This document shows, in pieces, positions 1 to 64,000 of a stretch of 64,000 nt of DNA. This DNA comes from Gimesia aquarii. GTDB taxonomy: Bacteria; Planctomycetota; Planctomycetia; Planctomycetales; Planctomycetaceae. How positions within the stretch are numbered: position 1 is the first letter of the stretch; each line of letters begins with the position of its first letter. The stretch lies in the NCBI RefSeq assembly GCF_007748175.1, contig NZ_CP037422.1, positions 1,714,528 to 1,778,527 of the forward strand. The letters are read 5' to 3'. The position numbers and the translations under genes were made by a program. Under the pieces are notes generated by a model. The model did not search any database and had not been told where the DNA came from. It saw nothing but the letters and a program-made list of their open reading frames with translations.

Positions 1-1062
1 CAAAATTAATACAGCATCGATGGCCAGAAACGACTGAGGAAGAGACAGTCGCCGATTGGCACTGTCATCCAAAGTTCGTTCCATCCATTGAGTCGCAGCC
101 GTATCTTCTGCGTTCGCGGTCAAGCTGATTGCAAACCGTGCCAGCGAACACATGCGTTCGGACCGCATCGGATTTCGCTTATAGGCCATTGCCGAGGAAC
201 CGATTTGTTTTTTCTCAAATGGCTCTTCCAGTTCTTTCCGGTTCTGCAAAATTCGAATGTCATTACCTGCTTTATGTGCTGACTGACCAATGCCACTCAA
301 CGTAGATAAAACTTGAGCATCCACTTTGCGCGAATAGGTTTGACCGGTCACTGCATAGCGATCACGGAAACCCATTTTTTCCGTCACGCGTCGATCCAGC
401 TCATCCACTTTTGCATGATCGCCTTCAAAAAGTTGAAGGAATGTCGCCTGCGTTCCCGTAGTTCCTTTGACTCCTCGAAATCGGAGTTTTTCCAGACGAT
501 GTTCGATTTCTTCCAGGTCGAGGATCAGATCATAACACCAGAGTGTGGCCCGTTTGCCGATCGTCGTCGGTTGAGCCGGTTGTAAATGAGTGAACCCCAG
601 ACAGGGCAAATCACGATTCTCTTTAGCAAAACTAGCCAGATGATCAATCACCGAAATAAGCCTGGCTCGCACACACTCAAGACTTTCGCGAATCATAACC
701 AGCTCGCTGTTATCAGTTACAAAACAACTGGTGGCACCGAGATGAATGATGGCCATCGAATCAGGACAACGGTCACCGTAAGTATGCACATGAGCCATCA
801 CATCGTGTCGCAGTTCTTTTTCGTACTTAGCGGCCAGCTTGAAATCAATATCGTCGACGGCTTCTTTTAACGATTGAACCTGTTCCGCTGAAACCCCGAG
901 CCCCATTTCATGCTGTGACTCGGCAAGTGCGACCCATAATCTGCGCCAGGTGGAATGTTTTTTTTGAGCCGACCAAATCTGACTCATTTCCTGGGACGCA
1001 TACCGAGTAATCAACGGATTCTCATAAATTAAATGACTCAATTTCTTCTCTTTCTTCAACAC
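1..1062 (-). CDS. purB: Adenylosuccinate lyase, C-terminus cut by window edge
   Basis: Adenylosuccinate lyase acts twice in purine synthesis: it releases fumarate from SAICAR to give AICAR, and from adenylosuccinate to give AMP. The first 354 codons are present and the rest lies beyond the left edge. I translated it by hand from the reverse strand. The fumarase/aspartase superfamily signature appears as [16 protein letters not shown] near the visible end, and an earlier segment reads [19 protein letters not shown], as in other PurB proteins. The start is taken as GTG at 1062, preceded by a GAGG-type ribosome site 8-9 bases upstream; TTG at 1059 is a possible alternative. Family assignment is secure, the exact start less so. 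Confidence 0.93.
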
Positions 1063-1124
1063 GGAGGAGTTTCCTCAAACTCCGTTATGGTAAATCAAAA
1101 ATCCCTCTTATATATGAGGCATAA

Positions 1125-1820
1125 TTAGTTATTCACAGGCACGACTCGAACATTCTCGGCAACATGCACACCCATTGAAATGACTTGACCATTCCATTCC
1201 GAGACAACAATTCCAGCTTCCACATTTTTTTCCGTGACGCTGCCTTGAGAACCAATGGTTAAGCCTGATCGGGATAGAAACCGCAAAAATTCTGTTTCTT
1301 GATCAGTCACCTGAACGATTTTGATCGGGATTCCGATTTGGCAATCAGATAAATTCGTCAGGTTGGGATAAGCACGCCGCATCTGCCCATCAATGGATGG
1401 AATCGGATCACCGTGTGGATCGGTCTCGGGAAATTCAAGATACTCATCAATACGATCTACAAGAAAATCACTGACGGCATGCTCCATATTCTCTGCTTCA
1501 GAATGAACCTGATCCCAGGAAAGTTTAAGTGTCTGAGCAAGGAACAGTTCGATTAACCGATGTCGTCTAAGCACACGGATCGCCATCTGTTTGCCGCTCT
1601 CCGTTAAACAGGCTCCCTCATAAGGACGATACTCAACGTGATCAGAATGCTTCAAGGTTTTAAGCATACTAGTCACCGTTCCGGGGGCCACATCCATATA
1701 TTTGGCTAACTCACCGGTACTGATCCATTCTGAGTTCGATTGGAGGCTGATCTGTAAAATTGCCTTCAAATAATTCTCAACGGTTAAACTAGTGACATTC
1801 ACAAAATCATCCTGCCTCAT
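1125..1820 (-). CDS. DtxR/MntR-family metal-dependent transcriptional regulator
   Basis: This is a metal-sensing repressor of the DtxR family, which controls iron or manganese uptake genes. The N-terminus (about residues 10-70) is a winged helix-turn-helix, with WISTGELAKYMDVAPGTVTS as the recognition region. Residues 75-140 match the dimerisation and metal-binding domain, with the HRLIELFLAQTL and EAENMEHAVSD segments that carry metal ligands in the family. The last ~75 residues form a FeoA/SH3-like domain, making it a three-domain IdeR-type rather than a short MntR. The start is placed at ATG 1820 rather than the TTG just before it. A 6-5-6 inverted repeat lies about 40 bases upstream. Whether iron or manganese is sensed cannot be read from the sequence. 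Confidence 0.85.
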   Translation of the reverse strand: MRQDDFVNVTSLTVENYLKAILQISLQSNSEWISTGELAKYMDVAPGTVTSMLKTLKHSDHVEYRPYEGACLTESGKQMAIRVLRRHRLIELFLAQTLKLSWDQVHSEAENMEHAVSDFLVDRIDEYLEFPETDPHGDPIPSIDGQMRRAYPNLTNLSDCQIGIPIKIVQVTDQETEFLRFLSRSGLTIGSQGSVTEKNVEAGIVVSEWNGQVISMGVHVAENVRVVPVNN

Positions 1821-2151
1821 CAAACTATAAACCCTTTTATAATAGGGGCTTATTTGATTATGAAATGCATAATTACGATTTAAAAACGCACATGCGCTTC
1901 ATTTATGTCTTTATCCTATCAACATCACAAATCACTTGGAATAAATATCCCCGCTCTATTCTGATGATAATTTCAAGCCTTTTATAGATAAATACTTACC
2001 ACTTTTTCGTGGGCTCTCTCTGAATCATAGGTTTTCCCTGAATTCCGATACTTTGGGTGATGCTTGAACTCAGATTATGCCGATTTTACTGATTATACGG
2101 ACTCCCCTAGATGCCCTTCTACCTTTGTCAAATTGCCATAAGGAAGGCTAG
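1821..2151. other. Intergenic region between divergent genes
   Basis: About 330 bases separate the DtxR-type regulator from the divergent SLBB-like gene, so both promoters should lie here. Apart from the inverted repeat at 1857-1873 and a ribosome site (AAGGAAGG) just before 2152, I see no gene or RNA. Confidence 0.5.
1857..1873. promoter_or_regulatory. Inverted repeat upstream of DtxR-family gene
   Basis: ATTATG and CATAAT form a perfect 6-5-6 inverted repeat about 40 bases upstream of the regulator start. It could be an operator for autoregulation, but it is AT-rich and does not match the classical DtxR box, so this is a weak call. Confidence 0.25.
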
Positions 2152-3945
2152 ATGTTCTGCTGGCGCATATTTTGTTTTATGTTTTCGATCATGATCCTCT
2201 GTTCTGGATCATTGAGTGTCATTAATGCGCAAACTGAATTCCATGAAATCGACGGACAACCACAGAAGCAGACCGCGGTGATTGGACTACTAGGTGAATT
2301 TGCACATTGTGCTGCATATGAAGTTGCTGACCAAGACCTGCAATTGAACAAAGTGATCTCCAGAACAGGCGGATTGACCGCAAAGTCGTCGGGTATCGTT
2401 CGTATTATTCGCGGTGGACGCATCAGCCAAAATCTCTTTTACTCAGCAGATCAAGAGTTTCCACTGATGAATGGTGATGTGCTGCTTGCTATGAAATCAT
2501 CTGCCAGAGTGATTGATGAAGTCTCAAACCAACAGTGGAACTACAATCAAAGAAATCAACAACAAGGATCACCAGAACTGATTCAAGTTGCCATAATCAA
2601 CTTATTAAACCGTCCGATCGTATTTGGCCTGCAACCAGAAATAGCTGATCTGGCTAGTATCTTGCGCTGTTTGAATCAACCGATAGAAAAGTACCCACAA
2701 ATCGCGCGAACCATTAAAGTGATTCCACCTCATCGGGGCAGGCACAAAGCTGCTTTCACAACAAATAAGCTGACAACCAAACTGGATACAGGCACGGTAC
2801 TCGTTTTGAATGCCAAACAGAGCCTGGATCTCTCGTTGGTACCCAAATCCCTACCAGCCCCTATACAGTTACACGCAGAAGAATTTAATGTTCTCGCATC
2901 TCCCGCAAAGATGAATGCCCCTGTATCATTGCCTTTGGAGACATCACGTTTTCAACAAGTGCCCCCCGTGAAGAAAGACATTCAGGAAACGTTTCAAGGA
3001 GTAGCTCATCCAGAAAATATCCCGGGGGCTACAGAAGAACCCCGTCTTGAATTAGAAGATAAGCAGCTTCAACTCAATGGTCCTCTACTACAACAAACAA
3101 CTGCGAATCTGGACTTTGATACCAAACCGAAAAAAACGCACGTTGAAAACAGGGGCCAAGAGCCAAAAGATCAATCAAAACAACAGGACAAAGAACTCAC
3201 TGCCACCCCTACTGTTCCTGAAATGCATTTAAAGGCGGCACCCGCTCCTCCTGCCGAAGCAATCCAGGTTCTATCGGAGAATGATTTAATGAAACTTGAA
3301 GAGGCAGAATCGAAGGCTGGCTCTTCGTTCTGGTCTCATTGGAGCATATATCTCTTACTGACATTTGTTGGTGTTATCAGCTGGAGATTCTACCATAAAA
3401 AAACCAAAGCAAAACGTGATGCAGTAAAAGATGGTCAGCAACAAACAACAATGTCGCCTGAGTCAGAAGTAACTCTCGTTGCAAACTGGGAATCACTACC
3501 TCCATTACCGGAAAAATCTCTTCTGGAACAAATCCTGGAAAATAACCTCCCCATCATTGAAGAAACGCCTCAGATTCCGACCGACAACTTTATTTATGGA
3601 CGTCACCAAACCAGATCCGCACGTATTGATCAACGAGAAACACTCAAAGGTCCTCATTTCAACAAACAAACAGATCGTGGATCAAAGATCCCAGTGAACG
3701 CTGAAGTACCAAATGCGGTCCCGGCAAAACCGCGTTCAGAGCGGGCAGAAAAAACATTGAAGACACCTGCGTTTCGATTTGACAGGCCTCATCCGGAAGC
3801 TTCAAAGTCTCCTGATGAAAATAGGGATTCTAAAAAAAGTTCTCGACCAGTCACTTCGAATCATCAGCCATCTGAAAAAGCAAACGAGACATCCGGGATA
3901 CTCGATCGAGTATTGCAGGCTATGCAGGGAGTGATCCAAAAATGA
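2152..3945 (+). CDS. Exported membrane protein with two SLBB-like domains
   Basis: No family is recognised for the whole 597-residue protein. The N-terminus is a signal sequence or anchor (about residues 1-26). Residues ~42-115 (AVIGLLGEFAHCAAYEV, later NKVISRTGGLTAKSSGIVRI, then MNGDVLLA) resemble the SLBB beta-grasp fold of polysaccharide-export proteins, and residues ~145-225 look like a second copy ending in DTGTVLVLNAKQSLDLS. A long low-complexity Gln/Lys/Pro stretch follows, then one transmembrane helix near 395-415 (WSIYLLLTFVGVISW) and a charged, disordered C-terminal tail likely in the cytoplasm. The start has a strong AAGGAAGG site. Its stop overlaps the next start as ATGA, so the two are translationally coupled. 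Function unknown; an envelope or ligand-binding role is inference. Confidence 0.75.
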   Translation: MFCWRIFCFMFSIMILCSGSLSVINAQTEFHEIDGQPQKQTAVIGLLGEFAHCAAYEVADQDLQLNKVISRTGGLTAKSSGIVRIIRGGRISQNLFYSADQEFPLMNGDVLLAMKSSARVIDEVSNQQWNYNQRNQQQGSPELIQVAIINLLNRPIVFGLQPEIADLASILRCLNQPIEKYPQIARTIKVIPPHRGRHKAAFTTNKLTTKLDTGTVLVLNAKQSLDLSLVPKSLPAPIQLHAEEFNVLASPAKMNAPVSLPLETSRFQQVPPVKKDIQETFQGVAHPENIPGATEEPRLELEDKQLQLNGPLLQQTTANLDFDTKPKKTHVENRGQEPKDQSKQQDKELTATPTVPEMHLKAAPAPPAEAIQVLSENDLMKLEEAESKAGSSFWSHWSIYLLLTFVGVISWRFYHKKTKAKRDAVKDGQQQTTMSPESEVTLVANWESLPPLPEKSLLEQILENNLPIIEETPQIPTDNFIYGRHQTRSARIDQRETLKGPHFNKQTDRGSKIPVNAEVPNAVPAKPRSERAEKTLKTPAFRFDRPHPEASKSPDENRDSKKSSRPVTSNHQPSEKANETSGILDRVLQAMQGVIQK

Positions 3946-4964
3946 GCACTTCATTGCATATTGGCTCAAACAGCCTCAGAACGTTGCAAAACGATTCCAA
4001 CCAAAAATTAACGAGCCGATCGATTGATACCGCATATACCATCATGGAAGACACGAAAGAAAACCGTTTATTTCTTCAAAAACTCACAACCCCTTTTCTT
4101 TGTTGTGAAGACAGTTTGATTATTCCAGGAGAACACGCGTGCCAAATCGCACGGTTTTCGAATTTGCCTTTATATCCTCTTTTTTCGAAAGGAGAGTTGG
4201 TTTTAAACGACCCTGTCCACCGACAGTTACTCTCAACCTTGATCCAATCAATCCTTCCCAAATCAAAAAAAACTGGTGAGTATTGTTCCTTCATGACACC
4301 AGGGACTGATGCGACTTCATCTTTAAATAAGCTGGTCTCTCAATTGATTACATTGCAAGGTTATACTCCGTTAGCAACAAGTATTTCATTAGCGGCAGGC
4401 TTATCTGCGTTTCCTGCCATTTCGCGATTGTCAGGGTATGCAGTCTACCTCGGGCATTCTCATTCAGAAATTGGCTTAATTCATCAGAGCCGAATGGTGA
4501 TCCAGCATTCTGCTCCTTATGGGAGTGAATGGATGGATGAGCAACTGGCTAATTCCTTAAAACTGTTTACCACAAATTCTGAAGGTCAGCAGGTTCCAGA
4601 TACAGAGAAAGCCAAACTGAAACGACGCGACCCGGGAATTAATATCAGCCCTTTTCTTACCAATCACTCCGTGATCGCCAGCTGGTATGAGTCACTACTC
4701 GACAGCCTGTTAGACTATTTCGTCTTACAAATGGAAGCAATGCAACACTATCTTACCACGCTTGAGAAACTTCCCATCGTCTATCTGGGTGAGTTATCTC
4801 ACATTGAAGGGTTCGGAGAATTCCTGGTGCATAATCTCTCTAACAGACAAGTTCGATTTGATTCTCAACAGGTAACTCATGTTCAAGACGAACAACTTTC
4901 GATCGCCCGTGGTGCATTGGTTGTATCTGCGATGGAACAGGATTTAGTAAGACCGGCTGCTTAA
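3942..4964 (+). CDS. Degenerate MreB/actin-fold-like protein
   Basis: This 340-residue protein has the layout of an actin-like ATPase but weak nucleotide motifs. LHIGSNSLRTL at residues 5-15 resembles phosphate-1. LAAGLSAF followed by SGYAVYLGHSHSEIGLI resembles the phosphate-2 region, where MreB has a DxGGGT-type motif. It is followed, as in MreB, by a segment like APYGSEWMDEQLA. Near the C-terminus VYLGELSHIEGFGEFL and SIARGAL echo the MreB adenosine region and the final ARG(T/A)G motif. The glycines and acidic residues needed for ATP hydrolysis are largely missing, so it may be a pseudo-ATPase. It overlaps the SLBB-like membrane protein gene by four bases, suggesting that the products work together. 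The assignment rests on reading motifs by eye. Confidence 0.6.
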   Translation: MSTSLHIGSNSLRTLQNDSNQKLTSRSIDTAYTIMEDTKENRLFLQKLTTPFLCCEDSLIIPGEHACQIARFSNLPLYPLFSKGELVLNDPVHRQLLSTLIQSILPKSKKTGEYCSFMTPGTDATSSLNKLVSQLITLQGYTPLATSISLAAGLSAFPAISRLSGYAVYLGHSHSEIGLIHQSRMVIQHSAPYGSEWMDEQLANSLKLFTTNSEGQQVPDTEKAKLKRRDPGINISPFLTNHSVIASWYESLLDSLLDYFVLQMEAMQHYLTTLEKLPIVYLGELSHIEGFGEFLVHNLSNRQVRFDSQQVTHVQDEQLSIARGALVVSAMEQDLVRPAA

Positions 4965-6145
4965 TTCTGCTTAATTAGATCTTGAGCTAACTGATCCATG
5001 AATTTCAGATAGTCGACTTCCAGAGCTTGAAGATTCGTTTTAAATACGTTTTTGAAATCCTTCTCTCTGGCTTCAGGTGTGTATTTTTTCAGTGGATCAC
5101 GTTGTGAGATCTGCTTCAGGTAACGTGCATACCGAGCAGGTCGTGTTTCCACCAGATAAAAGGTCAATGCCCATGCTTCTGCGTAAGCGTCAAATGTCGC
5201 TGAATGAAATAAAGCGTCTTCTCGAATGAATGACTGAAGTGAATCTTTTTTACGACGTTTTTGTGCATAATTTGTAAACCACAAAAGTCGATCTCGATTC
5301 ACGCGCGAGATCGATTTGGCGCGACCACCCGTATGAGACCGCAATTCATCTGACTCAAATGTCGTCGCTAAACCTTCCACAACCCAGCGGGGATTATCAC
5401 CAACCCGTGAGTGCAAGCCTGTATTAAATGCGACTTGATGCGTAGCTTCGTGGATAATTGTATCTCGTAACGCTTCCGTAATATTTTTACCACTATTCGA
5501 AACTCGCGAATAAATTAATTCGTTTTCATCTTGATGCTCTTGAAGGCCGGCAGATTTTGATGCAGTCCTTCGATCGAAGAGAGCAGTCCGATTCGTGTGT
5601 GGATGGTAATACCCCAGCAGACCTTGCCCAGTTCTGACATGGTCCTTCTTGCAATATTTGAAAAACTGATCCTGATCAGGAAAAATTACCGTCACCATCA
5701 AAAACTCAGGAGTTTTTACCTGATATCCACGCAAGGCAAAATAATGTGAAAACGATTGATACAATTCTTCAAATATCCCACCATAGGCTTTCGCCTTTCC
5801 TCTTGGTGCACAAATCAGATAATGACGAGTGGAGATGACTTCGAAAAAGGGGCCAAATTCTTCTTGTAACTGCAGCTTCATTTTATTTAATGGTAGCCTT
5901 TGGAATTCAGAAGAGACTCGTCGGAACGAAGTAACATCCTTTAAAGCAACCTCAGACAACTTGCCGGTCTGATCGACCATCCAACTGATATCATGATTGT
6001 GGGCAATTGATTTCCCAATGAATGTATCGTTTTTGGTTTTCATCTCGATGAGAGAAGGGGACTTAGCCAGCGCAGTTACGCCTGAAAAGGAAAAGAGACT
6101 CGCTCCCAGGAAACAGAGTGGAATGATACGAAAGCAGGTAAACAT
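4961..6145 (-). CDS. Secreted DUF1570-like putative metallopeptidase
   Basis: This protein carries an N-terminal signal sequence (FRIIPLCFLGASLFSFSGVTALA) and a gluzincin-type zinc motif, IIHEATHQVAFNTG, followed by WVVEGLATTFE, where the downstream Glu would be the third zinc ligand. This arrangement is typical of DUF1570 proteins, common in planctomycetes and presumed periplasmic or surface peptidases with unknown substrates. ATG at 6145 is preferred because AAAGG lies about 8 bases upstream; GTG at 6154 is possible. It converges on the actin-like gene, and the two stop codons overlap by four bases. Two related HExxH proteins lie elsewhere in this window. Confidence 0.75.
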   Translation of the reverse strand: MFTCFRIIPLCFLGASLFSFSGVTALAKSPSLIEMKTKNDTFIGKSIAHNHDISWMVDQTGKLSEVALKDVTSFRRVSSEFQRLPLNKMKLQLQEEFGPFFEVISTRHYLICAPRGKAKAYGGIFEELYQSFSHYFALRGYQVKTPEFLMVTVIFPDQDQFFKYCKKDHVRTGQGLLGYYHPHTNRTALFDRRTASKSAGLQEHQDENELIYSRVSNSGKNITEALRDTIIHEATHQVAFNTGLHSRVGDNPRWVVEGLATTFESDELRSHTGGRAKSISRVNRDRLLWFTNYAQKRRKKDSLQSFIREDALFHSATFDAYAEAWALTFYLVETRPARYARYLKQISQRDPLKKYTPEAREKDFKNVFKTNLQALEVDYLKFMDQLAQDLIKQN

Positions 6146-6418
6146 CAAGAGCACCTTTAGTCAGGAAACAGATTTGTCACTTCTCGCTAAATTTAAGTGT
6201 AATACCCGTTTCAGAGGGGGATTCGAGAAAATAATGTCTGCATCAAATCAGAGCGTTAAGAAGCAAGTATTGAAGTAGTAGTATCAATTATAATGAATAC
6301 ACTAATTGTGTTACCTGATCTTCCTGGTGTTTCCATGGCATATGAATCGGCTACAATATAATAGTGCTTCTTCAGGGAGCTTAATTCAAATCTATCTACT
6401 TGAGCTGGAAACCTTCTT

Positions 6419-7780
6419 GTGTCGCGTACCTGGCTTCATTTTGGAATTTCCTTTTTTTATCTGACATTTTTTTGGATGGTGGCGGAATCAAACGCTTTTG
6501 TCCAGAAACCAGAAATAACAAAAAAGGCTCAAATCAAGCAGCAGATTGCTCAGCTCATCAAAAAGCTGGATTCGAATCAGCGTGTTGTCCGGCAACAATC
6601 TGAAATAGAGTTAATCTCGTTGGGAAAACCGGTTCTGACTTTACTGCCCCCACCAGAACTTGTTTCCAGTAATTCTGTTCGAGACACTCTCCAACGTGTG
6701 CGCGAGCAGATTGAAAAGCGGGTTGCAAAAGATTCCATTCAGGCCTCGACCGTTAATTTAACAGGCAAACATTCACTCAAGAAAATTTTCATGAAAATCA
6801 CTGAGCAAACCGGGAACCAGCTTGATGTGGCTAGATTATCGAATGCTCTTTTAAACGCAAAGATGGACGTCAACTTTGTCGACTGCCCTTTCTGGGAAGC
6901 CATTGACGATCTCACTCGAAAACGATACCTGACTTACCAAATTAATAGTTCGAATGGATATTTGGAATTCAATCAGGTTCGCCAGAATCAGCCGAACCCA
7001 TCAGTAGAACTAACTCATGTCTACTACAGCGGACCTTTTCGGATTGAGATCGAAAAGGTGCTCAGACGACCTCTCGTAGGCAACACAAGCCGAGAACTGT
7101 TGCGAGCCACATTTTTGATTCAGGTTGAACCACGTTTAAGACCTTTATTTCTGAGTTACTCATCTAGTGAATTAGAGGCAAAAGGGAACAAGACACACAA
7201 GCTTCCCCCTTTTAATCCCCACGCGAAATATGAGCTTCCTCTGGGAGAAGGGGGTAAAAATTTAAAATTTTCGATGCAATGGATCTTGGATCGCAATCAA
7301 CTTCCAAAGACCATTGAGATTCAGGGACGGCTAAAAATGGAACTGGCGGCTGAAACTCTGCCAATTACCTTTGATCATCTTTCACGGTCAAAGGGAGCAC
7401 TTCGCCGACGGGGAAATATTTCCGTCGAATTGATTGATGCAAAGAGCATGAAACATGATTCCAAACAGAATCTGAATGTTCGCATAGCTTTGAGCTATGA
7501 CTATAGTGGCCCTGCTTTCGAATCACATCGAACATGGATTTACCACAATCGAGCGTTTCTACAGAACTCGCAAGGTAAAAAGTATTGGTTGAACGGATCA
7601 TCTCAAACCACTTTGGAAAGCACGGGAAAGATTAGCGTGCTGTATCAATTTACTGATTTACCGCAAGCAGAGACAAGTTACCAATTCACTTATCTGGCTC
7701 CAACCCTGATTACTTCAGCTCCTATTGATTTCCACTTTGAAGCGATCCCACTTCCAGGAAAGAACGTTGTCGATGATTAA
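6419..7780 (+). CDS. Secreted protein of unknown function
   Basis: I do not recognise a family for this 453-residue protein. It starts at GTG 6419 with a hydrophobic signal segment (HFGISFFYLTFFWMV). Residues ~35-95 are an alpha-helical, charged stretch (AQLIKKLDSNQRVVRQQSE) that resembles a HEAT-like or coiled segment in planctomycete secreted proteins. Residues ~105-175 (SLKKIFMKITEQTGNQLDV through the FWEAIDDLTRKRYLTY segment) resemble the small beta-alpha STN/secretin N-terminal domain. The remainder is predicted beta-rich. It stands alone between convergently and divergently arranged neighbours with no clear operon partner. Confidence 0.6.
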   Translation: MSRTWLHFGISFFYLTFFWMVAESNAFVQKPEITKKAQIKQQIAQLIKKLDSNQRVVRQQSEIELISLGKPVLTLLPPPELVSSNSVRDTLQRVREQIEKRVAKDSIQASTVNLTGKHSLKKIFMKITEQTGNQLDVARLSNALLNAKMDVNFVDCPFWEAIDDLTRKRYLTYQINSSNGYLEFNQVRQNQPNPSVELTHVYYSGPFRIEIEKVLRRPLVGNTSRELLRATFLIQVEPRLRPLFLSYSSSELEAKGNKTHKLPPFNPHAKYELPLGEGGKNLKFSMQWILDRNQLPKTIEIQGRLKMELAAETLPITFDHLSRSKGALRRRGNISVELIDAKSMKHDSKQNLNVRIALSYDYSGPAFESHRTWIYHNRAFLQNSQGKKYWLNGSSQTTLESTGKISVLYQFTDLPQAETSYQFTYLAPTLITSAPIDFHFEAIPLPGKNVVDD

Positions 7781-7821
7781 TCACAGATCACGTACTGAAT
7801 TCCTGACGAGATAGTAGATTA

Positions 7822-8292
7822 TTAAGTTTGACCAGACAGCATTTTTGCTTCCTGCTGAACTCGCTCAACCATCCCAAACAGACCATTTTTTCTTTGAGAG
7901 CTAAGATATTTATCTAGCTGTAACTCAGAAAAATACTGTTTCACATCGATGTTCAGGACTTCTTCCGGTGTTTTACTATTATAAATTGCAAGTAGAACAG
8001 CAATTAATCCTTTGACAATTAATGCATCGCTGTCCGCATTAATCTCCAGGACCTTTTGGTCTCCGACCTGTTTTAGATCTGTGGTAAGCCAGACCATACT
8101 CTGACATCCATGCACACGGTTCGCCTCCGTTTTTTCTGAATCGGGCATGGCAGGAAGTTCAAATCCCAGATCGATCAGAAAATCGCAACGCTCTTCCCAA
8201 TCGGCGAGATGCTTAAATTCCTCTAATAGTTCTTCAATGCTAATCATTTTAGTTGTCAAATTATGTGTTGTTGAATTTGGTTTTAGAGCCAC
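7822..8292 (-). CDS. sufE: SufE-like sulfur acceptor
   Basis: SufE accepts persulfide sulfur from the cysteine desulfurase SufS and passes it to the Fe-S cluster scaffold. The sequence keeps the family core ADWEERCDFLIDLG and the active-site segment ANRVHGCQSMVWL, with the sulfur-accepting Cys at about residue 63, followed by the DALIVKGLIAVLL helix. The frame starts at GTG 8292, which overlaps the TAG stop of the upstream mrp gene (TAGTG), so translational coupling is likely. An ATG at 8247 would give a protein closer to the usual SufE length but lacks a ribosome site. The desulfurase gene sufS lies 8 kb away, so the Suf genes are split here. Confidence 0.88.
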   Translation of the reverse strand: MALKPNSTTHNLTTKMISIEELLEEFKHLADWEERCDFLIDLGFELPAMPDSEKTEANRVHGCQSMVWLTTDLKQVGDQKVLEINADSDALIVKGLIAVLLAIYNSKTPEEVLNIDVKQYFSELQLDKYLSSQRKNGLFGMVERVQQEAKMLSGQT

Positions 8293-9374
8293 TAGAGAAT
8301 TTCCAAAGGTGGTCGAGTGGGATTCGTGATCAGATTACGGGCAATTTCAATAGCCACGTTTTCAGCAACCTTGAGTAAATGTGCTTGCGCTTCCGAATCA
8401 TCTTCTACTAATTGAGAAATGTTTCCCGAATCAGATTTGATGCGGATTTCTGCATTCATGGGGATCTCTCCCAGGAAGGGAATCTCTAATTCTTCGCCTT
8501 TCGCTTGGGCACCTCCCTGTCCAAATACCTCACCAGACATATTCTCGATGATTCCTAAGACTGGAATTTTTACCTGACGAAACATTTGCACTGCTTTTAC
8601 TGCGTCTAACAAAGCCACTTGTTGAGGAGAGCAGACAATCACTGCACCTGCCAATTCAAGCAATTGAGACAATGTTAACGAGACATCACCTGTTCCAGGA
8701 GGCATATCAATAATCAGATAGTCGAGTTCTCCCCATTCTGTATCCTGCAGGAACTGTGTGATCGCTTTGTGCAACATTGGTCCCCTCCAGATGACAGCTT
8801 GATCGGGCTCGACAAAAAATGCCATCGACATCACCTTCAAACCATTCGCCTCAACTGGAACGATGCGAGTCATGGTCTGGCCATCTTTTCCTTGAAACTC
8901 CTGTGCCATCGGCTTTTCGCTAGTACCCACCAAATGCGGGATACTAGGGCCGTAAACATCAGCATCAACCAAGCCCACACGAGCACCAAATTGCTTGAGG
9001 CTATAAGCCAAACTCGCCGCCACCGTGCTTTTGCCAACACCCCCTTTACCGGCACCCACAGCAATAATATTTTTCACATTAAGTCCCAGTCGTCCTCCCG
9101 ACTGTTTGCCTTTGATATCGGTGGTATATTCCACATTCACATCTTGACATTCGGGGAACTGTTCTTGAATCGTATTTTGAATCAGCTCTGATAATTCGGA
9201 TTCTAATGGGTAAGAAGGAACAGGTAATTCAATCTGCACATGAACCTGACCAGAATCGCCGACCGTTGTTTCTTTCAAAAATCCTGAAGACGATAAAGAT
9301 TTCTCAAATACCGGATCCATAAGATCGTTCAGACAACTTTGTAAATTCATTTCATTTATTTCAGAATTACTCAT
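8292..9374 (-). CDS. mrp: Mrp/NBP35-family P-loop ATPase (Fe-S carrier type)
   Basis: Mrp (ApbC) proteins bind and deliver Fe-S clusters using a deviant Walker A ATPase. Residues ~10-90 form the MIP18/DUF59 domain, and GKGGVGKST at ~109-117 is the P-loop, followed by VGLVDADVYGPSIPHL and DYLIIDMPPGTGDVSLTL as expected. The segment that normally carries the cluster-binding CxxC reads IIENMSGEVFGQGGA here, without the two cysteines. This may mean a changed cluster mode, or a carrier that uses other ligands. It is the first gene of a two-gene unit with sufE, which fits a role in Fe-S assembly. Confidence 0.9.
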   Translation of the reverse strand: MSNSEINEMNLQSCLNDLMDPVFEKSLSSSGFLKETTVGDSGQVHVQIELPVPSYPLESELSELIQNTIQEQFPECQDVNVEYTTDIKGKQSGGRLGLNVKNIIAVGAGKGGVGKSTVAASLAYSLKQFGARVGLVDADVYGPSIPHLVGTSEKPMAQEFQGKDGQTMTRIVPVEANGLKVMSMAFFVEPDQAVIWRGPMLHKAITQFLQDTEWGELDYLIIDMPPGTGDVSLTLSQLLELAGAVIVCSPQQVALLDAVKAVQMFRQVKIPVLGIIENMSGEVFGQGGAQAKGEELEIPFLGEIPMNAEIRIKSDSGNISQLVEDDSEAQAHLLKVAENVAIEIARNLITNPTRPPLEIL

Positions 9375-9519
9375 CAGTTTGATGTACTTTCCAATAACGA
9401 CATTATTGATCCGTGTTTCAAGAAATCTCAGTTCATTCTATACAACCTGAAAATGCAAGATAAAAAAACTGAACGATCTGAAGCATGAATATTGATTAGT
9501 GAAAATGAATCGTTCGAGA

Positions 9520-9909
9520 TTACGATGTCGATCTTGATGTTGTTGCTCCCAAATGCCATCGACACATTTTTGCAATTCTCTCCGGTTCCAAACTACCTGT
9601 TTGCAAATGAAAGACTCCCAACTCTCGGAGTGCCCATTCCAGATTTTGGAGAGGTTCTTCCGAGAAAATGATGACAGGGAACGAGACTCTAGCTGACAGG
9701 CACCTTTGTAAAAACTGCAAACAAATTTGCTTACTAATACTCAGGTTAATAACTACAACGAGTTCTGCCTGGTTTTCCTTAAGACATTGCTGAAACAAAT
9801 TGGACTCAGAGGAAAATCCACGAATGCTCCAATCGGTCTCCTTTTCAAATTGCCATTGAAGCTCAGACCCAATGTGTGTCCGCTCTTCAAGAACAAACAC
9901 TTTTCTCAT
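9520..9909 (-). CDS. CheY-like receiver domain without phospho-acceptor Asp
   Basis: This 129-residue protein has the alternating beta-alpha pattern of a response-regulator receiver domain: MRKVFVLEERTHIGSELQW, AELVVVINLS, FPVIIFSEE and LGVFHLQTGS fall at the expected strands. At the end of strand 3, where the phosphorylated Asp should be, the sequence reads VVVINLS with no Asp, and the acidic pair at the end of strand 1 is replaced by a Glu-Glu at VLEERT. It is therefore probably a pseudo-receiver that works by protein contact, or a diverged family with the same fold. No histidine kinase or output domain lies next to it. Confidence 0.5.
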   Translation of the reverse strand: MRKVFVLEERTHIGSELQWQFEKETDWSIRGFSSESNLFQQCLKENQAELVVVINLSISKQICLQFLQRCLSARVSFPVIIFSEEPLQNLEWALRELGVFHLQTGSLEPERIAKMCRWHLGATTSRSTS

Positions 9910-10407
9910 ACAACACCATTAAAATTAAACATATGACCACATAAAACCTGCCTATTTCATTTGCATTGTGTGACTTTATCTCAATCCTATACATGCCTCA
10001 CTTGAATACAACTCATTCGAGGACTCAGGAAGGACTACTAAGTCGGATTTTTTATGAATTCCAGATTTGAGGCGAAAGTAGCTATTTCTAAGGGATCTAA
10101 AATATACAAACAGACACAAGTAATTCTGCTAAAGAATGAAGTGATGGCACTCCCTGGTCACTGCCACAAACAAAGTGACCTCATAATCGATATAAGCGAC
10201 CTTTCAGGACCCACTTTGGGGGAAGACACGACAATTTTGTGTTTATTCAAGGACTATTGGGCAATTATCGCCGAAAAGATAATCAGGTTTACCTTTTTAA
10301 TTACGTGAGGCTATGGACTCTCAGGTTGATCGGGAAACCTCACCTGAATCAACCATGACAGAGTACCTCACGACCGTCCACGAAGCGAATCCTTGGAGAT
10401 TGCCTAA
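9910..10407. other. Intergenic region upstream of the Cys-rich protein gene
   Basis: About 500 bases without a convincing gene. An 84-codon frame at 10054-10308 has no ribosome site at a usable distance, no recognisable motif and a composition unlike its neighbours; I do not call it. The promoter of the cysteine-rich gene should lie here. A GGTTGAT...ATCAACC pairing near 10327-10355 is short with a long loop and not compelling. Confidence 0.4.
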
Positions 10408-10875
10408 ATGAAATTGTTAAGTTATGTTGCCGCCGTTGCGGTTGTTTGTTGTGCTGGCGTATCTGCTGAAGCTGCTAGCTTCCTTGGTAAAGGATGCTGT
10501 GCTCCTGCTCCTACATGCTGTGCCCCAGCTCCTAAAACTTGTTGCGCTCCTGCTCCTAAGTGTTGTGCACCAGCTCCCAAAACTTGCTGTGCTCCTGCAC
10601 CTAAGACTTGCTGTGCTCCAGCTCCTAAGACCTGCTGCAACACATGTGATAACTCATGCTGTGGTCGTAAAAAACTGTTCAGAGGAAACTTCATGAACCG
10701 TTGCAAAGACCGTTGCGGAAAGATGTTCAATCGTTGCAAAGATCGTTGCCGTAAAGTAAAAATTCGTTGCTGCAAGCACAAGTCTCGAAGCTGCTGTGCT
10801 CCAGCTCCTACTTGCTGTGCACCAGCTCCAAAGCCAACTTGCTGTGCTCCAGCTCCAAAGTCTTGCTGCAACTAA
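10408..10875 (+). CDS. Secreted Cys-rich CCAPAP-repeat protein
   Basis: This 155-residue protein has a signal peptide (MKLLSYVAAVAVVCCAGVSA) and a mature part dominated by cysteine pairs. Nine CCAPAP units joined by K, T, KT or KPT occur in two blocks, six before and three after a central basic stretch containing two CKDRC motifs (NRCKDRCGKMFNRCKDRC). I count 33 cysteines in total, 31 after the signal region. The repeats use different codons for the same residues, so the pattern is kept at protein level. GGAGA lies eight bases before the ATG. Possible roles are a disulfide-linked surface or wall component or a metal-binding protein; planctomycete envelopes contain cysteine-rich proteins, but nothing here proves that. 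It appears monocistronic, with hairpins downstream. Confidence 0.8.
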   Translation: MKLLSYVAAVAVVCCAGVSAEAASFLGKGCCAPAPTCCAPAPKTCCAPAPKCCAPAPKTCCAPAPKTCCAPAPKTCCNTCDNSCCGRKKLFRGNFMNRCKDRCGKMFNRCKDRCRKVKIRCCKHKSRSCCAPAPTCCAPAPKPTCCAPAPKSCCN

Positions 10876-10969
10876 TTCGAATTTGAGGAACTTCTGCAAT
10901 CCCAAGACAACACTAAATGGGATTGGCCAATCAGGTCCGAAAGGCAGCTTCCAGTATCGTGAACGTCAA

Positions 10970-10994
10970 GTCCGAGGGAATTTTTCCCTCGGAC
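10970..10994 (+). terminator. Strong hairpin downstream of the Cys-rich gene
   Basis: GTCCGAGGGAA and TTCCCTCGGAC form a perfect 11-bp stem with a TTT loop, about 95 bases after the stop codon. No T-run follows, so it may stabilise the transcript end or act as a terminator of another type. Confidence 0.5.
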
Positions 10995-11088
10995 AGACTT
11001 CTCAACACGAAAGTTTTTTTGAAGCTTAGAATTGAACAACAGGAATTCCTTTTTTTTTGAGAATTTGCACTTGGTAGCTATAAAAATT

Positions 11089-11127
11089 AAAAATGATGTC
11101 TCTCTTTTGGAGAAACATCATTTTTTT
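11089..11127 (+). terminator. Rho-independent terminator
   Basis: AAAATGATGT and ACATCATTTT pair around a short loop with an inner TCT/AGA match, followed by seven T residues. It lies about 215 bases past the Cys-rich gene and is the best candidate for the end of that transcript. Confidence 0.7.
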
Positions 11128-11217
11128 ATGCGCAGTCAAATAATAGCGTTCTTTTAAAAGCGGCGCTCTTTCATTTGTTATCAAAACGTTTTAGACTCAT
11201 TTTACAGATTAAAGAAG

Positions 11218-11595
11218 GTGGTAACATCCGAACAAAATCACCCTTGTGAACATGATTCTATGAAAATTGATGATTTACTTAAACGATTTCAATGGGAACA
11301 AATCCCCAACACAAATGGTCGTTTTACTCTCAGCCAGCAAGAGACACTGCTCTCGGTCGAAGCACTTCTCGGTTCTGAAGAAGTGGAAATCAAGCAGTAC
11401 CCATCTGCCCACCCCCAGGAAATGATTCATGTCGTCGAACTCGAAGACGGTGGTTTGATCTGCTATGAGCGAAAAGACGCTTCATTTCTCCACACTTTAA
11501 ATTCTCAAAATATGTTCAAAAGGAAGCAGTGGGAGTTAGGCATCATCTCCTTCAGCCCACGACAAGTTCCTGATGACAGTCAACAAGATTCTTAA
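11218..11595 (+). CDS. Small protein of unknown function
   Basis: A 125-residue acidic protein with no recognised family. It is predicted cytoplasmic: no signal peptide or membrane helix is visible. The sequence between residues ~15 and 110 looks folded, with alternating polar and hydrophobic positions (IDDLLKRFQWEQIP, LLSVEALLGSEEVEIKQY, MIHVVELEDGGLICYERKDA). GTG at 11218 opens the frame but AAGAAGG sits too close to it; ATG at 11260 is a plausible later start, leaving 111 residues. It is not obviously linked to the DUF427 gene downstream, which has its own ribosome site. Confidence 0.55.
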   Translation: MVTSEQNHPCEHDSMKIDDLLKRFQWEQIPNTNGRFTLSQQETLLSVEALLGSEEVEIKQYPSAHPQEMIHVVELEDGGLICYERKDASFLHTLNSQNMFKRKQWELGIISFSPRQVPDDSQQDS

Positions 11596-11809
11596 GATGA
11601 GGATCACGATTGTCTATTCACGACTCAGTGCTGTTATCTGATTTAAAAATTTAATTCGTATTTTTTTTAAAGAGCAACCTTATTTTTAAAAAAATTCGAT
11701 AGCATTCAAATCAAACTTAGCTAGTATAGTCTTGGGCAACCTCGTTAAACATCTATTCTCAAGTCGTTTATTAGTATCATTATTTGAATCTAATAATGAG
11801 GAGTTCAGT

Positions 11810-12094
11810 GTGCCCAAAGCGATTTGGAATGAGGCTGTCTTAGTTGAATCTGATGACGTCATTACCATAGATGGGGATATCTATTTTCCCCTGGAGTCAG
11901 TAAATAGTAATTTTCTCAAGAAGAGTTCGTCTACTTCTACCAGTCCTTATAAAGGTAAAGCTTTCTTTTATGACGTGATTGTGAACGACAAGATGAACCG
12001 TGATGCCGCCTGGTATTATTTAGAGCCTGAGCAAGAGTACGAGCAACTTAAAAATCGGATTGCCTTCTGGAAAGGCATCGAACTACAGCAATAA
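11810..12094 (+). CDS. DUF427-family protein
   Basis: A short conserved cytoplasmic protein of the DUF427 family, whose biochemical role is not established. The family pattern is clear: VPKAIWNEAVLVESDDV at the N-terminus, IDGDIYFPLESVN, a central SPYKGKAFFYDVIV, NRDAAWYYLEP, and LKNRIAFWKGIEL at the end. GTG at 11810 is chosen as start because AGGAG lies six bases upstream and the resulting length of 94 residues equals the usual family size. The frame stays open to 11732, but the extra residues do not match the family. Confidence 0.85.
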   Translation: MPKAIWNEAVLVESDDVITIDGDIYFPLESVNSNFLKKSSSTSTSPYKGKAFFYDVIVNDKMNRDAAWYYLEPEQEYEQLKNRIAFWKGIELQQ

Positions 12095-12119
12095 CCTTCA
12101 ATCGAATTCAGACTGTTAA

Positions 12120-13394
12120 TTACAGTCCATACCAGGTGATCAACTTCTTGATATCCTGAGAACGAGATAGATTCCGTACTCGGCTACGGAAATGAGGCAT
12201 ACCGAATACAGGTGAATAACCGTGGTGATGGTCCGCAATGGCCATGGCTTCATTCACATCTTCTACCTGTAAAGTTGACCTGCCTTCACTGACAGCGATC
12301 CAACGCGCGATCCACATAATCGCCGGGAACATCAGTGCCAAATGGTAAAATCCTTCGACAAAAGGAATGTCGTAATAAGCCGCTCCCAAAAAATGTAGTC
12401 CCTGAATTTTCACGCGGTAATAGCGGGCAAATAGTTTTTCAGACTCTGACGGCAATGCTCCAAACGATTCCTCTAATTGTGAGAAAGGAACGGCTGCAAA
12501 TCGATCCTGTAAACAGGGAATATTACCTTTTCCTAAAGTGAATTTCAGGGCTGAGCGAAATAACGATAAACGTCTTATTAACCCCCGGGAAGCTTCTGCA
12601 TAGGTATCTTTCCTTGCGTATTGTGCCGCCAGTAAGCGGAATTGAATTCCTCCCAACCTGCTGATCGGAGTTCTGCTTAATTCCAGATCTCCCGGATACT
12701 CCTGCACGATCGCCTGACTGATCAACGAAAGAAACTCATCCAGGCGTTCTCCTCGAATGGTCTCAAACCGTGATTGCTCTATTAACTCCACCCAGGCAAG
12801 TGCACGCAACAGGTTGATTAAAAATCGCGTTTCTGATGACTGGAATAACTGGCTTAATGAGCCAACAACTTTTAATGTGTCCGGCCACCCAAGAGATTCT
12901 TTCGCGGTGAGGCGGGGAGGCGGTGGTGTTTTTCGGCGTTTGGGGAGAACCTGATCTACGATTTTTCGAATCTCGGTAGATTGTTGATCAACTCGCTTAC
13001 CAAGATTGGAGACCACAGAAGGACAACTGAATCGTAAACTAACGGCGATATCATTACCTGCCGGATGAAAAGCGTAGGGATACACCTGACATGCCAATGG
13101 TTTCGCCGGCTCGCCAAACTTGGCGTGGATGCGGCATAAGCCCTTTTCGTCAAGAAAAATGCAGGAACCATCCTCCTGATGAGCCAGTCGATAGCGATTA
13201 CTGACAGGTGAAAGCCCTATCTTCACAAAGACAGGCTGGCCTGTGGGAATCGATTCATCCTGATCCCAACGCTGTTTTTCAATCCGCTCTTTTTCTTCTG
13301 TTGTGATTTCGATCTCATGTTGCCTGCAACAACCAGCACAACTGTGGCAGTTCCAGTTTTGGATCGTAGGGAGTTTTAATTGAGGGGCTGGCAT
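12120..13394 (-). CDS. YkgJ-family cysteine cluster protein
   Basis: This 424-residue protein begins with the cysteine cluster of the YkgJ family (CHSCAGCCRQHEIEIT, then DGSCIFLDEKGLCRIH and PLACQVYPYAFHP), thought to bind zinc or an Fe-S cluster. The cluster occupies about the first 110 residues. Similar modules occur in FliB-type flagellin lysine methylases, and the long C-terminal helical region here could be compared with them, but I cannot confirm that function. ATG at 13394 is preferred over GTG at 13415, because the peptide before it matches nothing. It converges on the DUF427 gene with 25 bases between the stops. Confidence 0.75.
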   Translation of the reverse strand: MPAPQLKLPTIQNWNCHSCAGCCRQHEIEITTEEKERIEKQRWDQDESIPTGQPVFVKIGLSPVSNRYRLAHQEDGSCIFLDEKGLCRIHAKFGEPAKPLACQVYPYAFHPAGNDIAVSLRFSCPSVVSNLGKRVDQQSTEIRKIVDQVLPKRRKTPPPPRLTAKESLGWPDTLKVVGSLSQLFQSSETRFLINLLRALAWVELIEQSRFETIRGERLDEFLSLISQAIVQEYPGDLELSRTPISRLGGIQFRLLAAQYARKDTYAEASRGLIRRLSLFRSALKFTLGKGNIPCLQDRFAAVPFSQLEESFGALPSESEKLFARYYRVKIQGLHFLGAAYYDIPFVEGFYHLALMFPAIMWIARWIAVSEGRSTLQVEDVNEAMAIADHHHGYSPVFGMPHFRSRVRNLSRSQDIKKLITWYGL

Positions 13395-13760
13395 ACAAAT
13401 TCTTAATGAAAACACTTTTCTGTGGAAATAAGGCTTATACTTATTGTAAAGATTACAAAAACGAAACGCAAAGTCACTGTTCTAGCGAACTTTCTGGTCA
13501 AGATTTCTCAGGGAGGGGAGAGAATCCCATTTTCGGTATAGACATATATTGAAGATTCTCTAAAATCCCGCACGCTTACTGAAACAAGACTGTTTTTGTA
13601 TTCGTCTCCCCGCAGAGACATATTCACATCAATCCCCGCTGTATGTGAAGCAAAAATGTTCGAACCACACGTTTCAGTTAGCACCTGTCCCTGGATTTTT
13701 CCCTTTCTGTAGATCACCAATCTCTTCCGGGAAATCACTTGGAACTTTAAGGACCCTATC
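13395..13760. other. Intergenic region between divergent genes
   Basis: About 365 bases between the YkgJ-type gene and the Asn-rich lipoprotein gene. Open frames here on both strands overlap the lipoprotein gene or lack motifs, so I read the region as divergent promoters. AAGGA precedes the lipoprotein start. Confidence 0.45.
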
Positions 13761-15107
13761 ATGTCTGTACGATTTCTATTCAACATCAGCTGGTGCGCTC
13801 TGTTGGGCTGCACGATTTCCGGGTGTTACTCTTACCATCAGTATCCTTACGGTGGTACCTATCCCGGCCCTTACGGATCACCAGGGCCTTATGAGATGGG
13901 GCCTGGAACAGTCGCGCCAGGTAGTATTCCACCTGGAAACTATCCTGTGCAGCCCGATCTTGGTCAGCCAGTACCTCCACCTCAAGGCTCATCTATACCT
14001 TCAGGTTCTGACAATAATGGAGGCGCTTTCCCCAGCAACACAAATTACGATGGTGTTGATACCCAGTGGAAACAACCAATCAATAGTACTCCGAGCGCAG
14101 GAACCAATAGCCAGCCTCCCTTTGGTGCTAATCCAACAGCGTCTGGAAATAACTCAAACCCCAGTAGAGGATTAAATAGCAAGGGAGCAGTTCCCAGCTA
14201 TGAAGACCCCAATCAGAATTTTGGCACCCCACTCACTCCCGATAATGAATTCCCCGCAAATAACAATAATACATTTCCAAACAATGCCGATAATCAATTC
14301 GAAAGTAATCAGAATCCTCAACCAATTGGTACGGATTCAACACAAATGAAGGATCAATTCGCTCCCAGCGAAAATGATCAATTCAAACAAAATGACAACT
14401 CGGGGTTTAGCGTTCCACAACCTGTGCAACAGCAAAGTTTCGAAAGCAGCAGTGATGCTTTTAATGAAAACCCCGCCGAATTTAAAGAGAATCCCAGCGA
14501 CAGTTTTAATAGTCCCCCCAGCGATAGTTTTAATGCGAATCCGAATGATAGTTTTGAAGCAAATCCCCAAAACAGCAGTCCCGATTTCGGAGCGCCCATC
14601 AACAGTTTTCCAGAAAACAATAATGATGCTGCCTTTGGTCCCAACAGCAGTTCACTGATGAAACCCTCTTCAAACAAAGTCAGCCATGCAAATCACCAAA
14701 CTCCCGCATCTGGACCTCAACTCGTAAAATCAGATCCCTTTCTGACTCCTGCGAAATTCCAATCGGCTTCTTTTGAGTCACCAGCAAAGAACTCCCACTT
14801 ACAAACTTCAGCCGCTAAATCTCCTTCTCCGTTCAATTATGACAAACAACACTATCGCTGGTTACGAGGTATTGTGGAATATGATGAGCAGGAAAAAAGC
14901 TGGAATATCACTTATAACGCGACCCCCGATCGCACAGATAAATTTGGTGGCAACATTGTAATTGTCGATGCTCAAGGGAAATTGAACCGCTTTACGAATG
15001 GAGATGTTGTGCTTCTGGATGGTCACATTGATGGCTCTCAACAAGACAAAATGGGAAAACCCTGCTATCGAATTTCCAAAGCACAGAGATTGATTCCCAA
15101 AAAATAA
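13761..15107 (+). CDS. Asn/Ser/Pro-rich lipoprotein of unknown function
   Basis: A lipoprotein signal is clear: ISWCALLGCTISGC, with the lipobox Cys at about residue 22. The next ~340 residues are low-complexity, rich in Asn, Pro, Gln, Ser and Gly, with short imperfect repeats of the type NPSDSFN/PPSDSFN/NPNDSFE around residues 240-270. Only the last ~85 residues look globular (HYRWLRGIVEYDEQEKSW through DVVLLDGHIDGSQQ and YRISKAQRL), probably a small beta-rich domain. The arrangement suggests a lipid-anchored, flexible stalk presenting a folded head at the envelope. No family is recognised. A terminator follows at 15194-15220. Confidence 0.75.
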   Translation: MSVRFLFNISWCALLGCTISGCYSYHQYPYGGTYPGPYGSPGPYEMGPGTVAPGSIPPGNYPVQPDLGQPVPPPQGSSIPSGSDNNGGAFPSNTNYDGVDTQWKQPINSTPSAGTNSQPPFGANPTASGNNSNPSRGLNSKGAVPSYEDPNQNFGTPLTPDNEFPANNNNTFPNNADNQFESNQNPQPIGTDSTQMKDQFAPSENDQFKQNDNSGFSVPQPVQQQSFESSSDAFNENPAEFKENPSDSFNSPPSDSFNANPNDSFEANPQNSSPDFGAPINSFPENNNDAAFGPNSSSLMKPSSNKVSHANHQTPASGPQLVKSDPFLTPAKFQSASFESPAKNSHLQTSAAKSPSPFNYDKQHYRWLRGIVEYDEQEKSWNITYNATPDRTDKFGGNIVIVDAQGKLNRFTNGDVVLLDGHIDGSQQDKMGKPCYRISKAQRLIPKK

Positions 15108-15564
15108 AGAACTATGCCAATCATCATTTGTCGTTATCAATCTAAACACAACTGTCGTTGACAATATTCACGACTTGAAATCCCGTTGTATTTAATCCCT
15201 GAAAAACAGGGATTTTTTTATTGCTTGACACGGCCGTCCCTCCCCTTAAACTGCGCAATCTGCGTCGCGCGCGTGGAACTGATATTTTCCCGCTGAACAG
15301 TTCCGTACCTGTTGTTTTAAGCATCATAAAATCGACTGTTTTTTGACGCTCGGAATCTGAACACGGCGAATGCGTTTCGAATGTATCGTATCGATTCGTG
15401 ATATCTTCAAACGCGATCGACCACATATGAAGTCGCTTCATTATCCGCTCGTGCAGCTTCAGCGTTGCTTCACACAACAAACACTGCTTGACCCCCTCAC
15501 GCCGTTTCGCATTATAGGCACTGTTAGAAAAACAGATCCTCCATAAATACAGGAAATCGAATTC
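15108..15564. other. Intergenic region, possible gene remnant
   Basis: After the terminator, bases ~15225-15560 have a higher GC content than the flanks. On the minus strand a frame stays open through this part and into the opposite gene. Its C-terminal half (for example AYNAKRREGVKQCLLCEA) looks somewhat protein-like but has no start or ribosome site outside the neighbouring gene. It may be a decayed remnant or chance. Confidence 0.35.
15194..15220 (+). terminator. Rho-independent terminator after the lipoprotein gene
   Basis: AATCCCTG and CAGGGATT pair as a perfect 8-bp stem with an AAAAA loop, followed by TTTTTA. It sits about 90 bases after the lipoprotein stop. Confidence 0.8.
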
Positions 15565-16026
15565 ATGACTGAACCTACTCAAAAGCCAAAGCGGAATATC
15601 TCGAAAGAACAACAGATTCAACTCGTTCGTCTGATCAAGAAAATGTTGGGGATGGCAAAATACACATCTGAAATTAAAAAAGCAGTACAACAAAAGTACG
15701 GCCTTTCGACTCGATCGGTGCAACGATATATCACACGGGCACGCCGCGAAATGGTTAAACATACAAAAATTTCTATCGAAGACCATGTGGCAGAAGCCTA
15801 CTATTTTTATCGAGGTATTCTGACTGATGAAAACTCCACTCAGCGCGATCGTCTTCGCGCCCGTGAACGCATTGATAAATTACTGGGGCTGGATAGTCCC
15901 ACACGAACGCACAAAAAAGAACTTCATCTCGATCTGACACCAGCACAAATACAAGCGATGTCTGATGAAGAACTCGAAAAAACGTATCAACTTTTATGCA
16001 ATGAAGCATCAACCGATTCTAGATGA
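15565..16026 (+). CDS. Small HTH protein, terminase-small-subunit-like
   Basis: A basic 153-residue protein. Residues ~15-65 look like a helix-turn-helix (IKKMLGMAKYTSEIKKAVQQ, then YGLSTRSVQRYITRARREM), followed by a helical, charged region (TQRDRLRARERIDKLLGL) and a short acidic tail (LTPAQIQAMSDEELEKTYQL). This order, HTH then a helical domain then a conserved acidic tail, is like that of phage terminase small subunits and related orphan proteins. No large terminase, portal or other phage gene is nearby, so it is probably an orphan DNA-binding protein. AGGAA lies nine bases before the ATG. Confidence 0.6.
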   Translation: MTEPTQKPKRNISKEQQIQLVRLIKKMLGMAKYTSEIKKAVQQKYGLSTRSVQRYITRARREMVKHTKISIEDHVAEAYYFYRGILTDENSTQRDRLRARERIDKLLGLDSPTRTHKKELHLDLTPAQIQAMSDEELEKTYQLLCNEASTDSR

Positions 16027-16296
16027 TAGAATCTGACTGCTGTAGCTGAAAATTGAGCAGTATCTAGGAACACTCTCAGCTCGCCTAGTTCAAGTACAAT
16101 TTGAAGCTTTAACAACATCGGACGACCTGAACTTTGTATCGCTGTTTCGTGTCATCAGCTTATCCAACCGAATTCATTTTAAACTGAGTTTAGTGAAGCA
16201 GACTGCTTTTACGGGGAACCCTTTTCATTATGAGGTTTCGTGCTAAAATTCAAATAGAATATTAATTTCGTACTCTAAAGACTGAAACAACAAATC

Positions 16297-17532
16297 ATGG
16301 TTGCCAATATCACTTCAATTCGGCACGATTTTCCGATTCTCAATACAAAACTTCCCAACGGGCAGCATCTCGTTTATCTGGATAGTGGTGCTTCGGCACA
16401 GCGCCCTCAGGTTGTCATTGATAAAATATCCGAAATTTATGAGCACTATTACTCCAACGTGCACCGTGGCGTGCATCAACTGGGAGATCGGGTTACTACA
16501 GAAATGGAGGCCGCTCGCGCTCGCGTCCAAACATTTATCGGCGCGAGTTATCCGGAAGAGATTATTTTTACTTCCGGCACAACCATGTCCATCAACCTGG
16601 CCGCCCAGACTTGGGGACGTCATCACTTAAATGCGGGTGATGAAATTATTCTGAACGAAATGGAACATCACGCCAACTTTGTCCCCTGGCAGGCCATAGC
16701 CAAAGAACGTAACGCCACTTTAAAGTTCATTCAACTCACACCAGACGGACGGCTTGACCTGGAACATTATCACTCACTGCTTTCTTCTAAAACCAAAATG
16801 GTCGCCGTCACTGGTATGTCAAACATGTTGGGAACCATAAATCCGGTGGAAGAAATGGCACAGCGCGCTCATGAAGTTGGTGCATTGATTTTCGTCGACG
16901 GCGCCCAAAGTGTTCTGCACCAACCTGTGAATGTCATTGAGAGTGAAATCGATTTCCTTGCCTTTTCCGGACACAAATTGTTCGGCCCTTCGGGGATCGG
17001 TGTGTTATATGGACGCAAGGCGCTTCTGGAAACATTACCTCCCTTCCTGTTCGGTGGAAATATGATCTCCGAAGTTCACTGCGATCATTCCAGCTGGGCC
17101 AACATCCCTGCTCGTTTTGAAGCGGGTACGCCTCCCATAGCTGAAGCCATCGCTTTAGGAACTGCCATCGATTATGTCTCGCAACTCGGATTCGACACGA
17201 TCCAGGAGCAGGAGTATCTTCTCAGTCAGTATGCGCTACAAAAACTACAAGAAGTACCTGGCCTGCAAATTTATGGTCCTCAGGAACTGGAAATGAGAGG
17301 CGCCATTTTCAGTTTCAATATTGAAGGTGCTCATCCGGAAGATCTGGCCACACTGTTAGACCGCAAAGGGATCGCTGTCCGGCATGGCCATCATTGCACG
17401 ATGCCCTTGCATCAATGGTTGAACATCACAGCCAGCGTTCGCGCCAGTCTGACATTTTATAATACGACCGAAGAAATCGATGTGCTGATCGATGCGCTCG
17501 AATTTGCCAGAAAACGGCTTCGACTTGCTTGA
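16297..17532 (+). CDS. sufS: Cysteine desulfurase SufS
   Basis: A PLP-dependent class V aminotransferase-fold enzyme that removes sulfur from cysteine for Fe-S cluster assembly. The PLP lysine lies in FSGHKLFGPSGIG (about Lys227), with FTSGTTMSINLAA and VDGAQSVLHQ as cofactor-contact segments. The persulfide cysteine is in RHGHHCTMPLHQWL (about Cys367), the group II (SufS) pattern rather than IscS. The length of 411 residues fits the family. It seems monocistronic and ends in a terminator shared with the convergent cold-shock gene. Its partner sufE is about 8 kb upstream, near mrp; no sufBCD genes are visible here. Confidence 0.95.
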   Translation: MVANITSIRHDFPILNTKLPNGQHLVYLDSGASAQRPQVVIDKISEIYEHYYSNVHRGVHQLGDRVTTEMEAARARVQTFIGASYPEEIIFTSGTTMSINLAAQTWGRHHLNAGDEIILNEMEHHANFVPWQAIAKERNATLKFIQLTPDGRLDLEHYHSLLSSKTKMVAVTGMSNMLGTINPVEEMAQRAHEVGALIFVDGAQSVLHQPVNVIESEIDFLAFSGHKLFGPSGIGVLYGRKALLETLPPFLFGGNMISEVHCDHSSWANIPARFEAGTPPIAEAIALGTAIDYVSQLGFDTIQEQEYLLSQYALQKLQEVPGLQIYGPQELEMRGAIFSFNIEGAHPEDLATLLDRKGIAVRHGHHCTMPLHQWLNITASVRASLTFYNTTEEIDVLIDALEFARKRLRLA

Positions 17533-17564
17533 ACGATTTATGAACAGTCACTGATAAAGCCAAT

Positions 17565-17597
17565 AAAAAAAGCCGACGAGGTTTCGTCGGCTTTTTG
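17565..17597. terminator. Bidirectional terminator between sufS and csp
   Basis: AGCCGACGA and TCGTCGGCT form a perfect 9-bp stem with a four-base loop, flanked by an A-run on the left and a T-run on the right, so it can end transcription from both converging genes. Confidence 0.85.
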
Positions 17598-17618
17598 TCT
17601 CTTGTACGGGCTGAGAGC

Positions 17619-17816
17619 TTAGATAGGTTTTACGTTCTCTGCTCTTGGACCTTTTTCTCCACGTCCTTCTGTGAAAGAAACACGTTGACCTTCATAGAGT
17701 TGCTCGAATGTGATTCCTTCGAGGTTTGAAGAGTGGAAGAACAAGTCTCCGCTACCTTCAGTGTCGATAAATCCGAAGCCTTTTTGTGTCACTTTCTTGA
17801 TCGTACCTTCTGCCAT
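17619..17816 (-). CDS. Cold-shock domain protein (CspA family)
   Basis: A 65-residue single cold-shock domain that binds single-stranded RNA and DNA as a chaperone. The RNP motifs are intact: KGFGFIDTEG (RNP1) and DLFFHSSNL (RNP2), and the ending EGRGEKGPRAENVKPI is typical. Cold-shock genes often have long, structured 5' leaders, and the 690-base space upstream leaves room for one, though I cannot define it. The C-terminus meets the sufS transcript at the shared terminator. Confidence 0.95.
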   Translation of the reverse strand: MAEGTIKKVTQKGFGFIDTEGSGDLFFHSSNLEGITFEQLYEGQRVSFTEGRGEKGPRAENVKPI

Positions 17817-18507
17817 CTTAATTCCGATTCCTAAAAAATAAATGTGTCTCTGCGGAATCCCCCGATAAAACTGATTTCAGGCTACTCAACCACAGGAGGA
17901 TCATTCTAACGGGCGGCATCAATAAAACAAGCAGGTTCAGTAAATTGGTACGACAGAACACACACATTAAGATACTCAAAACACCATTTAGCCTATTTTA
18001 AGAGCAAACTCAGCCGCAAAAAACTTTGGATGAAAATTCTGTTTTTCTCTGGCTTTTAGGAATAATCACAATCTTGTTCGTGACGAAGACCTGTTTTCAG
18101 AGAACTGATCGACTCTGAAAAAAATTTGCTGAACAGTAAAGAATCTTAAAATTCACACAAGAATAGTGTCATTACAAATCAATTTTGATCTAAATGTTTC
18201 GGATCGCATTTTTTCAGCAATCTTCATTTCCTCGAATCATGCCCCTCACTTAGGACAGACTTGTGAACCATGTGTCCGATCTCTCAATTCACCATCTACA
18301 ACAAATCCCATGTAAAAGTGAAGAAAGAAATGATGCCATTGAATAACCTTAATTTGAATTTGCAACGACGATGAATTACAGCGGCGTGAGAAATACGGTA
18401 ATTTGCCAAACAACCACTTGACTATTGTACCTTAGCATACGAGGATTATAATTGTTTTCCATTGATTTTGGGCACATCTCCGATTCTATCCCAGAAAGCG
18501 TCTCGTT
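17817..18507. other. Long intergenic region upstream of csp
   Basis: About 690 AT-rich bases between divergently transcribed genes. I see no credible gene. It probably holds the csp promoter and leader on the minus strand and the promoter of the secreted peptidase-like gene on the plus strand. No tRNA-like or riboswitch core was recognised. Confidence 0.45.
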
Positions 18508-19815
18508 ATGCAGGTTTCTCGCACGATTCCCAATTCCATTTTTCGAGTTGCCTCTATTCCAGTCATTCTATTTCTGATGCTGATTTTACAGCCCTCAGAA
18601 ACAGCAGCGCAGAAACGTTCTACCCGGCTCAATGCCAAACCGGCGAATACTGTGGAAGCGGCCGCCATGGAGTTTGCGCTTACTGCAGAACAAGTGAATG
18701 AACTGGTTGGAAAAAAGGCGGACGTACTGACAACGACAGGTAAATTAGAACAGAACGTCGAAATCACACGTTTCTTTACCGGACGAAATAAAGGGCACGT
18801 CAAATCGATTGAATTCAAGGCTGAGAACGCCAAAAGAGGCAAACGCTTCTTTGCAACCAAACTGGTTGAGATGACAGTCGATGAAAAAAAATACCAGTTT
18901 CAATACATCCCCTCTCTCAAAGCCGCCTTGATCGAAAATCTGGATCAGAAAAAAGCCGCGATTACAGAAAAGCTCCGGTTATCCAATGAACAATTCTGGG
19001 AAGAGATCCCGGAAGAAGAGCAAAACGAACATGTAGAGGAATACAAAACGTTTCTCACTAAAGTTGGAGAACATTTCAGTGCGTTAAACATGAAATTCTA
19101 CGAAACCAAGTATTTTCTGTTTTTTACAGATATGCCTGCCAAACAGGTGGCTCCGTACCTGATTCAACTCGACAAGATGAACGAATTATTGGGACGGTCG
19201 TTTGGTTTCAAACCCGGTTATAATATCTGGCGAGGCAAAGCGGTCATCGTCGCCTTTATGGGAAAGCCCGCGTTTCTGGAATTTGAGAAAAAGTTTTACA
19301 ATCGCATTGAAACAGGCAACGCCATAGGACTCTGTCATTCTCACAGCAATGGAAAAGTGATTGTCTCCTGCTATCGCGGCGATGATCCGAATTTCTTTGG
19401 TGCCGTGCTCGTCCATGAAACCGCGCATGGGTATATGCACCGCTATCGCACCACTGTCAGTATTCCCACCTGGATCAATGAGGGAATTGCTGACTGGATT
19501 GCAATGACTGTGGTCCCTTCGTCGAAAGAAGTAAAGTACCGACAAACAGAAGCAGCCGCCCGACTGAGACAGATGCAAACGTTCGGCGGTCAATTTTTCA
19601 ATTCGGACCGACTGGATAGCTGGCAATATGGATGCGCCAGTGCCCTCATTCAACTCATGCTCAAAGCCAGCCCGGAGCAATTCAAATTATTTTTCAATGG
19701 AATCAAAGACGGTTTAACCTGGCAGGACAGTTTACTAAGAGCCTACGGAATCACAGTCGAACAACTCAGTCAGGCCTATGGACAATCCATTGGAATCCCC
19801 CGACTGACGCCTTGA
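18508..19815 (+). CDS. Secreted HExxH putative metallopeptidase (DUF1570-like)
   Basis: An exported 435-residue protein with a signal sequence (ASIPVILFLMLILQPSETAA). The zinc motif is AVLVHETAHGYMHRY, followed 20 residues later by WINEGIADWIAM, where the Glu would complete a gluzincin site. This is the same pattern as the proteins at 4961-6145 and 43866-44738. The N-terminal ~200 residues are unique and lysine/glutamate rich. Substrate and role are unknown. It sits 68 bases upstream of the leucine-rich-repeat gene on the same strand, and the two may be cotranscribed. Confidence 0.7.
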   Translation: MQVSRTIPNSIFRVASIPVILFLMLILQPSETAAQKRSTRLNAKPANTVEAAAMEFALTAEQVNELVGKKADVLTTTGKLEQNVEITRFFTGRNKGHVKSIEFKAENAKRGKRFFATKLVEMTVDEKKYQFQYIPSLKAALIENLDQKKAAITEKLRLSNEQFWEEIPEEEQNEHVEEYKTFLTKVGEHFSALNMKFYETKYFLFFTDMPAKQVAPYLIQLDKMNELLGRSFGFKPGYNIWRGKAVIVAFMGKPAFLEFEKKFYNRIETGNAIGLCHSHSNGKVIVSCYRGDDPNFFGAVLVHETAHGYMHRYRTTVSIPTWINEGIADWIAMTVVPSSKEVKYRQTEAAARLRQMQTFGGQFFNSDRLDSWQYGCASALIQLMLKASPEQFKLFFNGIKDGLTWQDSLLRAYGITVEQLSQAYGQSIGIPRLTP

Positions 19816-19883
19816 TATTAGCATAAAATGGTGAGTATTGAAGCCTTAGAAAAGATCGTGGTCTGTTCGAAAGAATCGTACCA

Positions 19884-21062
19884 ATGTTTAACCATCGCAT
19901 ATCTGCTGGATTCCGAAATCTGAATAAGCCATCACGGCCTTGGTTTAACCTCCGCAATGCGTTAGTCCTACTTGTACTGGCAGTTGTGATCTACTTCACC
20001 CCGTTTGTATCCCAGCGTGGACGCTCAGTGGTTTTAGCAAAAACGATTCGCAGCCATGGGGGGAAAGTTTATTTTGCCAATCCCTTGTGTGCCAATGGAT
20101 ATTGTCTGAAACTACCTCTAAAGTTAAATGATGCAATCGGAACAATTTATCATATCTCTATCCAGAGTTCAGAAGACTATCCGATCAACGACGAGTTCAT
20201 CGACTCCCTGGGGGATCAATCGCATTTACGCGATCTACATTTGGGAAGCGACAAACACCCTACTACCATCACTGATCTTGGTCTCGCTAAGCTGTCCAAA
20301 TACCCTCTTGAGATACTCAGTATTGCCGGTGGATCTTTCACTGATTCAGGACTCAATGTACTGGAAAAAATACCGACTCTGAAGTATCTCATGCTCCGTG
20401 ATTTGGATTTCTCGGGAGATCAGTTTCAGTGTGCCCCAACATTGAAGAACTTAAAATCCCTGCATTTTTCCGATTTAAGTATTACTGATACAGGTCTGGA
20501 GAATCTTGCTTCCCTTCCCAATTTGGACTATTTGGATCTCAATAATACAGTCATCGACGGTGATGGTTTGCGTCATTTATCCAAATCAAAAAATCTAGTT
20601 TGTGTCAACATTGATAATTCGGCAATCAAAGCCGATTCTCTCAACCATCTAATCGAAGTGAAGTCACTGCGTTATCTAAGTTTGAAAGGTAAAGCTACTA
20701 AAGATGAACATGTGCGTCAGGTCGCTAGCTTAAAACAACTCACGTTTCTGATGCTGAATGATTCAGAAGTCACCGATCAGGGATTGATCCCACTCACCTA
20801 CATGAAAAATTTGCACCAACTTTTTCTGACAAATACTCACATCACTGACGCAGGAATTAAAAACCTGATTCACTCTCCAAGTTTAGCGAAATTGGAATTA
20901 TCAAACACGCTGATCACCGATCAGGTGAAAGAAAGTCTGTTAAAAATCCCAAACCTGAGCAAAGTGAATGTCAGTGGCACAAAACTATCCGCCGTCACGA
21001 TCCAATCATTGCGCGATTCGGGTATCGAAGTCATGACGAGCAAACCCGGATATCTTCAGTAA
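19884..21062 (+). CDS. Membrane-anchored leucine-rich-repeat protein
   Basis: A 392-residue protein with one N-terminal membrane helix (ALVLLVLAVVIYFTPFV, about residues 28-46) and then a run of leucine-rich repeats to the end. Repeat cores are easy to see: LKSLHFSDLSITDTGLENL, LDYLDLNNTVIDGDGLRHL, LTFLMLNDSEVTDQGLIPL and LHQLFLTNTHITDAGIKNL, each ~24 residues with the LxxLxLxxTxITDxGL pattern typical of planctomycetes. Such repeats form a curved binding surface for other proteins. The N-in helix suggests that the repeat domain faces the periplasm. No ligand can be inferred. Confidence 0.85.
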   Translation: MFNHRISAGFRNLNKPSRPWFNLRNALVLLVLAVVIYFTPFVSQRGRSVVLAKTIRSHGGKVYFANPLCANGYCLKLPLKLNDAIGTIYHISIQSSEDYPINDEFIDSLGDQSHLRDLHLGSDKHPTTITDLGLAKLSKYPLEILSIAGGSFTDSGLNVLEKIPTLKYLMLRDLDFSGDQFQCAPTLKNLKSLHFSDLSITDTGLENLASLPNLDYLDLNNTVIDGDGLRHLSKSKNLVCVNIDNSAIKADSLNHLIEVKSLRYLSLKGKATKDEHVRQVASLKQLTFLMLNDSEVTDQGLIPLTYMKNLHQLFLTNTHITDAGIKNLIHSPSLAKLELSNTLITDQVKESLLKIPNLSKVNVSGTKLSAVTIQSLRDSGIEVMTSKPGYLQ

Positions 21063-21187
21063 CCGATGCCCAATTAGAAAATCCAGTTCTTTATAACACC
21101 GCCATTCCCAATTAATTGCATTTCCTCTAAACTTATCTCACATTACTAACCCCATAAATCCATCACATCATCCAGAAAGCATCATCA

Positions 21188-22468
21188 ATGGCAGGCACCA
21201 CACAAGTCGGTGGTAAGAATATTCGTGTTGTCGCAGCAGGATTCATTGGCAATATTCTGGAATGGTATGATTTTGCCGTCTATGGTTTTTTTGCCCCTAC
21301 GATTGGTAAACTTTTCTTCCCTTCAGACGATCCCAGCACTTCGCTGATCGCTTCTTTTGGAGCCTTTGCTGCCGGCTTTCTGATGCGGCCTGTGGGAGCG
21401 GTTCTGTTTGGCCATATTGGCGATCGCATCGGACGCAAAAAAGCCCTCACCATCTCGGTGATCATGATGGCCGTACCAACATTGCTGGTGGGTATCTTAC
21501 CGACACATGCACAGATTGGCGTTTATGCGGCGGTCCTCATGGTCTTATTACGTATGGTGCAGGGCGTCTCGGTCGGGGGTGAATATACGAGTTCGTTTGT
21601 GTTTCTCGTTGAACATGCGCCTCCCGAACGTCGCGCTTTTTTTGGCTCCTGGAGTATGATCGGAGCCACCTGTGGCATTCTACTTGGTTCTGCAGTCGGT
21701 GCTTTGGTCAACAGCCTGACAACCGACGAACAATTGCTCAACTGGGGTTGGCGCCTGCCTTTTCTGGCGGGAGTGCTGGTTGCCTTCGTAGGTTACTTCA
21801 TCCGACATGGGATTCCAGAAGAACCGATCACAAAAGAACCAACAGAAAAAGCAAAGATCTCGCCGATCAGGGAGGCATTGACCTATCATCGGAAAGAACT
21901 ACTCCAGGCTGCCGGACTCAATCTGATGATCGCCGTCACGTTTTACACAGTCTTCATTTATCTGGCATCCTGGTTGGAAGAAGAAGTCGGCGAGCCCCGC
22001 GGGGAAGCACTTGACATCAATACCATCAGTATGGCCGTACTGTCGATCGCGCTGCCCTTTGCGGCCATGCTGGCTGATAAATTTGGCCGCAAACCGTTTT
22101 TACTGATCGGAGCAGGGGGTGTGGCTCTCTTTTCTTATCCCCTGATCAATCTCATGCACCATCACAATTTTACCATGATCCTCACCGGACAAATCTGTTT
22201 TGCCCTGCTGCTCGCCTGTTTTGGGGGTGCACTACCGGCCACACTCACAGAACTCTTTAAGCGAGGCGTGCGAGTGAGCGCGGCCAGCGTCAGCTATAAT
22301 TTGACTTTTGCGATTTTCGGAGGAACCGCTCCGGTAGTCGCGGCCTGGCTGGTCAAGGAAACCGGTAATCCCGTCTCATTTTCATGGTATCTTTCTGCTA
22401 TGGCCGTCGTATCATTTCTCATCTGTCTCACGATCAGGGAAACTCACGGAACATCACTGGATGAGTGA
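21188..22468 (+). CDS. MFS transporter, metabolite:H+ symporter family
   Basis: A 12-helix major facilitator protein of the MHS (metabolite:H+ symporter) subfamily, related to ProP, KgtP and ShiA. The N-terminal motif GNILEWYDFAVYGFFAPTIG and the loop 2-3 signature GHIGDRIGRKKALT are diagnostic. A second half-signature appears as DKFGRKPFLLIG, and VSVGGEYTSSFVFLVEHAP is typical of the subfamily. Known substrates are organic acids, osmolytes and aromatic acids; the sequence does not reveal which applies here. It stands alone on the + strand, converging on the FecR-LamG gene. Confidence 0.9.
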   Translation: MAGTTQVGGKNIRVVAAGFIGNILEWYDFAVYGFFAPTIGKLFFPSDDPSTSLIASFGAFAAGFLMRPVGAVLFGHIGDRIGRKKALTISVIMMAVPTLLVGILPTHAQIGVYAAVLMVLLRMVQGVSVGGEYTSSFVFLVEHAPPERRAFFGSWSMIGATCGILLGSAVGALVNSLTTDEQLLNWGWRLPFLAGVLVAFVGYFIRHGIPEEPITKEPTEKAKISPIREALTYHRKELLQAAGLNLMIAVTFYTVFIYLASWLEEEVGEPRGEALDINTISMAVLSIALPFAAMLADKFGRKPFLLIGAGGVALFSYPLINLMHHHNFTMILTGQICFALLLACFGGALPATLTELFKRGVRVSAASVSYNLTFAIFGGTAPVVAAWLVKETGNPVSFSWYLSAMAVVSFLICLTIRETHGTSLDE

Positions 22469-22504
22469 TTAAATAAGATAAATCAACTGAAGACAATTCC
22501 CGTT

Positions 22505-24202
22505 TCAGAAAATTGGCTCTCCGGTCTCCGCGGCGAATTTCATTTTTTCGCCTTTATTGAGTAGAACGTTGCCACCTTCCTTTTCCTGCATGACGAAATT
22601 ATTCAACTGGCCGTCAAAATAATCTTTTCCCTGCTGCACGCGGGCATAATGCTGTGCAACTGTCGCCGCGTCCAATGCAAAACCATAAAAGGCAACTTCA
22701 TCAATGACACCATTGAAGGGTTCTCTGCCGACCAGCGATTCAAAATTTCCTGAAATCAGATTCCCGATCACGGCCGGTGTGCGACCGCCGCTGATAATCA
22801 TCGTCCCTACAGGAAAACGATGGCTCATGCAAAGTTTTCCATCAACGTAAATAGCTTTGATTCCTGTCCAACCATTGTAGGTTGCTACGATGTGATGTGG
22901 TTTTCCATCCCGGATTTCCTCTAAAGACGGACGTCCCTCTTTTCCATCCAGGGGCATATCGAGCTCGTTATAACCCATGCCTGAAAGAAAGAGTCCAAAC
23001 GACAGACACGGACCGCGTTCCACATCTGGAATTTGTGTCTGAGACGCGCCATCATCATTCTGAAAGCTGAGCAGAATACGATAGTTGCCATCTTCTTTAC
23101 GGAATATCTCATCGTAGTCAAAGGGGTATTTAGTTTGAGGTTCATTGGGTGTTTGCCACTCTGAAATCACTAACGCTTCTAACGTGACACCAGTCGAAGC
23201 AGAATAATCACCCGTTCCAACTTCTATTCCACCACCGTTTCCTAAGAGCAGGCTTGCATCAGGTTTATTGTTAAACCGAACTGCTCCCTCACCAATCAAT
23301 CCGGGAATGCGCTTCGTATTTTTTCCAATACGGATCGCATTACCGGAAATTGTATCTGTGAGTGGGCTCTCCTCCCGTTGATCGAAATTCCAGTAAAAAC
23401 GTGGCAGACGACGACGCGGCTTCACTTTGACTTGACCATCCAGCACATGCACAAAAGTCTCAAACGCTTCATTGACGGTCACCTCATATTCGGTTCCCAA
23501 ATCGATGACCTCGACACTTGGCGTTTCCAAGGTAAAGGGAGATTGAGGGTCGGTCAGGTGCGCGGAAAGTGTCCCTGAAAACAAGGTTCCATGATTTTTG
23601 CGTTCTATTCCAAACAGGGCAGGACTCACCAGAGAGATGTCAGCCCCTCCTGAAAACGCAAATGCCACGTTCCCAGAAGTTAATTTGACAGTTCCCGGCT
23701 GAAAGTGTTTTGTTATTGCGGGATGCTTTCCTAACAACTCCCAAGTGGCTTGCACCGTCTCTGACAATGTAGCGACCTCTTCAGGGGGAGTCGTATTTTC
23801 GTCGAAGTAATATTGGGAAGTCTTATCTACAACTTGAGGTGGAACATTGGCTTGTTCATCCTTTGAAAAAAATAAGAAAAAACCGATCGAAAACAAACAA
23901 ACTAAAATACAGAGTGTTTGTGTGAACCACAGGTGTAACGGTTTTGGGGAAGTTGTACGGGATGTGTCGCAGGGAAGAATTGATTTTTCAATCGCCTCAA
24001 CAGAAAGTAGTTCTCCTGAAGTCGCAACGCCTGTCAGGCTGACATGCAGGAAAACATAATCGAGATATTCCTGGCGACACTCCGGGTGATCCGTCAATAA
24101 GCGTTCCAACATTTCCATCTCGGATTCGGTAATGGTCCCCGAACATTGCGCATCGGCCAGTTCTAATATCTGTTCAGACAGAGTTTGTTTTGGTTCAGTC
24201 AT
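22505..24202 (-). CDS. FecR-LamG membrane protein, putative anti-sigma factor
   Basis: The N-terminal ~60 residues (LELADAQCSGTITESEMEML) resemble the cytoplasmic sigma-binding part of planctomycete anti-sigma proteins. A membrane helix follows (LCILVCLFSIGFFLFF). Then comes a FecR-like domain (TVKLTSGNVAFAFSGGADIS through VEVIDLGTEYEV and FVHVLDGQVKV), and a C-terminal LamG/concanavalin-type jelly-roll (PHHIVATYNGWTGIKAIYVD, FNGVIDEVAFYGFALDAATV). ATG at 24202 overlaps the stop of the sigma gene as TAATG, so the two are coupled; the frame extends to 24238 but the start at the junction is better. It probably senses a polysaccharide or surface cue and controls the sigma factor. Confidence 0.85.
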   Translation of the reverse strand: MTEPKQTLSEQILELADAQCSGTITESEMEMLERLLTDHPECRQEYLDYVFLHVSLTGVATSGELLSVEAIEKSILPCDTSRTTSPKPLHLWFTQTLCILVCLFSIGFFLFFSKDEQANVPPQVVDKTSQYYFDENTTPPEEVATLSETVQATWELLGKHPAITKHFQPGTVKLTSGNVAFAFSGGADISLVSPALFGIERKNHGTLFSGTLSAHLTDPQSPFTLETPSVEVIDLGTEYEVTVNEAFETFVHVLDGQVKVKPRRRLPRFYWNFDQREESPLTDTISGNAIRIGKNTKRIPGLIGEGAVRFNNKPDASLLLGNGGGIEVGTGDYSASTGVTLEALVISEWQTPNEPQTKYPFDYDEIFRKEDGNYRILLSFQNDDGASQTQIPDVERGPCLSFGLFLSGMGYNELDMPLDGKEGRPSLEEIRDGKPHHIVATYNGWTGIKAIYVDGKLCMSHRFPVGTMIISGGRTPAVIGNLISGNFESLVGREPFNGVIDEVAFYGFALDAATVAQHYARVQQGKDYFDGQLNNFVMQEKEGGNVLLNKGEKMKFAAETGEPIF

Positions 24203-24738
24203 TACGACATCTCGCTGGAAAGACGACGATTCACACAATCAAATAATGCTTTCCGAATTTTTTTGATCGTTTTATAAATGGCATGCGAGGAACATTTCCA
24301 ACGGTCTGCCACCGTGGCCGCGGTTTCCTGATTTCCGTAGTAGGCATCAATGAGTTCACGTTCACGGGAGGTTAATTTTTGTAGACACTGAGTGAGTGCC
24401 AATTGACGCTGGCTTAAATCTTCCACCATCGACGAAACATCTTCCGCCAACTCGGTTACCAGACTGTCGCTGAAGACCAATCGCTTGTTCTGATACTTCC
24501 GGCGATACTTCCTGACCTGGTTAAATGCGATCCCATTGGCCCAGTTTAAAAAACTACGATCGTGGTCATACTGAGGAAACTCTTTCCACAGAATCACACA
24601 GGTCTCCTGAAAAATGTCTTCCGCAGCCGTAACATCCAATACCAGCGCCAGGATATAGCCATAAACCTTACGGTCATCCCGTGAAAACAGACGGAAGAAT
24701 TCTTCGCTCATGACCGGATTATTCAGAGGCTCACTCAT
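24202..24738 (-). CDS. ECF RNA polymerase sigma factor (Rhodopirellula/Verrucomicrobium type)
   Basis: An ECF sigma-70 factor of the type expanded in planctomycetes. Region 2 is clear (EEFFRLFSRDDRKVYGYILA, AAEDIFQETCVILWKEF, then SFLNWANGIAFNQVRKYRRK). Region 4 ends the protein (LTSRERELIDAYYGNQETA and CSSHAIYKTIKKIRKAL). The start is put at ATG 24738; GTG 24801 and ATG 24714 are alternatives. Its stop overlaps the start of the FecR-LamG gene, the expected sigma/anti-sigma arrangement. A 14-base palindrome lies about 130 bases upstream. Confidence 0.92.
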   Translation of the reverse strand: MSEPLNNPVMSEEFFRLFSRDDRKVYGYILALVLDVTAAEDIFQETCVILWKEFPQYDHDRSFLNWANGIAFNQVRKYRRKYQNKRLVFSDSLVTELAEDVSSMVEDLSQRQLALTQCLQKLTSRERELIDAYYGNQETAATVADRWKCSSHAIYKTIKKIRKALFDCVNRRLSSEMS

Positions 24739-24871
24739 GTCGAAGATAAGTCTAGCAGGAATAAGGCGTTGGAGGAAATCAAAGTGCGCAGCAGGAACCA
24801 CTCTGCGTCCCCGCTATAGTATGTGGCGCGAAATTGTTCTGATTGGTACCAAAAAAAGTACGATTCACCAA

Positions 24872-24885
24872 ATTTTGTACAAAAT
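24872..24885. promoter_or_regulatory. Perfect 14-bp palindrome between divergent genes
   Basis: ATTTTGTACAAAAT is a perfect palindrome between the sigma-factor gene and the DUF1559 gene. It could be an operator acting on one or both promoters; it is AT-rich, so chance is not excluded. Confidence 0.3.
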
Positions 24886-25062
24886 AACAAAACTTCCTGT
24901 ACTAAATCGAAAATCGGCGCGCCATATACAATCAGAGGGCAGACTTTGGTTCAGCCATGATTTCCCTCCTCTGCAATCAAGTTGAGTTATACATTCATAA
25001 TCACCGGGGAATTTTTTCTTTATTTCCATCTGTTTTATTCAATGTTAGGCCAAGGAGACCTC

Positions 25063-25992
25063 ATGTTAGTCGCTCAAAACCATGCCAGACAAAAACGCTA
25101 CGCATTTACATTGATTGAATTACTGGTGGTGATTGCCATCATTGCGATTTTAATAGCACTTCTACTGCCCGCAGTTCAACAGGCGCGCGAGGCGGCTCGT
25201 AGGAGTACCTGCAAAAATAACTTCAAACAACTTGGGTTAGCACTTCATAACTATCACGATGCCCATAGCCGTTTTCCTCCCGGCATGATTTATCGCGTTG
25301 CCACCCCGTCATCTCCTGGTCCCAATGGGAAACGGACTCCATTTTGCGTGTTTTTGCTACCTTATATTGATATGGCAAATATTTATAACATGTATGACCA
25401 TAATCAAAACTGGCATGCAACAGTGCATGATCCTCAGCCCGCAGGAAACGGCGTGCGACTCGTACCGATTCCTGTATGGCAATGCCCTTCTGATCGTGAA
25501 GCCATCTGGACATCTAATCCTGACGGAAGCATTCGTGGAAACTACGCTGTCAACTGGGGACAAGGCACCTTTGGCGCGCAGGGAAAAGCTGCACCCTTTA
25601 ACAATTCCTTTGGTGCTAAGTTCCGAGATATTACCGATGGATCAAGTAACACGCTGGCGATGATGGAAATGTTAAAACCGGCAACTGGTGCCAACGACTA
25701 TCGGGCCTGGATCTGGAACGATGAACCGGAGACAGTAGTCATGACACGTGTCGGTCCAAACAGCTCCTCTCCCGATCTGGTAGTCCTTTGCGTCTCTGAA
25801 GGTACGCGTCTCCCATGCACAGGCTCTGTTTCTGGAAGCGGCCGCAGTAATGCATCGCGAAGCATGCATGTAGGAGGCGTGCATGCCTTATTGTGTGATG
25901 GCTCTGTACGATTTGTGTCAGAAAATATTGACCTCGCTACCTGGCAGGCTCTGAGTAGCATGGCCGGAGAAGAAGTCATCGGCGAATTTTAA
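25063..25992 (+). CDS. DUF1559 pseudopilin-like protein
   Basis: A member of the DUF1559 family greatly expanded in planctomycetes. It has a type IV pilin-like N-terminal methylation motif, [19 protein letters not shown], followed by the usual [20 protein letters not shown]. The C-terminus carries the family H-X9-DG motif ([17 protein letters not shown]). Such proteins are thought to be assembled or exported by type II secretion-like machinery; their role is not established. ATG at 25063 has AGGAG just upstream, so the earlier in-frame ATG at 24982 is not used. It is the first of a run (DUF1559, lipoprotein, PSCyt1-PSD1, DUF1501) facing away from the sigma/anti-sigma pair. Confidence 0.92.
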
Positions 25993-26072
25993 AACGGTTT
26001 TCTCGATACTCGAATTGTTTTTGTAGCACTTTCCGGAAGAAGCTCAGTCATTTTAGAGGAAGGGCCAGTCAA

Positions 26073-26492
26073 GTGAAGAATCATGAGTTGAGCATATTAA
26101 TATTCTGCTGCTCAGTTGTCTGTTTCGTTGGTTGTACCAAAGAAAAAACTTTCGAGCGAACTCAGGTTGAAGGCATGGTCACACTCAATGGAAACCCGGT
26201 CGAGAAGGGAGTCATCACGTTCATTCCTGCTGGTAAAGGAGCCTCTGCTGGTGCGAAGATCGAATCGGGTAAATTCATGATCCCCAAACAACAGGGACCC
26301 AGCCCCGGCGATTACCGAGTGGAAATTGATTCCAGTGTCCCGACGGGAAAACAGATTCTGTCTACTGATGGAGAAACGATGGAGGACGAATTTGAAAATT
26401 CCATTCCTCCCAAATTCAACCGCCTCACTGAACTGAAAGTCACACTGAAAACAGGCAATAATCAACATCTGTTTGATCTGGAAACAGACTAG
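26073..26492 (+). CDS. Small lipoprotein with transthyretin-like fold
   Basis: A 139-residue lipoprotein: ILIFCCSVVCFVGC ends in a lipobox, then a single beta-sandwich domain (VEGMVTLNGNPVEKGVITFI, then SGKFMIPKQQGPSPGDYRVE) of the carboxypeptidase-regulatory/transthyretin type that planctomycetes encode in great numbers. The pattern 'G-x-V-x-L-N-G-x-P-V-x-x-G-x-I-x-F' is characteristic. It begins with GTG at 26073. It lies between the DUF1559 and PSCyt1 genes, a common arrangement in these bacteria. Function is unknown, possibly a surface or adhesion subunit. Confidence 0.85.
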   Translation: MKNHELSILIFCCSVVCFVGCTKEKTFERTQVEGMVTLNGNPVEKGVITFIPAGKGASAGAKIESGKFMIPKQQGPSPGDYRVEIDSSVPTGKQILSTDGETMEDEFENSIPPKFNRLTELKVTLKTGNNQHLFDLETD

Positions 26493-26613
26493 TTTTTATG
26501 AAACAAACCAACCACGATAGAAATTGTCGGTTATAATCGACTGAAACCCAGACCAGGGACAAATAATGTTCTGCCGAGTGAGACTTCCCTCTGAGAGGAA
26601 TCGAAAAGCAAAT

Positions 26614-29607
26614 ATGTCTTTTTTCATCAAGCTGAATTTAAAACTCATAAACTTTCTTATGCCGATCTGCTGTCTGTTGATGCTGTCGACCACGTATGCC
26701 GCAGATTCGACGTTTGAAAAACAAGTCGCCCCCATTCTACAAAAGCACTGCATCCACTGTCACAATGCCAGCACCAGGGATGGAGGCCTTTCACTGGAAA
26801 CCGTTGATGGCTTGCGAAAGGGAGGTGAGAATGGCCGAGTGCTGGTCGCAGGTTCGCCCACAGAAAGCCTGCTGCTGGATTATGTCACCGGTCCAGAACC
26901 GGAAATGCCCAAAAAAGGAACTCCATTAAGCAAGGCAGAAATTGAAATTCTGAAACAGTGGATCAAATCAGGGGCGGTATGGCCCACAGGATATCAGATT
27001 CGCGAAGCTCAGCTTTCAAACACAGACTGGTGGTCGTTTCAACCATTGAAGCTTCCACAGGTACCACAGCTCTCAGCAGAAGACACCAAACTGGTACGCA
27101 CACCCATTGATGCTTTTCTCCTCGCTAAACTACGCAAGCAGGGACTCTCTTTTTCTCCCGTTGCAGACCGCCGAACCCTTATTCGCCGACTTTATTTTGA
27201 TTTGACAGGACTGCCTCCCTCTCCCGCTGAAATCAAGCAGTTTATTAATGATCCAGATCCAAATGCCTATGTAAAACTGGTCGACCAACTTTTGGCATCA
27301 CCCCGTTATGGAGAACGTTGGGCGCGGCACTGGCTGGATATTGTGCATTATGCTGACACACACGGGTACGACAAAGATAAACTGCGAAACCATGCATGGC
27401 CGTATCGCGATTATGTGATTCGTGCATTGAATGCCGACAAACCGTATACGGATTTTATTCTGGAACAGATGGCTGGTGATTTCCTGAAGCCCCATTCGCA
27501 GGACGGTATACCAGCGACCGGGTTTCTGGTTGCCGGTCCTTTTGATTGGGTAGGGCAGATCGAAATCAGAGAGGATCTTCCTGAGAAAAAAATCACGCGC
27601 AATCTGGACCGGGACGATATGGTTTCGACAGTCATGAATACAACCGTCAGCCTGACCGTACAATGTGCACGTTGCCATAATCATAAATTTGATCCGATCG
27701 CCCAGGAAGATTACTACGGACTACAGGCGGTCTTCGCCGGCATCGATCGTGCAGACCGCGATTATGAGCCGAATCCCCAAACGGCAAACAAACGCAAAAC
27801 GCTCATGGCTGCCCAACAAAGTAACCTCCAACAAAAACAGAATATTGAGGCGAGGATTCGCGCCCGCGGTGGAGAGAGACTGTCCCAACTGGAAACCCGG
27901 ATCTCCAAAGCTGAGAACCAAAAACAGGGTCAGACAGCCGCTTATGGATTTCACAGCCTCATCGAAAAGTCAGACAACATTAATAAATGGGTTCAACTTA
28001 AATTTAAACAGCCGGTAACAGCTGAGAAAATTGTTCTGTTCGCCGCCTTTGATAATTTTAATAATATTGGAGCCGGTTTCGGATTTCCGCGACGCTTCAA
28101 ACTGGAAGTTTCTGACACAGGCGATTTTACATCAGCGCAGACAATCATCGCCGATCACAGTCAGCAGGAGTTCCCTAATCCCCGCACTAAACCTGTTGAA
28201 TTCGATCTACAGGGACTTAGTTTTCAATATTTGAGAATGACGGCAACACAGCTTGCCCCCCGGGAGAATGATTTCATATTCGCTCTGGGAGAAATCAAAA
28301 TCCTCGACCCCCGCGGTCAGAATATTGCCAAACAGGCGGTTGTAGAAACTCTCGATTCAATCGAAAACGCTCCCCGCTGGTCTCGTAAAAATTTAATCGA
28401 TGACAAACATTATGAATCAGCCGATTCGAATCTCGATCTGGCAAAACTGAAATCGGAACGCGACCAGATTTTTGCAGGTCTCACAACGTCTGAAGAAAAG
28501 ACCTCACTCAAAACTATTTCGCTGGAATTATCACGGCTGAGAAAAGAACTGAGTCAACTGCCTCAACAGCAAAAAGTGTTTGCCGCAACCACACATTTCA
28601 AACGACAGGGTAATTTTACACCGACAGAGGGGAAGCCGCGTCCCGTTTATTTACTCAGCCGAGGAAGCGAAAAAGCTCCCGTCAAAGAAGTTCAGCCTGC
28701 CGCATTGAATTTTATTTCCGATCTCAAGGGAGCGTTTCAACTTGAAAAACCTGAGAACGAAGCGTCCCGCCGACTTGCCCTCGCGCGTTGGATCACACAT
28801 CACAAGAACCCACTTACCTGGCGTTCGATTGTGAACCGTGTCTGGCAATATCATTTTGGGCAGGCAATTGTGGATACGCCAAATGACTTTGGAAAGATGG
28901 GTTCGCTGCCCACGCATCCCAGGTTACTGGATTACCTGGCCGTTCGCTTTCGAGATGAAGGACAATCGTTGAAAGCACTACACCGCATGCTGGTATTGAG
29001 TACCGCCTATCAACAATCCTCTCTGACTCATCAGAGAGGAATTCAAGTCGACGGTGATAATCGATTATTATGGCGCATGAATCGCCGCAAACTGGAAGCC
29101 GAAGCAATTCGCGACTCGGTGTTACAAGTCAGTGGAAAACTGGATCTACGCATGTATGGCCCGGGAGACCGTTTATTCGCGCTCGAAAAACCACAGCACT
29201 CACCACACTATCTCTATCAAAAATACGACCCGATTTTGGAGAAAAGCCACCGACGTTCGATCTACCGCTTTATTGTGCGTTCAGTACCTGATCCATTTAT
29301 GGAATCGTTAGATTGTGCTGATCCTTCGCAGATCACTCCGAAACGCATTGAGACCTTAACGGCACTACAGGCCCTGTCACTTTTAAATGATCACTTCATG
29401 GTCAGTATGGCTTCATTTTATGCTCAAAAAATCAAAGCGGCATCAGCAGACCAGACGTCACAAATCAAACTCGCATTTGAAGTGGCCTTAGGCAGATCTC
29501 CAAGACAGGAAGAACTGGGCATCTTGCAAAACATTGGCGCTCAATATGGCATTGAAAATGTCTGTCGACTGATTTTCAACTGTAATGAATTTATCTTCAT
29601 CGACTAA
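26614..29607 (+). CDS. PSCyt1-DUF1549-DUF1553 secreted cytochrome-like protein
   Basis: A large exported protein of the planctomycete PSCyt1/PSCyt2(DUF1549)/PSD1(DUF1553) architecture. After the signal peptide (INFLMPICCLLMLSTTYA), a cytochrome-c-like domain contains the heme motif CIHCH near residue 46. DUF1549 follows, starting near RTPIDAFLLAKLRKQGLSF, and includes GERWARHWLDIVHYADTHGY and a second CxxCH, CARCHNHKFDPIAQEDYY. A discoidin-like beta domain (about residues 450-580) is inserted before DUF1553, which spans WRSIVNRVWQYHFGQ to the end. The start is set at ATG 26614, giving a normal signal peptide; an in-frame ATG at 26566 is the alternative. It is followed 17 bases later by a DUF1501 gene, the standard pairing. 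Role not established; polymer degradation has been proposed for such pairs. Confidence 0.92.
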   Translation: MSFFIKLNLKLINFLMPICCLLMLSTTYAADSTFEKQVAPILQKHCIHCHNASTRDGGLSLETVDGLRKGGENGRVLVAGSPTESLLLDYVTGPEPEMPKKGTPLSKAEIEILKQWIKSGAVWPTGYQIREAQLSNTDWWSFQPLKLPQVPQLSAEDTKLVRTPIDAFLLAKLRKQGLSFSPVADRRTLIRRLYFDLTGLPPSPAEIKQFINDPDPNAYVKLVDQLLASPRYGERWARHWLDIVHYADTHGYDKDKLRNHAWPYRDYVIRALNADKPYTDFILEQMAGDFLKPHSQDGIPATGFLVAGPFDWVGQIEIREDLPEKKITRNLDRDDMVSTVMNTTVSLTVQCARCHNHKFDPIAQEDYYGLQAVFAGIDRADRDYEPNPQTANKRKTLMAAQQSNLQQKQNIEARIRARGGERLSQLETRISKAENQKQGQTAAYGFHSLIEKSDNINKWVQLKFKQPVTAEKIVLFAAFDNFNNIGAGFGFPRRFKLEVSDTGDFTSAQTIIADHSQQEFPNPRTKPVEFDLQGLSFQYLRMTATQLAPRENDFIFALGEIKILDPRGQNIAKQAVVETLDSIENAPRWSRKNLIDDKHYESADSNLDLAKLKSERDQIFAGLTTSEEKTSLKTISLELSRLRKELSQLPQQQKVFAATTHFKRQGNFTPTEGKPRPVYLLSRGSEKAPVKEVQPAALNFISDLKGAFQLEKPENEASRRLALARWITHHKNPLTWRSIVNRVWQYHFGQAIVDTPNDFGKMGSLPTHPRLLDYLAVRFRDEGQSLKALHRMLVLSTAYQQSSLTHQRGIQVDGDNRLLWRMNRRKLEAEAIRDSVLQVSGKLDLRMYGPGDRLFALEKPQHSPHYLYQKYDPILEKSHRRSIYRFIVRSVPDPFMESLDCADPSQITPKRIETLTALQALSLLNDHFMVSMASFYAQKIKAASADQTSQIKLAFEVALGRSPRQEELGILQNIGAQYGIENVCRLIFNCNEFIFID

Positions 29608-29624
29608 ATAGAGAAAGTGGTCTT

Positions 29625-31073
29625 ATGGATCGTCGAGAGTTTCTGATGTCAACGGGAGGCGGACTGGGGGGAATCGCCCTGGCTTCACTGTTGCAGAACG
29701 ATCAACTGTTAGCAGCACCACAAACAAATACGCAGACGTTACACCATCCGCCGCGCGCCAAACGTGTGGTCCAACTTTATATGTCGGGTGCCGCCAGTCA
29801 ATGTGATACGTTTGACTATAAACCTGCACTGATTAAAGAACATGGTAAACCCTGGACTCCCGGCGAAGAAGTGAAATTGTTTCAGTCCTCACCAGGCAAT
29901 ACAATGCAGGCCCCCTGGAAATGGAAACAGTACGGTGATTCTGGAAAGTGGCTCAATGAATGCGTTGCTCCACTGGGGGAATGCGTGGATGATATGGCTT
30001 TCATTCATAACATGGTCAGCAAGTCGAACGTCCATGGACCAGCCACCTTTATGCAGGCCACCGGTTTCATTCTGCCTGGATTTCCCGGCATGGGTGCCTG
30101 GATCAGTTATGGGCTAGGCAGCATGACCGACAATCTGCCGACCTTTGTCGTGTTGCCTGACCCACGCGGTTTTGCCCCTAATGGCGCTGCCAACTGGTCT
30201 GCCGGCTTTCTACCCGCCAGTAACCAGGGAACAATCATTCGTCCGAATTCCCAGACACCGATCTCTAACTTATTCCCCGCGTCAAATGATTTTATTACTC
30301 GCCAGAGCGATCGTGATGTGCAAGCCGCCTTAAAGCAGTTGAACCGACGTCATGAACAGGAACGCGCAGGCGATTCTCGATTGAATGCCCGCATTCAATC
30401 GTATGAGCTGGCTGCTAAGATGCAATTGCAGGCTCCGAAGGTACTTGACCTCTCGAACGAAACCAAAAGTACGCTCAACATGTACGGGCTCGATTCGGTT
30501 GACTTTGAAGTACAAGAGGGGATTAGCGAGCAGGCTGAAATTGCCTACTTTGGACGAAACTGTCTGGTGGCAAGGCGCATGTTAGAGCAGGGGGTCCGGT
30601 TTGTGCAAATCTGGTCGGGTGCTGACAACGGTTTTCCGCGTCGCAACTGGGATTCGCATGAAGATATCAAACGCGATCACTGGCCGTTAGGACGCGGCAT
30701 GTCCATCGGCGCGGCTGCCTTGATTAAAGACCTCAAACAGCGCGGCATGCTGGATGATACGATTATTTTATGGACCACCGAATTTGGGAGAATGCCCTGT
30801 AGCCAGGGAAGCAAAGGCCGCGATCATAATCCATTTGTGTTTACCAATTGGCTCGCTGGAGGTGGTATCAAGGGTGGCACCACTTACGGAGAGTCGGATC
30901 AATGGTCATTCAAACCGGCTGACCCAGCCAATCCAACGATGTGTTATGACGTGCACGCCACGATTTTACATCAATTGGGAATTGATCATGAAAAGCTGAC
31001 TTTCCGACATAACGGCATTGATCGTCGTTTAACCGACGTACACGGACATGTCATCAAAGAACTCATTTCATAA
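29625..31073 (+). CDS. DUF1501 sulfatase-fold protein
   Basis: A 482-residue DUF1501 protein, a family with an alkaline-phosphatase/sulfatase-like fold. A Tat-like N-terminus (MDRREFLMSTGGGLGGIALA) indicates export in folded form. Family motifs include AKRVVQLYMSGAASQCDTFD, DDMAFIHNMVSKSNVHGPAT, WTTEFGRMPCSQGSKGRDHN and HATILHQLGIDHEKLTFRH. It is coupled to the PSCyt1-PSD1 gene just upstream (17 bases), and the two products probably act together in the periplasm. No operon continuation beyond it: the next gene is on the other strand. Confidence 0.92.
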   Translation: MDRREFLMSTGGGLGGIALASLLQNDQLLAAPQTNTQTLHHPPRAKRVVQLYMSGAASQCDTFDYKPALIKEHGKPWTPGEEVKLFQSSPGNTMQAPWKWKQYGDSGKWLNECVAPLGECVDDMAFIHNMVSKSNVHGPATFMQATGFILPGFPGMGAWISYGLGSMTDNLPTFVVLPDPRGFAPNGAANWSAGFLPASNQGTIIRPNSQTPISNLFPASNDFITRQSDRDVQAALKQLNRRHEQERAGDSRLNARIQSYELAAKMQLQAPKVLDLSNETKSTLNMYGLDSVDFEVQEGISEQAEIAYFGRNCLVARRMLEQGVRFVQIWSGADNGFPRRNWDSHEDIKRDHWPLGRGMSIGAAALIKDLKQRGMLDDTIILWTTEFGRMPCSQGSKGRDHNPFVFTNWLAGGGIKGGTTYGESDQWSFKPADPANPTMCYDVHATILHQLGIDHEKLTFRHNGIDRRLTDVHGHVIKELIS

Positions 31074-31160
31074 CCAACTGCCCATTGATTCAGAACTTAG
31101 TTCACCTCAGGTTAAGAAGTGAAATGCAATTTAAAAAGCCACAAAGCTCAGATCGTGAAA

Positions 31161-31592
31161 TTAAAATTTGACCCAATGAAAATGAGTTGTTAGAGCGCTG
31201 CCTACATCCCATTCCATCTTCCAAATCACACGGCATCGCCAGACACTTGTATTGATAGCTATACCTAGAGTTTCGTACTTCGCATTACCATAATTACCAG
31301 CTTCCTGCACTTGGCCAAGAATCAAATGCGTCCCTTCGGGAACACTAAACTCTCTGGCGTGAACTCCTCTACCAATCTTCCCCAAGTTTTCAGTACCGAT
31401 CATTACGCCTGTCACAACACCTTTTATCGTATCTGTCGTACTATTGTGAACGATTTCATCTGAATCTAACTGGATATCGTTCTTTAATAAAGAAGTAGAC
31501 TGGGGTGTGCCTCTTTGTGCGAAGAGGTTTTTCCCAAACAGCAATGCACCACTGCTGAGTAATCCTGCCTGAACTGCTTGCCGTCGGTCCAT
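31161..31592 (-). CDS. Small exported protein of unknown function
   Basis: A 143-residue protein with a Tat-like start (MDRRQAVQAGLLSSGALLFG) and no recognised family. The mature part is probably beta-rich (GVVTGVMIGTENLGKIGRGV, HLILGQVQEAGNYGNAKYET). AGGAG lies seven bases before the ATG, so the call is credible. It sits between the first DUF1501 gene and a DUF1559 gene, both of the planctomycete surface set, and reads toward the DUF1501 gene. A role linked to that module is only inference. Confidence 0.6.
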   Translation of the reverse strand: MDRRQAVQAGLLSSGALLFGKNLFAQRGTPQSTSLLKNDIQLDSDEIVHNSTTDTIKGVVTGVMIGTENLGKIGRGVHAREFSVPEGTHLILGQVQEAGNYGNAKYETLGIAINTSVWRCRVIWKMEWDVGSALTTHFHWVKF

Positions 31593-31759
31593 TTCTAAAC
31601 TCCTGAAATAAGCTCGTTAAAGATGCCTGACTTGATCAGATCAGTTGCCAAATGGTAACCGGATCATCAAGGACAATTTGTTACCTCTTTGGTGTATAAG
31701 ACGACGAGCAGTCAGAAACAGTTCCTCGTTTTTTAAGAGTGGTAAAAAAATAGATTCAA

Positions 31760-31797
31760 AAGAAAAGCGAGTGGCCGGTTTAAAACCAGCCACTCGC
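31760..31797 (-). terminator. Rho-independent terminator after DUF1559 gene
   Basis: On the minus strand GCGAGTGGC pairs with GCCACTCGC, with a GGT/ACC inner match and short loop, followed by TTTTCTTTT. It lies about 35 bases past the stop of the DUF1559 gene. Confidence 0.75.
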
Positions 31798-31829
31798 AAT
31801 GGAATCAACTTTTAGATAGTAGATTTCGA

Positions 31830-32987
31830 TTATTCGAAGTTACCTTTGGTCAACTGAGCATCCAACCAGGGGCCGGAGAAGACTTCAGAAGGTAACAATT
31901 CAACTGTGGCATCTGTGTGTCCAGATCCACCTGATGCAGAACCAGTGAAACCAGGGTTCAGGAACCCGTCGCCATTCAGGTCCACGATCGCTTTTACGCT
32001 TCCGTCAGCCATCAGGATGTTACAAATTTTGTTACGGCCACGACCGTGCCATGCAAACCAGTCACGAGAATCCTGTAACCAGAGCGTTCCGTCAGGACCA
32101 GCTGTTCCAGCACGGTTTGCGTCAGGAAGTTCAGTAGGAATTGCTCCCACCACATTGGTACCAGCAGGCATCAAGTCGATCGCTCCGCCAGTTCCCGCTG
32201 CAGGATTCCAAAAACCAGGACCATCATTAAATGATTCTGCCAATCGGTTACCAGCTTCCAAAAATCCTGGAATTGTGTCAGTCAATACCGCTTCACTGGC
32301 ATCCCCGGGAGCACCACATCCCATGAATGAGACTGCTGAAGAAGAAATCCGAGAAGAATCCAGACGACGAATGGTTAGAGGACCTAAGCTACCAGCAAAT
32401 CCTTTCAAACCAGATGAAGTCACACCGGCGTTGGTTTTTGCACCGGAGCGAACCAGGAACCAGCTAGAAGCATAGTTCGTTCCATATCCATCTTCCAGCA
32501 ATTTAGCTACTTGAAGAATTCGAGCAGGCGTACCTTCTGTACCAGAAGTCCAGGTTGCACAAACTCCTTCACTCAGGCGGCTGAGTGGAGCTGAGTCTTT
32601 ATTACTGGTGTTTGCAACACCAATCATGTCGTTCAGCTTTTCAGACCCGAGCAATGTAGATGAGGGGCACAGCATTTTCTGTGGAAGACCGGATCCACTG
32701 TTAACCATATCTGCCACCCAACCCCAAGTATCAGGACATCCGTCACGACGGAAATCGTAGGCCCCTGTGCAGTATCTTCCGCTGGGATCTGTAGAAGCGA
32801 AAGAGTGCATGGAAATACCAAACTGACGGAGATTGCTTTTACATTGAGAAGAACGTGCAGATTCTCGTGCTGCGAAGACTGCTGGAATCAGCAGAGCAGC
32901 TAATAAAGCGATGATCGAAATCACCACCAAAAGTTCGATCAGAGTAAAACCTGATCGTTTGACAGTAAGAGCACGTGATTTTTTCAT
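31830..32987 (-). CDS. DUF1559 pseudopilin-like protein
   Basis: A 385-residue DUF1559 protein with a full pilin-like N-terminus: [19 protein letters not shown], then [19 protein letters not shown]. The C-terminal region contains a variant of the family motif ([20 protein letters not shown]). AGGAA lies just before the ATG at 32987. It is transcribed away from the second PSCyt1-PSD1 gene and ends in a strong terminator. Compared with the copy at 25063, it has a longer central part with a hydrophobic, Gly-rich composition. Function is unknown, as for the family. Confidence 0.88.
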
Positions 32988-33686
32988 GTTGTTTCCTGTT
33001 TTTCAAAAATAGTTTGACAGTTAGATTTCGTGTACATAGAAGGCTTAGAACAATTTACTTTTCTCAATTAGAACAGCTCATCCCCATCAGTTAGGCAATT
33101 GATGTTTGAATATGATCTGCCCCCCTCAACTCACTTTCAGATTGAATTCAACCTTAACTCTCTTGAAACTTTACTTGCCGGCTGAAAGTCTCAATTGGGA
33201 GTACGATATCGAGTGAATGTGAAGATATTTCCTTAAGGCATGTTAAGAAGAAATGAAAAATGCGTAGCAAAATTGATCAAATCGGACCTTTTGTTAACGT
33301 TTAATGAAAATACAGCAATGAATTCGCGAGTGTCTTCATAATTATGTGTCTCAATTTAAAGAGACCCCAAGAGACAAAACTTGAATTTTCCACCCGTCGT
33401 CCCCTATAATTAGGACGTATAGACTTGGGGTCATCAGCCCACCTTGCCTAACCTTAAGTCACCTGCTCGTTTGGTTTTAGAAACTATTGAGCTACCCCAC
33501 TTTTGGGTAAAGTGGCGGACCGGTATTCACTCGTGTTTGGTTTTGAAGTTTGAAAATCAATCCGATTAACAGAAAAATCCGTGTTTGCAAATTTACTGAC
33601 AAGTTTTAACAGTCAGTCAAAATGTGCCCCGCATCTTTCTTCTAATCACCTTGATTTCCAGACTTCATCGGTTAACCGAAAGAATC
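32988..33686. other. Intergenic region between divergent genes
   Basis: About 700 bases between the DUF1559 gene and the PSCyt1-PSD1 gene. A small hairpin (CCACTTT / AAAGTGG, five-base loop) lies at 33497-33515. No gene or riboswitch core was recognised. Both promoters should be here. Confidence 0.45.
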
Positions 33687-36600
33687 ATGATGGTCGTTCG
33701 AACGCTCGCATTATTGTCTCTCTGCTGCGGAATATTCGTAGTATCACTGTTTCAGTTTAGCTTTGCAGAAACAAAAAATTCAGCACAGACTGAATTGGAT
33801 TTTGCCACAGTCATCCGCCCTCTGCTTTCTGATGGTTGTTTCTCCTGTCACGGTCCCGATGACGAACACCGCGAAGCAGATTTACGGTTAGACTTAAAAG
33901 AAACCGCCTTTGGTTCACACGATGGTCATGCTTTAATCGTTCCCGGCAAACCATTGGAAAGCTTGCTTTATCAACGCATCATTTCTACTGACGAAGACGA
34001 ACGCATGCCGCCTGTTGACTCGGGTAAAAAATTGTCTCCGTCCGACATTGAAAAAGTGCGAAAATGGATTGAAGCAGGCGCCCCCTGGGCTTCGCATTGG
34101 GCTTTTAGTCCTCCCGAAAAAGCAACACTGCCACAGGTGAGTGAACAACATCTGGTGCAAAATCCTATTGATGCTTTTATTTTGGAAAAACTGGAAAAGG
34201 AGAATCTTTCATTCTCCCCCAAAGCCGACCGTACGACGCTGCTGCGGCGTCTGAGTCTGGACCTCATTGGGTTGCCTCCCAGTATTGAAGAAGTCGATCA
34301 GTTTCTGAGTGACAAACAACCCGATGCTTATGAAAAACAGGTTCAACGACTACTTGCTTCACCACACTATGGTGAGCGTTGGGGACGTATCTGGCTTGAT
34401 GCAGCCCGCTATGCCGATTCAAATGGCTACGAAAAAGATGCCCCACGCAACGTGTGGCTCTATCGTGACTGGGTGATTGACGCACTGAATCAGAACATGC
34501 CTTACAATCAATTTATCATCGAACAGATCGCCGGTGACCTGCTGCCAAGTGCAACACAAGATCAAATAGTGGCAACTGGTTTCATGCGTAATTCGATGTT
34601 GAACGAAGAGGGTGGCATAGATCCAGAAGAATTTCGTATGGCTGCCATGTTTGACCGCATGGATACCATTGGTAAAAGCGTGATGGGGCTCACATTACAA
34701 TGTGGTCAATGCCATACTCATAAATACGATCCTTTAACACAGGAAAACTATTATCAGATTTTTGCCTGCATCAACAATTCTTATGAAGCCAGCATCCGTG
34801 GCTACACGGACGAAGAACAACAACAGCGGGAAAAGCTTTTTCAGAAAATCAGAGCCATTGAAAAGACTCTCAAAGCAAAGACTCCGGACTGGTCGGCAAA
34901 AATGGCAGCCTGGGAACAATTGGTCCAACAAAACCAACCTCAATGGACAGTGTTAAAACTCACCAACTTGGACAGTAACTCCCAACGCTACTTTGAACAG
35001 GAAGACCAGTCACTACTGGCACAGGGGTATGCTCCTTCTAAATTCACTTCCAATTTTGGAGCGACAGTTGATGCTTCAGAAATCAAAGCGATCAAACTGG
35101 AACTGTTGAATCACCCCAATCTACCTGCCGGAGGACCGGGACGATCCATCGAAGGTCTCTGTGCTTTGACAGATCTCAAACTCACGGTGGAAAATGTAAA
35201 AGATCCTAAACAAAAAACGAATGTGAAATTTTCTGAAGTCACCGCAGACTTCAGTAATGAACGTCAGGAATTGCCACCGAAATATGGAGATAAAAAGGGA
35301 GTGCGCGGTTTCATCGGACCAGTCTCTTACGCAATCGATGGAGACAACACTACCGCCTGGGGCATTGATGCCGGTCCGGGACGATGCAATCAACCTCGCG
35401 AAGCGGTGTTTCGTGCCGAAAAACCGTTTGGTTATCCGGAAGGAACCAGGTTCAAAGTAAGTCTGGTGCAAATGCATGGAGGCTGGAACAGCGATGACAA
35501 TCAAAGTATGAACCTCGGGCGTTTTCGTATTTCCTGCACGACTTCTGAAAATGCCAAGGCAGATCCTGTTCCCGATCATGTCAGAGAGATACTGCTAATT
35601 CCAACAGCACAAAGAACAGCAGAACAACAAAATCAGGTTTTCAGTTACTGGATCACAACAGTCCCTGAATGGAAAACAGAGGTTGCTCAGATTGAATCCC
35701 TCTGGAAGCAACACCCCCGAGGCACAACGCAACTGGTTTATCAGGAGCTTCCTGCCACACGAAAAACTCACTTACTGGATCGCGGCGACTTTCTTAAGAA
35801 AAAACAAGTCGTCGATCCTGGAGTTCCCGATTTTCTCCATGCCTTACCTCAAGGAACACCAATCAATCGACTGACATTTGCACGCTGGCTCGTGGATCGT
35901 AAATCACCGACCACAGCCCGCGCAATCGTGAATCGAGCCTGGCAGGCTTACTTTGGCAAAGGCTTCGTCAGTACCAGCGAAGACCTCGGCTCACAAGGTG
36001 AAGCACCGACACACCGTAAACTGTTGGACTGGATGGCAGTCTGGTTTATGGACGAAGGCTGGGACTTGAAGAAACTGCATACGCTGATCGTCACTTCACG
36101 AACCTATCAGCAATCATCACAAGTCAGTCCGAAACTTTATGAAAAAGATCCTTATAATCGGCTCTTCGCCCGTGGCCCCCGCTATCGAGTGGATGCAGAG
36201 ATTGTGAGAGATATCGCCTTAAAAGCTGGTGGGCTTTTAAACACGGAAATCGGCGGCCCTTCTGTTTATCCACCGGCACCCGCGTTTCTGTTTCAGAAAC
36301 CGGCCAGTTACGGTCCCAAAACCTGGAATGAAGAAAAAGACCAGGATCGCTATCGCCGCGCCATTTATACGTTCCGTTTCCGTTCGGTCCCTTATCCCAT
36401 GCTACAAGCCTTTGATGCGCCCAATGGTGATATTTCGACAGTCAGACGTTCTCGATCGAATACGCCTTTACAGGCACTGACCACACTCAACGAAACACTC
36501 TTTTTAGAATGCGCGAGTGGCCTTGCGGAAATCATCTTGACCCAGCAGGAAAATACAGATGAAGGACGAATTGAAACCGCATTTCGTCGTTGTGTTTCAC

Positions 36601-36797
36601 GTCGACCTTCTGATTCAGAGAAACAACTACTCACCCGGTTCCTGACAAAACAACGTAACTATTTTGCCAAACATTCAGATGAAGCAAAACAGATTGCTGC
36701 TACCCAAAAAACAAAGATTCCCAACACCGAGTTTGCAGCCTGGGTAGCTTTATCACGCGTACTACTCAATATGGATGAAACGATTACAAAAGAATAA
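33687..36797 (+). CDS. PSCyt1-DUF1549-DUF1553 secreted cytochrome-like protein
   Basis: A second protein with the planctomycete PSCyt1/DUF1549/DUF1553 layout. The signal peptide is LALLSLCCGIFVVSLFQFSF. A cytochrome-c-like domain carries CFSCHGPDDEHREADLRLD, and DUF1549 starts at NPIDAFILEKLEKENLSFS, with GERWGRIWLDAARYADSNGY and a second heme-like site CGQCHTHKYDPLTQENYY. An inserted beta domain (about residues 430-620) separates it from DUF1553 (ARAIVNRAWQAYFGKGF through RYRRAIYTFRFRSVPYPML). ATG at 33687 is preferred to the in-frame GTG at 33624 because it starts a normal signal peptide. Its stop lies just before the DUF1501 gene. It is about 30-40% like the copy at 26614 by eye, so it is a paralogue, not a repeat. 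Confidence 0.92.
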   Translation: MMVVRTLALLSLCCGIFVVSLFQFSFAETKNSAQTELDFATVIRPLLSDGCFSCHGPDDEHREADLRLDLKETAFGSHDGHALIVPGKPLESLLYQRIISTDEDERMPPVDSGKKLSPSDIEKVRKWIEAGAPWASHWAFSPPEKATLPQVSEQHLVQNPIDAFILEKLEKENLSFSPKADRTTLLRRLSLDLIGLPPSIEEVDQFLSDKQPDAYEKQVQRLLASPHYGERWGRIWLDAARYADSNGYEKDAPRNVWLYRDWVIDALNQNMPYNQFIIEQIAGDLLPSATQDQIVATGFMRNSMLNEEGGIDPEEFRMAAMFDRMDTIGKSVMGLTLQCGQCHTHKYDPLTQENYYQIFACINNSYEASIRGYTDEEQQQREKLFQKIRAIEKTLKAKTPDWSAKMAAWEQLVQQNQPQWTVLKLTNLDSNSQRYFEQEDQSLLAQGYAPSKFTSNFGATVDASEIKAIKLELLNHPNLPAGGPGRSIEGLCALTDLKLTVENVKDPKQKTNVKFSEVTADFSNERQELPPKYGDKKGVRGFIGPVSYAIDGDNTTAWGIDAGPGRCNQPREAVFRAEKPFGYPEGTRFKVSLVQMHGGWNSDDNQSMNLGRFRISCTTSENAKADPVPDHVREILLIPTAQRTAEQQNQVFSYWITTVPEWKTEVAQIESLWKQHPRGTTQLVYQELPATRKTHLLDRGDFLKKKQVVDPGVPDFLHALPQGTPINRLTFARWLVDRKSPTTARAIVNRAWQAYFGKGFVSTSEDLGSQGEAPTHRKLLDWMAVWFMDEGWDLKKLHTLIVTSRTYQQSSQVSPKLYEKDPYNRLFARGPRYRVDAEIVRDIALKAGGLLNTEIGGPSVYPPAPAFLFQKPASYGPKTWNEEKDQDRYRRAIYTFRFRSVPYPMLQAFDAPNGDISTVRRSRSNTPLQALTTLNETLFLECASGLAEIILTQQENTDEGRIETAFRRCVSRRPSDSEKQLLTRFLTKQRNYFAKHSDEAKQIAATQKTKIPNTEFAAWVALSRVLLNMDETITKE

Positions 36798-36867
36798 CCC
36801 ACGTTTACCAGCTACGCACCGAACAGAACTGACAAGCGGCTCTCTTTTTTCAAAACAGGTAATACTT

Positions 36868-38304
36868 ATGAATAATCATCCCGTTCATACATCACAGCAC
36901 ATCGCACGACGCTGGTTTCTGGAACAATGCGGAGTCGGCCTGGGTGCCATCGCAGTGAATCAACTCTTGCTGGAATCTGGTTATGCCGCCCCCAAAAATA
37001 ACACCGTGGCTCAGGACCCGTTGGCTACCAAACAACCGCATCATCCTCCCAAAGCGAAAAATATCATTTTTCTGTTCATGGGTGGCGGTCCCAGTCATCT
37101 GGAACTGTTTGATAACAAACCTGTATTAGGGAAATTTGACGGAAAACTCCCTCCTGAAGATTTATTGAAGGGATATCGCGCCGCGTTTATCGATCCTAAA
37201 TCAAAATTTTTAGGTCCGAAATTCAAATTTGCGAAACACGGTGAATCGGGAGCGGAACTCTCTGAACTGCTACCTCATCTGGCAGAAGTCGCCGACGACA
37301 TCGCGATCATCAAAAGTATGAAAACCGATGCCTTCAATCATGCACCCGCTCAAATTCAGGCACTCACCGGTTCACAACTTTTTGGAAAACCGAGTCTGGG
37401 GGCTTGGACGCTCTATGGATTAGGAAGTGAGTCAAAAAATCTACCCGGTTTCGTTGTTTTCAGTTCCGGTAACAAAGGACCCAGCGGTGGAAATTCGTGC
37501 TGGGGCAGCGGTTTTCTCCCGACAGTTCATCAGGGGGTCATGTTCCGTGGCGGACAGGAACCCGTACTCTACTTAAAAAATCCACCAGGAGTCTCCGAGC
37601 AATTACAACGTGACTCGCTCGATACGTTAAAAGCCTTGAATCAAAATCGCTTGAATCTAGTGGGCGATCCGGAAATTGCCACACGCATCAACTCGTTTGA
37701 AATGGCGTACCGTATGCAATCCAGTGCCCCCGATGTCATGAACATCGCCCAGGAAACTAAAGAAACGCTCAAAATGTACGGCGCCGAACCTGGCAAAACC
37801 TCGTTTGCAAATAACTGTCTTCTCGCCCGCAGACTCGTTGAACGAGGTGTGCGTTGCGTGCAGTTGTTCCATGAATCCTGGGACCAGCATGGCGGTCTAG
37901 TAGGTGGTTTGAAGAATAACTGTAAAGCCACCGACCAAGGCGCAGCAGCTTTGATTAAAGATCTCAAACAACGTGGTTTATTAAAAGATACCCTCGTCAT
38001 TTGGGGAGGAGAATTCGGTCGTACTCCCATGGTGCAGGGGGGAAATGACGGACGTGACCATCACCCCAATGCGTTTACCATGTGGCTGGCAGGAGGTGGC
38101 ATCAAAGGGGGAACTACGATCGGACGCTCCGATGATTTCGGGTTCAACGTGATTGAAGATGAAGTTCCCGTATATGATTTACACGCCACGATTTTGCATC
38201 TTCTGGGACTGAATCCCGAACGACTCTCTTACCGCTTCCAGGGATTGGATCAGCGTTTGATTGGGGTCAATCAAGCCAAGATCGTCAAGAAAATCCTGGC
38301 TTAA
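36868..38304 (+). CDS. DUF1501 sulfatase-fold protein
   Basis: A DUF1501 protein paired with the second PSCyt1-PSD1 gene. A Tat-like signal appears early (ARRWFLEQCGVGLGAIAV). Family motifs match: AKNIIFLFMGGGPSHLELFD, DDIAIIKSMKTDAFNHAPAQ, IWGGEFGRTPMVQGGNDGRD and HATILHLLGLNPERLSYRF. ATG at 36868 gives the best signal peptide; the frame is open from 36775, overlapping the previous gene, but those extra residues are not signal-like. A terminator closes the unit at 38329-38353, which fits a two-gene operon. Confidence 0.9.
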   Translation: MNNHPVHTSQHIARRWFLEQCGVGLGAIAVNQLLLESGYAAPKNNTVAQDPLATKQPHHPPKAKNIIFLFMGGGPSHLELFDNKPVLGKFDGKLPPEDLLKGYRAAFIDPKSKFLGPKFKFAKHGESGAELSELLPHLAEVADDIAIIKSMKTDAFNHAPAQIQALTGSQLFGKPSLGAWTLYGLGSESKNLPGFVVFSSGNKGPSGGNSCWGSGFLPTVHQGVMFRGGQEPVLYLKNPPGVSEQLQRDSLDTLKALNQNRLNLVGDPEIATRINSFEMAYRMQSSAPDVMNIAQETKETLKMYGAEPGKTSFANNCLLARRLVERGVRCVQLFHESWDQHGGLVGGLKNNCKATDQGAAALIKDLKQRGLLKDTLVIWGGEFGRTPMVQGGNDGRDHHPNAFTMWLAGGGIKGGTTIGRSDDFGFNVIEDEVPVYDLHATILHLLGLNPERLSYRFQGLDQRLIGVNQAKIVKKILA

Positions 38305-38328
38305 AACATCGATCAGCCAATCAATAAA

Positions 38329-38353
38329 AAACCCTCGCTTTTAGCGAGGGTTT
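38329..38353 (+). terminator. Rho-independent terminator after the second DUF1501 gene
   Basis: AAACCCTCGC and GCGAGGGTTT form a perfect 10-bp stem with a five-base loop, with A- and T-rich flanks. It may also serve the convergent gene at 38376. Confidence 0.8.
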
Positions 38354-38375
38354 GATTTTGATTACCTTATGTTGC

Positions 38376-39320
38376 CTAAGCAGCAATTTCCTGTTCGAAC
38401 TGCCTGGCTGGCTCATTATTCAAACGATTGAGAAAGCCATTATGTTGCTGGTCATAAAGTCGTTTCAAACCATCGTCAAGCATGGGCATTGAAATACTCA
38501 ACTGACGACGAATTTTTTGAGTATGAAGTGACGTTTCTCCATTGGCGAAACCAGTGGGTCTTTCATTCAACACTTCAGCCCGGGGAAATGCCGGTTCCGA
38601 AAGTCCAAACGTTTTTGCGAGTCGTTGAATGAAATCTGCAGGACTGATACGTTCGCCACCTGCGACGTGAAAAATTCCTGTCAAACGTTCCTGATAAGCA
38701 TGTTCGATAATTGCAGCCAGGTCGGTTGCTAATAAAGGCGTCGCATGCCGATAACAATCGTTTTGAGAAAATGTACCTGCCTCCAATGTCTGCACGATTT
38801 CTTCGATGCTACCTGTACCATGAGCAGTCGGTGACCAGCCAAACACGTTCGTTCTAATAATCAGAGTATTATCACAAAGGCTGACTTCACGTTCGATAGC
38901 ACGAATTAAATCTGCCTCCTGGCTTTCACACACGCCCTGACAGTCTTCTTCGTGAAACATCCAAGGTCCCGTGAAAACGGCGTCAGATGAAATATGTGTA
39001 AAGCGTGCACAGTGCAACTCCGATGCATTCACCCAGTTACGGACTGCCAATACAGGATCGTTCGAGGTGAATTTCGCCGGATCAACAGACCAGGCAGAGT
39101 GAGCGGCAACGCCACAATAGACGACCCACTGTGGACGAATTGTTGAGAGCCAATGTTCGGCGGTCTCGACGTCATCTTCCAGATAAGTATGAGTTTCACA
39201 TCCCTGGATGGAAACTGGTGTCGATGAAGTTAATCCGATAACCCGATATCGATTGGATAAACAGGTTGCGATATTTGCTCCGGCAACCGTATCAAGTCCA
39301 ACAACCAGAACTGTTTCCAC
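38376..39320 (-). CDS. RmlD-like NAD(P)-dependent reductase/epimerase
   Basis: A 314-residue short-chain dehydrogenase of the extended type, most like RmlD (dTDP-4-dehydrorhamnose reductase). The N-terminus (VLVVGLDTVAGANIATCL) has the position of the nucleotide-binding loop but not the usual GxxGxxG spacing. RFTHISSDAVFTGPW is the RmlD-type active-site strand. The middle part (IFHVAGGERISPADFIQRL) also fits. The substrate is unknown; a nucleotide-sugar role is possible but no other sugar genes are adjacent. Start GTG 39320 has GGAGG six bases upstream. It converges on the DUF1501 terminator. Confidence 0.75.
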   Translation of the reverse strand: METVLVVGLDTVAGANIATCLSNRYRVIGLTSSTPVSIQGCETHTYLEDDVETAEHWLSTIRPQWVVYCGVAAHSAWSVDPAKFTSNDPVLAVRNWVNASELHCARFTHISSDAVFTGPWMFHEEDCQGVCESQEADLIRAIEREVSLCDNTLIIRTNVFGWSPTAHGTGSIEEIVQTLEAGTFSQNDCYRHATPLLATDLAAIIEHAYQERLTGIFHVAGGERISPADFIQRLAKTFGLSEPAFPRAEVLNERPTGFANGETSLHTQKIRRQLSISMPMLDDGLKRLYDQQHNGFLNRLNNEPARQFEQEIAA

Positions 39321-39956
39321 GCCGCGCCTCCATGCTATGACGTTGTTGTATAATATCAGTCAGTACTTTGATCTTCGCTCAATATTGAAAGAAGCTTCTT
39401 ATTTTTAAGAATCGCTTCCTTTTCAAATTCTCGAAAATCATTCTCACAAACCAATCCATTTGTTTCGCGAGAGGGGGAGTATAGTTGGGATTCATGATTT
39501 TCACCAACCCCAATTTTTAAGGGAATTTGAAAATCGTAAATTGGCTCTGAAATTCCCTTTGTGAACCACAAATTTCAGATGATATTTGATCTAACTCGTA
39601 TGAAATATCTCCACTGTCATTCCTTCCAAGGAGGCGAATTCCATCCGGCAAGAATCAGATTTCAGAAATATTTTTGGTAAAAAATGACCAAATCAGAAAA
39701 AAGGTTAAAGGTTTTTGTACTTTCTTATTTCATTCTTTGCATTCGTATTGACCTGACTTACAAAAAGCAATATCTTCCCGCCTCACATTAGTGATTCTTG
39801 CGCCTGTTCTATGGGCCTGTCACTCACCTCCCACACTGATTACCCATCAATTGATTCACTAGATTACCTTTCGTGTCAAGTTGCGTTGTTTCATTTCCAA
39901 TGATATTGAACGATGCATCAACATTATTTGTTTCACATATAAAGACAACTTAATCC
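39321..39956. other. Intergenic region, nothing recognised
   Basis: About 635 AT-rich bases between divergently transcribed genes. No credible gene, tRNA or repeat was found. The promoters of the flanking genes should lie here. Confidence 0.4.
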
Positions 39957-40967
39957 ATGTCCGTTTCGCGTCATTTACCAGAATACCCTATTCTTCTTGC
40001 AGGGGTTTCCACTCCTGTTAGAGAGGGCTTGCGCGAAATGGGACTTTCGGTTATCGAACTTCAGGATGACCTGGCTCAGCTTTCAGGTTACCAGCCATCG
40101 CGGTGGAACCTGTTACTGGTAGGATCTCAGAAAACTTTCAATGAGCATGACTTGCAGATTCTCTCTCACTGCAATATTCCATTGATTGACCTTTCTGAAT
40201 TTGCCAGCCCCTCTGCCACTGGTCGCCAGAAGAGTGAACTGGGTAAACAAGCCGATGTCGAAGTCGAACAGTTTCATTCCCAGTTTGTCATACAGCTCAA
40301 AGAGCGTTTACAACAGACGGGAGGCGCCTGGATCAGATTAGCCGACTATCCCTACCCTTATCAGGGTGTGATCTGCTACGGCGAATCTGCTTTAGGAAAA
40401 GAATTTCGTGAGTACTCCAATGTGATGAGCCCCTTACCGGTTCCCCTGGAGTTGTTGCACCTGAAATCAGAATACGACTGGCATGGAAAATTCGATTCTC
40501 AAATACAACGTAAATTCCGTGTGGATTTGATTAGCAGATACCGAAAAGGGTTGCCTGTATCGCTCCCTTCAGTTCCATCGCGGAAAGAACTCGACCTGTT
40601 GTTACAAAACATCAACCTGGATCGAAAGCAAATACCGCTTGTCTGGGTCACCTCCCTGGAAACGTTTTTTCGCTGGTGGAATTTACGGCGTCAGCTGGGT
40701 GTCAGCATCAGTCGAATTTCATCCGGTTGGGAAACCGTAATCTCAGGTCAGTTTCAAGGGTTTGGACCCGGTCTCCAAATTTGGAGGGGACAGCACTCCG
40801 CCACGGTCTCATTGACCGAAGGAGTCAATGAAATCCGAGATGAATCAATTGCTTTTGTTACAAATCCACAGCGGCATCCTGGTGGATTTACCGCACACTG
40901 GGCTGGTCTGAATTCCAGTCAAGTTCCTATCAACTTAAACAAATCGGCAACTTCGGTTGCTTCATAA
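39957..40967 (+). CDS. Protein of unknown function
   Basis: A 336-residue protein I do not recognise. It is predicted soluble, with no signal peptide or membrane helix. The first ~75 residues alternate strands and helices (YPILLAGVSTPVREGLREMG, RWNLLLVGSQKTF), like a Rossmann-type start. The middle includes GGAWIRLADYPYPYQGVICY and LISRYRKGLPVSLPSVPSRK. The C-terminal part has a stretch of regular strands (GFGPGLQIWRGQHSATVSL). The start ATG has no clear ribosome site. It lies ahead of a small lipoprotein gene on the same strand, without evidence of a shared role. Confidence 0.6.
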   Translation: MSVSRHLPEYPILLAGVSTPVREGLREMGLSVIELQDDLAQLSGYQPSRWNLLLVGSQKTFNEHDLQILSHCNIPLIDLSEFASPSATGRQKSELGKQADVEVEQFHSQFVIQLKERLQQTGGAWIRLADYPYPYQGVICYGESALGKEFREYSNVMSPLPVPLELLHLKSEYDWHGKFDSQIQRKFRVDLISRYRKGLPVSLPSVPSRKELDLLLQNINLDRKQIPLVWVTSLETFFRWWNLRRQLGVSISRISSGWETVISGQFQGFGPGLQIWRGQHSATVSLTEGVNEIRDESIAFVTNPQRHPGGFTAHWAGLNSSQVPINLNKSATSVAS

Positions 40968-41051
40968 CCTATCGATACTATTCCACATCACAAATTGAAG
41001 ATCAGCGATAAACTTTTTATCGCGTCATTGTTGAAGAAAAGGATTACTCTA

Positions 41052-41336
41052 ATGAAACGTTTTGGATTTATGTTTCTGGGTCTTGCGTTAATTACCATGA
41101 CGACAGGCTGTCACTGCGGATCACGTTGTGGTGGATACTATGGTCCCACAGCTCCCTTCAGTGGAGGTGGATGCTCATCTGGTAATTGTGGAACAGGCCT
41201 TGGTGCTCCTACATACGCACCACAGGGAGCTTATAACAGCTACAACACCTATCAATCGACGGCTGGTGCTCCTGTGATTCAAGGGACTGTTCCTACAACA
41301 GCCTATGCACCACTTGATCCACTTCCCATGTATTAA
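41052..41336 (+). CDS. Small Gly/Cys-rich lipoprotein
   Basis: A short lipoprotein with signal MKRFGFMFLGLALITMTTGC. The lipobox Cys is followed by a Gly-, Ser- and Cys-rich segment (HCGSRCGGYYGPTAPFSGGG, then CSSGNCG) and a Tyr/Thr/Pro-rich tail. AAGGA lies nine bases before the ATG at 41052; the frame is open from 40995 but those residues are not signal-like. Small Gly/Cys-rich lipoproteins of this sort are frequent in planctomycetes, and no function is known. Confidence 0.65.
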   Translation: MKRFGFMFLGLALITMTTGCHCGSRCGGYYGPTAPFSGGGCSSGNCGTGLGAPTYAPQGAYNSYNTYQSTAGAPVIQGTVPTTAYAPLDPLPMY

Positions 41337-41375
41337 GCCAAATACAAAGAAGTGATTCACTGCAGTCTTGTCAAC

Positions 41376-41394
41376 TCGGCCTGATTCAGGCCGA
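41376..41394 (+). terminator. Perfect 9-bp stem after the small lipoprotein gene
   Basis: TCGGCCTGA and TCAGGCCGA pair around a single T, 40 bases after the stop. A second stem (TCCTGCC / GGGCAGGA) follows about 25 bases on. Neither has a T-run, so termination is plausible but not certain; a one-base loop would open to a larger one in RNA. Confidence 0.35.
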
Positions 41395-41626
41395 AGGGCA
41401 GGATCTATCAATCGTTTCCTGCCATGAGGGCAGGAAGCATTGTACAAAAAAACTGCAACAATGCATTTGTTCGCGGACATATGGATTGTATCTCGCTTTC
41501 AGCCTTGATATACAGGTAGTTATGTCATTTATCGACTCGCCTGCGCATTGCGTTCGCCGGGATAAATGAGACTTTTATGAGAACTCCCACTGTATAAATA
41601 CCCTGCCAGGGGTAACATCAATAGTT

Positions 41627-42217
41627 ATGGCTGCTCTACAAATCGTGAACTATCCCCACCCCGCTCTCCGCTGGGTTTCGAAGCCCATCAAAAGCATATC
41701 ACCAGATTTACGTGATACGGTGCGAACGATGTTTGATCTGATGTATGAGGCACGGGGAATCGGCTTAGCTGCCAATCAGGTGGCACTTCCGTATCGTCTG
41801 TTTGTGATCAACCTGACATCGGACCCCAATGAAACAGAAGAAGAATTTGTATTCATTAATCCGGAAATCACAAAACGCAAAGGGACCACTGAAGGCGAAG
41901 AAGGCTGTCTAAGTCTTCCGCAGCTTTATGGAGATGTCAAACGATCGGAAGAAATCACGGTCGAAGCCTATGATCTGGATGGTCAATTGTTTGAAATCAC
42001 TCTGGATGATCTGGCCGCCCGTGCTGTGCAGCATGAGCATGATCATCTGGAAGGAATTTTGTTTCCCGATCGAATGGTTGAAGCAAAGCGCGAAGAGCTG
42101 GAAGCGCAAATTGCAGATTTTGAATCTGAATTCCTGCATAAACAGCAACAAGGCGAATACCCGTCTGATGAGGAAATTCGCAAACAACTATCTCAATTGG
42201 AACTCGATCTGGGCTAA
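41627..42217 (+). CDS. def: Peptide deformylase
   Basis: Removes the formyl group from the initiator methionine of nascent proteins. All three family motifs are present: GIGLAANQ at residues ~44-51, EGCLSLP at ~92-98 with the metal-binding Cys, and QHEHDH at ~135-140 with the two metal-binding histidines. The C-terminal ~40 residues form a helical, acidic extension. It is followed by fmt on the same strand (138 bases), the classic formyl-cycle pairing, although the gap is long for tight coupling. Confidence 0.96.
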   Translation: MAALQIVNYPHPALRWVSKPIKSISPDLRDTVRTMFDLMYEARGIGLAANQVALPYRLFVINLTSDPNETEEEFVFINPEITKRKGTTEGEEGCLSLPQLYGDVKRSEEITVEAYDLDGQLFEITLDDLAARAVQHEHDHLEGILFPDRMVEAKREELEAQIADFESEFLHKQQQGEYPSDEEIRKQLSQLELDLG

Positions 42218-42355
42218 AAAAAATCAGTTAACTCCTGAAGTTTGTTCGCGCATTGTCGAAAATCAATACGAGGTTTTTCAGGAAACCTGATCGCAATTGA
42301 GTGGTTTTCAGCTTAGAAATGATTGATTGTTAGTCTAGATTGAGGAGAAATACCA

Positions 42356-43336
42356 GTGCCATTAAAAGTTGTGATGATGGGAACCGGGACGTTTGCCATC
42401 CCCGCATTTCAGGCGCTCATCGATTCCGATCATCAGGTTCTCGGTTTGTATACTCAGCCTGACCGCACCGGCCGTGGGCATCATCGGCACAATAATCCAA
42501 TGAAAGAATTAGCACTCGAGCACGAGATTCCAGTCTTTCAACCTCCCAAAATTAACCAATCAGAATCGCTCGATGAACTACGAAATCTAAAGGCAGATGT
42601 TTTCCTGGTAGCCGCTTATGGTCAGATTCTCTCACAAAAGCTGTTGGACATCCCGAAGCAGGGGGCTTTCAATCTACATGCCTCACTCTTGCCTAAATAC
42701 CGTGGGGCGGCCCCAATTTTGTATGCGATTCGGAATGGAGAAACCAAAACTGGTGTTTCCCTGTTTCGGATCGAGCGTTCTCTTGACTCCGGTCCTGTGG
42801 CTGCCATGGTCGAAACGCCAATCGGCCCCAAAGAAACCACAGGCGAAGTTCAAGAACGACTGGCGGCACTTGCTGCCCCACTCGCGATGCAAGTGCTCGA
42901 TAGCATTGAGCAGGGTACGCTGGTGGAAACTCCTCAAAATCATGAAGAAGCAACGTTAGCTCCCACTCTGGATAAAGGGGAAGGTGCCATTGACTGGAAT
43001 CAAAGCACCTTTCAAATCGGGTGTCATGTCAGAGCCATGCAGCCCTGGCCAAGCCCTTTCTCATTTTTACACCAATCCGGACAAGAACCATTAAGATTGC
43101 TCGTTCTGGATGTCGAAAATGTCACAACAGACGAGCTGAAATCACTTAACGTCAATCAAGGACAACAAGATTCGTCTCCCGGAACAGTCGTTTTTGCCAA
43201 TACAAAACGGGTGATAATCAGATCCGGTGATGGGTTCCTGGAGCTGAAACAGGTACAGCCACAGGGGAAACGCGCCATGCAGATTGCTCAGTTCCTGTGT
43301 GGCAAAAAAATCAGTCCGGGTGACTACTTCAATTAA
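42356..43336 (+). CDS. fmt: Methionyl-tRNA formyltransferase
   Basis: Transfers a formyl group from 10-formyl-THF to Met-tRNAfMet. The N-terminal catalytic domain has VVMMGTGTFAIPAFQALI, and FNLHASLLPKYRGAAP carries the catalytic Asn106 and His108, with Asp near residue 144 in RSLDSGPVAA. A C-terminal OB-like domain spans from about residue 215 (RAMQPWPSPFSF) to the end. Start GTG 42356 gives the expected N-terminus. Context with def supports the assignment. Confidence 0.95.
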   Translation: MPLKVVMMGTGTFAIPAFQALIDSDHQVLGLYTQPDRTGRGHHRHNNPMKELALEHEIPVFQPPKINQSESLDELRNLKADVFLVAAYGQILSQKLLDIPKQGAFNLHASLLPKYRGAAPILYAIRNGETKTGVSLFRIERSLDSGPVAAMVETPIGPKETTGEVQERLAALAAPLAMQVLDSIEQGTLVETPQNHEEATLAPTLDKGEGAIDWNQSTFQIGCHVRAMQPWPSPFSFLHQSGQEPLRLLVLDVENVTTDELKSLNVNQGQQDSSPGTVVFANTKRVIIRSGDGFLELKQVQPQGKRAMQIAQFLCGKKISPGDYFN

Positions 43337-43479
43337 CCAGCCCCCCCATAATGTACAAACAAATACAATCCTATCCTGAGACCACAAGTTCACTCTTGCT
43401 GCATTTCCCTGTTTCTGAGATGATCCCGCCCCTGATCTAAGACGATGGACTACTATTTAATACAAGGAACTGTGCTAAG

Positions 43480-43806
43480 ATGCGCCGAATTATAGCGTCT
43501 CTGCTCTTCATGCTGATTGGAGCCGGAGGCATGTACGCCGCTTTTGAATATCATTTAATCCAATCGAAAGAAGGTTGGTTAGTGGTCCCCAAATCACAAG
43601 CCGGGCTCCGCGATGCTTATGTTGACATCAGAGAATGGCGTGCAGCGAACTGGAAAGAGCACCCAAGATTGGCGCAGTCATTGATTGATGACGGCAAAGG
43701 AAATCTCATCATTCAATCCGCCTCAAATGGACTGCTTGATGGGGTGTTCCAACTGCCAAACAAGAAACGTTCTGCTGAGAAAGAAGAGACTTCCGTCAAA
43801 CTTTAA
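43480..43806 (+). CDS. Small membrane-anchored protein of unknown function
   Basis: A 108-residue protein with one N-terminal membrane helix (IASLLFMLIGAGGMYAAFEY, about residues 4-23) and a short soluble part (KSQAGLRDAYVDIREWRAAN and LAQSLIDDGKGNLIIQSASN). The topology suggests a periplasmic tail. It begins 143 bases after fmt and precedes a lipoprotein gene with its own start; whether any of these are cotranscribed is unclear. Not assigned to a family. Confidence 0.6.
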   Translation: MRRIIASLLFMLIGAGGMYAAFEYHLIQSKEGWLVVPKSQAGLRDAYVDIREWRAANWKEHPRLAQSLIDDGKGNLIIQSASNGLLDGVFQLPNKKRSAEKEETSVKL

Positions 43807-43865
43807 TAAACCATAGCCCCAGGTTTTGATCCACTTACCGCTCAATAAGATAATACCCACCCACC

Positions 43866-44738
43866 GTGAAACCACAATCACTCACTAGTTTTGGTAACAT
43901 TTCAGACACGCATTGTCTGACAGCACTCAAATCAATGGCTTTGAGTGTTTGTCTGACTTTCTGCCTGCTTCTGACTGAAGGATGTCATAGCGCGGCAAAA
44001 AATCAAACCGTCCATCTGCCGGCCCGACATAGCGTCAGTGCAGAACAATTAATTGTCTTGAGTGATTTTAAACTGGGCCAGGACCATGAACTGTTTCAGG
44101 ACTTAATTCAACTGCGTGAAGATGTCGCCGAGACATTAAACATCCCGCTTAACAGCGAGCAAGTGACTGTGTATCTCTTCTCGAACGAAGAAGAATATCG
44201 CAACTATCTGGATCTCACCTACCCGGGTTTGCCTCCGCGGCGCGCCTACTTTGTCGGAACGCCGAAAGAATTAGCCGTGTACACGTTTTGGGGGGAGCGT
44301 ATTCAGGAAGATTTGCGACATGAATTTACACATGGACTACTACATGCCAGCCTGAAAACAGTACCACTCTGGTTGGATGAAGGACTTGCGGAATATTTTG
44401 AAGTTGCTGGGAATACACCAGGGCAAATCAACCGCGATCATGCGTCGCGTTTAACGGCAGCACTTGATAATGGCTGGAAGCCCGATATGAAACGGCTGGA
44501 ACAGCTTGAAAAAGTCTCGCAGATGCAGCGGGTAGACTATCAGGAAGCCTGGGCCTGGGTTCATTTCATGCTTAACAGTAACCCCGATGCACGCGCCACG
44601 CTACTGGACTATCTGGCAGAACTCAAAACAGACGATCAACCTGAAGTGTTAAGTGCGCGTCTTCCACGCGATATCCCTGGAGTCGATGAGCGTTTTCTGA
44701 ATTATGTCGCTTCGCTCAACACTTTCCCATCGAGGTAA
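43866..44738 (+). CDS. Lipoprotein with HExxH putative peptidase domain (DUF1570-like)
   Basis: A 290-residue lipoprotein: SVCLTFCLLLTEGC provides the lipobox. The zinc motif is LRHEFTHGLLHASL, followed by PLWLDEGLAEYFEV with the likely third ligand Glu. This is the third protein of this type in the window. The N-terminal part (EQLIVLSDFKLGQDHELFQD and TVYLFSNEEEYRNYL) resembles the beta-alpha segment that precedes the active site in DUF1570 proteins. GTG 43866 is the start used; ATG 43935 would leave a signal with no positive charge. Substrate unknown. Confidence 0.78.
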   Translation: MKPQSLTSFGNISDTHCLTALKSMALSVCLTFCLLLTEGCHSAAKNQTVHLPARHSVSAEQLIVLSDFKLGQDHELFQDLIQLREDVAETLNIPLNSEQVTVYLFSNEEEYRNYLDLTYPGLPPRRAYFVGTPKELAVYTFWGERIQEDLRHEFTHGLLHASLKTVPLWLDEGLAEYFEVAGNTPGQINRDHASRLTAALDNGWKPDMKRLEQLEKVSQMQRVDYQEAWAWVHFMLNSNPDARATLLDYLAELKTDDQPEVLSARLPRDIPGVDERFLNYVASLNTFPSR

Positions 44739-44887
44739 TCTAAGAAATGTAGATTTCCCTGGCCTTGCACTCAGTTTCGCGGCCGGCTGACTTGGGAGCC
44801 GTCTCGCAATCAGCTAAGATAAACCACAGCAAATATGCATTCATAACCTTGTGTGTCTGAAGACAAACCCCATTTCTGGACTTAAAA

Positions 44888-45751
44888 ATGTTGGCCCGAC
44901 TGCGTCTACTGCTGGAATTAATTCGCTTCAGCCATACCATTTTTGCACTCCCTTTTGCACTACTCTCAGCAGTGCTGGCCTGGCGCGGACACGAAGTTCG
45001 CTGGCAGCAGTTAGTGGGAATTCTGTTATGTATGCTGTTTGCCCGCTCAGCGGCGATGGCATTTAACAGACTCGTTGATCGCGAAATCGACGCACAAAAC
45101 CCGCGCACTCAAGGCCGCCACCTCCCCGCTGGGTTGATTAGTGTGCGTGCGGTATTTCTCTTTACTCTGATCACGTCGCTGGCGTTCATTGCATCGACAC
45201 TCCTCTTTCTTCCGAATCGCTGGCCCCTTTATCTCTCGGTCCCCGTTCTGCTCTTCTTGCTTGGTTATTCTTATGCCAAACGATTTACCATCTGGTGTCA
45301 TTACTGGCTCTCCACGGCTCTCATGCTCTCTCCGATTGCCGCATGGATTGCCGTTCGAGGCAGCCTTTCGATTGAACCACTGCTGTTGGGGGCCGTTGTA
45401 TTTTTCTGGGTGGGAGGCTTTGACATCATTTACGCCTGCCAGGATGTGCAATTTGACCAGGCAAAGCGACTTTCCAGCATCCCTTCCCGATGGGGCATCA
45501 AAAAAGCACTCCGCTTTGCCATGCTCAGTCACTTCATGACCATTGTCTGCCTTTTCAGTCTGTGGTATGTAGCCAACCTGGGAATCCCTTTTTTACTGGG
45601 AATTCTTGTCGTATCCGGTCTACTGGTGTACGAGCATCTGCTTGTAAATCCGGAAGATCTGGGACGCGTCAATCTGGCATTTTTTCATGTCAATGCTCTG
45701 ATCAGTATTGGTTTGTTCTTTGTGGGATTGATTGACGTCTGGCTCGCATAA
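44888..45751 (+). CDS. mqnP: UbiA-family prenyltransferase (MqnP-like)
   Basis: An integral membrane prenyltransferase of the UbiA superfamily, with about eight helices. The allylic diphosphate-binding motif is FNRLVDREIDAQNPRTQGRH (about residues 59-78) and the second is DIIYACQDVQFD (about 178-189). In planctomycetes with the futalosine route, a gene of this type (MqnP) attaches the polyprenyl chain in menaquinone synthesis. It precedes mqnE on the same strand, which supports MqnP over 4-hydroxybenzoate prenyltransferase, but the substrate is inferred from context only. Confidence 0.85.
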   Translation: MLARLRLLLELIRFSHTIFALPFALLSAVLAWRGHEVRWQQLVGILLCMLFARSAAMAFNRLVDREIDAQNPRTQGRHLPAGLISVRAVFLFTLITSLAFIASTLLFLPNRWPLYLSVPVLLFLLGYSYAKRFTIWCHYWLSTALMLSPIAAWIAVRGSLSIEPLLLGAVVFFWVGGFDIIYACQDVQFDQAKRLSSIPSRWGIKKALRFAMLSHFMTIVCLFSLWYVANLGIPFLLGILVVSGLLVYEHLLVNPEDLGRVNLAFFHVNALISIGLFFVGLIDVWLA

Positions 45752-45872
45752 GACTGTCTGAATCGTCATAATAGAAGTGCTCATAGAGAGCGATTAACAG
45801 GGTCAGCTCGCATGTTTTCGATACAGAGCTGCAAAGCAAAAGAATTACTTAAAAAAATCAACAGTCAGTCTG

Positions 45873-47018
45873 ATGAATTTAAATCAAAACGAACAGGAAC
45901 AGTTAGAAGTCATTACCCGCAAAGTAGAAGCCGGAGAACGAATCAGCTTCGATGAAGGGGTTTTTCTGGATGAGAAAGTGGATATTCTCACGCTGGGGCA
46001 ACTCGCCAATCAGGTTCGCGAACGTAAGAACGGCAACTTTGCATTTTATAATACGAACATACATTTGAATCCCACAAATGTATGTGTCTATCGCTGTAAG
46101 TTCTGTGCATTCCGGTCCGATCTGAAATCACCCCGAGGTTACACGTTCACAGACGAGATGATTCGCGAGCGTGTTCAGGAAGCACGGGCTACTGGAGCCA
46201 CTGAAATTCACGTCGTCGGCGGATTACATCATCAGAAAAAATTTGACTGGTATTTAAATGTGGTACGAGTGATTCGAGAAGAATATCCGGAACTGCATAT
46301 CAAAGCCTGGACTCCCGTGGAAATCAACTGGTTTAGTTTTTTGACAAAAAAGCCAACACGCTGGGTTTTAGAGCAAATGATGGAAGCAGGGCTTTCCAGT
46401 ATGCCCGGAGGCGGGGCTGAAATTTTCCATCCTGAAATCCGCGAACAAATTTGTGAGCACAAAGCTGATGCCGAAAGTTGGCTGAACATTCATCGCGAAG
46501 CACATAGTCTCGGTTTAAGAAGCAATGCCACGATTCTATACGGCCACTACGAGCAAGCCAGACACCGCATTGACCACTTGTGCCGCCTTAGAGACTTGCA
46601 GGATGAAACAGGAGGCTTTCAGACTTTTATTCCTTTGGCCTTCCATCCTGAAAATACAGGCATGTCAGAAATCCGAAAAGCTTCCGGCATGATGGATCTC
46701 AAAGTCGTTGCGCTGTCGCGAATCATGCTGGACAATTTTGACCACATCAAAGCCTACTGGATTATGTTAGGCGAGAAAACCGCACAAACAGCATTGAGTT
46801 TTGGAGCAGACGATCTGGACGGCACTGTTGTCCATGAACTGATTTATCACGATGCCGGCGCCAAAACACCAGAAGGCCTGACTGTAGAACAACTACACCG
46901 ACTGATTGAAGAGGCCGGTCGGATTCCCGTCGAACGTGATACACTTTATCGACACGTTGTGAGGGAGGGAGCAACCTGGAGTGTGGGAGAACCCATCCTG
47001 ACTTCCGCCGCTTCCTAA
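45873..47018 (+). CDS. mqnE: Aminofutalosine synthase (radical SAM)
   Basis: MqnE is a radical SAM enzyme that joins the carboxyvinyl unit to form 6-amino-6-deoxyfutalosine, early in the futalosine menaquinone pathway. The cluster motif is CVYRCKFC at residues ~71-78 (CxxxCxxC). SMPGGGAEIFHPEIREQIC, ILYGHYEQARHRIDHL and FIPLAFHPENTGM distinguish MqnE-type from MqnC-type proteins. The length of 381 residues is usual. It is 121 bases downstream of the UbiA-type gene. The other mqn genes (A, C and D) are not in this window. Confidence 0.93.
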   Translation: MNLNQNEQEQLEVITRKVEAGERISFDEGVFLDEKVDILTLGQLANQVRERKNGNFAFYNTNIHLNPTNVCVYRCKFCAFRSDLKSPRGYTFTDEMIRERVQEARATGATEIHVVGGLHHQKKFDWYLNVVRVIREEYPELHIKAWTPVEINWFSFLTKKPTRWVLEQMMEAGLSSMPGGGAEIFHPEIREQICEHKADAESWLNIHREAHSLGLRSNATILYGHYEQARHRIDHLCRLRDLQDETGGFQTFIPLAFHPENTGMSEIRKASGMMDLKVVALSRIMLDNFDHIKAYWIMLGEKTAQTALSFGADDLDGTVVHELIYHDAGAKTPEGLTVEQLHRLIEEAGRIPVERDTLYRHVVREGATWSVGEPILTSAAS

Positions 47019-47051
47019 ACCACCACTATCAATCAGGAGAAATATTGACCT

Positions 47052-47465
47052 ATGAGTGATTCTGTCGTTTCAGATAAGGTTTGCGTTCAATCATTCGATC
47101 ACATTACGCTTGTCGTAAAAGATCTGGAAGCATCCCGCCAGTTTTATGTTGACTTTTTAGGTATGGAACACGTTCCGCGACCTGCTTTCTCTTTTGAAGG
47201 ACACTGGTTCCAAATTGGAAATCAGCAAATTCATTTGATTCTCGAACACGATCAGTCAGGCAAGGCAGGGCAACTTGACCCCGATCAAAACACACGCACG
47301 CACCATTTTGCATTTCAGGTCAATGATGCAAAACAAGCCTATGATAAGGCGGTCAGCCAGGGTATTCCCATTGTCTCGCCTCCCAAATCGCGGCCTGATG
47401 GAGCGACTCAAACATTCCTGAATGATCCTGATGGCCATATTATCGAACTCTGTTCGCTCTCCTGA
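47052..47465 (+). CDS. VOC-superfamily (glyoxalase/dioxygenase fold) protein
   Basis: A 137-residue vicinal-oxygen-chelate protein with one complete beta-alpha-beta-beta-beta pair. Metal ligands are likely His in FDHITLVVKDLEASRQFYVD, His in THHFAFQVNDA and Glu in DPDGHIIELCSL. The family covers glyoxalase I, methylmalonyl-CoA epimerase, and bleomycin or fosfomycin resistance proteins; nothing in the sequence singles out one. It begins 33 bases after mqnE, so it may share that transcript. Confidence 0.85.
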   Translation: MSDSVVSDKVCVQSFDHITLVVKDLEASRQFYVDFLGMEHVPRPAFSFEGHWFQIGNQQIHLILEHDQSGKAGQLDPDQNTRTHHFAFQVNDAKQAYDKAVSQGIPIVSPPKSRPDGATQTFLNDPDGHIIELCSLS

Positions 47466-47712
47466 GACTCATTCGTCAAACCGAATATTAGAGTTTTAAC
47501 GGTTTTTCAGGTGTTCGTTCAGCACACAACATAAAGTTTAGAAATGACTCAGGCCAAGAATCGACTGGAAATTCCCTCGATCGGTACGGTATACTAAAAC
47601 AAGGATGCAAATCAGAGTTCAATAAATCCTGTTTCAGAGAACAGAAAGAAAACAGAAGAACCGGTTGGCCTCCAGATAAATATGGTAGAGCGACAGAATA
47701 AAGTAGAGAGGA

Positions 47713-47913
47713 ATGAAAGTCTCAATGACGGATGCACCCAAGAAAATGATCATAGGCTCAATGGCCGCCTCCGGACTAGTGGCGGTACTCGCTCTGGTTG
47801 ACATGATTATTGGCATGCCCTTTCGCGGCAGTACCGTGATGGACATCATGTTCCTCATCTCTGCCGGTCTCGTATTATTTCTCTGCTGGGATGCTTGGAA
47901 AGACCTGCGTTAA
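47713..47913 (+). CDS. Small two-helix membrane protein
   Basis: A 66-residue protein with two membrane helices (MIIGSMAASGLVAVLALVDM and MDIMFLISAGLVLFLCWDA) joined by a short loop. GAGAGGA lies directly before the first ATG and a second ATG follows at 47725; either could be used. No family is recognised. A TATACT-like promoter element is present upstream, in the 250-base gap after the VOC gene. Confidence 0.55.
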   Translation: MKVSMTDAPKKMIIGSMAASGLVAVLALVDMIIGMPFRGSTVMDIMFLISAGLVLFLCWDAWKDLR

Positions 47914-47937
47914 CTTTCCCCTGACAAGGCGGATAGC

Positions 47938-49971
47938 TTAATCCAACCGATCAAGCTCCGCTTCATCGTCACCTGCTTCCGTCAGTTGATCAACTGGCTC
48001 ATCAAGCTTCGTTTCAGATAATTCTTCTTCGAGCAGGTCTGTCGCTTTCGTTTTCGAAAATGCGACCCCTTCTTCTAGTGTTCCTTCTATTCCTGTCAAA
48101 TCGGTTAGTTGCTGTAACAAATCACGAATGATCTGTTCGGCCTGTATTTTTTCTTGAAGCCAGACTTCACGTTTCTGATCCCAGGTCGCATCTCGAATCG
48201 CCAGCTTTTCTGCTTCGAAACGCAATTGTTCGCTTCTCTGTCTGATCTGCTCATCACGTTCTGCGATCCAATCTGAAACATTCTGTCGTTCCTGACGAAA
48301 TTCATCGCGGTGCCGATGAAATAACTCTTGAGAATGATCGAGTTCCTGTCGTTCTACTGACAATGATTCCCGTAATTGGCGGTAGTGCGTGGCAAGCGCC
48401 TCTCTGGCTTTTTCCAACCGTTCGCGGGCGGCATCTTCCCCTTCCGTCTGTGTTAATTGGGCCCAACCTTCTTCCAACGCCAGGCGCATTTCCAATGTTC
48501 CACGATGGGTTTCTTCCACTTCCGCTCGTAAGGTATCTAACCTCTCGCGGCGGCGTTCCAGATTTTCCGCATGGAGTGCCAGCATATCCTGTTGACGACG
48601 TAGTTCTACTTGTTGTGCTTCTCGTTCCGTTTGCCAGAGCTCGTGCTCTTCTGTCATTCTCTGTTTCTGGGTCTGCTCATAACGTTCGACCGAGCGACGA
48701 AGTTCGATGTGCAAAGCCCGCTCTTTTTCAAGGGACTGCTCACGCTGTTGCAACAAATCACGAAACCGATCAAGCTGCTTCATTCTTAAGATATGAATCC
48801 GCTCGTTCTGTTCGTGTTGCTGTTGTTGAACTTGCTGTTGGCGCTGGAAATCATGCTGATCCTGTTCAATCTGACTTCGCAAACGTAACAAATGATTTTC
48901 CTGAAACTTAATTCGGTTTTCGATTAGAGTTCGTTTTTGTTCGAAAGCATCTTCACGTGAAGCGTATTCGCGCTGCAGATCTTCACGTTGTATTTTGAGT
49001 TGGTGCTCAATTTCTTCTGAACGAATCACAAAATCTCTTTTGCGTGACTCCAGTTCCGCTTCATCAGTCTGTTTTTGTGATTGCCATTCTGCCTGTAATG
49101 TTTTCTGCTCAAGCTCAAATTTCTCTTTTCGAGAAGCTAATTCTGTTTCGACTTTTTTTATCGTCTGCTCATGAAATTCTCGCTCTTTTTTCAGGTGATC
49201 CAGTTCAGTCTGTTTCACTCCCTGCCACTCATCTCGATCCCGATCTAAATCGCTACGCTGACTGGATAGTGTTTCGAGAACCTGTTCATGAATGCGATTG
49301 CGTTCATTAATCAAATCCAGCCGATCACGCTCCAAACTTTCTCTTTGCTGCGCAAACTCCATCAGGATCTGGTCACGCATTTCTGAACGTTCCTGTTCCA
49401 GGATATCCTGAGACTCGAAGAGCTTTTCCTGTTCATGTTGCAAGGTTTTGGCCAGTTTTTCACATTCGACAGCTTTACGAATCAATTCCGTTTCTTTGTC
49501 GCGGATACTTGCTTCACGCTCGTCATATTGTTCTTCAATCTGGCTGATCCACATGCGAATCTTGCGACGCTCATTGTCGATTTCTCCTAATTGAGTATTA
49601 AGAGTCTGTTCGCGCCGATTGATTTCCACAAACTGTGATTTTAGATAGTTAGCGATGTCACCAGCTTGCGATAACAGCTCGGCCCCCGTCAGAGAAGCAC
49701 CTGCTTCTTCTGCCCCTGCACTCTGTAAGTTCTGAGCGGTCGCTGCATAGGCAAAACTTTTTTCCAGTTCGGCTTGTTTCTGATCGCTGAAAAAAGAAGT
49801 CGCTTCTACCTTATCAGATTCAGCCGATGAATGGGGCTGATCCGCCCGACGTTCAACTCCGCCTGGACCAGGCAATGGAAGCGAATCTGCTTGCTCATGG
49901 CTCGTTGATTTGAACCCAGCAAAGGGAGGGGGAGACTGTGGTTTCTGGTCAGACTTGGCACCATCACTCAT
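47938..49971 (-). CDS. Long coiled-coil protein of unknown function
   Basis: A 677-residue protein, mostly one long coiled coil from about residue 110 to 620, rich in Glu, Gln, Arg and Leu, with many heptad stretches (ESLERDRLDLINERNRIHEQ, EHQLKIQREDLQREYASRED). The first ~100 residues are low-complexity and acidic at the end; the last ~50 residues are acidic. AAAGGA lies eight bases before the ATG. Such proteins may act as cytoskeletal or scaffold elements, for example in cell-shape maintenance, but composition alone cannot tell. Confidence 0.75.
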   Translation of the reverse strand: MSDGAKSDQKPQSPPPFAGFKSTSHEQADSLPLPGPGGVERRADQPHSSAESDKVEATSFFSDQKQAELEKSFAYAATAQNLQSAGAEEAGASLTGAELLSQAGDIANYLKSQFVEINRREQTLNTQLGEIDNERRKIRMWISQIEEQYDEREASIRDKETELIRKAVECEKLAKTLQHEQEKLFESQDILEQERSEMRDQILMEFAQQRESLERDRLDLINERNRIHEQVLETLSSQRSDLDRDRDEWQGVKQTELDHLKKEREFHEQTIKKVETELASRKEKFELEQKTLQAEWQSQKQTDEAELESRKRDFVIRSEEIEHQLKIQREDLQREYASREDAFEQKRTLIENRIKFQENHLLRLRSQIEQDQHDFQRQQQVQQQQHEQNERIHILRMKQLDRFRDLLQQREQSLEKERALHIELRRSVERYEQTQKQRMTEEHELWQTEREAQQVELRRQQDMLALHAENLERRRERLDTLRAEVEETHRGTLEMRLALEEGWAQLTQTEGEDAARERLEKAREALATHYRQLRESLSVERQELDHSQELFHRHRDEFRQERQNVSDWIAERDEQIRQRSEQLRFEAEKLAIRDATWDQKREVWLQEKIQAEQIIRDLLQQLTDLTGIEGTLEEGVAFSKTKATDLLEEELSETKLDEPVDQLTEAGDDEAELDRLD

Positions 49972-50087
49972 GCCGGGATTCCTTTCCCAAACGGCGTTTC
50001 ACCCTATAACCCTATCAAGTTCAAAGTACAGAAATCCGTTTCTTATCAATCACTTTGAACAGTCGGTAACGCAAATCAGTAAAACGA

Positions 50088-50129
50088 CAAAAAGGGCAGA
50101 AGAGGATAAAGTTACCATCCTCTCTGCCC
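50088..50129 (-). terminator. Rho-independent terminator after trxA
   Basis: On the minus strand GGGCAGAGAGGAT pairs with ATCCTCTTCTGCCC, with one mismatch and a nine-base loop, followed by TTTTTGT. It begins about 35 bases past the thioredoxin stop. Confidence 0.8.
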
Positions 50130-50162
50130 ACTATGAAATAATACCGCAGGTTTCCACTACGA

Positions 50163-50489
50163 TTATATTTGGCTATCCAATGAAGTCGCAAATCGATCTT
50201 TGGGAGTCACACCTACGAACGTTTCAACCACTTCACCATTTTTATAAAGTTTAACAGTAGGAATCGCACTGATGTTGCTTGAAGAAGCGATGCCTGGATT
50301 TTCATCTGTATTCAGTTTTCCAACGCGAATACGACCTGAGTAATCATTGGCGATTTCTTCAATGGTTGGCATCATCATCTTGCAAGGACCACACCAAGGC
50401 GCCCAGAAATCTACTAATACAGGTTCAGATGCTTCCAAAACTTCAGACTGGAAGTTTGCATCAGTAAATTCCAATACATTTTCAGCCAT
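50163..50489 (-). CDS. trxA: Thioredoxin
   Basis: A 108-residue classical thioredoxin that reduces protein disulfides in the cytoplasm. The active site WCGPC lies at residues ~32-36 in VDFWAPWCGPCKMM, with FPTVKLY-type strand AIPTVKLYKNGEVVETFVG carrying the cis-proline. Length and motif spacing are normal and there is no signal peptide. GGAG precedes the start. It is transcribed alone, ending in a clear terminator. Confidence 0.96.
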   Translation of the reverse strand: MAENVLEFTDANFQSEVLEASEPVLVDFWAPWCGPCKMMMPTIEEIANDYSGRIRVGKLNTDENPGIASSSNISAIPTVKLYKNGEVVETFVGVTPKDRFATSLDSQI

Positions 50490-50874
50490 TACTGGTTGTC
50501 TCCATTACAATTGAATTCGATTAATATTTAAACTTGAAGTAGAGAAATATACTTCGAGTGCCCAGATTTTGACATCGTCTCTAAATGGGGAGATCGCTCT
50601 AACCCCAAAGAAATACAAGAAAAACTTGGATTTACTTCGTCCTGTATTTCAAGAGAATTATAGAGATCCTCTATTTTGTGTCAATGCTCTCTCAGAAGAT
50701 GTAATCGACAAAAGTTCTTATCAAATAAGGGATTGCGCCACGAAGATTGACTCAAGCCCGATTTTTTTTAAGCTCGACAAATCATTACACTTCCGACAAA
50801 ATAGAGTGATCTGTCAATTGTCATAATTGATTTCTATAAAACAACTTAATGAATCAAAAGTAAGAGGGTGAATC
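50490..50874. other. Intergenic region between divergent genes
   Basis: About 385 bases between trxA and the OB-fold-like membrane protein. An 85-codon frame at 50569-50826 lacks a start context, motif or signal and is not called. Promoters of both flanking genes should lie here. Confidence 0.4.
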
Positions 50875-51768
50875 ATGCAGTCTTATCTCAAAATCCTGAT
50901 TTTGACCGGACTTGTTGGAACGTTCCCCCCCTTATTTGTGATTGCTCAAGAAACAGCCACGGATCCATTTAAGCCGTTCCCGGATCAACTCGCCCCTTCT
51001 TTGTTTAACGAAGTTCAGGATCGTGACTTTCGAGGCATCATTCCCGAAGAAAAAGCATTGTATTACTACGTGCTTAAGCATCTGCGCGAAACCAGTTTGA
51101 AAGATCAAAAACTGGCTGCAGAATTTAATCTACAACAAAGACGGGCAGAACTGAAAACCTTTCAAGAACATCCTGAACTCACACTGCCACTATTTCGAGA
51201 TATCTTCAAAAACAGCAGTCGTTATAAAGGCAGATTGGTCACTCTGAAGGGCCGGGTTCGTAAATTGATGCATTATCCGGCAGAAAAAAATGAGTATGGT
51301 ATTCAGACGCTTTATGAAGCCTGGCTGTTTACCGACGACTCCCAACAGAATCCGACAGTAGTGGTTTGCACAGAAGTACCAGAGGCATTACAAAATGGTC
51401 TGCCAGCAGGCACTGATGTAATCGATAATGTAACGGTGACTGGCTACCTCTTTAAAATGTATGCCTATAATGCACAAGACACGACGCGAGTCGCTCCCTT
51501 AATTTTAGCAAGGCAACTAGAATGGTCTCCTGCAATCACCGATGAAAAAGGGAGCCAGGCGTTTTTGCAACTCATGGCTGGTGCTTTTATCATCCTCATA
51601 GCGGGAGTTGCGATTGTGATGTGGAAAACAATGCAAAAAGATAAGCAGTTCAAAGAAAAACGTTTACAGGCAAATCAGGACCAGGTTAGTTTTGACCGGC
51701 TTGAATCACAATCGGAACCTTCAAAAGCAGAATCAAATCCGGAATCAAAGTCCGATCATCAAAGTTAA
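50875..51768 (+). CDS. Exported single-pass protein with OB-like domain
   Basis: A 297-residue protein with a signal peptide (ILTGLVGTFPPLFVIA) and a second membrane helix near the C-terminus (LMAGAFIILIAGVAIVMW, about residues 225-245), leaving a Lys/Ser-rich cytoplasmic tail. The region between (about residues 105-215: YKGRLVTLKGRVRKLMHYPA, NVTVTGYLFKMYAYNAQDT) looks like an OB-fold. I do not recognise the family. It lies 37 bases upstream of purN, on the same strand, and may be cotranscribed by position only. Confidence 0.6.
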   Translation: MQSYLKILILTGLVGTFPPLFVIAQETATDPFKPFPDQLAPSLFNEVQDRDFRGIIPEEKALYYYVLKHLRETSLKDQKLAAEFNLQQRRAELKTFQEHPELTLPLFRDIFKNSSRYKGRLVTLKGRVRKLMHYPAEKNEYGIQTLYEAWLFTDDSQQNPTVVVCTEVPEALQNGLPAGTDVIDNVTVTGYLFKMYAYNAQDTTRVAPLILARQLEWSPAITDEKGSQAFLQLMAGAFIILIAGVAIVMWKTMQKDKQFKEKRLQANQDQVSFDRLESQSEPSKAESNPESKSDHQS

Positions 51769-51805
51769 AATGAATCTTACTATTTAAGAGTATTGTATCA
51801 CAAAC

Positions 51806-52459
51806 ATGAACGCGGATCGCACTCTGTCTCCCATCCTGAATCGCCCCTTGAAACTGGTAGTATTAATTTCCGGTGGTGGAACAACCCTGACCAATTTTCT
51901 CGAAAAAGAGGCTGCTGGCGAACTCAAAATTGAAATTCCTTTAGTCATTGCCAGTCGTCCCGACTGTGGTGGCGTTGACAAAGCGAAAGCCGCGGGTCTT
52001 CGCTGTGAAGTGATCTGTCGACGTGACTACAAAAACATTCATGATTTTAGCGAAGCAATTTTTGATCTTTGTCGCAGTGCAGAAGTTGATCTGGTCACAC
52101 TCGCTGGCTGGCTGGCTCTGATTCATATTCCCGATGATTTCCAATACAAAGTTATGAATATTCACCCGGCACTCATTCCCGCATTTTGCGGTAAGGGTTA
52201 TTACGGCCATAAAGTTCATGAAGCTGTCGTCGAACGCGGAGTCAAAGTCAGTGGTTGCACCGTTCACTTTGCCGATAACGAATACGATCATGGTCCCATC
52301 ATCGGCCAGTCAGCGGTTCCCGTCAAAGGCACTGACACACCAGACCAGGTAGCAGCCAATGTGTTCCAGTCTGAATGTGAACTCTACCCCCGCATGATTC
52401 GACTCTTCGCTGCCGGGAAAATCAAAATTGTTGAGCGGCGTGTTGTCATCGAAGAGTAA
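51806..52459 (+). CDS. purN: Phosphoribosylglycinamide formyltransferase
   Basis: PurN transfers a formyl group from 10-formyl-THF to GAR, the third step of purine synthesis. SGGGTTLTNFLEK is the substrate phosphate-binding segment. VMNIHPALIPAFCGKGYYG holds the catalytic Asn118 and His120. Asp161 in NEYDHGPIIGQ completes the site. The length of 217 residues is normal. ATG 51806 is the best start. PurB is at the left edge of this window, far from it, so the purine genes are not clustered here. Confidence 0.92.
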   Translation: MNADRTLSPILNRPLKLVVLISGGGTTLTNFLEKEAAGELKIEIPLVIASRPDCGGVDKAKAAGLRCEVICRRDYKNIHDFSEAIFDLCRSAEVDLVTLAGWLALIHIPDDFQYKVMNIHPALIPAFCGKGYYGHKVHEAVVERGVKVSGCTVHFADNEYDHGPIIGQSAVPVKGTDTPDQVAANVFQSECELYPRMIRLFAAGKIKIVERRVVIEE

Positions 52460-52515
52460 GTCAACCACATGTGATCTGATTGCTCCCACAACAATTCAGG
52501 TTCAACAAGATCCTC

Positions 52516-53868
52516 TCAAATCGACTGACTTCCCGGTGGTGGATTAAGTGGTGAACTCGAATTCGGAGGAACCGGATCATTGGTCAGCATGACTTTATCG
52601 TACAATTCAGGCGGGAGAACGCGAAGCACTGTGAAGAGCCCTTTGACACCATGAAACCAACCCTCGCGCATCCCCTGTGTTTCGCGGCGACTTGTTAGTT
52701 TATGCAAGTCTTCCTTCGTCCACTTCGCGCTGGACATCATCTGTGGATATCCGGGAACATCAAAACCGGGATCATTTTTCTTTTTACGAATGATTGGACC
52801 TACCTGGGAAACCATGTGGTTCATCATATGGTGGAACATGTGACAATGTAGTACCCAGTCGCCCGGATTGTTGGCGATGAATTCCACATCCCGTGACTGT
52901 GCCACACCAAGGATGACAGTATTGCCGGGCACCCAGGCCGAATCAGGTATGCGGCCGCCCTCTGTTCCTGTCACCCAGTAAGTGTGGCCGTGCAGGTGCA
53001 TCGGATGCTGGTGTAACGTGCTAAAGTTCATAAATCGAATACGCACACGTTCCCCTAACTTGCATACTAGAGGTGTTGTATAAGGTCCGCACCGCCCGTT
53101 GATCGTGACAAAGTTCCAGTCCATCGACTGAGTGTCGGGAATCTCTGCGTTAGGCAACATAGAGAATTGTTGGGTGACCAGTACAAAATCACGGTCCACC
53201 ACTGGTTCGTAGGCAACCTTGGGATGAATGACGAAAGGAACAACCATGCCAATGGCTTCCTGCATCGCGACATGGGGATGTAAAAAGCAGCTGCCCTCCT
53301 GGTGCACGTCATATTCATACACAAATGTTTGACCGGGCTTGACTAAATTTTGCGTCACCGCCGGAATGCCATCCATATAAACCGGTAATTCGAGGCCATG
53401 CGAATGCAGCGTGGTTGGTTCCGGCAAATCGTTGCGAAATACAATTCGCACTCGCTCGCCTTGGTACAATTCCAATACAGGCCCTGGAAATTGACCATTA
53501 TATCCATAGGCATCCATCCAGATACCAGGTAACAATTCGCGACGCACAGGAGTTGCCTGCAGGTGAAACTCCCTAACACCATTTACGATTTTACCACTCT
53601 GCTTTTCCAAGTCAGGTGCAGTGACTCTGACAGGCGGGAGCCCTGATTTTCGAAGCCCGGGTACCAGCTTGCCACGATCAGTCGGACTACCAACTGGGCC
53701 ACCTCGACCGGGGTGCGTACGAGGAAATTCTCCACCTTGACCATTGTATTCATCAGAATGAGAGACCCCTTCAGGCTGTTGCCCCATGACCGAACCCGCG
53801 GCGAATAGTCCAGCTGTGGCTGCCGCTCCTTGCACAAGAAAGTCTCTGCGATCTTTGGGAGTGCCCAT
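52516..53868 (-). CDS. Tat-exported multicopper oxidase
   Basis: A laccase-type multicopper oxidase. The N-terminus has a twin-arginine signal (PKDRRDFLVQGAAATAGLFA), so it is exported folded. Copper-binding motifs are visible: HSHGLELPVYM, CFLHPHVAMQEAIGM, HQHPMHLHGHTYWVTG and LHCHMFHHMMNHM, covering the T1 and T2/T3 centres. The start is put at ATG 53868 with AAAGG eight bases upstream; an in-frame ATG at 53883 would add a short extension. It follows the TolC-like gene with about 70 bases between, on the same strand. Together they suggest copper or metal-stress handling (inference). Confidence 0.88.
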   Translation of the reverse strand: MGTPKDRRDFLVQGAAATAGLFAAGSVMGQQPEGVSHSDEYNGQGGEFPRTHPGRGGPVGSPTDRGKLVPGLRKSGLPPVRVTAPDLEKQSGKIVNGVREFHLQATPVRRELLPGIWMDAYGYNGQFPGPVLELYQGERVRIVFRNDLPEPTTLHSHGLELPVYMDGIPAVTQNLVKPGQTFVYEYDVHQEGSCFLHPHVAMQEAIGMVVPFVIHPKVAYEPVVDRDFVLVTQQFSMLPNAEIPDTQSMDWNFVTINGRCGPYTTPLVCKLGERVRIRFMNFSTLHQHPMHLHGHTYWVTGTEGGRIPDSAWVPGNTVILGVAQSRDVEFIANNPGDWVLHCHMFHHMMNHMVSQVGPIIRKKKNDPGFDVPGYPQMMSSAKWTKEDLHKLTSRRETQGMREGWFHGVKGLFTVLRVLPPELYDKVMLTNDPVPPNSSSPLNPPPGSQSI

Positions 53869-53939
53869 AAGAAGGCCTTTCATCAAATAACGAATCGTTG
53901 TGTTGTTGAGAGTTTGATTCTTGTTAATAAAATTTATGG

Positions 53940-55460
53940 TTACCGTGGCTTGGGAACGGAGTTGATATGACCACCGCTCAGCGGTGCTGGAGGTTCGGTT
54001 AACCCACCCGTCAATAACATCCCGCGAATAGAGATATCCGTTTCACGGTACGCTAACAATGCGTCAATGTACTGAGCCTGCAAATCAAGATAGTTTTTTT
54101 GTGCCATGAGCACTTGGGGCCAGGTAGCTCGCCGCATGATGTAACTTTTGTGCAACAGTTCATAAACCTGTTTGGCCTTCGGCAACATCTCACTCTGGTA
54201 AGCCTGAATGTGTTGCCAGTTGGTCTGATAATTTCGATATTGATCAGCAAGCTTGACACTCAAAGTTAACTCCAGCCGCTTCACGTCAGCCCTTGATCGG
54301 TTGAGATCGGCCATTGCCTGGTCAATAGTACCACTGTTATCGTCGAAAATGGGAAGAGGAACACCGGCAGTCACCCCCGCGACAGAATTATCCGTTTCAA
54401 AATTGTGACCAAAATCCACATTGACCAGAATATTGGGAATCGGCTGAACCCGTTCTCGCTCCACCGTGATCTCGTCATGGCAAACTTTTTCCCAAGCTGC
54501 CACCAATTCAGGACTATTTTGCAAAAGATGATGAAACGCTGATTCCCAATCTAACTTTTCTTCAGTTGGTTCAAGAGTACCATGTAACGTGGTACGAGAT
54601 AATTCAGGCGTGCCTACCATCGCAACCAGATTTCGCCACGCTTGCTCAAGATCATTCTCGGCCGTTTGCAAGTTCAGTTGATTCTGTCGCAAGTTGATTT
54701 CTGATTGCAGAAGACCCGGCGTATTTGTTTGTCCGAGATTCAGCATCTCTTTATGAGTTTGGACATTATCTTTTGCATTCGCAACCAGTTGCTTTTGAAC
54801 TTCCACAAGCTGCTGTGCCGCCAGTGTCTTGTAGAAATGCATGCGAACGTCGTTCAACACGCGATCATATTGAGCAGACCGATTCGTTTCTGCAATCCGT
54901 GCTGCCTGCGACCATTTCGCACGACTCAGTTGCAATTTACCGCCCGTCACAAACTCTTGTGAAACGTAACCACCCTGTAATTCGCCAGCAGTGCCTGCAA
55001 TACCAATTTGATCACTGGCATATCCCACTACGGGATTCGGATAGAGACCTGCCTGGTAAGCAGAACCAGAGGCTGCATCAACCTGTGCCATCGCCTGGAC
55101 TAAAGTAGGATTGTTGGACAACGCCATTTCTTCCAGCGTTTCTAACGTCAACCCCATAGATTGTTCGTTGTCAACTTCATCAGGCGCAGGCAGAAGGAGG
55201 GATTCTGATGGCTCAATAGGCGTGGCAAGCTGTTGATCATGGGCTACCTGCCGTGTCATTGACTGGGAAACGTTTTTAGCAGGCTCTGAGAAAGTATCAT
55301 CGTCTAGCGCGAGAACATAGGGAGGCTCTTCTAGCTCTGAAGCGCGGCTCACACCCGGTTTCGCGCTCTTCAGTTTTGAGAGATGACGCTCCGGTCCAGT
55401 GGCACAACCACTCACCATAACCATTGCAATTGATACGGCAATTTGAATAGCTCGTTTCAC
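53940..55460 (-). CDS. TolC-family outer-membrane efflux lipoprotein
   Basis: A 506-residue outer-membrane efflux channel of the OEP/TolC family. The signal peptide ends in a lipobox (VSIAMVMVSGCATGP). Two repeats of the channel-forming OEP domain are visible, for example LAAQQLVEVQKQLVANAKD and RSRADVKRLELTLSVKLADQ. This is closer to NodT/CusC-type lipoproteins than to TolC itself. GGGAGGA lies five bases before the GTG start. It is the first gene in a unit with the multicopper oxidase. No inner-membrane RND pump or membrane-fusion protein is adjacent. Confidence 0.87.
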   Translation of the reverse strand: MKRAIQIAVSIAMVMVSGCATGPERHLSKLKSAKPGVSRASELEEPPYVLALDDDTFSEPAKNVSQSMTRQVAHDQQLATPIEPSESLLLPAPDEVDNEQSMGLTLETLEEMALSNNPTLVQAMAQVDAASGSAYQAGLYPNPVVGYASDQIGIAGTAGELQGGYVSQEFVTGGKLQLSRAKWSQAARIAETNRSAQYDRVLNDVRMHFYKTLAAQQLVEVQKQLVANAKDNVQTHKEMLNLGQTNTPGLLQSEINLRQNQLNLQTAENDLEQAWRNLVAMVGTPELSRTTLHGTLEPTEEKLDWESAFHHLLQNSPELVAAWEKVCHDEITVERERVQPIPNILVNVDFGHNFETDNSVAGVTAGVPLPIFDDNSGTIDQAMADLNRSRADVKRLELTLSVKLADQYRNYQTNWQHIQAYQSEMLPKAKQVYELLHKSYIMRRATWPQVLMAQKNYLDLQAQYIDALLAYRETDISIRGMLLTGGLTEPPAPLSGGHINSVPKPR

Positions 55461-55967
55461 CGTGATCCTCCCTGACAGTTATTCAACGCACAGTCCTTGT
55501 GCGCAGCCCTAACAACTTAGATCGACATCAACGGACTCGGATGTGTCATCGTTTCATTCGAATCTACTCAGCAGAGATGATTTGAACACGCAAAATCGGT
55601 CAAATAAGGACAACCGTTACACTCGAATAAGAAGGCTCTTTCATATGTAAACGTTGAAAGCTGAAACGGCACTTGATCTTAGCCAGTTTTTAAATCGTTC
55701 CTGAAACGAACAACAGGAGCGAAAGCAAAACGAAACTGGGACTTTGAACAGAGTTCAAAACAGGTTGTTTTGCGAAACTTTACTGAATTCCGGTTCAAAA
55801 TGAATATTTGCTTTAGGAAAGATGAAGTCTTTAGGAAAATTCAAAACAACTGACAGATAATGATTGATTTTGAAAGAATTTGATGTTATTTTGCAAATAA
55901 TGATTGAAATGAAGCACTTTGGAAGGCATATTCTTTAGGGAATTATATCGTCTCAGGAGGAGTTTGC
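55461..55967. other. Regulatory region upstream of the BMC operon
   Basis: About 507 bases between divergent units. It holds the inverted repeat TTTGAAC-aga-GTTCAAA at 55743-55759, isolated half-sites (GTTCAAAA near 55793, TTCAAAAC near 55840), three TTTAGG repeats and two ATAATGATTGA repeats nearer the DeoR gene. Promoters for both directions should be here. No gene was seen. Confidence 0.5.
55743..55759. promoter_or_regulatory. Candidate DeoR operator upstream of the BMC operon
   Basis: TTTGAAC and GTTCAAA form a perfect 7-3-7 inverted repeat about 210 bases upstream of the regulator gene, with TTCAAAA-type half-sites at 55793 and 55840. It is a candidate site for the DeoR-family protein; the link is inferred from position. 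Confidence 0.4.
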
Positions 55968-56729
55968 ATGTCAATGTTGCTTGACGAAAGACGGGAAAGC
56001 ATCCTAAAGATTGTTGAAAACAAGGGTTTTGTGTCCCTTGTGGATTTGATGGATTCTGTGGGTGCTTCTGAATCGACCATTCGAAGGGATTTGGAGTATC
56101 TTGACGGAATCGGTCAGATTCGACGGACCCGAGGTGGGGCCGCTTACAGTGGAGAATCATTAGCTACTTTTGAAGATCGGTCTTTTATGTCTTCTGGGCA
56201 AAAAAGGCTAATTGCACAAACTGTGGCCAACATGATCTCTCCCGGAGAAGCAGTGCTTATGGATGGAGGCACAACCACTTTGGAAGTGGCCCGCCAACTG
56301 GCGGGAAAACAACTACAGGTCGTTACGAATTCACTGCCGATTGCCAACTTGTTGGTCAATCAACCCAATATCGATTTGATGTTAATCGGAGGATTTCTGT
56401 TCCCCAAAACAGGCGTCGCACTAGGCAAGACAGCAGTAGAGTCACTCAAGAGTGTCAATGTTCGACGTTTGATTATCAGTGTAGGCGGTATTACAGAAGA
56501 TGGACTTTACAACAGCAACATGCTCTTAGTGGAAACCGAACAACAAATGTTTGCAGCGGCAGAAGAAGTCATTGTTGTCACAGACAGTACCAAATTTGGT
56601 CATTCAGCACTGGCCCATTTATGCCCTCTCAGTGCAGTGGATCACATCGTTGTCGATGATGGTATTTCAGAGAAATGGAAGTCAGTCATCCAGGATGCAG
56701 GGATCGAGTTAACGGTCGTTGAAACATAA
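55968..56729 (+). CDS. DeoR-family transcriptional regulator
   Basis: A 253-residue DeoR-type repressor. The N-terminal HTH (about residues 4-57) reads LDERRESILKIVENKGFVSL then SESTIRRDLEYLDGIGQI and RRTRGGA, the family signature. The C-terminal DeoR sensor domain, related to ribose-5-phosphate isomerase, has MDGGTTTLEVARQLAGK and TNSLPIANLLVNQPNIDLML. It opens the BMC operon and is transcribed in the same direction, so autoregulation is likely. Effector is unknown, but sugar phosphates are typical for the family. AGGAGG lies eight bases before the start. Confidence 0.92.
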   Translation: MSMLLDERRESILKIVENKGFVSLVDLMDSVGASESTIRRDLEYLDGIGQIRRTRGGAAYSGESLATFEDRSFMSSGQKRLIAQTVANMISPGEAVLMDGGTTTLEVARQLAGKQLQVVTNSLPIANLLVNQPNIDLMLIGGFLFPKTGVALGKTAVESLKSVNVRRLIISVGGITEDGLYNSNMLLVETEQQMFAAAEEVIVVTDSTKFGHSALAHLCPLSAVDHIVVDDGISEKWKSVIQDAGIELTVVET

Positions 56730-56771
56730 AACACTCCATACAAAAACAGATAACTTATCCAATTCAAGAAA

Positions 56772-57491
56772 TTGAGACCCGATATTATGACACAACTTAC
56801 AAACTCCATATCACGTTCCCAGATTGAGCAACTGGTTCGTCAGGCCTTAGGACAGCAACTTGGAAGTGCAGCATCGCCTTCTTCTGCACCTAACCCCCTA
56901 GTAGTGAATATTTCCGCTCGACACATACATCTTTCACAAGAACACCTCGAAGTACTGTTTGGCAAAGGTGCTCAGTTAGAAATACAAAAAGACCTCTACC
57001 AGGAAGGCTACTTCGCCGCCACGCAGACCGTCGCCATCGTGGGTCCACGACGTCGCATGATTCCCAATGTTCGGGTCTTGGGCCCTTGCCGTGGTGATAC
57101 CCAAGTGGAACTGGCCTTTACCGACACGATTTCGCTTGGCCTGGAAGTCCCCATTCGCATCAGTGGAGACCTGGAAAACACGCCTGGTTGTGTATTGATG
57201 GGTCCTAAAGGAGTCGTCGAACTGGATAAAGGTGTCATCCGTGCGGCTCGCCACGTACATATGTCGCCCGCAGATTGTGCTCATTATGGTTGTGCCAACG
57301 GCGACAAATTGCACCTGAGGATCGAATCAAATGGCTGTACGACAGTTCTGGAAGACGTCGTCGTACGCGAAAACCCGGAAGTGAAACTCGAAGTACACAT
57401 TGATACTGATGAAGGGAACGCCGTTGATCTGGATCACGCCACTTCAGTCAAACTGTTTGTTCCTGAAGGCTGTAAATGCAAACACAGCTAA
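56772..57491 (+). CDS. pduL: PduL-type phosphate acyltransferase (phosphotransacylase)
   Basis: Converts an acyl-CoA into acyl-phosphate, recycling CoA in the compartment lumen. PduL has no relationship to Pta; it has two beta-barrel domains and zinc bound by His in [20 protein letters not shown] and [13 protein letters not shown], both present. The central part ([20 protein letters not shown]) fits. An amphipathic N-terminal helix ([18 protein letters not shown]) linked by a Ser/Pro-rich spacer is a likely encapsulation peptide. ATG at 56772 or 56787 is possible. It follows the regulator by 42 bases. Confidence 0.94.
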
Positions 57492-57627
57492 TTTTGAAAT
57501 GAGAAGTAAATTCCTCTGACGATAAAGTTAGAAGAATCTCTTTAATATTGTTGAAGAACCGACTTTGGTTCTGATTTAAATGACGAACTGTTTTTTTCTT
57601 AACTATCTCTAAAAGGAGAACTGACTC

Positions 57628-57924
57628 ATGGCGAAAGCAATGGAAGCCCTGGGAATGGTGGAAACAAAAGGGCTCATCAGCCTGATTGAAGCCGCCGATG
57701 CAATGTTGAAATCTGCCAACGTACAAATGGTTGGCTGGGAAAAAGTGGGTAGTGGACTGGTCACTGCATTTGTTGTCGGTGATGTCGCTGCTGTCAAAGC
57801 TGCCGTCGATGCCGGTGCTGCTTCTGCTAGCAAAGTAGGCGAAGTTGTCAGCGTTCAAGTGATTCCACGTCCTCACGAAGAACTTGCCAGCATTCTGCCA
57901 AATAAAACTGCTGCCAAGAAATAA
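57628..57924 (+). CDS. BMC-H hexameric shell protein (1)
   Basis: A 98-residue single-domain BMC-H protein that forms hexameric tiles of the compartment facets. The N-terminus [20 protein letters not shown] and the segment [20 protein letters not shown] are standard, and [20 protein letters not shown] is the pore-side region. The end ([18 protein letters not shown]) is also typical. It is followed by a second, similar shell gene. AAAGGAG lies eight bases before the start. Forty to fifty percent of residues match the second copy by eye. Confidence 0.97.
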
Positions 57925-58062
57925 CATAACGGGTTACCAACATTGACGGCTGAAACTCCTGAATCCGATCGTATCGATGATGAGAACCAGTTGACATTCA
58001 ACTGGTACGAGTCAACAGGTCCTTCAGCCAAACCCATCACAACTAAATATAAAGAGGACAAA

Positions 58063-58332
58063 ATGAGTTCTGAAGCCATTGGTCTTATTGAAACAAAAGG
58101 ATTGGTTGCTCAAATTGAAGCATCCGATGCCATGCTGAAAGCTGCCAACGTGACTCTGGTTGACCAGGTTCAAATTGGTGGTGCTTATGTGACAACAGTC
58201 ATCCAAGGAGATATCGGATCGGTTCGTGCTGCGGTTGACGCTGGTGCTGCCTCTGCTTCTCAAGTAGGAGAACTGGTTGGCGCCCACGTGATAGCACGTC
58301 CTGCCGAAAGTTTATTGTCACACTTTATTTAA
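58063..58332 (+). CDS. BMC-H hexameric shell protein (2)
   Basis: An 89-residue BMC-H protein (AIGLIETKGLVAQIEASDAM, AYVTTVIQGDIGSVRAAVDA, AHVIARPAESLLSHF). The start ATG 58063 has GAGGA just upstream and gives the family length. The frame remains open upstream to a TTG at 57943, which would add a 40-residue acidic extension (about half charged or polar); I prefer the ATG. The extension may be a translated leader or a second form. It is co-directional with and next to the first BMC-H gene. Confidence 0.95.
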   Translation: MSSEAIGLIETKGLVAQIEASDAMLKAANVTLVDQVQIGGAYVTTVIQGDIGSVRAAVDAGAASASQVGELVGAHVIARPAESLLSHFI

Positions 58333-58431
58333 TCAAACGTACTGTTGGTTCTTCCCGGGATTCATAAATTGTGATGAGCGGGGAACAGGATGTTGAAACA
58401 CCAGTCTTTTGTCACAGAATGGATTCCTGCA

Positions 58432-59622
58432 ATGAAAGTTCTAGTTGCTAATTTAGGTTCAACCAGTTTCAAGTATCGCTTGTTCGATATGCCCGCTGAA
58501 GTGCAACTTGCACGAGGTGGCATTGATCGTATCGGCGAAAAGCAAAGTAATTGCTTTGTGGAAATTGGTTCGCATCGGGAAGAAAACACAGACCATGTGC
58601 CCGACCATGCAGCCGCCGTCAACTTATGTTTGTCTCAATTGACCAATTCCGAATGGGGTTGTCTCAGTTCGGCTGACGAAGTTGCGGGAATTGGCTTTAA
58701 AGCGGTCTTTGCCGGAAACTTAAGTGGTGTGCGTCTGGTAGACGAAGAATTACTGACCAAGATGGAGGCGTTAGCAGATATTGCTCCTGCTCACAATCCT
58801 CCGTATGCCCGAGCGATGCGACAACTGCGTCAGGCGTTTCCTGAAATCCCGCTGGTTGCTGCATTGGAAACGGCGTTCCATGAAACCATCCCTGCCGAAA
58901 ATCGTACCTATGCCATTCCACATCAATGGCAGGAAGAATACGAAGTTCAACGTTGGGGCTTTCATGGTGCCAGTCACCGTTATATCGGCACTCGTATGGC
59001 CGAGTTGACTGGCAGAGATGACCTGCGGGTAATCTCCTGCCACTTGGGAGGAAGTAGTTCGTTGTGTGCCATGCGAGGTGGTGTCTCACAAGCCAACAGT
59101 CTGGGAATGAGTCCCCAAACAGGATTGCCTCATAATAATCGTGTAGGTGATTTTGATCCGTTTGCTCTACCAGTTCTAATTAAAGCCACCGGGAAGTCCC
59201 TGGCAGAACTATTGGAAGACCTGTCGAGCAAGGGTGGCTTATTAGGAATGAGTGGATTGAGTGGCGACTGTCGCGATCTGGAAGAAGCGGCAGCCAACGG
59301 TCATTCCAGAGCAGAGTTAGCACTCCGTGTGTTCCACTCTGCCATCCGACATTACCTGGGAGCTTACCTGACGGTACTTGGTGGCGCTGATGCGATTGTT
59401 TTCACGGGTGGAATCGGTGAAAACAGCGTGAGTTTACGAGAGAAAGTGTGTGCCAATCTGGAATGGGCGGGAATTTGTCTGGATGCTCAAAAGAATAAGT
59501 CAGCCTCAGATGAAACGGCCATTCAGGCAGATGACAGTAACGTACAAATCTGGGTGGTTCCGACGAATGAGGAGATTGTCGTCGGACGACAAACAGTGGA
59601 AGTCATCGAAGGGCGTTCGTAA
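58432..59622 (+). CDS. ackA: Acetate/propionate-type kinase of the BMC locus
   Basis: A member of the AckA family that makes ATP from an acyl-phosphate, coupling to PduL. Family motifs: [12 protein letters not shown] at the N-terminus, [31 protein letters not shown] and [16 protein letters not shown] for phosphate binding, and [17 protein letters not shown] near the end. In BMC loci this kinase may act on acetyl-, propionyl- or lactyl-phosphate; the pathway here suggests lactyl-phosphate, by inference. ATG 58432 is preferred over 58390. No encapsulation peptide is obvious at the N-terminus. Confidence 0.92.
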
Positions 59623-59670
59623 CGCCTGAGAGGACTGCCATCCTTTTAGGATTTTTGAGGAGTTGGTTCG

Positions 59671-59985
59671 ATGTTTATAGGACGAATTACCGGTAGCATC
59701 GTTTCGTCGCAGAAAGTTGAGACAATGGTAGGACAGTCGCTGTTCATTGTCGAACCGTTGCGCGTCAACGAAAAAGACCAAAGCGATCTGACTCCCACGG
59801 GACGCTCATTTGTCGTTGTGGACACAGTCGGAGCAGGGCAGGGTGAAGTCGTACTGTGTGTACAAGGGTCATCAGCCCGCTTCACACCAGAGACGAAAAC
59901 ACTGCCCATCGATGCCGCCATTGTTGGCATTGTTGATCAAGTCCACATTGGTTCGAATGAAATTTTTAACTCACAAGAGAAATAA
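59671..59985 (+). CDS. BMC-P pentameric shell protein (1)
   Basis: A 104-residue EutN/CcmL-type vertex protein that forms pentamers capping the shell corners. MFIGRITGSIVSSQKVETM is the usual start, and FVVVDTVGAGQGEVVLCVQG is the conserved core with the glycine-rich loop. DAAIVGIVDQVHI near the end is typical. It lies 48 bases after the kinase gene. Three BMC-P genes are present in this locus, as seen in other planctomycete-type BMCs. Confidence 0.96.
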   Translation: MFIGRITGSIVSSQKVETMVGQSLFIVEPLRVNEKDQSDLTPTGRSFVVVDTVGAGQGEVVLCVQGSSARFTPETKTLPIDAAIVGIVDQVHIGSNEIFNSQEK

Positions 59986-60009
59986 AACGATCTGAATCGG
60001 AAGCATTCC

Positions 60010-60528
60010 ATGTCCAGTCAGTTACCACAAGCCAATTTGCAGCAAATGCGCATGACCATGATGGTCATCTGGATTGCGCTCATCATGGGTGTGGTTACAT
60101 TTGGAATTGTGGTCATTATGATTGGCCTCAAAGGGGCTCCCGGCGAGGATTTACCGGTCATCACGTACGGAGGGATAGGCATAGCAGCATTGATGCTGGT
60201 CCTCAGATTTTTTGTACCGGACATGATGGCCCGTAACCAGTTTAAACAAGCCATGCAAACTGCCAAAGCAGAAGGCAACGAAGATGAAGAAGAGATGCTG
60301 GGAAAATTCTACCAGATATTCTTAACGCGTCTAATAATTGGAATGGCATTACTGGAAGGTGCCGCCTTTCTCAATCTTGTCGCCGTAATGGCAGAAAACC
60401 AGCCACTGGGCTTTGTGCCAGTTGCCATTTTATTACTGGCAATGATTGCCTCAGTACCAACGAAATCAAAACTCGACGGATGGATTCGCAACCAGATGGA
60501 AAACTATAACCTAGAAAACCAAAACTGA
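60010..60528 (+). CDS. Four-helix membrane protein inside the BMC operon
   Basis: A 172-residue protein with four likely membrane helices at roughly residues 15-39 (IWIALIMGVVTFGIVVIM), 48-70, 105-131 (IIGMALLEGAAFLNLVAVMA) and 135-152 (VPVAILLLAMIASVPT), and an acidic loop (AEGNEDEEEMLG). I do not recognise a family. It begins 24 bases after a BMC-P stop and precedes the aldehyde dehydrogenase gene, so it is part of the operon. A transport or membrane-contact role for the organelle is possible but unsupported. Confidence 0.75.
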   Translation: MSSQLPQANLQQMRMTMMVIWIALIMGVVTFGIVVIMIGLKGAPGEDLPVITYGGIGIAALMLVLRFFVPDMMARNQFKQAMQTAKAEGNEDEEEMLGKFYQIFLTRLIIGMALLEGAAFLNLVAVMAENQPLGFVPVAILLLAMIASVPTKSKLDGWIRNQMENYNLENQN

Positions 60529-60599
60529 AATTTTAATAACTGAGACAGTCGTCTTGAGTTTTCAAGCTCAAAACTGATCTGCTCCGGGAGAAACCTATT

Positions 60600-62030
60600 A
60601 TGCAGGCGACAGAAGATGCCATTCGAAGTGTCGTACATGAAGTGTTATCACAACTCAACAATCGAGGCGGTTACGGTTCCGCTTCTTCCACAGCGCATCA
60701 AAATGGTGACTGGGGTGTCTTCAATTGCGTTGACCAGGCTGTCGCTGCCGCGACTGAGGGGCAAAAACAACTGTTGAATGCTTCTCTGGAAGACCGGGCC
60801 AAGGCACTCGAGATTGTGCGTCAGATCTGTGATACCCAGGCCGATGAATTGGGTCGCCTCGAACTCGAAGAGACCAAAATTGGTCGCCTGGATCATAAGA
60901 TCGAAAAACTACACCTCATCAAAGACATACCCGGCATGGAATTTATGAAGACCGAGTCCGTTTCAGGAGATAACGGAGTCAGTCTGACAGAATTTGCCCC
61001 CTTTGGTGTGATCGGCGCGATTACTCCTGTCACGCATTCCCTGCCAACTCTGGCCTGTAACTTCATCAACATGGTTGCCTCAGGTAATACGCTGGTTGTG
61101 AATCCACACCCGGGCGGAGCAAAAGTTGCCTGTGAAGGGGTCCGACGTTTCAACAAAGCCATCTATCAGGCCACCGGTTTGCAAAATCTGGTCACGATTC
61201 TGGAAAATCCAACACTGGAAACGGCAGATGAAATCTTTAACCATCGGGGAATTCCACTCTTATGTGTGACCGGTGGTCCGGGAGTGGCTCGTGCTGCTTT
61301 GGGTGCCAAGAAGCGAGCGATTGTTGCCGGACCTGGTAACCCACCTGTTGTTGTTGACGAAACAGCAGATCTCGACAATGCTGCGAAATCGATCATCATT
61401 GGAGCTGCCTACGATAACAATTTACTCTGCATCGGCGAAAAAGAAGTCTTCGCCGTTGACAGTATCTTTAACGAGTTGATGTCTGCTATGGGACGGCATG
61501 GTGGTTATCAACTCAATTCTCAGCAGGTCGCGCAACTGACTGCTCTGGCATTCTCGCCTCCGAAAGAACCAGGAGGGCACGCTGTTCTCAATCGTGATCT
61601 GATTGGGAAAGACGCCTCGGTCCTGGCCGGCATGATTGGCGTCAGTGTTCCAGCAGGAACAGAGCTTCTTTATGGCGAAACTGATACGAACAACCCCTTC
61701 GTACCGGAAGAGCAAATGATGCCTTTCGTACCATTCGTTCGCTGCCGCAACGCAGACCACGGAATTGAACTGGCCAAGGAATTCGAACACGGATTCCGAC
61801 ACACCAGCATGATTCATTCACGAAACATTGAAGTGATTACGAAGATGGGCCGCATCATGGACACTACACTGTTTGTCCAGAACGGTCCTTGTGGAGCCGC
61901 TTTAGGTAACGGCGGAGAAGGTTACGCTTCATTCAGCATTGCCACTCCCACAGGTGAAGGGGTTACCAACCCACTGACATTCACTCGTTTCCGACGTTCC
62001 ACCACAGTGGGACACTTACGAATTATTTAA
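60600..62030 (+). CDS. CoA-acylating aldehyde dehydrogenase of the BMC (PduP/EutE-like)
   Basis: Oxidises an aldehyde, probably lactaldehyde in this pathway, to the acyl-CoA with NAD+. The first ~20 residues, [17 protein letters not shown], form an amphipathic helix typical of an encapsulation peptide, followed by a Gly/Ser linker. The catalytic Cys is about residue 277 in [23 protein letters not shown]-like [15 protein letters not shown] and [19 protein letters not shown]-like segments ([18 protein letters not shown]) are present. Length 476 is normal for the PduP/EutE group. It lies after the membrane protein gene. Confidence 0.94.
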
Positions 62031-62098
62031 TTGAGCAACGTTAGCAGAATCGAAATTCTGTTAATCAAAATCAAAACTATCTCAGGAATTAAAATCTT

Positions 62099-62356
62099 AT
62101 GTTGACAGGTCGAGTGATCGGACGAGCAACCGCAACATCCAAACATCCCAGTTTGGATGGCTGGCGCTTATTGCTGGTTCAAACCCTCGACATTAAAAGC
62201 AATGCAGAGGGTTTTCCTGAGTTGGTAATCGATGAACTGGGGTGCGGCAAAGGAGATACCGTACTGCTGACTTCTGATGGAGCTGCTGTCAGAGAGATGG
62301 TGGGCGTGAAAAACACCCCCATTCGCTGGGCGACTCTGGGTGTCATCGATCGTTAA
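62099..62356 (+). CDS. BMC-P pentameric shell protein (2)
   Basis: An 85-residue EutN/CcmL-type vertex protein. MLTGRVIGRATATSKHPSLD is the usual start and LVIDELGCGKGDTVLLTSDG is the conserved core. The end (RWATLGVIDR) matches the family. It is separated from the ALDH gene by 68 bases and is followed almost immediately by the RpiB-like gene. Shares more sequence with the third BMC-P (SKHPSLD / RKHPSLD) than with the first. Confidence 0.95.
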   Translation: MLTGRVIGRATATSKHPSLDGWRLLLVQTLDIKSNAEGFPELVIDELGCGKGDTVLLTSDGAAVREMVGVKNTPIRWATLGVIDR

Positions 62357-62390
62357 TGATAAATTTAAGAATAGAGTTAATTTGAAACTG

Positions 62391-63080
62391 ATGCAGTTTT
62401 CTGAAGAGTTGGTTAATCAGGTTGTCGACAATGTTTTGTCGGTCCTTTCCCAGCAGGGCAATGACAGGCAAGCAACGGGGAATGTACCACCTGTTTCCAC
62501 ACCTGACTCTTCAATGGTTTTGACCGAGAAAGTCATCACTGCCGATTTATTAGCAGAAAAGACAAAAGGACAAACTGCCATTGGTATTGCAGCAGGATCA
62601 CTTTTGACTCCTTCTGCGAAAGATTATCTGCGCGAGTTTCAAGTGAGTGTCCATCGTCCCACATCGGTCGTGTCTCCCTCAAAAGGGCAGGGCGCACCAT
62701 GGCGGGCCATTGTGCTCTCTCATTCAGTAGCCGTTGAGAATGCACTGGCAAAAATCGAACAACAGACCAATTCACGTTGGTCACAGGAGTTGAGTTCTTC
62801 ACTGGAAGAAGCCGTTAAGGAGACAATCAGCAGTATTTGTCGAGCCGATGCAACAGGCGTGGTTCTGTTTGCCGAAGCCGCGGAAAAAGCAGCCTGTCTG
62901 GCGAATCGAAATCAGAAAATTCGAGCTGCCGCCGTTCAGGATGTGAACCATTTACGAACCGTCATCACGCAAATGAACCCAAATCTGATTTGTGTGAATC
63001 CGGAACAGAAATCGTTTATCGAGCTGAGAAATTTAGTTAAGACGTTTGTCAATGCAGGCAATCCCACTGAGGGAAGTTAA
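62391..63080 (+). CDS. Encapsulation-tagged RpiB-like protein of the BMC locus
   Basis: A 229-residue protein with an N-terminal amphipathic helix (FSEELVNQVVDNVLSVLSQQ) and a disordered linker rich in Pro and Ser, as in other cargo. Residues ~50-90 (ITADLLAEKTKGQTAIGIAA then LTPSAKDYLREFQVSVHRPT) resemble a small domain also seen in BMC-linked proteins. The C-terminal half (GVVLFAEAAEKAACLANRNQ, NQKIRAAAVQDVNHLRTVIT, PNLICVNPE) resembles the RpiB/LacAB sugar-phosphate isomerase core, without a clear catalytic Cys/His pair. ATG 62391 starts the tag directly. Function is unknown; isomerase-like or scaffold roles are inference. Confidence 0.8.
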   Translation: MQFSEELVNQVVDNVLSVLSQQGNDRQATGNVPPVSTPDSSMVLTEKVITADLLAEKTKGQTAIGIAAGSLLTPSAKDYLREFQVSVHRPTSVVSPSKGQGAPWRAIVLSHSVAVENALAKIEQQTNSRWSQELSSSLEEAVKETISSICRADATGVVLFAEAAEKAACLANRNQKIRAAAVQDVNHLRTVITQMNPNLICVNPEQKSFIELRNLVKTFVNAGNPTEGS

Positions 63081-63100
63081 CCTGCTAAAGGAAATGAACC

Positions 63101-63382
63101 ATGAAAATCGCAGAAGTGATCGGAAAAGTGACACTTTCACGCAAGCATCCCAGTCTGGATGGTGCCCGATGGCTGATTGCGACTCCTTTAAAGACGGATG
63201 AACTCAACTCAAATAAGAAAAAGAAAACAGAACCTTTTGTTATTTACGATGAGTTAGGGGCTTCCTCTGGCAGCCAGATTGCTGTGAGCGAAGGTGCAGA
63301 AGCAGCGGCTCCTTTTCATCCTGATGTAAAACCGATTGACGCATATGTGTCAGCGATTTTGGATCAGATCGAAGTTTATTAA
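63101..63382 (+). CDS. BMC-P pentameric shell protein (3)
   Basis: A 93-residue EutN/CcmL-type vertex protein with the start MKIAEVIGKVTLSRKHPSLD, a Lys-rich loop (NSNKKKKTE) and the core FVIYDELGASSGSQIAVSEG. The end (AYVSAILDQIEVY) is typical. It is 20 bases downstream of the RpiB-like gene and 56 bases upstream of the aldolase gene. The lysine-rich insertion makes it longer than the second BMC-P. Confidence 0.95.
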   Translation: MKIAEVIGKVTLSRKHPSLDGARWLIATPLKTDELNSNKKKKTEPFVIYDELGASSGSQIAVSEGAEAAAPFHPDVKPIDAYVSAILDQIEVY

Positions 63383-63438
63383 TCGAATCACTATTACTGA
63401 AACACACATTTTTTATTTAACGTTTGGAGCCTTAGACA

Positions 63439-64000
63439 ATGTCAAATCAATGGAACAGTGGAATTCACGACCGAAACCTGAAAGAAGAAATCTGCGAAAT
63501 CGGACGTCGCGTTTATAATAAAGGATTTGCTGCAGCCAATGATGGAAACATCTCCATACGTGTCGGAGAAAATGAAGTCCTCTGTTCGCCGACCATGATC
63601 TGCAAAGGTTTCATGAAACCGGAAGATATTTGTGCCGTCGATTTAGATGGAAACCAAATTGCGGGAACACGTAAGCGAACCAGCGAAATTCTGTTACACC
63701 TGGCAATCATGAAAGAACGCCCTGACGTCAAAGCCGTTGTGCACTGTCACCCACCTCACGCGACGGCATTCGCTGTGGCTCGCGAACCGATTCCACAATG
63801 TGTACTTCCCGAAGTCGAAGTCTTCATGGGTGAAGTTCCGATGGCTCCTTATGAAACACCCGGCGGTCAGAAATTTGCCGACACAGTCGTACCGTTCCTC
63901 AAAGGGGGCACGAACACAATTATTCTGACCGGACACGGAACCGTCACTTTTGGTAAATCTCTGGAAGATGCTTACTGGAAAACCGAAATCCTGGACGCTT
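63439..64000 (+). CDS. Class II aldolase, cut by window edge
   Basis: The signature enzyme of this BMC type: a zinc-dependent class II aldolase of the fuculose-/rhamnulose-1-phosphate aldolase family, which gives lactaldehyde and DHAP. The first 187 codons are visible. ANDGNISIRVGENEVLCSP is the family phosphate-binding stretch. VVHCHPPHATAFAVA carries two zinc-binding histidines, with the third probably His in ILTGHGTVTFG. No N-terminal encapsulation helix is seen; one could be at the missing C-terminus. The fucose versus rhamnose substrate cannot be told from this part. Confidence 0.92.
   Translation, partial: MSNQWNSGIHDRNLKEEICEIGRRVYNKGFAAANDGNISIRVGENEVLCSPTMICKGFMKPEDICAVDLDGNQIAGTRKRTSEILLHLAIMKERPDVKAVVHCHPPHATAFAVAREPIPQCVLPEVEVFMGEVPMAPYETPGGQKFADTVVPFLKGGTNTIILTGHGTVTFGKSLEDAYWKTEILDA

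Follow-up and report, generated by a model that had tools for sequence, protein, structure and literature searches.

A PVM-type microcompartment operon in Gimesia aquarii is followed by a conserved gene for a putative organelle-tied class I aldolase

Introduction

Planctomycetes and their relatives turn over deoxy-sugars from algae and plants, a process to which PVM (Planctomycetes/Verrucomicrobia) organelles are linked. A sequence-only reading of a 64,000-nucleotide stretch of the Gimesia aquarii genome (the window) had placed a bacterial microcompartment (BMC) locus of the fucose/rhamnose type near its right end and had singled out the unassigned genes as the place to look for new biology. 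The locus therefore raises two questions: does it belong to a known type of organelle, and does it encode an enzyme beyond the known scheme? Positions 55968-64000 were found to be the left part of a PVM-type operon. We propose, at a probability of roughly 0.6 for the statement as a whole, that this operon is accompanied by a gene, here called P, encoding an organelle-tied class I ketose-1-phosphate aldolase.

Results and discussion

The locus is a PVM-type operon

All the genes named in the sequence-only reading were present and open, with Pfam matches exceeding the curated cut-offs, and every gene from pvmA to pvmN lies on the + strand. The operon opens with pvmA (55968..56729), encoding a DeoR-family regulator of 253 aa (PF00455, 157.5 bits; PF08220, 52.1 bits), and pvmB (56787..57491), encoding a PduL-type phosphotransacylase of 234 aa (PF06130, 236.1 bits; PRK15070 above cut-off). 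Two BMC-H shell proteins of 98 and 89 aa (57628..57924 and 58063..58332; PF00936, 95.5 and 90.4 bits) are followed by the acetate-kinase family protein PvmG (58432..59622; 396 aa; PF00871, 338 bits), the first BMC-P shell protein (59671..59985; 104 aa; PF03319, 100 bits) and PvmI (60010..60528), a small membrane protein of 172 aa with no Pfam match above cut-off. Next comes pvmJ (60600..62030), encoding a CoA-acylating aldehyde dehydrogenase of 476 aa with an EP-like N-terminus (PF00171, 88.7 bits; PRK15398, 583 bits against a cut-off of 403). The second and third BMC-P shell proteins (62099..62356, 85 aa, 84.1 bits; 63101..63382, 93 aa, 73.5 bits; both PF03319) stand on either side of pvmL (62391..63080; 229 aa). 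The class II aldolase gene pvmN, whose 296-aa product has an EP-like C-terminus (PF00596, 171.4 bits, cut-off 22.2), starts at 63439 and continues beyond the window end at 64000 to L003:9329, L003 positions being window positions minus 55000.

As anticipated, the right part of the operon lies outside the window: it comprises the end of the aldolase gene, pvmO, encoding an LDH/MDH-type dehydrogenase (L003:9390-10316; PF00056/PF02866, 131.6/106.5 bits), and, 78 bp after pvmO, P (L003:10395-11612; 405 aa). The aldehyde dehydrogenase, PduL, acetate kinase, DeoR regulator and LDH/MDH-type dehydrogenase each scored above the Pfam cut-off at the locus, and whole-genome searches returned exactly two BMC-H and three BMC-P shell genes. 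No dehydratase or ammonia-lyase was found among the genes of the run, in agreement with the sequence-only reading, which saw no B12 diol dehydratase or ethanolamine lyase.

For D, E, H, I, K, L, M and N, the gene letters used here follow from position in the run. Gene content and order, from the DeoR regulator first to the LDH-type enzyme last, equal those of the Planctopirus limnophila cluster in the form pvmABDEGHIJKLMNO given in PMC11958385; what B, G, J and O encode is taken from a figure legend (PMC6620236). The locus belongs to an already described BMC type and is almost certainly a complete PVM metabolosome operon. P, in contrast, is a conserved gene outside the described cluster as that string is written in PMC11958385, where the letters end at the LDH-type enzyme that P follows in Gimesia. 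The unassigned genes were the right place to look, but the most telling one, P, lies outside the window.

Two other BMC types offer comparison, as far as they are described in PMC4207490. GRM5 and PVM-like BMCs of Firmicutes resemble the Gimesia locus in having a class II aldolase and a DeoR regulator, but GRM5 uses a glycyl-radical diol dehydratase, of which the Gimesia run has none, and the gene order differs (PMC4207490). The SPU loci hold a class I aldolase (DeoC) and RpiB, just as Gimesia has the class I aldolase-like P and the RpiB-like PvmL; in SPU BMCs, however, the aldehyde comes from DeoC, and RpiB shares 48-53% identity with the isomerase (PMC4207490), whereas in Gimesia P matches none of the Pfam families, the RpiB-like PvmL has diverged and the locus also encodes a class II aldolase.

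Transcription signals and sugar input

Three TGAnnG repeats with a period of 10 bp, located 92-117 bp ahead of pvmA (55851..55876, + strand), form a candidate operator. This triple is the only one in the window (expected 0.00), and 11 of 25 loci had a double site ahead of pvmA, the pattern having been derived from the same sequences in which it was then counted. The rhaA/rhaB stretches examined did not contain the operator. Promoter-like and terminator-like matches occurred at chance level (15 versus 15.9 expected and 16 versus 13.3 expected, respectively), among them one 9-of-12 promoter-like match upstream of ackA and one terminator-like hairpin (59625-59650) in the gap between ackA and pvmH. 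Intergenic gaps within the operon measured 20-138 bp. The possibility that the aldolase forms a unit of its own, with promoter and terminator, had been raised beforehand; it was rejected, as the gap preceding the class II aldolase gene contained no promoter- or terminator-like match.

Of the two sugars proposed as input, rhamnose is better supported than fucose because the genome encodes RhaA (C1:4533610) and a rhamnulokinase (G000:C1:5141197; TIGR02627, 539.4 bits, cut-off 527.95) and yielded no match to the FucI type (PF02952), on which ground fucose was dropped as a supported input; the PVM assignment of the locus does not depend on such an isomerase. A RhaI-type isomerase was also discarded (no TIGR02629 match), RhaA being present instead. 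The prediction of lactate dehydrogenase and sugar kinase genes to the right held for the dehydrogenase; the kinase is not in the operon, the rhamnulokinase being encoded elsewhere.

The lactaldehyde scheme already published for this BMC type can be applied here from gene content. Rhamnose, and perhaps fucose, would be isomerised and phosphorylated in the cytosol, and the aldolase PvmN would cleave the ketose-1-phosphate, yielding DHAP and L-lactaldehyde. Lactaldehyde would be converted via lactyl-CoA and lactyl-phosphate to lactate by PvmJ, PvmB and PvmG with a gain of ATP, PvmO would recycle NAD by aldehyde reduction, and the BMC-H/BMC-P shell would retain the toxic aldehyde.

P is predicted to be a class I aldolase

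P had no Pfam match, and its NCBIfam matches were far under cut-off. The YihT and FbaB profiles did not match it significantly; among PDB sequences, phmmer found nothing and the A2 profile gave chance-like hits only. An AF2 model of the L076 copy (89% identical; mean pLDDT 84.2) adopted the barrel of a class I (Schiff-base) aldolase, with LsrF, LacD, ADH synthase and archaeal class I FBP aldolase as top Foldseek matches. P shares with these enzymes the predicted barrel and GG...GR phosphate loops and has a candidate Schiff-base lysine, but is only 11-18% identical to them in structural alignments and, unlike them, carries an extra linker and tail and lacks a Pfam hit. Lys228 of P aligned, in a weak profile match (probability 15%, E 0.0017), with Lys203 of LsrF, which we take to be the Schiff-base residue. 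P would thus work like a class I aldolase yet fall in no named family.

Lys228, Glu188, GG253-254 and GR280-281 did not vary in either BMC or non-BMC copies. This argues against P being a catalytically silent barrel used as an organelle scaffold or sensor, a very improbable reading even though PvmL of the same operon, with its RpiB-like fold and altered loop, looks like such a case.

The relatives of P outside BMC loci point to a substrate. Tail-less homologues on proteobacterial plasmids had a sugar or dihydroxyacetone kinase nearby in 10 of the 11 loci examined, and in G184, a planctomycete without EutN, the gene order is isomerase-ketohexokinase-P. The surroundings of these relatives, loci for sugar import and kinases and, in G184, a preceding ketohexokinase, suggest that P would cleave a ketose-1-phosphate, with DHAP and an aldehyde as products. 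We consider P a probable ketose-phosphate aldolase, the reaction and substrate being deduced from this context. The same neighbourhoods speak against another substrate or direction, with P acting as an FBP aldolase, joining glyceraldehyde-3-phosphate to the DHAP that PvmN produces, or in the manner of the thiolase LsrF; the nearest folds do include FBP aldolase and LsrF, and DHAP handling would suit a DHAP-producing pathway, but we regard this as improbable.

P co-occurs with shell genes

EutN was present in 40/40 relatives with P versus 11/19 without it, counts inflated by shared ancestry since six of the eight EutN-negative relatives came from one family. In the phylum sample, 19 of 20 genomes with strong P hits had EutN, versus 75 of 274 other genomes. 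Among the 68 named loci that could be evaluated, those having 1.5 kb or more of upstream flank, P was situated no more than 3 kb downstream of pvmO, pvmN or pvmM in 53 (12 further named loci were not judged) and followed pvmO in 44. EutN was also found in all 16 tested genomes of named loci in which P had no visible shell gene next to it, and a PvmN-like aldolase in 6/6 genomes examined. Some BMC-positive members of Gimesia's own family, such as G321 and G029, are missing P. The neighbourhoods of 13 P genes with no shell gene in the examined stretch had a few gene families in common, each shared by two to five loci, and none of these was an obvious pathway gene.

In most BMC-associated copies, the barrel is followed by a variable linker and a short conserved C-terminal helix. 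Of the 79 named copies that are complete, 71 had the tail motif (0.04% of shuffles), and linker and tail were absent from five aligned plasmid homologues and from G184, which fits an organelle-tied role. Linker and helix would tie P to the organelle, and we think it fairly likely that P is associated with it, encapsulation being suggested by these patterns.

These observations bear on whether P is instead a cytosolic enzyme for the same sugars beside an otherwise known PVM organelle, its tail serving oligomerisation or another contact. Such a role would suit the nature of the tail: its hydrophobic moment was not significant (reached by 32% of shuffles), nor was its conservation significantly one-faced (15%), so that it lacks the classical amphipathic signature and differs in this from the ends of PvmN, PvmJ and PvmL. 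It would also suit the frequent location of P away from shell genes, with no operator before nine unlinked copies, and the existence of tail-less P in BMC-positive genomes, namely in the EutN-positive G143 (L067) and G026 (L058) and, beside shell genes, at L134. The tight co-occurrence with shell genes even when unlinked, and the absence of linker and tail from the aligned plasmid homologues and G184, nevertheless make a purely cytosolic P rather unlikely. As its moment did not exceed that of shuffles, the tail was rejected as a classical encapsulation peptide; a search for a second protein with this tail in the genome found none (best other E 1.04). Even odds seem appropriate for the tail being what targets P to the organelle.

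If P is organelle-tied, it would be a second aldehyde-producing enzyme there. We tentatively suggest, at slightly below even odds, that P is a second signature enzyme of PVM organelles, an uncatalogued class I ketose-1-phosphate aldolase that came from cytosolic sugar operons of the kinase-aldolase kind and gained a C-terminal peptide, different from known encapsulation peptides, that directs it to the organelle. Were this true, one organelle would have two mechanistically different aldolases and could process several ketose-1-phosphates, namely rhamnulose-, fuculose- and perhaps fructose- or pentulose-1-phosphate. A second organelle aldolase would leave the one-aldolase scheme incomplete, might widen the substrate range and would provide a new kind of targeting peptide with which enzymes could be brought into shells. 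P is easy to test, being one enzyme that is probably soluble and has clear relatives lacking the tail.

Other genes of the operon

The start of pvmL is most likely the ATG at 62391, as in its orthologues, instead of the GTG at 62340. PvmL matched PF02502 under the cut-off (E 0.00037), and its PDB sequence search gave chance-like matches only. Its AF2 model (mean pLDDT 84.0) had RpiB/LacAB as top Foldseek matches, with an EP-like helix at the N-terminus, and alignment showed an active-site loop altered relative to RpiB. The N-terminus of PvmB failed the same amphipathicity test as the P tail. Homologues of pvmI were seen in part of Gimesia's own family.

A PVM-type microcompartment operon that ends in an additional gene

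In the single-contig, 7.2-Mb source genome (G000; window at C1:1714528-1778527), a run of plus-strand genes with intergenic gaps of 20-138 bp starts at window position 55968. Its order is DeoR regulator, PduL, two BMC-H, acetate kinase, BMC-P, a 172-aa membrane protein, acylating aldehyde dehydrogenase (AldDH), BMC-P, a 229-aa protein, BMC-P and class II aldolase. All the shell and enzyme genes on which the sequence-only reading had based a bacterial microcompartment (BMC) were recovered. The operon also continues past the right edge of the window, as had been claimed: the anticipated lactate dehydrogenase is there as an LDH/MDH gene, followed by a gene for a 405-aa protein, here called P (positions 10395-11612 of the right-hand stretch L003). 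The next gene encodes a YfhO-like membrane protein. Since it was matched only in four stretches from the source genus (L003, L035, L036, L037) and is preceded by a promoter-like match (10/12), we place the end of the unit at P. Minus-strand translations directly left of the operon (52516-55460) read as what is probably a multicopper oxidase and as an outer-membrane protein resembling TolC.

The cluster of Planctopirus limnophila is written pvmABDEGHIJKLMNO, with PvmA a DeoR regulator and expression induced by rhamnose (PMC11958385), and a figure legend gives PvmB as phosphotransacylase, PvmG as kinase, PvmJ as AldDH and PvmO as alcohol dehydrogenase (PMC6620236). The Gimesia locus agrees with this gene order and has all the features that define the Planctomycetes/Verrucomicrobia (PVM) type. 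By gene order, we take D/E to be BMC-H, H/K/M BMC-P, N the aldolase and I/L the two unassigned genes. Relatives share this order and vary in whether I, L and O are present. The locus is real and correctly identified, a further example of an already described organelle. Its added value lies in P, which represents an enzyme family linked to these compartments and not yet catalogued.

Sugar input and candidate control elements

The proposed fucose/rhamnose type held for rhamnose. The genome encodes RhaA (PF06134, 703.3 bits) and a rhamnulokinase that scores above the curated cut-off, so the expected sugar kinase exists, but both genes lie far from the locus. As FucI (PF02952) and TIGR02629 were without match in the genome, rhamnose is the input that the gene content supports, and use of fucose would require a different isomerase.

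Upstream of pvmA, three TGAnnG direct repeats with a 10-bp period (window 55851-55876) form the sole such triple in the 64 kb (expected 0.00), and we propose them as a candidate PvmA operator. A double site preceded pvmA in 11 of 25 loci (0.02 expected). As the pattern was derived from those sequences and several of the loci are closely related, this count is descriptive only. Nine unlinked P genes had no such site in front of them. In the ackA-pvmH gap, a terminator-like hairpin of 10 pairs with a T-rich tail (59625-59650) may act as a partial terminator, reducing expression of the right half of the operon.

P occurs with shell genes, also when unlinked to them

P was present in 40 of 59 relatives. 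The shell gene EutN was found in all 40 of these compared to 11 of the other 19 (one family accounts for six of the eight EutN-negative relatives). Across the phylum sample, 24 of 294 genomes matched P; four below 25 bits were discarded, and EutN was present in 19 of the 20 strong cases compared to 75 of 274 others (one of the 75 below the family cut-off).

After 12 of the 80 named loci with too short a flank were left out, P lay at most 3 kb downstream of pvmO (44), pvmN (7) or pvmM (2) in 53 of 68, and not in 15. In 30 of the 80, the flank that was fetched held no shell gene; 13 of these have pvmN or pvmO adjoining P. For the remaining 17 (L087 excluded; three with less than 1.5 kb of upstream flank), EutN was found in 16/16 tested genomes (among them MAGs named Sumerlaeota, KSB1 and Acidobacteria), and a PvmN-like aldolase in 6/6 queried. 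P was at least 1 Mb from the shell genes in G020, G330 and G045. The P/EutN counts are inflated by shared ancestry; the unlinked cases, however, are not attributable to linkage. Some BMC-bearing members of the source family (e.g. G321, G029) gave no match to P.

Two pairs of loci (L112 and L131; L127 and L130) each represent two P copies on separate contigs of a single MAG. G352 and G353, the Sumerlaeota-named genomes of L135 and L147, have three BMC-P genes apiece, every one on a different contig, as in scattered-locus BMCs, and P and a PvmN-like aldolase are both present.

P is predicted to be a Schiff-base aldolase

An AF2 model of the L076 copy (89% identical; mean pLDDT 84.2) shows a barrel, then a linker modelled at low confidence and, at 388-403, a helix modelled with confidence. 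The nearest solved folds, at 11-18% identity, were LsrF, tagatose-bisphosphate aldolase LacD, ADH synthase and archaeal class I FBP aldolase, several of the entries being complexes with DHAP or FBP. P matched no aldolase family in Pfam; NCBIfam PRK07226 matched 60 of 61 members weakly. Profile comparison with E. coli LsrF placed Lys228 on Lys203, presumably the Schiff-base residue, in a weak match (probability 15%, E 0.0017), and comparisons with YihT and FbaB were not significant. Lys228 is invariant in P alignments, as are Glu188, Gly253-Gly254, Gly257-Thr-Thr and Gly280-Arg281.

The strongest clue to the reaction is the gene order in G184, a planctomycete genome (91% complete) with P but without a EutN match. 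Its tail-less P is on the same strand as a D-lyxose isomerase, a prokaryotic ketohexokinase and a GH38 mannosidase; the order isomerase, ketose kinase, P fits a ketose-1-phosphate aldolase.

The plasmid collection held 47 records with homologues (40-51% identity), 40 from Rhizobiaceae genera; 46 spanned at least 80% of the query, none matched past residue 354, and five that were aligned end directly after the barrel. Within 7-9 kb flanks, 10 of 11 fetched plasmid loci had a sugar or dihydroxyacetone kinase: carbohydrate-kinase or PfkB family (L201, L202, L204, L205, L211), FGGY (L201, L203, L206, L207, L210) or DhaK/DhaL (L208), with none in L209. A sugar ABC transporter was found in 9/11 and glycerol-3-phosphate dehydrogenase/oxidase in 3/11. 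Rhizobiaceae were absent from the ten genera listed in the BMC-H plasmid search, where ten further groups exist.

P most likely cleaves a ketose-1-phosphate; DHAP and an aldehyde would be released through Schiff-base chemistry, and in BMC-bearing bacteria an added tail would tie the enzyme to the organelle. PvmN scores higher with the FucA-type (122.5 bits) than the RhaD-type model (60.3 bits), neither above cut-off, while the genome can make rhamnulose-1-phosphate, which makes this compound an attractive candidate substrate of P; a wider range is equally possible.

The C-terminal tail of P is conserved

Mean entropy falls from 2.64 bits in residues 343-380 to 1.60 bits in the tail (381-405), where M386, Y394, R398 and G404 are near-fixed. 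Of 79 complete named copies, 71 carried a strict motif, derived from the same sequences it was scored on; among shuffled ends 0.04% did. In the other eight copies, the tail is visibly related in five, the end has diverged in two, and L134 has no tail. P was also tail-less in two EutN-positive genomes, G143 (L067) and G026 (L058); the G143 search match contains an internal TAG. The hydrophobic moment of the tail is ordinary (reached by 32% of shuffles) and its conservation not significantly one-faced, which argues against a classical encapsulation peptide; in the same test the termini of PvmN, PvmJ and PvmL stood out, whereas that of PvmB did not. A search of the source genome found the tail on no second protein.

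In eight loci (L046, L047, L048, L049, L051, L053, L054, L056) the otherwise variable linker carries CxC/CxCH clusters, possibly metal-binding.

PvmL, PvmI and PvmO

PvmL has an encapsulation-peptide-like N-terminal helix and a predicted RpiB/LacAB-like fold. By eye, the isomerase's cysteine loop is missing from PvmL, and a different Cys and an Asn are invariant in 23 of 23 aligned copies; several loci from other families showed no PvmL. We suggest, with low confidence, a lumen accessory or an altered sugar-phosphate binder. PvmI, a small membrane protein, was matched by tblastn in part of the source family and in none of the fetched loci of other families. The LDH-type PvmO of L046, L047, L048, L050, L051, L053 and L056 bears a C-terminal extension of 40-60 aa, absent in the source family, that ends in a Gly-rich, RVT(I/V/M)SG-like motif and is perhaps another targeting tail.
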